A stretch of 64,000 nt of DNA from Balamuthia mandrillaris (Eukaryota > Discosea > Longamoebia > Balamuthiidae): assembly GCA_031835245.1 (NCBI GenBank), contig JAVKOQ010000025.1, positions 55,001 to 119,000 of the forward strand, read 5' to 3'. A program made the translations under genes and the position numbers. The notes under the pieces are model-generated. The model saw only the letters and a list, made by a program, of their open reading frames with translations, was not told the origin of the DNA and ran no database searches. Below are positions 1-64,000 of the stretch, piece by piece (within the stretch, counting starts at the first letter, position 1; every line of letters starts with the position of its first letter).

Positions 1-12431: not shown

Positions 12432-12452
12432 TCTCTCTCTCTCTCGCGTTCG
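12182..12452. promoter_or_regulatory. Spacer with CT microsatellite and kinase promoter
   Basis: 270 bp between the calpain-III/VCA gene (3' end) and the kinase gene (5' end), both minus-strand. A (CT)n run sits at about 12398-12444, in the 3' flank of the calpain-III/VCA gene and therefore purine-rich in its sense. The AT-rich part at 12200-12290 precedes the kinase start. No recognised promoter element. Confidence 0.4.
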
Positions 12453-13943
12453 CTAGTCCCACTCGCCATCAAAGCCATCTTCATCCTCGTCGTCGCTCAT
12501 CTCAATGGCTTCCCTGCGTGCAGTGATCTTTTCCATGTTGAAGGAGAAAGTCGAAGTCTTGGGCGGCGGTGGAGCCAGCACCCTGTTGGCCGCGGATTTG
12601 AGCTTATGACCTCCCTTCAGGAGATCAGTCAACATCTGCTCGCGCGGAGAGACGGCTGGTAGCTCTTTGGGACTAGCTTTCTTCAGGCCGGCTGCAGCGG
12701 CAGCCAAGTTGGTGGAGAGGCCCCCATCTTTGTTGTTGAAGGAGATTAATGGAGGAGGAGGTGGGGGAGAGGCACCTGCGGAGGAGGATGGAGGGGGAGC
12801 GATGGTGGGGGGAGGAGGCGGAGGAAGCGCGGATGGTGTTGAGGACGGAGGTTCCGGTACAGAGGACGTGGTTTGCTTGTTAGCGTTAGCGCGTTGTTGT
12901 TCTAGTTCGGAGAGAGCTTGAGAAAGTTGGTTGCGAACTTGCTCCAATTCTTTCTTCAACTCTGCAACCTCGTCCTTTAGGCGAGCATTTTCTGCCCGTG
13001 CTTCGGTATCTTCTACTGTTACGCTTGGAGGAGGAGCTGCTTTCGTCGATGCCTGTTCTTCTGGTTTAGCTTCTCCTTGCGGTTGGCCACCTTCATTGCC
13101 AGAGGTGCTTTGGTTCGCCTCGTTGCCGTCTTCAGCAGAACTGGATGGCTCGGCGATGTCTGCGGTTGCTTGTGACTCCGTTGCTGCTTCTTTCTGTTTC
13201 TCTGGTTCGGTCTCCTTGTCTTCTTCGTGTTGTTCCTTTAGCTCTTCTTTCGGCGTTTCCACATTGCTGCCCTTCTCCGCATCGACCTCTTTGTCAGATG
13301 ATTCCTGTTGCTGTTCTTCCTCTCCAGACTCCAGCATCTGTATGTAGGGTGTATAATCCACCTCATCCAAGGAAAGCTTTTCTCTGTCCTCCTCGCTGGT
13401 AAACACCTGCACATAAAAAGGCCCTTCATGGCCCGCGTGGAAGGTACATGGCGTGATGATATAGGGATGTTCATCCGGCTCTAAGCTCATTTCCAACGCA
13501 ACTGTATAATAGAACGTGTGCGTATACAACGACGTACAGAGTGAAAGGGTAAGACGATATTTTGTTTGTGGAAGTAAAACGAGTACATACCAGAAGGTGC
13601 TTCCTCAAAGTTGGCCTTGCCCAAGAGATCTTCCGCACTTTGCAGCTTCGGGAATCCCCACTCTTTGTTTCAACGACCAGTTAACAAATGAGACGAGAGA
13701 AAGAAAAGATAACACGCACTATCTCCTTTAGTTACATAGAATCCAATAGCTTCCCATTCCATTTGTTTTGGGTTTTCTGAAACCTGAACCAGTAGGATGG
13801 TAGCTTTACAAGCCTGTTTAACAGTAAGAGCCAAATGTGGGTTTTGATTCCAGGTCGAGTTGTTCATACAACCACCTGACGTTTCTGCAGTCCATTGATC
13901 CTATTACAACGCCATTCGTTTCAGTAAGGTCTGTTTCTACGAG

Positions 13944-13982
<39 letters not shown>

Positions 13983-15215
13983 GATACCACAATGATAATA
14001 GGAGGTGCAGCTGCAATAGGCACGAAGGTGACACCTTCTGACTCAGGAGCATAGCAAGTGATGACGTAGGGGTGCTCTTGTCTGGGGTAGAATAAGCATG
14101 GAATAATCACATACACTCGTCCTGCTTCCGCATTAAATTCCGTTGACACTGTTGGTGTTTTATTTTTTTTAAAAAAAAGTCGTTTTAAAATGAGAATCTC
14201 GAACGGAGAGCGAAGAAAAAAAAACAAAACAAAAGCAACTAGACGAACCATCCTTTTGCCTTCGGAATTTGCCTCTGGCAACAATTTCAGTTTCTTTGGC
14301 TGAGATGATAGATCTGGGTTGTTCATCTTGACCAGAAACAAGTGGTAAGTTAGTGTATGTGCATACGGAAAAATGAGGTGGAATGTGAACGACAATAAAA
14401 TCATTCTTTTTACCTCCTGTGTCGATCACGTAGAAACCGATGCTCTTCATATTTTCTCTGTCACGAGGTTGGGCCAACAATACATTGACAACAGTGGATT
14501 TCTCGGACTTGAAAATATATTGTGGGTTGTTTCTCCAAGTTTCGAAACTCATGCATCCGCCACCAGTGATGGCATTCCATTCTCCCTTTATGGTTGAAAA
14601 ATCAGTATACCTTTTCAGCAACATCCAAACCTAAACGGAAAAAGAAAGAAGAGAAACCAAAAAGAAGAACTGAGCAACTTACAGGAAGAGAGTAAGCAGA
14701 TAGAGGATCATCGCAAGGCCGAATGCTAAAGTTGTCTTCATTTCCCTCTCCTCTGGCAAACAAAGACAAGGTGTAGTCAGCCTCCATGTGCGGCTCAAAG
14801 GCGCAAGGCAAAAGAATGTAAGGATGTTCAGAAGCTTCTAATGTCACTTCGTTTGAGACTGCACGCAATAAAGCATTTAGCGTTTGCTTTGCACGTTTAT
14901 GAAAGAAACAAAGCGTACGTACTTTCTTTGGCTTCAAAGAATCCAGACTTGTAGACCAGATGCTCTCGCTTGACTCTCATTCTTCGCAAGCCTTTGAAAA
15001 AGGAATATAAATCGTTTTGTCCAATAGCACTTTTTTTGAGAAAGATTCGTAGTACCCTTATCACTTTTCAGTATATAATATCCAATTGAAATGGCTTCCT
15101 CGTCAGTACGAAGTTTGATGGTAAGAGTCATAGTTTCTTTCACTGTGAGGAAATATTGTTGATTGCTCCGCCAGCTCGTATGATTCCTGTGGAGAGGGAG
15201 GGAGAGGGAGAGGGA

Positions 15216-15267
<52 letters not shown>

Positions 15268-16858
15268 ATATAACAGAGGACAGGAAGTGTGTTAAAAGGT
15301 GCAATACCAAGAAATGAGGCGTAGGTTATACTAACATGCATCCTCCAGCAGTTTGTCCTCTCCAACTTCCCTACACATCAAATGAATGGTCAGTGCGTAA
15401 TAAAACAAAAGGTTGGGATAATAAAACCTCCATAGTGATGCCTTGACTGGCTCCTAGCTCGTTTAATTGAATGGGATTATCACTGAGAATTTTGATGGTA
15501 AACTTGGCAAGATAGTTTGGGTCAAAAGTGCATGGCACCACAACGTAGTGTCCAGCAGGCAAAATTAACCGCATATCGACTGATGAGAGAGAGACAGAGA
15601 GAGAGAATTAACATCACAGCAACAAGCTTTAAATGAGGAAGTATATGAACCTTCTTCATGGCTAGCAAATCGGGACTTGCTTACAACCGACTCGTTTGTC
15701 ACATTCACCAGCTTTTTCGTAACTCGATCTGGTCAAAAGAAAAAACAAATGAACAATGAAGAAAGAGAACAAGAAAACAACAAACACCTCACCTTCGCAT
15801 TGGATAATATAAAGACCCAACGAATCAAAGTCATCTTTTTCGCTTTGCAGCAGGGTTACATTGACGTCCGTTTTCTTTTCCAAAGAAAGCAGAAACTGCG
15901 GATTGTTCACAAACGTGAGGTTGTTCTTGCACCCTCCCGCAGTCTCCTCCGTCCACTGACCCTCTGCTATGGCCTCATCCCACTTACGACGTTTGGTCAG
16001 TCCCTCCAATAAGATGGGGGCAGAGTTGGAAGTGACCGTCAGGCGGAAGGAACCCGCCTCCCCCTCATCGAATGTACAAGGGATGATGATGTAGGGAAGT
16101 TCTGTTCCTTCTACCTCCATCGTAGTTGTGACTGTTTTTTAAAAAGAAAAAATGAGTTGGAAGCCAAAAAAAAAGAGAAGTTTTTGAATTAGCGTACTTT
16201 GCTGTCGCACACCGAAAGAGGTCTTTGCCAACAACAGAGAGTGAGGCTGGCCTCCCATCAGCTGACGTCCCGTGCCTGAAATATATACCCTCTGTAAACA
16301 TCAAAGAAAACTCTAGCCTTTCAAAAAAAAAAATGTTGAGTTCGCACCATCGCTCTTAAGCACGTAAAAGCCAATGGCGACCTGTTCCTCTTCTGGATTG
16401 TCCTGCTCCAACACAATGTCGATCTGGGTGGTCTGCGGTGCGCTCAAGAAGAACTGTGGGTTCTTCTTCCAGCTGGCGGTGTTGAAGCAACCTCCGTCCG
16501 TCTGGCCTTTGACCCACTGTCCTGGGAGCGTGAAGCTCAACGCTGGCTCCGGTATCATATCTTCCTCTTCTTTATTCGCTTCTCTCTCTTTCGCTTTCTT
16601 GCTTTTCTTGCCGCTCTTCTTCTTGGAAGATTGTTTACCAGCTCTGGGGGAGGGCTCGCCTGCAGCTCCTGCGGCGGCTGCAGCCTCCTCCTTTTTGTTG
16701 CTGTTGGCCTCCTCCAAACGAGCCAAGCGTTGGAAGAGCTCTTCGATCTGTTTTTTCTGCTCCTCGATCGTGCGGGTGGCCTCTCTGAGCTTTTTCTTGG
16801 TGGCCTTGTGCTCCTTTTTGGCTTGGGCCAGCTTTTCCTCGGTCGTAGCTTTTGGCAT
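12453..16858 (-). CDS. Five-repeat calpain domain III protein with WH2-acidic (VCA-like) tail
   Basis: Fifteen exons (16858-16348, 16275-16198, 16131-15793, 15728-15651, 15579-15428, 15370-15336, 15186-15056, 14991-14923, 14858-14683, 14585-14414, 14299-14249, 14148-13988, 13900-13720, 13662-13591, 13501-12453) give an unbroken 1084-aa frame. Residues 1-60 form a coiled coil and 75-100 a Lys-rich linker. Five calpain domain III (C2-like) modules follow at about 110-240, 246-386, 387-523, 524-651 and 652-775. Each has a GxW...GGC...W..NPQ half and an E.PYIIIPCTF half. There is no protease core. After an acidic stretch come a coiled coil (900-942), poly-Pro (953-987), a WH2-like motif (MLTDLLKGGHKLKS, 1024-1040), a basic-amphipathic segment and an acidic end finishing GEWD. 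That order matches the VCA module of Arp2/3 activators. Inferred role: Ca2+/lipid-responsive actin nucleation; the C2-like function is not shown. Confidence 0.8.
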
Positions 16859-16882
16859 ACTTGTTTAATTCTTTACAGCTTT

Positions 16883-16934
<52 letters not shown>

Positions 16935-17483
16935 AGAGATAGGCAGACACCAAACCAGAAGAAGAAGAAGAAGAAGAAAAAATAGCGTTGTTGTTAGTGC
17001 GTAGGCGTTGGGAGCCACCAAAGCCAAACATGTCAGAGCAACAACCAACTTACTTGTTTTTTTTTTAAAAAAATACAGTTCTTTGTGTCTGTCAAAAATA
17101 CAAAGAGAGCCGAGCGGAGAGGTGCGCGTAGGACTAAATAACAATTTTTTTAACAAAAAAAAAAAGAGGAACAGCTTCCTCAGCGGGGTTGTCTTGCAAG
17201 CCTCCGCCCTTTGAGTGACTTTCAACCAAGCGAAAAAAAAAAAGGTTTTGCGTACTCCCCCCCGCTGTGTCCTCCTTGTATTTTTATTTTTCTTTGCTTT
17301 AATACGTCGTTGTGCTTTGTTTGAATGCTGGTTGGTCGGACACACGTCAGCACTCCCCGAAATGTTAATTCCCACTATAACCCCGGAACGAATCCCATCG
17401 CTTGCAATTTTGTTTTTTGTTTTTTGTTTTTTCACACGAAAAAAAAAAAGAAACAGTTTTGTTTTTTTTAAAAAAAGACTTTG
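16859..17483. promoter_or_regulatory. 5' region of the calpain-III/VCA gene with GA microsatellite
   Basis: 625 bp between this gene's start and the stop of the LRR-PP2C gene. It holds a (GA)n run at about 16884-16939, a GAA run at 16961-16978, and several T/A homopolymers. The longest ORF, about 266 codons on the minus strand, is built on repeats and reads into the neighbouring gene; it was not accepted. It probably holds a promoter and 5' UTR. Confidence 0.4.
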
Positions 17484-20400
17484 TCAAGGAAGCTCCACCA
17501 CCATCACGCTGATGTTGTCGGAACTGCCAAGAAGGAAGGCGAGGTCTCGCAATGCGGTGGCAGGAGAGACGTGACCTTCTATATCATACATAACGCCCAC
17601 TCCGCTTCCTCCATCCCGCTCGTTCTCATCCTCCATTTCCTTCTCGCCCTCGCAAGAAGAAGAGGAGGAGGAAGAACAAGAAGAAGAGGAGGAAGCAGGA
17701 GAAAGGAAAGGAGAAGGTGAGGGAGAAGGTGAAGGCGAACGGGAGGTTGGTGATCTTGTGGCTTGACCCTCGCGACCTATCTTCACAGAGCAAGTCTTCA
17801 GCACAATATTTACAGCGTCTTGGTCTGAGACCTCGTCCCATAGTCCATCACAGGCCATGATAAGAAAGCGAGGGCCTCTTGCTGAGGAAGAAGAACCGGA
17901 TACCAGGTTTACTCTGGTGCGAGAACGGTTTCTCTTAATGCGCCGAGGGCCGCGTCTTGCGCCTCTTCGCATGTGGCCGCCGCTGCTAGAGTCGTAGAGG
18001 GGTATTCTGTACACTTGGGGTTCGCACGTCACAAAAGGTTTGCATTTGGCATCTCCTAACGATCTGCTCACCGCCAAATCGTTTTGAACTCGTCCTATAA
18101 GTAAAATAGATATATTAGAACTACCGGTTGGCAAACAAGGAAAATCATGAAGAAAGAAAGGAAGAACGAAAAAGAAACCTTTTTCAGAGACAAAGCCACC
18201 AAGGCTCATGATACGATCCCGCTCCGAAGCAATAAACGGCGTATGATCCCTAGAAATTCTCTCCGCCACCCCGCTCATTCCTCCTCCATTCCCTCCTACG
18301 CTTCCATCCGATGATGCCTCACCCCATCCATTACAAAGAACAGCACGTGAATCACCAGCGTTGGCCACCCACAAGGCTCCTTCGTCGAGAGAGAGCCAAG
18401 CCACGTTGGCGGTGCAGCCTGACTCTGTACCCGATTGAAGGATGAGCTCGTCCAACTTGGCAAAAGTCTTGAGCAGTACTCGATCCATGTCGTCCCATTC
18501 GTTTATCTCATCTTCGTCGTCCTCGTCATTATACCGTTGTTTGCTTAGTTTCGCCATTTGTAACCTTTTGTCTCTTTTGTTTAACTGAGTATTTGTTGTC
18601 ATTTTTTTAGATGTTAGTCATACATAGAACGGAGAATGGAGAAAACAGAAAATAAGCATAAGAGAACAGAGGGAAAATAGCAAGAAGAAGGCAAAGAACA
18701 AACCATTTGCTCCAACACACCGCTTAAATGGATAGCAGCAAGTTCAGCAGCTTTGCTGCCTCCGTGCCCATCAAACACAGCAAACACGTATTCGTTGGGA
18801 TTACCTCGAAAATTCTTGTGAACCAATATTGTGTCTTCCATTTCGCCTCGATTGCCTCTCATCTCCGCCCAAGTTACGTAAACGCTTGGCGCAGGGGTGA
18901 ATCCACCATCAACTCGGTCAATATTTTCTCCACCTTTCTCTTTCTCTTTTTCCTCTTCTCCTCCATCAGAAAGAGAAATAGTAGGAAGGCCTGAAGACGT
19001 TGATGAAGTAGAAGATAAAGAGGAAGGTGTATCAGGTGACACAGTGACAGAATGTTCCGTGAGGTTGTGCAGGTCAAGAGGAACCCCTTCTTCTCTTTCT
19101 ACCCCATTACCGCCAGCAGTGGGGGATGGTGCTTTAGGCCGAGGAGGATTAAAAGGATTTCCAATAGTGCTAAACCAAGAGAGAGAATGTTGCGTGGACA
19201 ACTGGCGAATGTCGTTCCAAGGCACAGCACTGTAGGAGACGTTACAGTAGGATATTTTGAGATGGGTCAAACTGGTGAGCCGAATCAGGTCTCCTGGCAA
19301 GGTGGAGAGAGAGGGATTGGCGGAGAGGTCCATTTCGACCAGACGCCCGAGGCCGGCAAGGGACTGAGGGCAGGCGCTGAGCTGGTTGTAGGAGGCCTCC
19401 AACTCACTAAGGCAGTGCAGCATGTCTAGCTCGTCGGGCAGGGAGGTGAGGTTGTTGTCCGTCACGTCCAATACTTGTAGGTTGACTAACTTGCCTATGT
19501 CTGGTGGTAGCTCTGCCAAAAGGTTGCCTGAAAGGTAGAGATGCTGTTTTCGAAGCAATGGAGTGAGATGCGTTCAAACAACCACAGTAAGTAAAGGTAA
19601 GATGTACTTTTAACCAAGGTAACTGGAACACGCAGGTCGGGATTGACTTGAGGCGATTTCCTGAAATGGCAAGTACTTGCAGTGTGGTGAGATTGCAAAT
19701 GGAGTCGGGCAGAGTGGTCAGCTTGTTGTAGCCCAAGTACAACCTCTCCAGCCCCACCAAGTTGCCAATCTCCGAAGGAATCTCTGTGATTATGTTTCCG
19801 GCTAAGCTTAGGCGGGAGAGACTTGTCAAGAGAAAGGCCTCTTTGGGGAGAATAGAGATGAGATTGAGGCTCATTTCCAGTTCTTTGAGTTTGGTCAACT
19901 CTCCGAGGCAGGGGGCGAATTCTTTAAGCAGGTTCTTCCGAACATCCAACTGGCCTAGCCGTTGAAGGTTGCCTAAGGTGGGAGGCAGTTCCTCCAAAGC
20001 GTTATCTTGTACGGCAAGGACCAGCAGGTTTTCCAGCTTGCCGATGCTGTCGGGCAGGTGGCTAAGTTGATTGGATCCTAGGTATAGTCTTTGTAGCCGG
20101 TCCAAGCACCCTAACTCGTTAGGTAGACTACGCAGTCTAATAAAGATTGCATTAAAAGGCTTAGTTTAGGGTGTATTTCGTTCCTTTTGTTTCTCTCTTT
20201 CTCATTGCCTCTTTGATGACGTACCTGTTTTTGGAGAGGTTGAGTTCTGCAAGGGATGAAAGCGAAGAAATTTGTGGAGGAAGCGAAGTGAGGAGGTTGG
20301 CACGTAGGTTAAGTTTGCCAAGGTTTTGCAGCATGCCAAGTTCTGGCGGGATGCTCGTGAGCCGGTTATTATCCAGTTCGAGTTGGGTTAGAGCGGTGAG

Positions 20401-21310
20401 ATGGCCAATAGAACCAGGAAGCTCTCGCAGCGTGTTGAAGGACAGAAACAACGTTCTAAGTTTTTTCAACTTGCCCAGCCCTTGAGGCAAGCTCTGTAGT
20501 TTGTTGAACGCCAACTCGATCCTTTTTTTTAAATTAAAATAAAAGGAATGTAACAGGAGAGAACAAAGTTGAAACGATGGGATTTTGTTGGTTAGCGCAG
20601 ACTAGAAAAGAGGTTGCAAGCAAAGAAAGAAACCACAACACTGACATGACACACACACAACACAGCAAAACAAAGGAAAGAGAGAAATAAAAAAACCTTT
20701 CGAGTTCGACAGCATCTTCCAACTGAGGAGGAAGATGAGTGATGCGGTTGCCGCTGGCGTTGAGCCGCTTGAGGGCTAGAAGCGAGCCGATCATGCCGGG
20801 TAGGGTGTGCAGCTGGTTGGTGGCAATGTCCAGGTCGGTAAGGTTGCTGCAGAGGCCCACCTCCTCCGGGATGCTCTTCAGCTGGTTGACATAGACGACA
20901 AGCTTGCGGAGGGAGCTGCACCAGGCTATTTGTCTCGGCAGCTCTGCCAGCTGGTTCATGGAGAGGTTGAGCTCCTCCAGCAGCTGGAGGTTCTCAAAGA
21001 GGTCCTCGGGGATGGAGGCCAGCTGGTTGTTGGCCAGCTCCAAGCGGGTGAGGTTGGTGAGCTGGCCGAGCTCCAAGGGGATGGCTGTGAGCTCGTTCTT
21101 GTTGAGGGCGAGTCGTTCGAGGCGGGTCAATTTGCCGATCTTGGGAGGCAGCGCAGAGATCTTGTTGAAGTTGCCGATGAAGGTCACCAGGTGCTTGAAG
21201 GAGTTGATCTTGACGACGAGAAGGTGCTGGGTGGTGAGGCCTTGGTTGGAGAGGTCCAACCGCTCGCTGGATTTCAAATCTTTGCCTGGTTTGCCTTGCA
21301 GGTTGCCCAT
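17484..21310 (-). CDS. Leucine-rich repeat / PP2C protein phosphatase
   Basis: Exons 21310-20697, 20521-20225, 20136-19608, 19543-18704, 18584-18179 and 18094-17484 make 1098 aa in one frame. About residues 40-620 are a continuous array of some 23-residue LRRs (L..L.LS.N.L..LP..IG.L). A Ser/Pro-rich linker (about 620-690) leads to a PP2C domain. All metal-binding and catalytic motifs are visible: EDTILV, VFDGHGG, NAGDSRAVL, SRDHTPF, VSRSLGDAKCK, ACDGLWDEVSDQDAV and GSSDNISVMVV. Two low-complexity insertions (Arg-rich; Ser/Pro-rich with a poly-Ser run) interrupt the PP2C C-terminal half. The LRR-PP2C order recalls PHLPP and fungal adenylate cyclase, but there is no PH or cyclase domain. It begins MGNLQGKPGK, so Gly2 could be N-myristoylated, which is a prediction. 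Confidence 0.92.
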
Positions 21311-21677
21311 CTTTTTTTTTTTTGTTATTATTTCGCCTCTTCTTTTTTCTTTCTTCCCAGAAAAACGCTTTAAAACCGAGACTGTTGCTTATTGACGGAC
21401 CAAGGGCAGTTCGTGGCTTGCTGCAAGCAAGCCACACGTACGCACACGTCCCACCAAACACACAACAGGCCCACAACCAGCACCGTCACCGTTCCCCCTT
21501 CTTTATTTTATTTTATTTATTTATTTTGCCTGAATAATTCACTTCTTTCTTTTCCAAGTCAGCAATGCTGAACCCTCTTGTAGATCCTGATCATGTGATC
21601 AGTTTTATGTCGACATTTAATATCATGACGACTTGAGAAGAGGCATTGCGGTGAGCGACGACGAGGATGGAGAACGC

Positions 21678-21751
<74 letters not shown>

Positions 21752-21985
21752 GTATGAGTGAGGCAAAGAGCAGAGCACAGCAGGTATCTGCTGTATTTGT
21801 CTGCAGGCAGTCCTCTCGCCCTGACCACTGAACAAAAACAAAACAAAACAACAACACAAACAAACAAACAAAACAAAACAAACAAACAAAACAAACAAAC
21901 AAACAAAAACAAGGCTGCTTCTGCCACTGAAAGCATCGTAACCAACAAACGCACAAACTTGAATGGATGGATGTTTTTCTGGTCT
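21311..21985. other. Spacer with GA and AAAC microsatellites
   Basis: 675 bp between the LRR-PP2C start and the stop of the Iwr1-like gene. It contains (GA)n at about 21684-21748, a run of AAACA/AACA units at 21835-21911, and 'atgtcgacatttaatatcatgacgac' split over 21607-21632 (both spacer motifs). No supported gene; long Leu/Ser ORFs are antisense readings of (GA)n. Confidence 0.5.
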
Positions 21986-23857
21986 TTACTTTCTCATAGC
22001 ATGCCAGTGTTGGTGAAAAAAGTCAAAGTCGGGCTGAATGCGTGATTGCTCGTTTCCATCGTAGGAGAATTCCTCATCCGAAGGATACGTTTTTTCATCA
22101 ATGGCTTCCCATTGATTCCGCTCTACTTCTTCCTCTTCCTCTTCCCCTTCCTCTGCGCCAAGGCCATCGTAACCGTACAGCTCTCCTTTTGGTTTTCTGT
22201 AGCCGTAGAGATAGCGGTCTTCCTCGTCGTCGCTGGAAAGGTCCACCTCGCTGCCTATTCCCTCTTCCTGACTGGAATCTTCTTCCTCTGGATACTCATA
22301 GTCTGACTGATCTGCAGCTGTATATTGTATATTACAGTGATCGCATATTTAGAGTAAAAGGAAAGGATGATGATGATGAAGAAGAAGAAGAAGAAGAAGA
22401 AGAAGAAGAAGAAGAAGAAGAAGAAGAACAAGAAGGACAAGAAGGACAAGAGGAACAAGAAGAAGAACAAGAAGAAGAACAAAGAGAACAAGAACAGGAA
22501 GGAAACGAATACGACAAAGAGGAAGAAAAGTAACAAAGGAGATTCAAAAAACAGGAACCCAAACCATTTGAATCATCTGTTTCATCTTCAGAATCAGAAG
22601 GATCATACTCGCCGTGCCAAAGACTTCGTGCTGAAAAACTTTCAATGGATATCCTGTGTGTAATGTGGTTTTAGCAACTGAATCCAAAGTGTTTGACAGG
22701 AGAAACAACGTACACAGCCTTGGCGTCATCTAACTCTTCCCTTTGGGCGTTATCATCAAAATAATAAATATCATATACATACTCTCCATCCTCCTCTTCT
22801 TCTTTCTCTTTGTCTTTCTCTTTTCCGCTCCTGTCTTTTCCTCGTGTTGTTGCTTTTGCTGGTTCTTTGCTACCTTGCCAATGAGCGTGCAGTTCTTCTT
22901 CCTCATCATCCAGGGTGCTTCCCTGTTCGTGTAAGTAGTCTCTGAGCATTGGCAAATAGTTCGCGAGCATCATCTCCTCTTCCTTTGCTTCTTTCTGTAA
23001 TAGTGGTGTTTTTTCTGCTCGCTGTCTACCCTGTTTTAGGTTTGGGGCAAATGTTTTTTTGGTTGGTCGTTCTCGAGAGGCCAAGGTCCCTTGTGATGAT
23101 GATGGAAGATAAGATTCTTCTCCTTGTTTTTCAAGATCTACGATGTGATAGGATGGTGCTCCACCTCCTTCCTCCTCCTCCTCTTCCTCTTCTTCTTTTG
23201 CTCTGCGTAGCTTTGCTTCTTGCTGGGCGCGTTTCTTTCATTTTTAAAAAAATAATGAGAGAGAGAGAGAGAAACGAGAGCAGAGAAGGAGTAGTCAGAA
23301 GAGAGAGGAGAGAGAGAGAGAGAGAGAAAAGAGAAGCACATACGATGGCCAGTTCAGCAGGATGGCCTGCAGTGGTGGAGTGTGCTAACCGGAAAAGCTT
23401 CCGCCTTGGTGCTGCTCCGTTGATCTCAGTTTCCAAGTTTCGCCGCCTGTTCTCGTCCTGCTGAACAAGTTTGGTTTCATCTTCTTCTTCTTTCTCTTTG
23501 CCAATGGATGTGAGGTCTCGCAACGCAGATGCAAGTTTGCTGACACTGACCCGTTTTGTGGGCCTCGGATTTTCCACAATCACTTTTTTTTTTCAGTGGG
23601 TTTTTTTTGTGTGAGAAGAGAGCAAGAGAGAGCGAGAGCGAGAGCGAGAGCGAGCGCGTACCCAATGTGTCTGCAGGTTGTTCGGTCCTCTTACGCTTCA
23701 CCCGAATGAAGGTTGGCTTCAACAACGAAGACGGTCGTGCACTTGCAGGCTCCTCTGTGGTCATCTTTGCAACTTGCGCAGTTAAACGTGCACTTGTTTG
23801 TTTTTTTTGAGGCCTGCTGTCTCCTATCCTGTCCTCCCCTAAGTCTACCGCTTTCAT
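21986..23857 (-). CDS. RNA polymerase II nuclear import factor (Iwr1 / SLC7A6OS family)
   Basis: Exons 23857-23662, 23582-23344, 23234-22714, 22638-22565 and 22311-21986 give 451 aa in frame. The N-terminal half carries 'FIRVKRKR' and 'RKLFRLAHS' blocks like those preceding the Iwr1 domain. The signature follows: EYVYDIYYFDD, then 'GEYDPSDSEDETDDSNDQSDYEYPEEED', split by two introns, matching the family's YVYD.YY ... DSND...DYP pattern. The C-terminus is strongly acidic. Iwr1 binds assembled RNA polymerase II in the cytoplasm and brings it into the nucleus; that role is taken from the family. The third intron is 75 nt and the fourth holds a GAA microsatellite. Confidence 0.8.
22367..22500. 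repeat. GAA-type microsatellite in an intron
   Basis: (GAT)n, then (GAA)n, then mixed GAACAA/GGACAA units, inside the last intron of the minus-strand Iwr1-like gene; pyrimidine-rich in the sense strand. It generates false poly-Glu, poly-Lys and poly-Phe ORFs. Confidence 0.9.
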
Positions 23858-24024
23858 GGACGTGAGCGAGGACAGCGTTGGGAGGGAAAGGCGAAAATCA
23901 GGTCGTCATGACTATGTGAACTTCCCGCCAAAAAACCATATTGTCGACAGCAAAGAGAAAAATTTGACGAATTTTTTGGGTTGTTTTCATTTGTTTGGAG
24001 TGAGTCAGGATGGATGGCAGCGCT
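23858..24024. promoter_or_regulatory. Short spacer with GTCGTCATGAC and TGTCGACA sites
   Basis: 167 bp between the TRAPPC12 stop and the Iwr1-like start. It contains 'ggtcgtcatgac' (about 23901) and 'ttgtcgacag' (about 23941), 45-85 bp upstream of the Iwr1-like ATG, as at several other genes here. Confidence 0.4.
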
Positions 24025-26430
<2,406 letters not shown>

Positions 26431-26828
26431 CCTTTTCCTTTCTTTTCGTTTCTTTTTTTTTGTTTGTGCGAAATGAGATTGCTTGCATCGGGTGTCGAAC
26501 CTATAATACGTATTTTCCACGACGACATGAAGATTTTCTTTTGTCGACATGATCTCCATTTTTGATATCTGTTTTCTTCCTTATTTTGAAAAAATTCGAT
26601 TGGTGGTTTGAAATTTTTGTCAAAGATCAAATCGTTGCACCGCTGTAATGCCGATTCAACCAGCAAACGAAAACATGAGGGCGTAACAAGAGAGAGAGAA
26701 GCAAAAAGCCTTTTTGTTTTTTCGCTCGTTCTAAGGGTAAAGCGTACAACAACCACAACAAAAACAAAAAAAAGGAGGAGTTTTAAAAGAAGAAGAGAAG
26801 AAGAAGGAAAAAAAGCACAGCTGTGCCT
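26431..26828. promoter_or_regulatory. TRAPPC12 promoter region with CGACGACATG and TGTCGACAT
   Basis: About 400 bp between the TRAPPC12 start and the stop of the FCP-type phosphatase gene. 'cacgacgacatg' (about 26518) and 'ttgtcgacatgatc' (about 26541) lie 90-120 bp upstream of the TRAPPC12 ATG. The rest is AT-rich with no supported gene. Confidence 0.45.
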
Positions 26829-28749
26829 TCAGAAAGTGGTGATGGATTTGGAGGGTTGGTTCATGCGTTTGGTAGGCGGGGTCAGCGGTATGCTCTGAAA
26901 GGCATCCTCCAGCTCCTCCTCCGAAATGGCGGCAGCCCCGCCGTTGGAGGTGAGCTGCGGTTGAAACCTCTGGGAGGAGAGCACCACCTCCTTCCAGTTC
27001 CGCTTCTCCAAAGTCCTCACGTTCTCCGCCGGACCCAGCTCCATTTCCAGGTAATGCAGCAGCAGGAGGAGTTGGTCGTCCACCCTGGCGCCCCAGTAGG
27101 GCTCGATGGGGACGGCGTTGCCGTAGTTCCTGGTCCACGTGCTTGGGGTGTCGTCTATGATCAGCATCTTTTCTCTTAGGTAGCCTTTCCGCCTTAGTTT
27201 TCTCAAATCCTTGATCACCACTCTCTATAATAAATTTTACATTAAAAGTTAGAAAAGAATAAAAGAATAAAAGAATTTAAAAAAAGCAATAAAGAAAAAA
27301 TAATAGAAAAAGAAAAAGAAAAGAAAAAAATTAAAAAAAGAAAAAAGAAAAAGAAAAAAGAAAAAACACCCGAAAATAAATAAATGAAAGAGAAATGAAA
27401 AATGGAACCTCCAAATGAACACGACAAACAATAAAAGAAGGAAAAACTCCTTCGCGAATGACAACAAAAGAGAAAGCATTACCTCCCCCGTTACAGCACA
27501 ACTTTTGTTGGTACATCTTTCAGCAGAGTATATAAATTTGAGGCGCCTTGGGTCGGCGAAGATGTTCTGAACGACCTTGGCCGCGTACTCGCAGCCGGAA
27601 GCCGTCCAAACCCCGACCTCGAACCACTCCAGCAGGGTATCCAGGAAGAGCTTCAGGTAGGGCCTCTTGAAGACAAAGATCTCGTCGTCGAACAAGCTAA
27701 AGTCGTGCGGCTGGTGAGGACGCGGACGGAACTCGCTGTGAATGAGAGTCCCATCCAAGTCCAACACGATCAGCTTGTCGAAGCGTTTCTTTGTGGCAGA
27801 TAAAAGAGGAGAAGGAATGAGAGAAGAGGTCCCTGTTCGTTCGTCATCTTCCATGGCCTCTACCTCGGTTTCGTTTTCTGAAGGGTTGGATTGAAACTCC
27901 TGTTGTTGGTGTTGGTGAAGTTGGTGTTGGAGTGGAGGAGCGGGTTTCTTTCGCTTCTTCTTTTCCATCTTGCGAAGGCGGCGAGCCTCCAATGTTGCTT
28001 CTCGGGAAAGGACCAGCGGTCGTGTGGGAGGAGCTCCTCCTTTTCTCTTCTGAGAGTTGTTGCTTTTGCAGTCTTCCACTTTTTCTTTTTGTTTCATTAT
28101 TTCTCGCTCTTCCGCCTCCTCTTGTTGCAGTCGTTGTTGTGGCAATTCTTCTCCTTCCTCCTCTTCTTGCTCTTCTTCTCTGGCGGTGTTCACGTGGAAG
28201 GCGCCTTCTTTGAGGTGAATGGCCTCCGTTCTGGAGATGACGACCTCGAAGGTGGTTCGCTCGCTGGCCGGAGAGGTGCAGATGGAGGGAGAAGCAGAGG
28301 CGGCCGCGCTGGACCGGGATTTCTTGTGGGAGAGAGGTTCTGCTCCTTCAAACTCCAATTGGTCTTCCATTTCCTCTAGCCGACTTTTTTGGTGGTAGGC
28401 CTCTGTGAAAACTTTGCTGTCCTGTTTTTTGTGGTTGTAGAAGGAGAAATAGTATAGCAGTGAGGGAAAGGTTCCGCGGAAGACTCCAGCCCCTTGCATA
28501 GTTTTCTTCGTTATAGGGGCGCTCTTTTTTTCCAAAACTTCAAGAAACAAAAGGGGAGAAGAATAACAAAAAACCAAGCGGAGAGTCACGAAAGAGAGAG
28601 GGAAATTGTGGTTTTCGGAGGCTTACCTTCTTGGCTTTGCTCATGGTGGTCAGAAGACTTATGGTCTTTTCTTGGTTGTCCTCCCGCTTATTCTTCTTTT
28701 GTTTGTCTTTGGAAATTGGTTGCGTTACAAGGGGCGAAAAATGGGACAT
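26829..28749 (-). CDS. FCP/SCP-type (CTD phosphatase-like) HAD phosphatase
   Basis: Exons 28749-28627, 28523-27483 and 27224-26829 give 519 aa. A long charged N-terminal region has Glu/Gln-rich helices and Lys-rich motifs. It is followed from about residue 290 by an FCP1-homology domain: VLDLDGTLIHS (nucleophile Asp), 'FKRPYLKLFLDTLLEWFEVGVWTASGCEYAAKVV' with the HAD Thr motif, 'SCAVTGE' and LIIDDTPSTWTRNYGNAVPIEPY with the metal-binding Asp pair. The best family fit is the small CTD phosphatase / NIF-like group, acting on phosphoserine proteins such as the RNA polymerase II CTD; the substrate is inferred. The second intron is AT-rich with lysine-like A runs. The start was chosen at the first ATG of a short exon ending TMSKAKK; translation could begin later at MSKAKK. 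Confidence 0.85.
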
Positions 28750-29032
28750 TGCATTTCATAATTAATTCGTGATTGCTATTTCTCCCCAAAGAAATGGTCG
28801 AGGGCGACCTATGTCTAACGTTCACCCCGAGATCACCTCGAGACAATTTTTCTGCTACCATATCCCGTTACGAGATTCAGGGAATCCCTCTCTCTTGTCC
28901 TCTCCCATATCTGATCTCTTATCCGATTGACTTTCGTGACGACACGTAAGTATCGTGACGACATGAAAATTTTCAGACACGCAAAAATAAAAGAGAAGAA
29001 AGCGAGAAAGAGAGAAGATACGGAAAGGAAGG
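28750..29032. promoter_or_regulatory. Divergent promoter with two GTGACGACA sites
   Basis: 283 bp between the divergent phosphatase and KRR1 genes. 'ttcgtgacgacac' (about 28934) and 'atcgtgacgacatg' (about 28952) are tandem and lie about 70-100 bp upstream of the KRR1 ATG. Promoter role inferred from position. Confidence 0.5.
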
Positions 29033-30857
<1,825 letters not shown>

Positions 30858-31101
30858 TGAGGATTCAACGCACCCCACGTTTTTGCTGAGCTCTCCCTCC
30901 CCAATAAAACAAAAGGTTTCTCTCTCACTCCTCGCATTGCAATGGGTCCTTTCTGCTCCCCATTATCTGTGTCGTCGTGAACCCTTTTCCCGCCAAAAGG
31001 CACCTCGCACACACCTCCCTCCACGCTAACCTTTGAAGGACGAGCCCAGAAAGCAAGAGAGAAAGAAAGAGCAGCAACAAAAAAAAGAAAGCAAAGGCCC
31101 T
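30858..31101. other. Spacer between KRR1 and the kinesin relic
   Basis: 244 bp. It includes 'ccaataaaac' (about 30901), a possible KRR1 poly(A) signal region, and Lys/Gln-type purine sequence just before the kinesin ATG. No gene. Confidence 0.4.
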
Positions 31102-32736
31102 ATGACGACTTTGGCGTCGGAGAGACATTGCGGCGTGCGGGTAGTTTGCCGCTTTCGTCCGGAGGCTGCCACTGCAGCAGGATCGCGCGGACGGGTCTCC
31201 ATCGCGCCTGCATCTCAGCAGCTTGCACTCGATTCGCGGGTGGAGTTCCTCTCGGAGGACACGATTCAGGTCCATCGCAGCCCAGCTCTCCCTTCCGCTT
31301 CCCCTTCTTCTTTCTCGTTACCATCGAGCAAGAATAGCAAAGAAAGATTCACCTTTGATCGGGTGTTTTGGGGACACGCCGCCACACAGAACGAGGTTTA
31401 TGAATACACAGCCAAAGAAACCGTTGAGTACGTATCTTTCTTTGAAGAACAATACTGGGAGCTGTTTAACGCGTGGATTGTTTTTTTAAAAACCAGGGAT
31501 GTGCTGAAAGGTTACAATGGAACGATCTTTGCGTACGGCCAAACGGGAGCAGGCAAAAGCTTCACCATGTTTGGGCCAACTTTGGGCGACCCTGAGCTGC
31601 GTGGCATTATTCCTCGTGCTTGCACGTACAAATCCGAAACTCCTCTCTCTGTCTGTCTCTCTCTGTCTCGCTCTCCTTCCTGACCCCCTTTTCTGCGAAG
31701 GCAACTGTTCGCACACATCGCACATGACCGCAACTCAGCAACAGAGTACACCACCAAGTGCTCTTTTCTGGAGATCTACAAGGAACGTGTAAGGTTACTT
31801 CCTGTGCACCCACAATGATAGTTTGTTCGTTCAGAGGAAGAAGTGTTGGAGTTGTTGCAATTTGGAGAGAGGTTGCGATCTGTTGCCGCTACTGACATGA
31901 ATGTGTTGAGCAGTCGGAGTCACACGTATGTTCTCGCCATCTCTTCTGTCTCTGGTCTGCTTTCTCAGCTATAACTGATGGATGTCTGTTGCAATTTCAT
32001 AAACAAAAGGCTATTCACAATAACGGTTTAGCAAACACTAAGAGATGGGTCCACAAAGATAGGGAGCTTGAACTTGGCAGATTTGGCAGGGTCAGAGAAA
32101 GTGAGCAAATCAGGAGCAAGCGGAGAAACGCTGGAAGAAGCCAAGAAGATCAACCAATCCCTCAGCGCCCTGGGGAACTGCATCTCTGCTCTCTCCAAGC
32201 TGCCCAAAGGAGCCAACCCGCCGAGCCAAGCAGCAGCCACCAGCAAGCACATTCCTTATCGGGACTCCAAGCTGACATTCATTCTGAGGGAATCGTTGGG
32301 AGGGAACAGCAAGACCACTTTGGTCTGTGCTTGTTCTCCACACTCCTCCAACTTGGAGGAAACTGTTTCCACTCTTCGTTTTGGTCAAAGGTTTGCTTCT
32401 TCTTGTTCTCCTTGTTCTTCTTCTTCTGCTTCTTCTTCTTGTTCTTCTTCTTCTCCCCTTTTTCCTTGTTTTTGATATTCTCTCCTTCTTTTGGGTCCCC
32501 TCTCACAATAGCTGACCCATTTTACAGGGCAAAGAAAATCAAGAACACGGTTCAAGTGAACGAAGAGCTATCTGCTATCATTGCCAAGCTTAAGGAGGAA
32601 GTAGCCATGCTCCGCAGCGGAATGGAACCAACTTCTGATCCTGCTGCTGAGACAGTGGACATGCTTGAATTGGAAAAGTTACGGAACTCTTCCAATCTAC
32701 GAATAGAAGAATTGAAAGAAGAAATGAAGGCTGTAT

Positions 32737-32778
<42 letters not shown>

Positions 32779-33312
32779 CCTCCCTCCTGGTTCTTTATAT
32801 GAGTTTTCTTACATTGCCATTCGCTTCTATGGTACGCCTTTCTTTTAAGCTGGAGAACAGAGAAAAGGAATGTATTTCTATGACAACACAGATGAAAGAA
32901 GAACTGCAACAGAAAGATGAAATCATATCGAGGATGACTAGTGAGGCAGCCATTGCGAAGGCTAGCTATCTTAAGGAACTTAACCAAGCGGACAGAGCCA
33001 CAAAGCAACTGCAGTTAGAGGTAATATTCCTTTCGAGTTTACCTTTTCACTGTTTGTCTGCATGAAGTTTACATGTGCTCTTTTTTTTAAACAATGCAAA
33101 AGATGGAGCAACAGGCAAGAGAGTAAAGCATTAATTGAGCACAACATATCTTTACAGATGAATGTGAAGGAGGGAGCAAACAAAGTTGCTGCTTTGCAAG
33201 CAGAGAAGCGGTCTCTATTGAAATATAAGGCGCGGCTGCTCTGCAAGAATGAACTCACTGAAGAGCGTCTTCAAGCCTGCCGAAAGACCCTGAAAGATCT
33301 CCAATTGCAACG

Positions 33313-33348
<36 letters not shown>

Positions 33349-33420
33349 CTCTTTCGATGTGCTAAGCATAAACTATGAAATACCGCAGTAACGGACTTAC
33401 TGAAAACAACTGAAACTCTT
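31102..33420 (+). pseudogene. Kinesin paralogue with damaged motor domain (probable pseudogene)
   Basis: Begins [20 protein letters not shown] and follows the intact kinesin gene downstream exon for exon (31102-31427, 31497-31625, 31701-31788, 31822-31925, then from about 31995). The P-loop exon (GQTGAGKS) and the [11 protein letters not shown] exon are kept. Exon 3 is cut short after LEIYKER, and a 33-nt pseudo-intron replaces about 28 residues corresponding to the beta-5/loop-8 tubulin-binding region. The next exon has an in-frame TAG in LFTITV-stop, avoidable only by splicing 22 nt further in, which removes a core strand. The coiled-coil exons continue ([20 protein letters not shown], then LKEELNQADRATKQLQ) with further stops after MEQQARE. 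It is more likely a relic than a motor. Expression data would decide whether alternative splicing rescues a protein. Confidence 0.7.
32080..32399 (+). repeat. 320-bp block identical to 36566-36885 (kinesin gene conversion tract)
   Basis: Covers most of the motor exon with LAGSE and the first bases of its intron. No difference was found by eye from 36566-36885, although flanking exons and introns are clearly diverged. A second near-identical patch is 31499-31627 against 35525-35653 (the P-loop exon). Confidence 0.85.
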
Positions 33421-34937
33421 AGGTGCAAGAAACGACAAGCCAAGGTGGAGCGAAACGAGGCCTTGCATCTACTAAATACAATGAAACTACAAAATAGGCA
33501 ACTAGAACGAAAACTAAAACAAGAACAAAAACGAGAACGGGAACAAGAGCGAAAACGAGAACGAGAACGAAAGAGAGAACGTGACCGAGAGCAAGAAAGA
33601 GAAAGGGAACGAGAAGCAGAACAAGGAGAAAGGGAACGGCAACGAGCACACGAACGAGAGCAAGAACAAATTCGAGAACAAGCACGTCAAAGACAACAGG
33701 AAAGAGAACAAGAACGGGAAAGAGAACGAGAAGACGAACGAGAGCAAGAAAGAGAACGAGAACGAGAACGAGAACGAGCACAAGAACGAGAAAAAGAACT
33801 GGAACGAGAACAAAAACGAGAACAAGAATGGCGTCGCGAACAGCAAGAATTAGAACGTCTGCAACAAGAACTGAAACAAATGAGGTTTTCCCTAGAAGCG
33901 CTACAACGAGAGAGTCAGAAACAACAAGTGCCAGAACAACTTCAACCTCAACCGCTATCACAAGAACAAGATGGCCAACTGCAACCAACGCTCTCTCCAT
34001 CCTTCCAACAAAGCACCTCGCACGATCCAATCACACCATGCTACTTTTGTCCTTGGTGTGAATGCTCCCCACAAACAACACAGAATGACCAAACAGCTGC
34101 CACAAACAGGGCACACCACCAACATGTCCCTCAACAGGACAAGCGCTTTATGGCGGAAAAGAGGTTGATTGCCAGTGGAGATGTTCCGGATGCCTCAATT
34201 GTTTGCCAGGATTTTGCCACTGTAACAGACAAGTTAACCCAATACCCAGTCCTGTTCTTTTGTCGATACACTCACGACCCTTCAAAGTACGATGGCCTTG
34301 GCCGCCATTATCGTGTGTTTGTAGGAGGACCACATGACAAGGTACTTACCATTTATGAAACGGTGTCCATATCAAAACTTACCACCAACCCTAGCATCTT
34401 CAGAATCTTCCTGCCTTAATATGCAGTGCATGGCTTCAGTTGGCAAAGGAGCGATTCTTCGGTGCAGATAGGACCACTATCTCCGTTTGGAGTAACGGCC
34501 AAAGCAAATGTTTCAACATGACGCTCAACCTACTCTTTATGAGCAAGTTGCAGGAGGTTCATCCTGAGTGGAAGTTTATTTACAACTTTTTCGATTCCCA
34601 TCATACCAAAGATAGCTGCGCCGCTCTCACGGCGATTGCTGGCAACGCGTTCAGAACGTTGGAGAGAGACGACGAATGTACGCATACCCACCAGCTCACA
34701 ATGTCTACGCTGGAGTGCATCTCTTTGCCCAGAGAAGGTGACTGCCTCCATCGAGCCCAACCAACACCAAGGTACTACAAGTACCTATTTCCTCAGGCCG
34801 GTGAGATGCTGGCATTCGAGGCAAGCGACGACCAAGCACCAAAGGAAACGTTATGCCGGACAGAAGAAGAAATATCAAGCTGTTTCCCCTTCTTTAACCC
34901 ATCCTCAACAACGGCCACTTTGTGCCCGACGGAATGA
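33421..34937 (+). pseudogene. Tail of the kinesin relic: E/R helix joined to a transposase-like domain
   Basis: Starts with KKRQAKVERNEALHLLNTMK, matching the kinesin paralogue's coiled coil, but the exon phase does not fit the preceding exon. About 120 residues of alternating Glu/Arg with Gln follow (about 33500-33870), then a Gln/Pro-rich linker with CYFCPWCEC. The end is a novel domain unrelated to the PH tail of the sister gene: 'YRVFVGGPHDK', then after a likely intron (about 34340-34440) LAKERFFGAD...VWSNGQSKCFN...WKFIYNFFDSHHTKDSCAALTAIAGNAFR. That pattern resembles the 'SDG..QFKN ... HGKG..DG.GG..KR' block of DDE-type transposases and their derivatives, with the HGKG motif altered. 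Recognition is by pattern only. The Cys and His residues could also be a zinc-binding remnant. Confidence 0.45.
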
Positions 34938-35175
34938 GCAATACACACATCTCTCCTCTCTCCTCTCTATCCTCGCTCCTCTCCAGGCCCTTGTCCTCGC
35001 TCTTCTCCAGGCCCTTGTCCTCGCTCTTCTCCTCTCTCTTGCCCTAAGTTGCTTCCTAAGCGGCGCGCGTTCGAATCTCGCTCCCCGCAGCGTTTTTTTG
35101 TAGTTCCGCGTGGAATTTTTCGTGACGACGTGATTTAGGAACAAAAAATAAATAAAAAAAGAGTAGCGGACAAAG
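34938..35175. promoter_or_regulatory. Promoter of the intact kinesin gene
   Basis: 238 bp containing a duplicated 'cctcgctcttctccaggccc' unit (about 34970-35030), a Pol II-like AT-rich stretch, and 'ttcgtgacgacgtg' at about 35119, 45-55 bp before the ATG. Confidence 0.45.
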
Positions 35176-38100
35176 ATGACTTCGTCGTTCTCGTCGGAGA
35201 GGTACTGCGATGTGCGCGTGGTGTGTCGGTTTCGCCCGGTGACTGAAGTCGAGAGCAAACGGACTTGCATCAGCGACACCGAGGAGGGGGAACCGTGCTT
35301 CGAGTTTCCATCGGAGAGCACGGTTCAGGCGCTGCGCGGTTCCGCCTCCAACAAAAGCGACGAGAGCTTCACCTTTGATCGGGTGTTCTCTGGGACCACC
35401 GTCACGCAAAAGGAGGTTTACGAATACGCCGCCAAGGAAACTGTTGAGTACGTTAGCTTTAAATCTAGGTCAGATTTTTTTGTTTAACGAAGAAATAACG
35501 GCTCCATTCGGGATGGCTAAAGGGATGTGCTGAAAGGTTACAACGGGACGATCTTTGCGTACGGCCAAACGGGAGCAGGCAAAAGCTTCACCATGTTTGG
35601 GCCAACTTTGGGTGACCCTGAGCTGCGTGGCATTATTCCTCGTGCTTGCACGTATGCTATGAAGCAGTCTTCTAGCTCTTCTCTTGGCCTTTCTTGTTCT
35701 TCTTCTGCTTCTGCCCTGATTATTCTTTTTGCTTTGCTTGTTTATTCTGGTTCTTGTGCCTCTTCTTGTTCTGCTGCTGCTGCTTCTTGCTCTTCTTGTT
35801 CTTGTTCTTGTTCTTGTTCTTGTTCTTGTTCTTGTTCTTGTTCTTGTTCTTGTTCTTGTTCTTGTTCTTGTTCTTGTTCTTGTTCTTCTTCTTCTTCTTC
35901 TTCTTCTTCTTCTTCTTCTTCTTCTTGTTCTTATTCTTCTTGTTCTTGTTCTTCTTCTTCTTGTTCTTCTTGTTCTTCTTCTTCTTCTTCTTCTCTTCGT
36001 TCTATTGAAATCCTCTCTTTTGTCACCTATTCCTTTTCTACGAAGGCACTTGTTTACACATATCGCACGGGACCGGAGCTCGGGCACAGAGTACACCATC
36101 AAGTGCTCTTTTCTGGAGATCTACAAGGAACGTGTCAGAGATTTGCTAAATCCAAAGAATGCCAACCTGAAGGTTCGCGAGACTCCTTCTCGTGGAGTTT
36201 GGGTTGATAATCTTACAGAAGAGGTGCGTTTGAATTCCCCTTCTTTGGAAAAACTTTCTCGGCTTTTCTAAAACAAACGACACTTACAATACACTATCAG
36301 TTTGTGCATTCAGAGGAAGAAGTGTTGGAGTTATTGGGATTTGGCGAGAGATTCCGATCTGTTGCTGCTACTGAAATCAATGCCTTAAGCAGTCGAAGTC
36401 ACAGGTACATTTCCTCCTTTCATCGATTTTCTTGCTGCTGGTCCTTCAAATCCTCGTAAACAGTAACTGAAAACTCTGCGCACGTTAAAAAACAGCCTAT
36501 TCACATTAACGCTCCACCAAAAACTGCGGGATGGGTCCACAAAGACAGGGAAGCTGAACTTGGCGGATTTGGCAGGGTCAGAGAAAGTGAGCAAATCAGG
36601 AGCAAGCGGAGAAACGCTGGAAGAAGCCAAGAAGATCAACCAATCCCTCAGCGCCCTGGGGAACTGCATCTCTGCTCTCTCCAAGCTGCCCAAAGGAGCC
36701 AACCCGCCGAGCCAAGCAGCAGCCACCAGCAAGCACATTCCTTATCGGGACTCCAAGCTGACATTCATTCTGAGGGAATCGTTGGGAGGGAACAGCAAGA
36801 CCACTTTGGTCTGTGCTTGTTCTCCACACTCCTCCAACTTGGAGGAAACTGTTTCCACTCTTCGTTTTGGTCAAAGGTTTGCTTCCTCCTCTTTTTATGC
36901 TTATTCGTCCTGTACTTCTCCTGGGGTCATTCTCAAAAACTCATACTCTATTAAAGGGCAAAACAAATAAAGAACACAGTGCAAGTGAATCAACAACGCA
37001 GCGCAGAAGAGCTATCAGCCATAATTGCTCAGCTCAGGAAAGAAGTTGCTATGTTGCGTCGGCAAGTGGCTTCTTTGCAAGCTGAATTGAAGAAGTACAA
37101 ATCAGACGGCACCAATAACACCAGTAACATAGACACAACGAATGGTGCTCGCTCCAACGCAACCCCTTCTGCTGCTTCTTCTCCATTTCGTTTCTCTCTG
37201 TCTCGCAAAAACAGCACCAAAACCGCAATTTCTCCTCGTCGAAGTCAGGTCCCGGCCGCAAGCGATAAAGAAGCGAAGCTAAATGAAGTAGAAGAAGAAA
37301 GAGAGGATGATACGGAATCCACTTCTTACTATGACCCTGTGGCTGCGGCAGAGGCTGTTTTGGAGTTGGAACGGTTGAGAGAGTCTTCTAATCTTCGCAT
37401 TGAAGAGCTGATGGATGAACTCAAAGTTGTGCGTACAAACACTCTCTCCCTTTTTCTTTCTTTGTATTAAATTCTTTACAATAGTTGGAAAGTACAGAAA
37501 AGGAGCAATCAACGAAGATAGAACGGATGAAGGAAGAACTACACCTTAAGGATGAAATCATTGCAAGGACGACAAGTGAGGCATCAAATGCGGAGGCTAA
37601 CTTCCTTCAGCAACTCAACAAAGCGGACTACGCTGCAAAACAGCTACAATATGACGTGCGGCCATTCTCCCTGTTTTTCTGTAGTCTCTACTCTCTGCTC
37701 TTTCTTGTATTTGTGGATGTTGTTTGTGTTATTACGCTGCGCTGTAGATTTGTTGTCTGCAAATTCTCATGCCTCATTAACAGATGGAGCAACAAGCCCA
37801 AGAGATAAAGGCGTTGTCTGAGTATAATGCTTTGCTAAAGACAAGAGCAGAGGAGGAAGCAAATAAAGCTACTGCTATGCAAACGGAGAATCAGGCTTTA
37901 TTGCTCTCCCAGGAACATCTGCTAAGAAAGAACAAGCTAGCTGAGGAGCGTGTTCAAGTTTGCCAAGCATCTCTTGAGGAACTCCAAAACCAAGGTTCTT
38001 TCTCTTTCTTATCGCTCACTTATCCCTTTGCTGAACAACTCCAAAATCAACCGAAATACAGTAAAAAACTTAATGGGAGGCTTGGAAACGCTTCAACAAA

Positions 38101-39513
38101 AGAAACGACAGGCACAGAAGGAGCGGGATGAGGCGCTGCATATGCTCGAGACGATCAAACAAGAGAAGAATGGACTGGAATTGCTTCTCCAAAGCCAACG
38201 CTTAGCTCACGCTGAGCAACATTTCTCTGTTGACGAGCAGGTAAGTTCCTCTCCTCTGTGCTCTCTCCTCTCTTCTTTCCCTTTCTCCCTTATGTATTGT
38301 ATTAACGTCAAAAAAACAAAGGTGAAAAGGTTGGAACACGAGATGGAAAAGCTGGTTCAACAAAACCAACAGCTCGCTGCCGACGCTCAACAAGCCAAAC
38401 TAGACAACCAACAACTGCGCAGCTTGTTGAAAGAATCCGAAGCCAAACAAACCTCTGAAAGAAACTCTTTAAGCCGGCAGTTGAGCGATGCTCAAAACGC
38501 GATCGAGAAGGAGCAGCAGCGAAGTCAACGAGCTGAGATTGCTTTAGAAGAGAAAGAGATAGAAGCGAGAGAAGCATTGCTCCGAGCAAGCTCGCTTGCA
38601 TCAGACCTGGAAGAACGAGATATGCTTTACGAACAACTGAGAGTGGAGAAAGACTCACTTTTGGCAACGCACAAAAAGAAGGATGAAGAAAAGGATAGAA
38701 GGTTGACTGAAATGGAACAAGAGATGAATCGCATGAAGCAGGAAATGCAGAAACAACAACAAAAGATGGAAGAGGAGCGAGCCAACCACTTGGCAAGAGA
38801 GAAATTGCTCAAAGAGAAGCTTGCTCTTTTCGAGGATGCGGAGAACCGCGCGATGAGGGTGAGGGTTGTTGCTCCTGTTCGTCCTAATATTGTCGCTTCT
38901 GTTTTCAAACGGGTACGTTAGTTTTCTTTCTATCCTTCTCTGATTTGGTCAGCGCTCATCTCTCTGCTGTCTTGAAGCGATGTTTCTTATTTTCTCTATG
39001 CTAACTTATCATTGTTTAAAGAGGCAAAGCCTTACTGCAGGGGCAGGAGCAGGTTTCACAATCGAAAAGGAGCGAGCACGACTCTCGATGGTGGTAAGCA
39101 AAGAAGGGTGGTTGACCAAAGAAGGTGGTTTGGTGCGCAACTGGAAGCAACGCTGGTTTGTCTTACAAGGCCTTTCCTTGCTCTACTTTGAAGCTCCAAG
39201 CAAAGGTTCGTTGTTTCTGTTTTTGTTGATGTTGTTTTATTCTGCTTGGCTCAAAAACAAAACACACAAAACAAAACTTGAACAAAAAACATAAACAGAG
39301 AAACCAAAAGGAAGCATTCCGTTGGATGGATGTTATTTAGGAGTGGTAGAAAACGTTACCAGCAAGAAACATAGCTTCGCCATCTACCACGACTCTCGCC
39401 GCACATTTATTTTACAAGCAGCCTCCGCTGAAGAAATGACTGCTTGGATGGCTGCCATTGACAGCGTCATTCTCTCCACTTCTTCTAGCGCTTCAACAAC
39501 GACAACAACTTAA
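35176..39513 (+). CDS. N-terminal-motor kinesin with coiled coil and C-terminal PH domain
   Basis: Twelve exons (35176-35447, 35523-35651, 36046-36223, 36301-36404, 36496-36876, 36957-37428, 37485-37655, 37784-37994, 38080-38240, 38322-38912, 39022-39205, 39299-39513) give 1022 aa. Motor domain 1-350: [22 protein letters not shown], '[12 protein letters not shown]', [20 protein letters not shown] (switch I), LADLAGSEK (switch II) and '[25 protein letters not shown]'. The neck and stalk (about 355-890) are predicted coiled coil, with a Ser/Asn-rich break at 390-450. Residues about 915-1012 form a PH domain starting [25 protein letters not shown] and ending in a helix with the PH Trp ([11 protein letters not shown]). 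The motor most resembles kinesin-1, but a lipid-binding PH tail in place of light-chain sites suggests a membrane-cargo transporter. The second intron holds a TTC/TTG array. Confidence 0.92.
35780..35998 (+). repeat. TTC/TTCTTG microsatellite in a kinesin intron
   Basis: About 220 bp of TTCTTG hexamers then TTC trimers, in intron 2 of the kinesin-PH gene, pyrimidine/T-rich in sense. It yields false poly-Cys, poly-Leu and poly-Arg ORFs. Confidence 0.92.
36566..36885 (+). repeat. 320-bp block identical to 32080-32399
   Basis: Partner of the block in the kinesin relic; see that entry. It covers exon 5 from the LADLAGSE region to nine bases into the following intron. Confidence 0.85.
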
Positions 39514-39542
39514 CACTTGAATGCTTCACTTGTTTTTTAGCG

Positions 39543-41114
39543 TTAATCATTGATACTGACAGTTCTTACTCGTTCAAACACCAGTTTCAAGTCTGATAGA
39601 TTAGAGTTATTCCACTCTTCGAAAATCTGCTTCGCTGCTGGTCTAGCTCTTGCCATTTTGACGACGTCATGCATCACCTTTCTAACGACACGTTCCAGGT
39701 TATTCTCTCGCTGTTTCTTCTTTTCTTGTTCCAACGAGGTCAACAACAGAGCAGCCTCCTCCATCTTTCCGCTTCCAACCAACGCACAAGCCATCAACTC
39801 TTTCGTATGATAATTAACCACCTTCCTCCCCTTCTCTCCCTCCTCTTCCTTCTTTATATCTTCAACTTGCTGTTGATCATGTTGAAGCAGATGAAGGAGA
39901 TACTCGGCAACATCAGCAACCCGTTGAGGCCAACCGCTCGCCAAGAAGGCCATCATTGCAAGATTGGAATGCTTGGGTCCGGCCTGGAGGTCGTACTCCT
40001 TCATCTTTTTCAACATGGTGAAGGCTCTCTCCGGTCTTCCCTTCTCCGCATAATACTGTATCACCAGCGCCATAACCTCTTCGTCAGGTTCGTCCTCTAT
40101 CTTTTCCTCGTTTTTTTCTTCTTTCTTTGTTTCATTGTTTTGTTTTTCCATCTTTGGTTGTTGACGTTGGTTTTGCTGAATACGTTTTGCAAGAACGCGT
40201 ATAGGTAAACCGTTGTAAAGCACGTTTTCGTTGGGAGGCAACATGTTCTCTCTTAGCATCAGGTTGAACAGGCGAACGGCTTCTGCTGGCTCTTTGATGG
40301 AATCCAGAACAGACGTTGTTGTTTTGTCTGGCTCTGGTCTCTTGGTTGTTGGATTCGCTGTCGCACTTTTTCTTTCCGTCCCTTTTGTTTTGGGGTGTTG
40401 TTGTTGTTGTGCGTGTTGTGGTTGCTGGTGTCGTCTTTTGTTTTTATCGTTGTCGTTGGCATTGGCATCGTCGTTCTTTCTCATCTTCATTTCTTTTGCT
40501 TTTTGTCTGACTGCTTCCATCAGCTGTTTCACATCCTCTCTCAGCTTTGCAGGAGATTTCGCCGTGGTTGCATTGCTTTTGTTGCCCGAGGCGTGTTGTT
40601 GCTGCTGGCTTTGGCGTTGTGGGTGTTTTCGTTTTCCTTTCCCTCCTTCTACTTCTTTGGAGTGTTGAGTAACGTCCTTCACTGCAGCGTTTTCCTGTTG
40701 TTGCTCTCTCTCAAAGGCGGCTCGTTTCTTTGCCTTCCTTGCTATTCTGGCTCGTTTGTTCCTCTCTTTCTGCTTTTGTTTTTCGGCGTTCTCTCTTTCT
40801 TCCGCTGAGAGCTGTTGGCTTTGTTGTTGCGGCTGTGGGCGAACCGCTTTTTGCTGCGAAACACGAGCTTGGTGCGAAGAAGAAGAAGAGGAAGAAGAGG
40901 AAGAGCTTCGCGCTTGACGGCCATCATCTTCAGCAAAAACAACGGAAGAGGAAGAAAAATAACGAGCGCGACAAAGGGATGGTGATGAGACCGAAAGGAA
41001 GAACGGACGTAAGGTTGCTACAGGTCGACCATGAAGTCCTCGTGTCGTTGTACAGAACAAAGCTAGAGAAGGACCACGTCTTGCGGGAGGCAGAAGAAAC
41101 GAACGACAAGCCAT
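39543..41114 (-). CDS. PPR-like protein, predicted mitochondrial
   Basis: A single exon of 523 aa starting MACRSFLLPPARRGPSLALF; an upstream in-frame start 33 codons earlier is less likely because it lacks targeting character. The first 60 residues are basic, hydrophobic and Ser/Arg-rich without acids, a good mitochondrial presequence. Residues 65-270 are low-complexity Gln/Lys/Ser. The C-terminal half has helix pairs of PPR type: EAVRLFNLMLRENMLPPNENVLYNG, 'VMALVIQYYAEKGRPERAFTMLKKM', HSNLAMMAFLASGWPQRVADVAEYL and HTKELMACALVGSGKMEEAALLL. PPR proteins bind organellar RNA; the target is unknown. It is convergent with the kinesin gene, with only about 30 bp between stops. No introns, unlike most neighbours. 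Confidence 0.65.
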   Translation of the reverse strand: MACRSFLLPPARRGPSLALFCTTTRGLHGRPVATLRPFFLSVSSPSLCRARYFSSSSVVFAEDDGRQARSSSSSSSSSSSHQARVSQQKAVRPQPQQQSQQLSAEERENAEKQKQKERNKRARIARKAKKRAAFEREQQQENAAVKDVTQHSKEVEGGKGKRKHPQRQSQQQQHASGNKSNATTAKSPAKLREDVKQLMEAVRQKAKEMKMRKNDDANANDNDKNKRRHQQPQHAQQQQHPKTKGTERKSATANPTTKRPEPDKTTTSVLDSIKEPAEAVRLFNLMLRENMLPPNENVLYNGLPIRVLAKRIQQNQRQQPKMEKQNNETKKEEKNEEKIEDEPDEEVMALVIQYYAEKGRPERAFTMLKKMKEYDLQAGPKHSNLAMMAFLASGWPQRVADVAEYLLHLLQHDQQQVEDIKKEEEGEKGRKVVNYHTKELMACALVGSGKMEEAALLLTSLEQEKKKQRENNLERVVRKVMHDVVKMARARPAAKQIFEEWNNSNLSDLKLVFERVRTVSIND

Positions 41115-41615
41115 CTTTCTTTTCTGAATTCCTTTGTTGTTTTCTTTTTCCGAATTCGTGACGACATGGTATTTACAACGTCGGCATAAAATGTGGTATT
41201 TAAAGTCGACCAATTAGATTAAGCTTGAGGAGTCACAATGTTGACTTTAATACCCGTTTTCGGCAAATACGGTAATAATGTCGACGAAGTAACCATAATT
41301 GGATAAAACGTAAGGAGTTTTCATCATAAATGCACGGGGCAAGCGAATCGGAAAGCATAGGCGCCAATATTAGATTTGTCTTTGCCTCTTTCTTCCGAGG
41401 ACTTTTTTCTTCTTCCATCTTCTTTCTCCCCATCCACCCACCCACCCACCCACTATTGCTTTGTCCTCCATTAGTTTTTTTTCGTTTCATCCTAGTACTC
41501 TCCCACTTTCAAAAACACCACCCACCCACCCACACTCGCGCAAACGCTTTGTTTGCTCTCTTCTTCGTTTCTCTGTTTTTTTCCCCAGCGAAAAAATAAA
41601 CGGAAAAGAAAGCAA
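41115..41615. promoter_or_regulatory. Divergent promoter with GTGACGACATG, GTCGAC sites and CCCA arrays
   Basis: 500 bp between the divergent PPR-like and desaturase genes. 'ttcgtgacgacatgg' lies at 41155, with GTCGAC sites near 41212 and 41279. (CCCA)n arrays at about 41431-41453 and 41518-41533 would be G-quadruplex-forming on the minus strand. No supported gene. Confidence 0.5.
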
Positions 41616-42704
41616 ATGGAAACTCTTGGACAGGTGAGAGGGAAGGAGGAGGAGGGGACGGAGCAGCTTCCCCCCCAGGACGTGTTCATGGGGCTGCCCA
41701 AACAGCTCTACGAGAAAAGCAGCGCCAAAGCGATGCTCCGCCTGGTGAGGGCCTTGGCCTACGTCTCCCTGGCCTACGTCGTCCTCACCCAGCTGCCGTG
41801 GTACCTCCTGCCGCTGGGCTGGCTCTTGGTGGGAACCACTATGGGCAGCGTATGTCTTTTCCCTTTCTTTCTCTCTCCCTCGTTCTTTCTTTCTTTCGTT
41901 TTCTTTCTTTTTTTTTCTTTTCTTTTTTTCTTTTTTCTTTTTCTTTTTCTTTTTTTTCTTTTTTTTTCTTTTTTTCTTTTTCTTTTTCTTTTTCTTTTTT
42001 CTTTCTAAGAGTTTTTTTTTTGTGGTGCTATATAATACAGTTATTGGCGGTGGCGTACGCTTGCCACACGAACGCCTTTTTCAACAACACGCTCGTGAAC
42101 CATGTGGTCGGCCAATTGGCTCTTCTTCCGTTGATGACTCCCTTCGAGTCATGGTTCTCTTTTCTTCCCCTCTCTCTTCTTTCTCTCTTTTTCTTTCTTA
42201 CTTGTTATCTCTCTTATCCCTTCTCTTCATCGTTCTCTTCATCGTTCTCTTCATCGTTCTCTTCTCTCTTCTCTCTTCTCTCTTCTCTCTTCTCTCTTCT
42301 CTCTTCTCTCTTCTCTCTTCTCTCTTCTCTCTTCTCTCTTCTCTCTTTCTCTCTTCTCTCTTCTCTCTTCTCTCTTCTCTCTTCTCTCTTCTCTCTTCTC
42401 TCTTCTCTCTCTCTCTCTCTTTGTTTTTCTGATCTTTCTTTCGATACATATAAAAAGGCACGATCACTTCACCCAAAAGAAAGAGACAATGAAGCAGAGA
42501 GTGACGGATTATCTGTCGCGGGGTCCCTTCTGGTGGAGCTCTTCCTACTGGCAATTTTTGGTCTCCAACGTGGAAGGCTTTTTGGCGTTGGCGCCTTGCA
42601 TGGGCACCGCCACTAAGAAACGCATCATTGGTATTTTTCCTTTTCTTCTTTCGTTTTTTCTTCACTAGCCTCTTTCATTGTTCGTTGTTCTCTCTCTCCC
42701 TCTT

Positions 42705-42742
<38 letters not shown>

Positions 42743-44929
42743 GTCTCTCTCCTTTCATCTTATATAACTGAACATTTTGATATCAAACCAAAAGGAAACG
42801 TTGTAATGTTGTACATATTTGTGGCTATTTTCTTTCCGTTGATGGCGTATAATGTGGGCCTTTGGGGGCTGTGCAAGTATTACTTCTTCCCGTTGATGGT
42901 GTACCACTTTTGGGCATCCTCCTTCCTTAAGACTTCCAGCATTCTTAAAGTGCTGCAGATCCAACACAGCGACTTTGTGACATTGGCGTACTACAAGTAT
43001 CCCAAGTGGGTAGAGTTCCTTAGCTTGGAACTCAACTACGCCATCTCTTCGCTTCAACACTTGCACCAAGTTGCCATCGTCGAGAAGACTCAAAAGTTCT
43101 CCTCTGCCTTCAAGAATTATCTCGATGAAGATGAAGAAGATGATGAAGAGGAGGAGAAAGAAATGGAAAAAGAAAGTGAGGAGGACGAAAAGCTTCGTGT
43201 GATGAAGAGAGAAGGAGCGGCTCCTCCGTTCGCTCCTACCATTCCTTATTACAACCTCAAAGAGGCCATCAACTTCATTCGCAATCACTCTGCAGCTGCC
43301 TCCATTAAAGCTTCTTCCTCTAACATGATCCAAAAATGGCGTTTGGAGGAACATTCCTTCTTCTCTCTCATTTTCGGTTTCGGACAAAACGAGAACGAAA
43401 CCAACCTTTCGATGAGAGAAATGATGGCAAGCCTTTGGAAGACCTGTCAAGAGATCAACTGGGTCACCACCACTTACTTGTTTGTGACTCCTCTCATTGC
43501 TCTTTACGGGTTAATTACCTGTGAGCACTACTGGCAAACTTGGTTGTTGGCTTTTGTTCATTACCAGTTGGGAGGCCAGGGTATCACGATGGGTTATCAC
43601 CGCTTGTTCTCGCATCGTTCTTTTTCTGCTCACCCCATCGTCAAGTACATTCTGCTTTTCTTTGCAACTGGTACTGTTTCTCTCTCTTTTTCTTGTTTTT
43701 TTCTTTTCTTTTCGTTTCTTTATTTCCTGTTATTTATTTCTCGTTGTCCATTATGAAGGTTGCTTCCAAATGAGTTGTTTGGATTGGGCAAACGATCATA
43801 GAGCGCATCATCGGTACACAGACACGCCAAAGGATCCCTACAACATCAACAACGGTTTCTGGTATGCCCACATGGGATGGCTCCTCCGTCATCGCAAAGT
43901 GGAATCCAAATCCGACATCAGCGATCTTCGTGCCGATCCTGTGGTACCCTCTCTCTCTCATTTGATTTGTTGTGTTCATGTCTCCACGCATTGTACTATT
44001 TGTTAAAGCGAACGTTTTGCAGCTTCGTTTCCAACACAAATGGTTCCTGCCGCTGGCCGTGCTGCAAGGATATGTGCTTCCTACCGTCATCGCTGGTCTG
44101 TTTTGGGGCGATTGGTGGGGCGGCTTCTTCATTGCTGGCATCTTCAGTCGCGTGATCATTCTGCAGAGCACCTTTTGCGTGAACAGCGTTGCCCATTACT
44201 GGGGCGACTTTACTTATGCTGATCAACGGTTGGTTGCTGTCTTTTTTTGCTTTTCAGCTGTTATAACGAATTACTAACGAAACAAACAGCTCGCCAAAGG
44301 ATTCCTGGTTGGTGGGTCTGTTGACCTTTGGAGAGGGCTACCACAATTTCCATCATGAGTTCCCCTACGACTACCGCAACGGCGCCCACTGGAAGGCATT
44401 TGACCCCACGAAATGGATTATATGGGCGCTGTCGTTCGTCGGCCTCACGTATGACCTCAAGCTCTTCTCGAAGGAGACCATAGCGAAGGGGAAGCTGCAA
44501 ATGAAGGAGAAGCAGCTGATTAGGGAGAGGGAGAGGCTCCATTGGGGACCGCCGGAGGAGACGCTGCCTTACTACACGGAGGAACAGGTGGCCCAGCTTT
44601 GCAGCCGCAAGGAAGGAGGATCCGCGGAGGAGAAAGAGGAGGAAGAGCTGAGGAGAGAAAAGCTGATCATTGTGGACGGCTATGTCCACGAGGTCAGCCA
44701 GTTCATGGAGGAGCATCCGGCTGGAGCGGCCATCATGAAGCCGTACTTGGGCAAGGATGCCAGCCAGGCGTTCAACATCACGGTCTACAACCACAGCAAC
44801 GCAGCGAGGAACATTCTGCAGACCCTTCGCATCGCGCGCGTGAAACCTTCCTCGCCAACATCCTCTCCTTCTCCATCCTCTCCTTCTCCATCCTCCTCTC
44901 CTTCGCCAAAGGGCATCAAAGCCGAATAA
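41616..44929 (+). CDS. Fused double desaturase: degenerate FAD-type domain + delta-9-type desaturase + cytochrome b5
   Basis: Exons 41616-41849, 42041-42153, 42458-42630, 42795-43670, 43759-43943, 44023-44228 and 44290-44929 give 808 aa. Residues about 24-260 resemble acyl-lipid (FAD2/FAD6-like) desaturases (LPKQLYEKSSAKAMLRLVR ... LPWYLLPLGWLL), but the His boxes are not intact: the HECGH region reads AYACHTNAFF and the HRRHH region WHDHFTQ. From about 400 a complete delta-9 acyl-CoA desaturase follows: HRLFSH (about 450), 'DHRAHHRYTD' (about 476), NSVAHYWG and 'GEGYHNFHHEFPYDYRNG'. Residues about 700-780 form a cytochrome b5-like domain with VDGYVHEVSQFMEEHPAGA and a second candidate haem His (YNHSNAA). 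Predicted ER multi-pass enzyme using its own b5 electron donor. Only the second desaturase should be catalytic. Confidence 0.88.
42226..42425 (+). repeat. (CTTCT)n/TTCATCG microsatellite in a desaturase intron
   Basis: Starts with three 'cttcatcgttctct' units and then CTCTT pentamers ending in (CT)n. The same composite unit occurs, sense-oriented, in the first intron of the TKL kinase gene. Confidence 0.92.
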
Positions 44930-45339
44930 TTATTATTGTAGCAAATAGAAAATCAAACATTCGGGTTTCTTTGAATTCCGATTCGTCACGAAATTTCCAT
45001 AGCGAAGAAAAAAGAAAGAAAAAAAAGAAAAGAAAAGAAAAGAACAAAAAGAGTTGAGAAGGAAGCGGGAAATGTGATCCCTGCCGTTCCTCACTTGTTC
45101 TTCTTTTTTGCTTTTTTTTTAACCTGCCCTTTTGCTGCTTTAAAAAAAACAACTTTGTTGCGGTTCTATTTTGGTTTAAAACACCAAAACGGGTCGTTCG
45201 TTGCAAACAACAAAAAAGAGAGAGAAGAGGAAGAAGGAAAAGAAGCAACAACGACAGTTGCCAAGAAGCCCTACAAAGGGGGAACCTCTCTCTACAAAAC
45301 AGTCCAAAGAAAAGAAAGAAAGAGAGAGCAAAAAAAAAA
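44930..45339. other. Spacer/promoter between desaturase and LRR genes
   Basis: 410 bp, AT-rich with (A)n and (T)n runs and 'gattcgtcacgaaatttcc' at about 44981. It is purine-rich immediately before the LRR gene ATG. No gene supported. Confidence 0.4.
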
Positions 45340-47269
45340 ATGAGAGACAAAGTTGGCAAAAAGTTACACAATCCAGCAAACCTCCTCCAACAAGCCTCCC
45401 TTTCCGTCGCCAAGCACATCGACTACTACCTGCCCGACCTAACGCCCGCCCACCTCCAGCAGTTCACGCACCTCCTCACCGCCTTTGACGACGCCTACCT
45501 GCCCCCTCACCTGGCCGACCAGCTCATCCGCTGCCTGCAGAGCACCAAGCGGCTGAGGGTGGATTACTACTGCGCGCTGCTACGCTGCTCGGAGGAAACG
45601 AGCACGGCGGACCTCTCGGCCCTCAAGCTGCCCCAACCGGACACGAAGCCGCTGGGCTGCAGCCCCATCGACTTTGTGCTGCTCCATGGGGTGGGGCGTT
45701 GCAGGAACCTCACCACGCTCAACCTGGCTCGCTGCGGGAAGAAGGCCACCAACGCGGCCTTGCAAGAGGCCCTCTCCGGGCTGCCCCGACTGAGGCACGT
45801 CGATCTTTCTGGCTGGGACAAGCTCTCCGATCGAACGTTGGAGGTGTTGGTGCGAACGACCCACAAGAAGAACAAGAGAGAGGGCAAAAACGAGAGCGAG
45901 AACGAGGAAGAGAGCAAGGGAGCAGGACTGCATTCGTTGTCTTTGTCGTTGTGCTGTCGGTTGAGTTCGCAAAAGTTGGGCGAATTGGCGGGTGGACTTT
46001 GTGGGTTGGTGCGGTTGAATCTGAACGGGTGTTCTTGGCTGGAGGACGACGCTTTGTTGCAGCTGTTTCACCATTGTACTGCTTTGAAGAGCTTAGACTT
46101 GGCTGGTATGTTAGCTTCGCTCGTTTTCATCTTCTATTTCATCATCATCTTCTGCTTTTTAATTAGTTTTCTGACTTTCTTTTCCTGTTCTTTGCTTTTT
46201 TTTTCTCTGTCAAGGTTGTTGGGAAGTGACAGATAGAGCGTTTGCCGACACCGTTTCTTTTGCCAACCATAACGAGAAGGCATTTATAATAGAACGAGGA
46301 ACGGCGGCGGCCTTCAACAGACAAACGGGGCTGACTTATTTAGACGTGAGCGTTACAACTATCAGCGATAAGAGCGTGCATGCCATTGCCACCGTTTGCA
46401 CACAGCTACAAACGCTCATTATGGAGGGATGTCTCTCCGTGACCGACAATGCCTTTCTTCTTCCTTCTGCTTCCACTTCTTCTTCGCATAGTCCATTTTG
46501 TAGTTTACAAGAGCTGAAGCTTGGTGGATGCACTTCCATTCGTGGGGATAATGCTCTTCGCAATATTGTTCGCAACTGCCCTCACCTTCAAAAGCTAGCT
46601 CTCCCCCCTTCCTCCTCATATCAATCGTTATGGCGGATACTCGGCTGTTACTCATTGGAACCGGAAGAAGATGACGATGACGATGATGAAGAGGATGAAG
46701 GAATTCATAGAGGATTGTCTGACCTTAGATGGTTGAGCCTTCGCAACTGTAATCAAATCATTTCACCATTTCCATCATCAGAAGGAGATGAGGAAGAACA
46801 AGCGGCGATGGAAAGTGATGACGAAGATAACGACAAGGAAGGACTTCAGCGTAGCCCCACATCTCCTCTTAGTCGGTTGCGGCACTTGGACTTTACCGCC
46901 TCTTCCATCGGCGATGACATCTTGCAAGACCTTGCTCGCGCCTTTTCTCTGTCTTCTTCTTCCACTAATGCTGATGGCATCAACGAGAAGGGGAGAATAG
47001 AACAAGAAGGGCTGACAGAGCTTTGCTTATCCGGATGTACTGCCGTGGGTAACGTTGGCGTAGAAGCCATTGCACTCAGCTGTCGTTGCACGCTAACGCA
47101 CCTGGACGTATCGCGGTGTCCGCGAGTGACCGTCCAAGCTTTGAAGAGGGTGTTGCCGGAGATGAAGGCCTTGCGCACAGTGTCTCTGCTCTCTTGCACT
47201 CGCATCACCGTTTCTCATTTTAATGCGTTGCGGGCAACCTATCCTCACATTTCTTTTGTTTGGCGATAG
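45340..47269 (+). CDS. Cysteine-containing LRR protein (AMN1/FBXL-like)
   Basis: Exons 45340-46105 and 46215-47269 give 606 aa. The protein is built from cysteine-containing LRRs of the type in F-box/LRR and AMN1 proteins: LTTLNLARCGK, LRHVDLSGWDKLSDRTLEVLV, LVRLNLNGCSWLEDDALLQL, 'LKSLDLAGCWEVTDRAF', LTYLDVSVTTISDKSV, LQTLIMEGCLSVTDNAF, LQELKLGGCTSI, LTELCLSGCTAVGNVGVEAIA and LTHLDVSRCPRVTVQAL. No F-box is visible at the N-terminus (residues 1-70 are helical: LLQQASLSVAKHIDYYLPDLTPAHLQQF). Acidic insertions split the array at about 185-200, 410-425 and 450-470. Family roles are substrate recognition in SCF ligases or mitotic-exit antagonism (AMN1); which applies is not clear. Convergent with the CENATAC gene. 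Confidence 0.8.
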
Positions 47270-47357
47270 CAAGGTATTACTTATGATTATAATACTTTCC
47301 ATGTAACAAAAAGTTTCACGAAGTTTGGTCTTCCACCCCTTGAGGAACTTGGGTATT

Positions 47358-49282
47358 TCATTGCCGAGAAGAAGAAGAAGAAGAAGAAGAAGAAGAAGAA
47401 GAAGAAGAAGAAGAAGAAGAAGAAGAAGAAGAAGAAGAAGAAGAATCATGATAAGCCTGACGGTGTGTGCGGCGCGGGCCTGCCGTCCAAACCCCACCAA
47501 AGCTCGGCATCCAGTCCTTGTTGTTGCCTTGGGCAGCCTTCATTCTCTTTTTCTGTCTCAGGTAATCAGCTCCCACACGATCGGGGTTCTTCTTTGCCTC
47601 CTCTCGTTGTCTCTTCAGTTTTGCTCTGGCCTCCTCCAATGCTTCCTTCAACACATCCTTCTCTTCGTTTTGGTCAACAATAGTGGTTGCTGATGTTGTT
47701 GATGAAGGCATTAGCCAAGGCGGAGTGCCACCTGTGTGGACGTTGCCTTCGCCTGGTGCTAATGGTGGCACTGTTATCGTAGTTAAACCTATTATTTACG
47801 GTGATGTTAGAATCTCTGCATTACAACAGAAAAAAAACAAACAGAGGATAAGTTACTTTCAGCAGCAGCAAAGGCTGTTTGCTTCCGCTCCAAACCGGTT
47901 CCCTCCGCAGCAGCAGACTTTGAAAACCGAGCCAGGCCTTCATCTTGAATGAGGTCAATGGGCCAAGCCATCCACCCACTTCGCGATGAGTCGTTGTTAT
48001 TGTACTTGACAATGCCGCCGCCCCATACACGACGACCGTTGTGCCATCCAGTTGGATTCTGAAGCACACCGCTTGGTCCTTTGATGGTTTCTGCAGTTAA
48101 CTTTCTTGTTGCTTTTTTAAAAAAAGAAGAATGAAAAAAGATATGTGAGTATAAAGATAGCACACCAAGAGATAAAGAAGAACGGAAGAAGACCATTGGA
48201 AGCAGCGGTTACGGAGGATGACGGCCCAGCAGGAGAGGAAGCGGAGGAGGTAGTAACCCTCCTCAAAGTATTCATGGAGGAAGTCTGAGCTAATGAAGGA
48301 GAAACAATAGAGGATGATTGGGAGAGGGGAAAACTATGTTCAAGGGAAGGGTTTGGATGGATACAATGCTCAATGGCGGCTTGTTTTCTCTTTTCTGTTT
48401 CTTGCTTCTGCTCCTGGGCGCGTTTCAACAGACTCTCTGCCTCTGCTTTGTACTTTTATCAAAAAGGTCGGGTTGCTGATTTCAGACTCTGAAAGAACAA
48501 ATAACGAGGAGAGAGGGAAGAGAACAGACACAAAGCGAGAAGAGGAGAACTACAGAAGAAGAAAGAAGACAGGAGAAAGCAGCGCAGAGAGAGCACATGA
48601 TGTAGAAAGAGGCGAAGAGAGAGAGAGAGAGAGAGAGAGTGAAGTGATGCCATACCCGTTTCCATTCTTGAGAAGATAAGAGGTGCAAAGCCTTTTCTTT
48701 TCTCGGCGCATTGGTCTTTTCCCAAAAGTCTTCCACCGCTCTTCTATGGGCTTTGCTTGCCAAATGCCGAAAAGTGTTATAACTTTTTGTTGTTAAAGGA
48801 TGGGAACGTTAGAAACAACTTAACAACAGAAATCTCTTCTCTTCACATCACTTCGATTCTTCTTTGCTTTGTTCTCATCTCTTCCTGTTTTTTTACCTGT
48901 AAAAATCATTGTCGGCGTTGATAACTTCCGTCTCGCAGAACCAGCACCAATAGTTCTTGTCCCGCGACGTGTCCTTGTGCAGGAGCACTCCAGCAGGAGG
49001 AGGCTCCGGCGTTGGCACCGGCCGAGCGAGGTGGTGCTCCCTGCGGTGCCGGACCTTGGCGCCCGCTTTGCCCAGCACGTAGGCCACCTTGGTCTGGTGT
49101 CGTTTCGTGTAGCCGTGCTTCCGGCGGCCTTGGTTGTGATTGATCCTGCACGCGGGGCAGAACTCGAAGCTCCAACTTTGTTGTCCTTGTTGTTGTTGTT
49201 GTTCTCGTTGCTTGGCCACTGCTTCTGGGAGGTACTGCGGCTTGCCTCTTGCCACATCATTGCGCCTTCCTCTTCTCTCCAT
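47358..49282 (-). CDS. CENATAC (CCDC84) homologue, minor-spliceosome-associated zinc-finger protein
   Basis: Exons 49282-48897, 48782-48656, 48452-48194, 48111-47857 and 47788-47358 give 485 aa. The N-terminal C2H2-like fingers read 'FEFCPACRINHNQGRRKHGYTKRHQTK' and WCWFCETEV, followed by 'HLASKAHRRAVEDFWEKTNA', matching the CCDC84 'H.ASPEH...FW.ENKA' block. The C-terminus has NVHTGGTPPWLMP and 'RVGADYL...DWMPSFGGVWTAGPRR', corresponding to the family's conserved HSGA.PPWM and RVGANF...WLPSFGRVWN.GRR motifs. CENATAC promotes splicing of A-type (AT-AN) minor introns and kinetochore fidelity in humans; function is inferred from homology. The last 30 residues are a poly-Ser run encoded by a GAA/TTC microsatellite. 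An in-frame ATG 14 codons upstream (49324) is an alternative start. Confidence 0.85.
47366..47446. repeat. Coding (GAA)n microsatellite: C-terminal poly-Ser of CENATAC
   Basis: About 26 GAA/TCT-type triplets read as Ser in the minus-strand frame. The tract continues to within two residues of the stop. The conserved WTAGPRRTHRQ block ends just before it, so it is a repeat-derived tail. Confidence 0.85.
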
Positions 49283-49457
49283 CTTCCTTTTCTTTCTTTC
49301 ACTGGAAGGACGACAGTTCAACACCAGGTAAAGACACTTATGTTTTGTTAAAATAGGTACTCACGTTCGACACTCGGTATTAGCAATTTCTTTTTAAATT
49401 AATAATTGAAATTTTGACATTAAATTTTTCTTGGAATTTTTTTTTAAAAAAAGAGAA
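49283..49457. promoter_or_regulatory. Divergent promoter of CENATAC and NADAR genes
   Basis: 175-bp AT-rich spacer between divergent starts. 'acgttcgacactcgg' (about 49362) resembles the GTCGAC-type spacer motif. TATA-like AT runs adjoin the NADAR ATG. Confidence 0.4.
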
Positions 49458-50063
49458 ATGGAAGATGAAGGAGGAGGTGCTGCAGCACCCATTTTTTACT
49501 CGGGAGAGGAGGCCTCTGGCGAATACGGCGCGTTCTCCAACAGAGCCGCCTTTGCGTTCGAGCTGGATGGCAAGCGATGGCCCACCGTTGAGCACTTCTT
49601 TCACGCCCAAAAGTTTGCAGGCACGGACCACGAAGAAGCCATCCGAAACGCCAAAAACGCCAACTCTGCTCATCGGTTTTCTTCTCTCTTCTTGTTTTTT
49701 TCTTGCTTCTTCTTCTTCTTCTTCTTCTTCTTTCTTCTTCTTCTTTACAAGTTGAGTTCCAACACAAACAGAATGGGGAGAGACCGTTCTCGGCCGTTGC
49801 GAGGCGATTGGGAGCAAGTCAAAGAGCAGGTGGCAGAGAGAGGCATCCGCGCCAAGTTCCAGCAGCACAGCGAGCTACGACGGCTTTTGTTGAGCACCGG
49901 CGACAGACCCCTTGTGCAACGCACCCGCAATGACGACTATTGGGGTGACTCTGGCAAAGCCAACGATCGTGGTGGGGTGCGGGGACAAAACGTAATGGGA
50001 CACATTCTTATGAAAGTACGAGCGAGCCTCATCGAAGAAGCAGAAGCAGAAGCAGAGAAATAA
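49458..50063 (+). CDS. NADAR-family N-glycosidase (YbiA/DUF1768)
   Basis: Exons 49458-49675 and 49772-50063 give 169 aa, the normal size for a single NADAR domain. Diagnostic blocks are FYSGEEASGEYGAFSNRAAFAFELDGKRWPTVEHFFHAQKF, IRNAKNANSAHR, GDWEQVKEQV, 'IRAKFQQHSELRRLLLSTGDRPLVQRTRNDDYWGDSG' and GQNVMGHILMKVR. Bacterial YbiA hydrolyses the N-glycosidic bond of early riboflavin intermediates, and other NADAR proteins remove ADP-ribose from nucleobases. The expected Glu and Asp positions are present, so it should be active, but which reaction applies cannot be told from sequence. The intron is TTC-rich. Confidence 0.9.
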   Translation: MEDEGGGAAAPIFYSGEEASGEYGAFSNRAAFAFELDGKRWPTVEHFFHAQKFAGTDHEEAIRNAKNANSAHRFSSLFLFFSCFFFFFFFFFLLLLYKLSSNTNRMGRDRSRPLRGDWEQVKEQVAERGIRAKFQQHSELRRLLLSTGDRPLVQRTRNDDYWGDSGKANDRGGVRGQNVMGHILMKVRASLIEEAEAEAEK

Positions 50064-50139
50064 CAAAGGTTTGCCGTTGTTGGGTCTTTCTTTCTTTCTT
50101 GCTCCTTCCCTGCGCTGCTGCTGCTATGTAAATGAATCC

Positions 50140-50222
50140 TCATTCATTTGTTTTGTTGTTTTGTTTCTTTTTCTGTTGCCGTTCTGGTTTTACTTTCTTC
50201 GCAAAGTGTTTTCTCTATATGT

Positions 50223-50273
<51 letters not shown>

Positions 50274-50600
50274 TATTTATCTGCTAACAACGAAAAACAA
50301 CAAACACACTTCCAAGGAGGACAAAGAAAGTAAGGGCATACCCTTTCCTGCCGTAAACGCGTGTTCTTGGATTTAAGCTTTTCCATTCGCTTCTTGGACT
50401 TGCCGCCTCCTTTATTGTGAAAGTGGTTACTGTAAGCGTTCATTTCCTTTGGAAACACGTAACACACACATACACAAGAGGAGTTTTTGTAAAAATGGAA
50501 GATCTATACCTCCTGCTGTGAGTTCAACGTTTATCTTCCGGCCAAGCATCTCAGAATGATGTAACTTTAATGCTTTCTGTATGTTTGGTTTGAATGTAAG

Positions 50601-50632
<32 letters not shown>

Positions 50633-50827
50633 GCATGGAGAGCGTAGAGTGGAGAAAGGAGAGGGAGAGAAGCGGTACATTGAGGGAAGCATGGTTCTTG
50701 ACTTCAAGAAAGGCACAACCTCTTGGCTCTCCCGTTTTCTTGTGCGTTAGCATTCTCACCTCCGCTATGTTCTCTGCATGTGGTTTTTTTATTTATTTTT
50801 CTTGTTATTTATTTAAAACTGTTTGTT

Positions 50828-50874
<47 letters not shown>

Positions 50875-51598
50875 TACCTGCACCAAGGCTGAGAAAATGT
50901 TTCGTGATGAGGTTGGGGTTGGCAGAGTATGGCAAGTTTCCTGGTTGGGTTTTTTTAAACGGATGTCAGAAAAACAAACCCGCACGAGCGAGAAGCGTAA
51001 ACGAGAACACACACACGCCACACATACCAAGAAAGGCTATGTAGCGTTTTCCTTCTTCTTTCGGCTGCTCGTTTGGTTCTCCTTCTCCTGCTTCTCCTGC
51101 TTCTCCTTGCTCCTCCTGTTCTTCTGCTTCTCCTTCCTCCTCATTCTCGGACTTCGCTTCTTCTCCTACTTCTTCTTCCTCTTCCTCTTGCTCTTCCACC
51201 TTTCTCTTTTTTTGTGGTCGCTCCTTCTGCTTCTTCTCTTCTTCACTCTTTCCTCCTCGTTGTTGTTGTCGGTCCTGCCCTCCTGCTCCTCCGCGTTTCT
51301 TGAAAGCACCGCCTTTGCTTGCTCCTGCTGTGGTCGGCGAGGACGCGCCGAAAAGGGGCACAAAGTCCTCTTGTTGGGAGATGGGATCTATTCCGCTCTG
51401 TGGCTCCTCTCCTGCCTCCTCCGGCTTTCTTTTCCTGTTTCGCTCCCCATCACTGCGGTTGTTGACCCTACCACCGCGCCCTCTTTCTCTTCCTCCTCTC
51501 CCTCCTCTCCCGCCTCTTCCTCCTCTCCCGCCTCTCCCGCCTCTCCCGCCTCTGCTGCCGCCCCGATGTGAACCGCCTCCGCTGCCTCCTCTTCCCAT
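50140..51598 (-). CDS. RGG-box and RRM RNA-binding protein (Nop6/RBM34-like, nucleolar)
   Basis: Exons 51598-51028, 50940-50878, 50773-50679, 50576-50510, 50409-50342 and 50196-50140 give 306 aa. The N-terminus is a GGRGGRGG box (1-45), then Ser/Gly and a Glu/Lys acidic-basic region with PQKKRKVEE (a likely nuclear signal). One RRM follows, spread over four exons: KRYIAFLGNLPYSANPNLITKHFLS (RNP2), EVRMLTHKKTGEPRGCAFLEV (RNP1), then 'ALKLHHSEMLGRKINVELTAGGGGKS' and 'KKRMEKLKSKNTRLRQER'. The glycine-rich end and basic helix resemble fungal Nop6 and plant relatives in 40S assembly. Three introns have (GA)n on the plus strand. Reconstructing the small exons required three splice choices, so exact ends may shift. 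Confidence 0.78.
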
Positions 51599-51804
51599 CG
51601 CGTCTTGTGGATCGCTACTCTTTTTTTTTTCTTTCTTTCTTTCTTCTCAGACGATAAAAACAAAATTATCGATTTCTTATCACCATTTGGTAAAAAAATC
51701 GAATGGTTTGCAAATAATTATTGGTCTCATCGAGAAATAGGAATTTTTCGAGAAAGTCTTCGATAATTACAATAAACTACACAAAATTTTCGTTTATTGT
51801 TTCT
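51599..51804. promoter_or_regulatory. Spacer with repeated ATCGA/TCGAT elements
   Basis: 206 bp upstream of the RRM gene. It contains 'aattatcgattt' (about 51664), 'aaatcgaatgg' (about 51697), 'catcgagaaat', 'ttttcgagaa' and 'cttcgataatt' (about 51757). A similar cluster lies between the MNIO and USP genes. Confidence 0.4.
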
Positions 51805-52343
51805 TCATTGAACGGTCGCGTTACGGTCGTTTCCGTTGTTGTTGTGGTTTTGGTTTTGTTGTTGTTGTTGCTGTTGCTGTTCGATGGCCTCCGTGTCCCC
51901 TGACCGAAAGACCCTGTCGTAGCGCTTTCGTCGGTCCCATATCACCTCAGAGTCGGTTCGAAAGTACCATATCCGATGGAATGGAATGTCGCCTCCTTTC
52001 TCTGTCGTGTATTTGAAACGCAGGAACAGTTAACAAAACATATATATGAAAAGAAAAAAAAAAGGAACAGCCAGAGGAAGACGTCTTGTGTTGCTTGTTT
52101 TTAACTGTTTGTGGTGGTTATGGTTTTTTTTTTCTTTTTGTTTGTTGTGGTTACGTGTTTTGGTGGAAACGAACCATTGGGACAGAACTCGTCAAAGTCT
52201 ATTTCCATCATGCCTTCGAAGCGGTCCTCGTAGCCGATGACCACGTCGGCCGTGGGCCACGTGCAGTCCCAACAGAGCCTATCGTAAACGTCCTTTGAGG
52301 AGCGCAGCTTGTTCTTTCCGTCTCCGCCTTCTCCGTCAGACAT
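51805..52343 (-). CDS. MJ1316/DUF504-domain protein
   Basis: Exons 52343-52175 and 51992-51805 give 118 aa. The domain reads 'LRSSKDVYDRLCWDCTWPTADVVIGYEDRFEGMMEIDFDEFCPNG' then 'DIPFHRIWYFRTDSEVIWDRRKRYDRVF', matching the MJ1316 pattern (VIGYEDRF ... IP.HRI.YF....VWDR). In animals and archaea this domain is proposed to recognise RNA 2',3'-cyclic phosphate ends, and it occurs in LENG9 and next to 2H phosphoesterases; that function is a prediction in the literature. The protein is small and ends in a poly-Gln/Asn tail (QQQQQQQNQNHNNN). Confidence 0.85.
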
Positions 52344-52729
52344 GGTTTTTTAAATGTTTGTGTTCGTATGTTATTGAGAGGAAGAAAAAACAAAAAAAAA
52401 AAAAAAACGGAAAATTTATTAAATATGGATGTTCCAAGCGTTACTGAAAATGGTTTCACAAATTTTCTCAAAGCTATCGGTCCTTCAGCATCCCCGCTTT
52501 TTTCCTCTCTTCTCTTTCTCTTCTCTTTCTTTGCTTGCGGCGTGTTTCCACCTTTCTTCTTTGTTTTTAACTTATCCTAATTAGGATAATATTACCATGG
52601 CAACATGTGTTTCCAACGAGTTTTCGCAGAAATATCTCATAACTGACATCAGCTTTTCTCTTAAAAAGCATTTCGTGACATCAGCATCGGCAACTCCCAA
52701 AAAAAAAAAGGGTGTAAGAGAGAGAAAGA
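52344..52729. promoter_or_regulatory. Divergent promoter with perfect 18-bp palindrome
   Basis: 386 bp between divergent MJ1316 and DUSP genes. It holds a perfect palindrome 'ttatcctaattaggataa' (52572-52589) and 'ttcgtgacatcag' (about 52673), about 50 bp before the DUSP ATG. No supported gene; a 70-codon ORF is hydrophobic and unrecognised. Confidence 0.45.
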
Positions 52730-54793
52730 ATGGAGGCGAGGGGCATGGTTACCTCGATGGAACAAACCAACCAAAGCAGCAGTCCAAAGACGGAAGAAGA
52801 GCATCTCACCCATTCATCTCGTTCTTCTTCTTGTGCGGGAGAGCAAGCGGCAACCAAGACGGAAGAAGCAAGGAAGAAGAAGGCGGACAGACATCCGCCC
52901 TCTTGTTGCCAGAAGGTGCCAAGAGCCACCCTCCTGGGCAAAAGGATCAGAGTGCCCCTTTTGTTTGCAACCACGACCACAACAGCAAGGGAGGAGGGAG
53001 GCAGCGTGCCCTGCGGTGGCCAGGCGGCAGAGGAGTCGGAGAGCGAAGAGGAGGAGGTGGACTACAACAGCCCAAAGGCAGCCAACACCTTTTTGTCCAT
53101 CTTGAAACGCACCAAGGAGAGGGTCATCGGAGAGAGCCCTCCTTCTTCCTCTCCAGGCGGTGTGGGAACAGCCGCTACTCTCCTCTCTCCTCCTTCGCAC
53201 AACAAACCTCCTCCACAACCTCAAAGAGGGGAGGCGGAGCTGCGTGAGCGGATAAGGGCGCGGAGACAACGAACGGACAGCCTGGAGAGCAGCCTCTTCG
53301 TGCCCAAATGGGACTCTCTGCTCTCTCACTTTGCCACGAACAGCTCCCTTCACCAGAGAGAAGCCATGCAGAGGCGAGAAGGAGAAGCGGCCGCCAATGA
53401 CAACCACAAGAACCGTTGTGGAGAGCAGCGAGCACAACCACAACAACCACATGATGAAGAGGAGGAGGATACAACGTCTCTTCGGCGGCAAAGATTGTTG
53501 AGCAAGTGGTGGCAGGTGGAACGAGGAACCGCTCATAAACCAACACCGCAAGGACAACGTTCGTCCATCGTTGCTGCTTGCCTTCCAACCTCTTCCATTC
53601 TCGCTGGAACTGTAAATAGTGTTGGCAACAAAGTTAACACGGACGCTGAAGCGCAACAACAACGACTCCTCGATCTGAAAGAGGAGGATGTGTTTGTGAT
53701 GTCGGAGGAGGAGGAAGCCACAAACAATAACGTTCCAGAATCGAGCATTACAGCATCCAAAGAAACAGAGGAGGAGGAAGACAATGACGATGATGACGAT
53801 GGCAAGGAAGAGGATGAGGAAGCTGCAGGAACGGAACGAATGATGTTGGCTCCATCCGAATTTTATGCAGCAAGGCCCTATCTTTTTGGCATGGCTGTTC
53901 CCGTTTGCAACGAGCACATTCGCACCCTCAAAGCTTTGGGCGTTGGTTTGCTGGTCAGCGCTACTGCCGATCCGCTGAAAGGTATTTGCCTCCTTTGTTA
54001 TCTTTATAACGCTTATTCGTTTTCATTGCTTAACTTGCAAAGTTTTTTTCTAAAAGGAGGTCTGATGGTCAATCGTCAGCCACGCTTATCCGTACGCGAC
54101 GTGGTGGAATACACGGAAATCGACCAGGATATCTTCAAACGAGGTTGTGGCCCACGGAAGATACGTCGCATCCATATCCCCATTGTGGATGGATCTCCTC
54201 CCTCCACACAAAACATGCTGAATTTTTTGGCGGAAGCCAAGGCGACCATCGATGCCGGTAAAGCTGTTGCCGTGCACTGTTGGCAAGGGAAAGGACGAAC
54301 TGGAACGTTGATTGCAGGTATGATTTTGCCGTGTGGCTTTTTTTGTACTTTTGTTCTTGTTTCTTTCTTTTTGCACAAGTGATTAACAAAACAAACGTAA
54401 CTTACCACTGAAATAGGATATCTAATTTATTACGAGAAGATGGAGCCTCAAACAGCAATAGACTACATACGATCACTCTCTCCGGGGTCCTTATGCTCTC
54501 CTAATCAGGTGGAGTACCTTCTCAGCGACTGCTTTCCCGAACGTAAAGAGGAAGACGATAAATGTGAAGATGAGGACGACGACAAGGGAGCGGAAGACGA
54601 TGCCAATGAAGAGGAAGCAGACAAAAAGAACGAGAAAGAAAATGGAGAAGAGGCTGAAGTAGACCAACGCAGTAGTCTGGACGCACTTTGCGAGATAGAG
54701 GAAAGCGCTTTCGATAGGTTCTGTTCACGAGCGTTTTTCCTTCATCAAAATAGCCCACCAGGAACCGTTTGTCTTTGGGGAAATCGCTTTTGA
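52730..54793 (+). CDS. DUSP23-like dual-specificity phosphatase with long N-terminal extension
   Basis: Exons 52730-53981, 54057-54317 and 54417-54793 give 629 aa. Residues 1-380 are disordered, rich in Ser, Glu, Gln and Arg. The phosphatase core starts near 385 with RPYLFGMAVPVCNEHIRTLKALGVGLLVSATA, then IRRIHIPIVDGSPPS (general-acid Asp) and the signature HCWQGKGRTGTLIAGYLIYY (Cys and Arg of HCX5R). AIDYIRSLSPGS and QVEYL follow. The core resembles DUSP23/LDP-3, a small phosphatase of about 150 aa in animals. The acidic Glu/Asp insertion after QVEYLLSDCFPE and the N-terminal extension are unusual. Stops of this gene and the MNIO gene are about 100 bp apart, convergent. All catalytic residues are present; substrate unknown. 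Confidence 0.85.
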
Positions 54794-54893
54794 GCTCCTT
54801 TTTCTCGTTTCTTTCGGTTAGAAGAAAGAAAACCATCTACAAACATCGATGATAGACACCCTCTCTTCGCATCGAGTCCCTATTCAGATTTAT

Positions 54894-56628
54894 TTATTCT
54901 ACCCACTTCTTCACAAGAGATGCAGTCACTTCGATGCTTGGAAGTTCAAAGGAGGAGATGTAGTCTTGGAAAGGCTGAAATGCATCTCGTCTTTGGAGTT
55001 CCGCAAGGATACTTTGCGGAGTGCGATCCTCCAAGAAGAGCTGGATGAAAGCATTTTGGTATGCCTTTAACTCTTCATCCTCGTAAATCACCTCGTTGAC
55101 CCTTTCTTCCTTTTTCACTTCCCCGTCTTTCTCTTCTTCTGTTTCGTTCTCTTCTGCCGTAAGTTCTTTTCTTTTTTCCTCTGCTTTCCGTTCTTCTCTG
55201 AATCGCTTCACCACATCCAACATTCGACGATAATCAGCTCTTAATCGCTCCGCATCTTTTCCTTCGTCTTTGTCATTGTTGTTGAAAGATTCTTGGATAG
55301 TATTACCGATTCGTTCCAGAATAACGACCTCCACGTTAGGACACATCCTCAATGCCAAAGGTAGAGCCTCTTCAAAGATAACCTCTGGCACTGGGCCTGT
55401 AATTTTTTCAGTTAAAAGTAAGAAACTCGCTCTCTCTCTCTCTCCAGTGTGCGCACTTCTAACTTCCCAATTGAAAAGAAGGAAGATCGTACCATCATGA
55501 GTATCTCTTCGAAAGGCTTTTGGTCTATCGGTGGAAGAATCAGAAGAGGAAAGAGGATAAGACCAAGATCCACCAGAGATGTGAATGGCATGCACTCTAT
55601 CCAAAGGATACAGCCTCAACGCTTCCTCCCAGCTCTTCAACCCAAAGTTCCACAACTGGCAGTACAAATTGTGCAAGTCCAACAACATGATGCCGTTCTT
55701 TTTCGTCTTCTTCGTCTTTGCTGAATGCTCGTCTTCTTCCTTCTCTTCGTTATGTTCATCTTCATATTCTTCTTCATCGATGGCCCGAATGATGTCCAGT
55801 ATCATGGTGCCTTGTGAGAGAACGTCTTGCATGCCCATGGCCAATGCCAGGTTCTCCAAGCCTATGCCCTTCACTCCTTTGCCTGCTGCCTTTGACAGCA
55901 TTCGTAACCTTTCTCTTGCAACTTTTACTCCTCTTTTTTGTTCAAAAGAATGATATAAGAAGATAAAAGAAATGGAAGGAAAGAATGGGAAGACGTGAAG
56001 GGCACAAACCCAGAAGTGTGAGGTTGAGGCAGAGGACAGCCAGACGTTGTGGAAGCGATGGTCATGAAGCCATAGTGTTCTGTAATGTGACGATAACGAA
56101 GTTGTTTGCATTCCTGTTTTAAGGACTCTATCCACTTTTGTTGAAAGAAGAGTCAATAATTTGCGAAAATGAAAAGAATAAGAAAGTAAAGGAAGAAGAA
56201 GAAGAAGAAGAAGAAGAAGAAGAAGAAGAAGAAGAAGAACCAGAAGAACAAGAACAAGAACAAGAAGAAGGAGAACAAGAACAAGAAACCTGAGCTTGTC
56301 GGCTTTGCCATTCGGCAGAAAGCGGAGAGAAGAGGACACCATGGCCAAAGAGCCTGTTCCTTTGGCTGTAGTCCTGCAACACGGCTTTTACCCATGGGTC
56401 AAAGTTTTTTCCCATAGCCCACCCTATATCCATGCTTTATTGTTTATTGAAAAAAAGATCAGTGTTGTTCTCTTCTTTGCTTTCTTGTCGTTACAGTATT
56501 TTTAAATACCTCCATTCAACTGCTTCAACTTGGCCGGCATCAAACAAAGGAGCAACAGCACGACGAAAGGAGCCGCCGGGCATCAAGGAAAGGCCGACCC
56601 ATGGTTTGCTCGCCTCCGCTTCTTTCAT
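54894..56628 (-). CDS. DUF692/MNIO-family multinuclear non-haem iron oxidase-like protein
   Basis: Exons 56628-56510, 56434-56290, 56134-56010, 55932-55493 and 55396-54894 give 443 aa. Core pattern: 'WVGLSLMPGGSFRRAVAPLF', GHGVLFSPLS (about 70), ITEHYGF (about 107), GIGLENLA (about 154), MLLDLHNLYCQLWNFG (about 215), LDRVHAIHISGG (about 245), RRDTHDG (about 273) and VEVVILERIGN. The His, Glu, Asp and Asn residues recur at the positions expected for iron ligands in DUF692 enzymes (MbnB, TglH, ChrH). Acidic low-complexity segments are inserted before the DLHNLY strand and in the C-terminal tail (HEEKEEDEH, and EERKAEEKRKE). Bacterial relatives oxidise cysteines of ribosomal peptides with a partner protein; no partner or precursor peptide is recognised here. 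One intron has (GAA)n. It shares a 180-bp promoter with the universal stress protein. Confidence 0.82.
56187..56245. repeat. (GAA)n microsatellite in a DUF692/MNIO intron
   Basis: GAA trimers with a few GAACAA units; sense strand CTT. Produces false poly-Ser/poly-Phe ORFs. Confidence 0.85.
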
Positions 56629-56807
56629 TCTCGTCTTCTGTTGTTACCAAAATTATTAAAATTTGTTGAAACAATTTTTTATAGAATAAGATAATTGTCG
56701 ATAATCAGTAAAAATGACAGCCTTCGATATTTTTTCGATATTATGAAGCATTCCATGATTTTATCGAAATTGTCTCATTATTAAAAATCAACAGAGATAG
56801 GAGAGAG
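56629..56807. promoter_or_regulatory. Bidirectional promoter (MNIO left, USP right) with TCGAT cluster
   Basis: 179-bp AT-rich spacer with 'attgtcgataatc' (about 56695), 'cttcgatatt' twice in tandem (about 56723 and 56736) and 'tatcgaaattg' (about 56762). The only DNA between two divergent genes. Confidence 0.5.
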
Positions 56808-57504
56808 ATGACACGATTTTTGGTGGCTGTGGATGGCTCTGAGAACAGTTTCAGGGCCTTGGAGAGAACGCTCAAGCTGCACAAGCCAGGGGACTCCTTG
56901 CTCGTTGTGCACGTGGTGGAAACGGGTCTTCTGCACAAAGCCAAAGTGGGTAGCCATGCCCTATATCTAAAAAAAAAATTATTGCTTCTCTGTCACTCTC
57001 ACTCTCTCTCTAACGCTCGTTCTTGGTTGAAAAAAAAAAGTACATGACCCATGAAGAGGTGAGCGAGATGATGGACAACACAGCACAGCAGTTGGTCGCT
57101 CGAGCAGAGCAGCTCTGCAAAGATAGCAATGCTGTACCTACTCCAACATTTGTTTTTTCAACCTTATCATTTTTGGATTTGTTTTTGTTTTGTTTTTGAT
57201 GTTTTTAGAGCCGTTGTTTTTCTTTGCTTGTGTTTCAATGTTTTTTCTTATTTTTTTTTTTGTTTTTCTTTTGTTCTTTATTTTTTTTAAAAACAAACAA
57301 ACAACCATAAAGGCGGAAGCCAAGTGCCAGGTGGCCAAAGGCAATGATTGCAGAGAGAAGCTCATTCGTCTCTGCGAGAAGAACGAGATCGATGTCTTGG
57401 TCTTGGGCAGCAGAGGCAGCGGAGCGGTGGCCTCCCTGCTGTTGGGCAGCACCGCCGACCATTGCCTCAACAACGCCCATTGCTCCGTCTTTTTGGTCAA
57501 GTGA
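56808..57504 (+). CDS. Universal stress protein (UspA-fold, ATP-binding type)
   Basis: Exons 56808-56945, 57041-57133 and 57313-57504 give 140 aa, the standard length. N-terminus TRFLVAVDGSENSFRALERTLKL with the conserved Asp of the VAVDGS motif, then SLLVVHVVE. The C-terminal half has DVLVLGSRGSGAVASLLLGSTADHCL, which keeps the G-2X-G-9X-G-S ATP-binding motif exactly, and HCSVFLVK. The middle is charged (HEEVSEMMDNTAQQLVARAEQL). UspA-fold proteins act in stress survival, usually as dimers. Divergently transcribed from the MNIO gene. Confidence 0.95.
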
Positions 57505-57887
57505 AGATTATTCTTCGTTTCTTTTTGTTGACAAACAAATATTCGATATTCGATGAATGTCGACAAATAAGATGACAAACAAAGTTGCATTTTTGTCGAC
57601 ATGATAATATAACATTTGAAAAATGTGAAGAATTCGATGCTGTCGACAAATAAAATCTGTCGACTTGATTAAATGAAAGGAATTTAAGAAATTTGAAGAA
57701 TGTGGAAATATTTTCGTGTAATGCATTACAGCCAAAAAAAAAAAAGTGAGCAACGAAAAAGAAAGTGCGGGGCAGCCCTGTATGTTTCACGTTTTATGAA
57801 CATGGTTGTCCGGAAGTTATAGTATTGTGAAGCATCGTTCCTACTGCACTTTTTCTCTTCACAAGCAAAACTAAAGAAACAAAAAAG
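57505..57887. promoter_or_regulatory. Spacer with four GTCGACA/T sites
   Basis: 383 bp upstream of the AGC kinase gene. GTCGAC occurs at about 57559, 57595, 57642 and 57659, with 'atattcgatattcgatg' at 57538-57554. AT-rich, no gene. Confidence 0.5.
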
Positions 57888-61077
<3,190 letters not shown>

Positions 61078-61257
61078 AGAAGCAATTGTTATATATTACA
61101 ACACAACAGAAGAGGGAAGAGTAACAATAACAACAACAACAAAGAAAGAGGAAAAAAAAAACGTGTGTTTAATACTCCTCTCAACAGGTAGTTTTGGTTT
61201 TTGTTCTATTTATTTATTTTGTTTAAAAAAAATCTTTTGTTTATCTTTACCTGTACA
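61078..61257. other. Convergent spacer, AGC kinase and BPL_N-type gene
   Basis: 180 bp between convergent stops, AT-rich with AACA units and 'ttatttattttg' near 61210. Possible poly(A) regions for both genes; nothing else seen. Confidence 0.4.
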
Positions 61258-62450
61258 TCATAGAAGAAAAGAAGCAGAATCATTCTCACTTGTAGAAGAA
61301 GAGGGTCGGCTTCGAGCAGCAGCAGCAGCAGCCCACCGAATGGAGTTCCTCAAATGCGGTTTGATGTCATAGGAGGAAAGTTCCGGGTGAGCGCTGAACA
61401 GGACCAGCCGACCGCTCTGCTTGTAGGTTCCGCAGATGATGGCCGCGGCGTCCATCATCGTTCCTTTCTGCATGCCCTCGCAGAGGAACTCGGTCCGAAA
61501 CGTAGCCAAAACGATCGGCTCCGACCATTCCTCTTTCTTTGCTTCCTTGGCAGGTCCAAACAACGGCCCGTTGGCATAATAATATTCCCAGCATTCTTCC
61601 TCTCCTTCCGTCTTCTCTTCTTCCTTCTCTTCTTTTTGTTGGAGCAGCAGCCGAGTGCCGGCTGCGGAGAGAAGGTGTTTGGCGCTGCCCATGCCGCGCT
61701 TCCAATGTTGGACGTCCACGACGGTGGCTGCCGACAGGCCGAATCGCCACTCGCCGCCGCCTTCCTCCTTGGCGCAGGCCAGGTGGGCGCCCGCGCAGGC
61801 TCCCACGTAGCCACCGCCGGCAGCGAGGAAGGCCTTGATCTGTCGCTTTCCCTCTGGTCCTATGGCTTTGGCATGTTGAGAGCCAAGACCTGGTTTTTTT
61901 TTTGTGTAAACGAATGGAACAAAAGTCCTCCTGTTAACCATACATACCACCACCGATCCAAAGAACGTCATAGCCCTCCTTTTGAAGGACTCCATCGGCC
62001 AGTTGCTCGGGGGTGACCTGAGTGACACGAAAGACGTCCTGCACGCGCTCCCTCAGCTTCTGCCATTTGGAGTCCGTCGGGTCGAGTTTCTCCATGAACA
62101 CGGCCATTTTGAGCTCCGGCTGGGAAGGGCCATAGCTTGTGCTCGTGGTTTGAGACTTGTTCAGAATGTTTCTTCTGTTAACAAAGAAGAAGAAGAACAA
62201 GAAGAAGAACAAGAAGAAGAACAAGAACAAGAAGCAAATGTAAGCTCTCTTCTTTGTCAAACGCCATGTAATGAAATCTTGGAAAGTGGAAATATGCTCG
62301 TGTGAACCTTAACGCTTGAAACTCGGAAAGCAGGGAAGAGCCTCCGCTGTCATCGTCCTCCTCTTCATTGGCGTGGACGTCTTGTTGGTTGGTCTCTTCG
62401 TGAGCCGCAAGTCCTTCTTTTTCCATTTTGTTTTTCTTTTTTTCTTTCAT
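61258..62450 (-). CDS. BPL_N-type class I glutamine amidotransferase-fold protein
   Basis: Exons 62450-62314, 62174 to about 61942, and 61891-61258; the exact donor of the second exon has two equivalent choices. The first exon is acidic. The second has a Rossmann-like start (MAVFMEKL ... 'VTPEQLADGVLQKEGYDVLWIGGG'). The third has the key block 'IKAFLAAGGGYVGACAGAHLAC', where the Cys of GACAGA is the expected nucleophile. It continues with YYYANGPLF, 'EPIVLATFRTEFL' and RLVLFSAHPELS (HPE). This resembles the biotin-protein ligase N-terminal (BPL_N) amidotransferase family, with no ligase domain attached. The catalytic Cys and His are present, but substrate is unknown. The start could be 62426 instead. 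Confidence 0.72.
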
Positions 62451-62752
62451 TGATATTATATCGTGTCGTCCTTAGTATTTGCCTCCGGTTCGAATCTTAA
62501 AGCATACACATTCTTTTTTAATTTTTATTTATGATCTGTTCTTCTCTTTTTTTGTTTTTCTTTTTTTCTTTTATTTTTCAATTCTTTTTGTACTCTTTCC
62601 CTTCAGCTGCTTTGCAAACTTCATGAAAAACAAATGGTGTATACAGCCGAAAACAAAAAAAAAACTTTGTTGTTTACTTACAAAATAACAACAAAATTAT
62701 AGCAGGGATTTTAAAACCCTGCAGCTGAGGGCTGCTGCAGAAGGGAAACCCT
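62451..62752. other. Spacer with no recognised content
   Basis: 302 bp between the BPL_N-type start and the stop of the hemerythrin-like gene: T-rich, with 'tttgttgttttctt'-type runs. An ORF of 69 codons is hydrophobic and unrecognised. Nothing else seen. Confidence 0.4.
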
Positions 62753-62860
62753 TTACTTGGTGCGTCCCATGATGGTATCAGCCATTCGGTCGGCAGGAGC
62801 GGCCATAGCATTGGCGATGGTTGCCATGATGCCTTCCTTTGGCAGATGAGGCTAACCAAG

Positions 62861-62899
<39 letters not shown>

Positions 62900-63437
62900 C
62901 AAGGCCGAGAACGAATGGGGTAATGAGTAACGTACATGGGGTCTAGTCGGCATGGAGTTCCTGCTCTGCTCAATGCGCTGGGCCAGGTTCTTTATCTGGT
63001 CCGCGTTAAGGTGCTTCTCCATCTCTGGAAGGATGTTAGATTCCAGATGCTCCATATGGCTCATGGTCAACTGCAAATAGCAGAACGTAAGAAGAAAGCA
63101 CACCAAACAAATGAGTGACAAAAGTACATACCCTGATAACTTCATTCAGGTTCGAGTCCCATTGAGTGTTGTCAGGGCTCAGCTTGGTGAGCTCGTTGAG
63201 AGAGGACTCGATGTTGAGGTTATCCTCTAGCGCCCTCCTGACCAGTTGGTCTCCGTTGGGAAGATTCTTCCTGATCTCCGGGTAGAGATGCCTGGTCTCC
63301 AAGTTGTTGTGAATGCAGATCTCCTTGATGAGCTCGTTCCCGAGGTTCTTCTTGTTCTCGAGGTCAGAGGAGGTCTTGTGCTGGTCCCAAAGCCTCTTGA
63401 TGTTGAGGTTATCCTTCCTGAGCCAAGATTGCAACAT
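62753..63437 (-). CDS. Hemerythrin/HHE-like protein with a possibly altered ligand
   Basis: Exons 63437-63132, 63070-62936 and 62851-62753 give 179 aa. It reads as two HHE-type helix pairs: 'LWDQHKTSSDLENKKNLGNELIKEICIHNNLETRHLYPEI' then 'ALEDNLNIESSLNELTKL...LTMSHMEHLESNILPEMEKHL'. The H (WDQH), H..E (IHNNLE), H (RHLYP) and H..HE (SHMEHLE) positions of a diiron HHE domain are present. One position usually His in the 'EH..IE' segment reads DNLNIE. Binding of a diiron centre for O2 or NO is therefore likely but not certain. The C-terminus ends ADTIMGRTK. One intron carries (GA)n. Confidence 0.72.
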
Positions 63438-64000
63438 TGTGGTGTAGTGTTATCAAGCGTTGTCGTAGTAGTTGTTTGACGAAAACAAAGTGTCGTTTGA
63501 ATCCGGTTTTTATACAGGAGGTTGCCGGGGTTGTCGCCTACCAAGAAGATCAGGAGTGGCCGCTGGATTTCGATGGATTGGGTTGCTCCAATGGCGTTGC
63601 TCCCAATCATATAGCCCCACCAATGGGAGGCATGGCAGGGGTGCCTTTTCATCAGAATTTCCAGCAAGGGTGTTGCAAACAATCGGTTGACCCGAACCGA
63701 ACCGAGTCAACGGGAGCTTCTACCCCGAGAAACCATGTGGTCCGCACGGGGAGGCCGAAGGGAGATGCCCATGCCCATGCTCTCCTTTGTTTCTTTGCTT
63801 TTGCGTAAAATTTCTCCACATTCGGGACGTCACGAATTGTCGACAATGGAAGAAATGTATCCTTTTTTAGGCCATCATGCCCAGAAATAGAGAAAACATC
63901 CTTCTCAGCAAAAAAGCACAGGGAAACACAGCTGCTTTTTTTTTTTTGTTTGTGGGGAGAGAGAGGGAGAAGGCTGCTGCTGCTGAGTGAGCACATACAT
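63438..64000. promoter_or_regulatory. Upstream of hemerythrin-like gene; TGTCGACA site
   Basis: 563 bp to the window edge, with 'attgtcgacaatgg' at about 63836. ORFs of up to 123 codons here match no family and were left out. A neighbouring gene may begin beyond the edge. Confidence 0.4.

What the first reader, a model, noticed from the sequence alone, without database searches (positions are those of the whole stretch)
12453..16858. Calpain domain III array fused to a WH2-acidic Arp2/3-activating tail
The reconstructed 1084-aa protein has five calpain-III (C2-like) modules and no protease core. It then runs coiled coil, poly-Pro, a WH2-like motif (MLTDLLKGGHKLKS, about 1024-1040) and a basic-then-acidic end closing GEWD. 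WH2-connector-acidic with a near-terminal Trp is the hallmark of WASP/WAVE/WASH-type nucleation factors, but I know of none carrying calpain domain III. This would couple Ca2+/phospholipid sensing or scaffolding directly to actin branching, a possible undescribed class of nucleation-promoting factor. Seen: motifs and frame. Family knowledge: VCA and calpain-III. Inferred: activity and regulation.
Basis: partly seen in the sequence, partly recalled or inferred. Interest (0 to 1): 0.87.

Follow-up and report, generated by a model that had tools for sequence, protein, structure and literature searches.

The report
Calpain-III array with Arp2/3-activator tail
An amoeba gene joins five calpain-III (C2-like) domains, without any protease, to the kind of tail that WASP-family proteins use to make branched actin, and sequences from other amoebae carry the same arrangement, so it looks like an unnamed branch of that actin-regulator family.

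Summary
Pfam finds five Calpain_III modules and nothing else over cut-off. The end of module 5, coiled coil, poly-Pro, WH2-like, central and acidic segments share one intron-free exon.

The tail looks like a WASP-family VCA. A profile of eight family tails, with no WASP sequence in it, finds N-WASP and WAVE1 VCAs in the PDB (1e-7 to 5e-7); reversed tails find nothing. Alone, the Balamuthia tail weakly finds two SCAR/WAVE genes of its own genome, and Pfam does not call its WH2. Modelled alone it forms two helices, at the V and C sites. Of 72 retrieved proteins 17 share the layout; on a tree of their arrays they form one group.

Best reading: an unnamed WASP subfamily, a class I Arp2/3 activator targeted by a calpain-III array. 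Activity and regulation are inferred. Ca2+ sensing is not supported: the long acidic loop of conventional calpain is missing.

The parts
12453..16858 (-). whole gene, 15 exons, 1093 aa (QOT17_004017 of Balamuthia mandrillaris)
   Evidence: spliced translation identical to P0001; 14 of 14 introns GT-AG
16709..16849 (-). N-terminal likely coiled coil (aa 4-50), read by eye, not computed
   Evidence: sequence
16013..16522 (-). calpain-III module 1 (aa 113-236, bounds by eye)
   Evidence: Pfam PF01067, five stretches, E 1.9e-78; bounds
15464..15961 (-). calpain-III module 2 (aa 254-374)
   Evidence: Pfam best stretch 253-366; calpain-1 and calpain-2 domain III in PDB, E 4.8e-12 to 5e-9
14716..15370 (-). 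calpain-III module 3 (aa 387-512)
14018..14585 (-). calpain-III module 4 (aa 524-650)
   Evidence: a calpain-7 structure aligned to residues 520-636
13389..13900 (-). calpain-III module 5 (aa 661-782); its end lies in the last exon
12453..13501 (-). exon 15: end of module 5, acidic low-complexity linker, coiled coil, poly-Pro, VCA, stop; no intron in between
   Evidence: open frame
12882..13010 (-). second likely coiled coil (aa 909-951)
   Evidence: coiled-coil Pfam models match here below their cut-offs; sequence
12744..12863 (-). proline-rich region (aa 958-997)
   Evidence: sequence
12591..12650 (-). WH2 (V) motif SPREQMLTDLLKGGHKLKSA (aa 1029-1048)
   Evidence: family profile aligns this segment with N-WASP, WAVE1 and Spire WH2; helix predicted at aa 1030-1040
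12498..12548 (-). central (C) motif FSFNMEKITARREAIEM (aa 1063-1079)
   Evidence: aligned with WAVE1 and N-WASP central region; helix predicted at aa 1067-1078, in the block of highest pLDDT, 87
12456..12497 (-). acidic (A) end SDDEDEDGFDGEWD (aa 1080-1093), Trp next to last
   Evidence: Trp aligned in 8 of 8 family tails; 9 to 14 acidic residues in the last 22 and a Trp within the last 7 in 17 of 17 members

Best explanation
The gene encodes a class I Arp2/3 nucleation-promoting factor: a new subfamily of the WASP family in which the usual N-terminal targeting domain (WH1, SCAR homology domain, WAHD, IMD) is replaced by an array of five calpain-III (C2-like) modules. Proposed working: the array docks the protein on a membrane or on a partner; two coiled coils bring copies together; the poly-Pro stretch recruits profilin-actin or SH3 proteins; WH2 loads an actin monomer; the central helix and acidic Trp end bind and switch on Arp2/3, so that branched actin is made where the array sits. 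Shown here: gene structure, module content, statistical likeness of the tail to WASP/WAVE VCA, its conservation in 17 proteins that group together (the three named ones all Amoebozoa), and the presence of Arp2/3 subunits ARPC2, ARPC3, ARPC4 and ARPC5 and of two SCAR/WAVE genes in the same genome. Inferred: Arp2/3 activation, dimerisation, what the array binds, and the control of the switch (no WH1 or Rho-GTPase-binding domain was found by Pfam).
For: Profile of 8 family tails vs PDB: 13 of 14 hits at E 10 or better are WH2/VCA proteins (one of them, VPA1370, known to me as such by recall), with matches over the whole V-C-A in N-WASP (1.1e-7) and WAVE1 (4.7e-7); reversed tails 0 hits. Tail alone vs own genome: besides itself 3 matches at E 10 or better, the best two (0.0072 and 0.185) being genes with Pfam WH2 over cut-off and N-termini matching WAVE1 at 1.4e-9 and 3.1e-8. 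Profile of 10 family tails scores these two SCAR tails 43.8 and 34.7 bits vs 12.0 for the best of 20,000 shuffles. Two predicted helices, at V and C. 17 of 72 retrieved proteins have WH2 and C patterns together, and these 17 also have poly-Pro and an acidic Trp end; 0 of the other 55 have both patterns. The 17 are one group on a tree from which the last 170 residues were cut, support 98/89. ARPC2, 3, 4, 5 in the genome. Closest named relative, Stereomyxa (MMETSP collection, which holds transcriptomes by recall), has the same layout and 44% identity in the last 78 aa.
Against: Single-sequence evidence for the Balamuthia tail is weak: PDB E 0.12-0.85 for the best five; Pfam WH2 not called, nor on any of the 17 full-length members at E 0.05. 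The WH2 linker is one residue longer than the four to five given for most WASP-family WH2s (PMC3298513, section 11). With the two-SCAR profile only 7 of 17 family tails beat all 20,000 shuffles. On the quicker tree P0020, a 592-aa protein with calpain-III only, falls inside the VCA group; I left it out of the second tree. No biochemistry, no localisation, and no transcript of this gene was seen here. 14 of the 17 proteins come from unnamed records. Arp2, Arp3 and ARPC1 were not searched for.
Confidence: 0.82

Rival explanations
1. The tail binds actin monomers and Arp2/3 but acts mainly as an inhibitor, recycling or clustering factor (CA-type competitor or cortactin-like class II role) rather than as a nucleation promoter.
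For: The WH2 of the Balamuthia protein is below Pfam detection and has a long linker; the central-acidic part is the more alike across the family.
Against: WH2 is canonical in relatives such as P0005 and P0006 (LFDQIRKGTSLKTA, LLDQIRVGTSLKSA) and the V-C-A order after poly-Pro is kept in 17 of 17, the layout of class I factors.
Confidence: 0.1
2. The acidic Trp end and basic helix are a chance or convergent linear motif at the end of a low-complexity scaffold protein and have no Arp2/3 role.
For: Acid-rich, proline-rich tails are common; a relaxed WH2 pattern alone turns up in 13-129 of 2000 shuffles of such tails and in 4 of the 55 other proteins.
Against: WH2 and C patterns together in 0 of 2000 shuffles for 9 of 10 tails and in 1 of 2000 for one, and in 0 of 55 other proteins; the patterns were drawn up after seeing the family. 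Profile match to N-WASP and WAVE1, built without them, with a clean reversed control; kept in three deep groups of the tree.
Confidence: 0.05
3. Gene-model or assembly artefact: two neighbouring genes joined.
For: The gene model is a prediction in a GA-repeat-rich region; no RNA evidence was seen here.
Against: The end of module 5 and the whole VCA lie in one uninterrupted 1049-nt exon, and the same layout is in 17 proteins, one of them in the Stereomyxa MMETSP set.
Confidence: 0.02

Closest known systems
SCAR/WAVE (class I NPF)
   Same: Poly-Pro, one clear WH2, central motif with the same spacing (I..RR.A[IV]E.SD), acidic end with Trp; the two SCAR genes of the same genome are the tail's best non-self matches there
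   Different: No SCAR homology domain seen (the whole protein matches only calpains in the PDB at E 0.01); calpain-III array instead
WASP/N-WASP
   Same: VCA after a proline-rich region; N-WASP VCA matched end to end by the family profile
   Different: No WH1 or GTPase-binding domain found by Pfam
WAML and WAWH of amoebae (Kollmar et al. 2012, PMC3298513)
   Same: WASP-family VCA on an unusual N-terminus, in amoebae
   Different: WAML carries an IMD, WAWH lacks WH1; the paper's main text does not contain the word calpain
Calpain-III arrays with other C-termini: kinase (P0009 of Balamuthia, P0007, P0017, P0018) and RhoGEF-PH (P0015, P0039)
   Same: Same type of array; RhoGEF ones are the nearest group on the tree
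   Different: No VCA; kinase or RhoGEF output domain instead
Dictyostelid 'calpain-like cysteine protease' proteins (Heterostelium, Cavenderia)
   Same: Calpain-III repeats without protease core
   Different: Protein kinase domain instead (N-terminal in Heterostelium P0011), no VCA

Membership tests
WASP family (class I Arp2/3 NPF) | VCA region following a proline-rich region (definition in PMC3298513, Discussion passage) | tested here: met
   order PPR-V-C-A in the window protein and in 17 of 17 members listed; profile match to N-WASP and WAVE1 VCA
WASP family (class I Arp2/3 NPF) | WH2: hydrophobic helix positions, linker, LKKV-like motif | tested here: met
   MLTDL-(6)-LKSA; family profile aligns to N-WASP, WAVE and Spire WH2; helix at aa 1030-1040. 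Against: Pfam WH2 not called on this member; called on 3 of 8 tails at E 1, 0 of 17 full-length members at E 0.05
WASP family (class I Arp2/3 NPF) | C motif: spaced large hydrophobics, R/K doublet, closing hydrophobic | tested here: met
   F...M..I..RR..I.M, aligned with WAVE1 I...V..I..RR..V.Y; spacing as in WAVE1, not the strict three-residue spacing of the general pattern in PMC3298513
WASP family (class I Arp2/3 NPF) | acidic end with near-terminal Trp | tested here: met
   SDDEDEDGFDGEWD
WASP family (class I Arp2/3 NPF) | stimulates actin nucleation by Arp2/3 | not testable with these tools
   needs a biochemical assay
WASP subfamily (WH1/GBD), SCAR, WASH, WHAMM, WAML | subfamily-specific N-terminal domain | tested here: not met
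   only Calpain_III over Pfam cut-off in 1093 aa; in the PDB the whole protein hits only calpains at E 0.01. Whether Pfam holds a model for each of these domains was not checked
Calpain protease | Peptidase_C2 catalytic domain | tested here: not met
   absent
Ca2+-binding calpain domain III | long acidic loop after the first strand pair (role in Ca2+ binding recalled) | tested here: not met
   no such loop in 5 of 5 Balamuthia modules; the 24-residue stretches hold 6, 6, 4, 3 and 1 acidic residues, mostly after the next strand, against 9 in P0063, P0065, P0066. P0005 and P0006 have a short EEDGE turn in one module. The pattern used missed several modules and 4 of 10 calpains. Other Ca2+ sites were not tested

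The most novel reading that the evidence does not exclude
An undescribed, deeply rooted amoebozoan subfamily of WASP-type Arp2/3 activators, in which a calpain-III array is a general targeting platform that evolution has plugged into three outputs: a VCA (branched actin), a RhoGEF-PH (Rho activation) and a protein kinase. The RhoGEF and VCA members, nearest groups on the array tree, would then act at the same sites as two halves of one actin-control circuit, independent of WH1- or WAVE-complex targeting.
Probability: 0.5. Interest if true: 0.85.

Novelty: new variant of a known kind. Interest (0 to 1): 0.78.

Why it matters
WASP-family subfamilies are told apart by what they carry in front of the VCA (PMC3298513), and each front end has meant its own place and signal for branched actin. 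A calpain-III front end would give calpain-III modules a job outside proteases and add an Arp2/3 activator to surveys of amoeboid motility that have counted WASP and SCAR in amoebae (PMC5461030, passages read). It is directly testable with one 78-residue peptide. Balamuthia moves by lobose pseudopods (PMC11673790, passage) and is a human pathogen, but nothing here links the gene to disease.

Tried and rejected
Pfam alone missed the WH2 of this protein, so I did not rest on it. My first splice model (1108 aa) kept 15 extra residues at exon 10; P0001 and the relative P0002 both lack them, and I dropped it. An earlier script with a wrong acceptor at exon 14 broke the frame. My WH2 and C patterns were drawn up after seeing the family; the first C pattern missed P0014, whose motif is one residue shorter, and was loosened; I therefore use the profile searches as the main test. 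The full-length model (alignment A1, ticket p458f90eab502) had not finished after 30 collecting calls (first 40, last 108), so no structure of the calpain-III array and no fold search is reported. Proteins with only calpain-III by Pfam and no VCA (P0019, P0020, P0021, P0022, P0032, P0042, P0044, P0047; 442-785 aa) look incomplete but were not shown to be; P0020 groups with Balamuthia and Stereomyxa. Trees used 17 VCA, 8 kinase, 4 dictyostelid and 3 RhoGEF proteins (plus P0020); kinase rows P0033, P0035, P0040, P0050 and all protease calpains were left out. Absence from Acanthamoeba or Dictyostelium is not claimed: each protein search scored only the roughly 8000 candidates sharing most words. 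Literature searches listed no calpain-III/VCA protein in titles or abstract starts; lists are capped (at most 20 rows; searches had thousands of papers behind them), the library lacks most subscription papers, and Veltman and Insall 2010 was not held.
Full report
The gene. The finding spans 12453-16858 on the minus strand. Joining 15 exons with 14 GT-AG introns of 57-149 nt gives 1093 residues identical to the NCBI protein 'hypothetical protein QOT17_004017 [Balamuthia mandrillaris]', whose longest contig, 349,517 bases, has the length of the window's contig C24. The window is therefore Balamuthia (Amoebozoa, Discosea, Centramoebida). Pfam finds five Calpain_III stretches (E 1.9e-78) and no protease or other domain over its cut-off. 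Exon 15 (13501-12453) holds, without interruption, the end of module 5, an acidic linker, a coiled coil, poly-Pro and the tail, so the tail is not a neighbouring gene joined by a wrong intron.

The tail. Single-sequence searches are suggestive only: PDB E 0.12 (Spire WH2), 0.39-0.58 (WAVE1) and 0.77-0.85 (N-WASP chimeras), six hits at E 10 or better. Pfam WH2 is not called on it at E 10, the place is not among the 32 Pfam WH2 matches of the genome at E 1, and none of the 17 full-length members gives a WH2 match at E 0.05; 3 of 8 short tails do at E 1, best 0.0012. Against its own genome the 70-residue tail finds itself (1.9e-42) and three more places at E 10 or better: C4 (0.0072), C64 (0.185) and C186 (0.461, frame with a stop). 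C4 and C64 are Pfam WH2 hits over cut-off, and the N-terminal parts of these frames match WAVE1 in the PDB (best E 1.4e-9 and 3.1e-8): they are SCAR/WAVE genes. The tail by itself thus picked out two SCAR tails. A profile of eight family tails (A2) finds 14 PDB sequences at E 10 or better; 13 are WH2 or VCA proteins (N-WASP, WAVE1, WAVE2, Spire, WASL chimeras, and VPA1370, the last by recall), one is a kinase (0.87). One N-WASP sequence and three WAVE1 sequences are matched over nearly the whole V-C-A profile. The same eight tails, cut at 78 residues and reversed, give no hit. Local tests agree: profile of ten tails vs the two SCAR tails 43.8 and 34.7 bits, best of 20,000 shuffles 12.0; profile of 16 tails without Balamuthia gives the Balamuthia tail 68.3 bits, best of 20,000 shuffles 11.2; the two-SCAR profile gives Balamuthia 22.8 bits, best shuffle 13.2, but puts only 7 of 17 family tails above every shuffle. 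AlphaFold2 on the last 78 residues alone (one sequence, mean pLDDT 69, pTM 0.23) predicts two helices, aa 1030-1040 in the WH2 and aa 1067-1078 in the C motif.

The family. Three protein searches (12, 18 and 65 hits, 72 different proteins; each scored only the roughly 8000 candidates sharing most words) give 17 proteins with a calpain-III array followed by poly-Pro, WH2, C and A: Balamuthia, Stereomyxa, Arcella intermedia (names) and 14 without organism name. In a scan of all 72 C-termini exactly these 17 carry both patterns; 4 of the other 55 carry a WH2-like pattern alone. Calpain-III counts are 3 to 7. Arcella belongs to Tubulinea, Balamuthia to Discosea, Stereomyxa is Amoebozoa incertae sedis, so the named members span two amoebozoan phyla. 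On a maximum-likelihood tree of the array with the last 170 residues of the VCA proteins cut off (32 rows, 647 columns) the 17 lie on one side of one branch (bootstrap 98, SH-aLRT 89), in three well-supported groups; with the RhoGEF-PH proteins they form a larger group (98/94); then come kinases, and dictyostelids are represented by kinase-type proteins only. A quicker tree with 33 rows gave the same for the labelled rows (SH-aLRT 93), but there the unlabelled P0020, a 592-aa protein without VCA, lies inside the group beside Balamuthia and Stereomyxa: an incomplete sequence or a loss. This fits one joining of array and VCA followed by inheritance; the tree is unrooted and cannot exclude losses in the other groups.

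How it probably works. The host has ARPC2, ARPC3, ARPC4 and ARPC5 (Arp2, Arp3 and ARPC1 not searched), so the target of a VCA is very likely present. By the working of known WASP-family proteins (passages of PMC3298513), WH2 would deliver an actin monomer and C-A would engage Arp2/3; the poly-Pro would feed profilin-actin or recruit SH3 proteins (recalled, not tested). The array should decide where this happens. Likely coiled coils before and after the array (by eye) suggest dimers; two VCAs per Arp2/3 are known to activate best (recalled). Upstream of the WH2, 13 of 17 members keep a further LKK-type element (GLSTNLAAAAAGLKKA, aa 1005-1020, in Balamuthia), perhaps a worn first WH2. Ca2+ control is unlikely by the classical route: where fish calpain-1 sequences have EEDDDPDDDE the five Balamuthia modules have short turns, although their 24-residue stretches hold 6, 6, 4, 3 and 1 acidic residues, mostly further on; the pattern used was crude and missed several modules. 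With no GTPase-binding or WH1 domain found, the switch is unknown; the neighbouring RhoGEF arrays hint at co-recruitment with Rho signalling.

Known or new. Kollmar et al. (PMC3298513; [quoted passage not shown] By that rule this is a new subfamily; their main text has no mention of calpain. The calpain survey PMC3563603 (passages read) collected genes with a protease core and left out the Dictyostelium calpain-like protein; its main text has no 'actin' or 'WH2'. PMC12050087, PMC5461030 and PMC11673790 (passages only) do not contain 'calpain'. Eight searches of the open library listed no such protein in titles or abstract starts. I rate it a new variant of a known kind.

Noticed in passing
window 11470-11926: 457-bp array of GAAGA units (about 87 copies) between two pieces of a protein-kinase gene on the minus strand (Pfam Pkinase in 11966..10992), probably inside an intron.
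   Followed up: partly
window 12400-12445, 13941-13979, 15192-15258, 16884-16939: GA/CT dinucleotide arrays just after the stop codon, inside introns 12 and 6, and just upstream of the start codon of this gene.
   Followed up: no
window 17484-19573, minus strand: Next gene: PP2C phosphatase (Pfam E 1.2e-32), apparently preceded in the same gene by leucine-rich repeats (seen by eye in 19573..18614).
   Followed up: partly
L003/L004 (C41 and C235 of the genome); L014/L015 (C404, C58): Two contigs give calpain-III matches with identical scores and spacing, and C404/C58 encode near-identical WH2 proteins: probably haplotype copies or recent duplicates in the assembly.
   Followed up: no
P0015, P0016, P0039: Calpain-III arrays followed by RhoGEF (with PH in P0015), nearest group to the VCA proteins on the array tree; P0016 seems cut off at the start of the RhoGEF.
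   Followed up: partly
P0009 (Balamuthia, 'Constitutive triple response 4', contig length as C15): Calpain-III array with C-terminal protein kinase in the same species.
   Followed up: partly
L010 and L011 (C4:378626, C64:80876): Two SCAR/WAVE-type genes of this genome with full VCA tails.
   Followed up: yes
window 12675-12722 (aa 1005-1020): Possible degenerate first WH2 (GLSTNLAAAAAGLKKA) upstream of the main one; better preserved in P0003 and P0014.
   Followed up: partly
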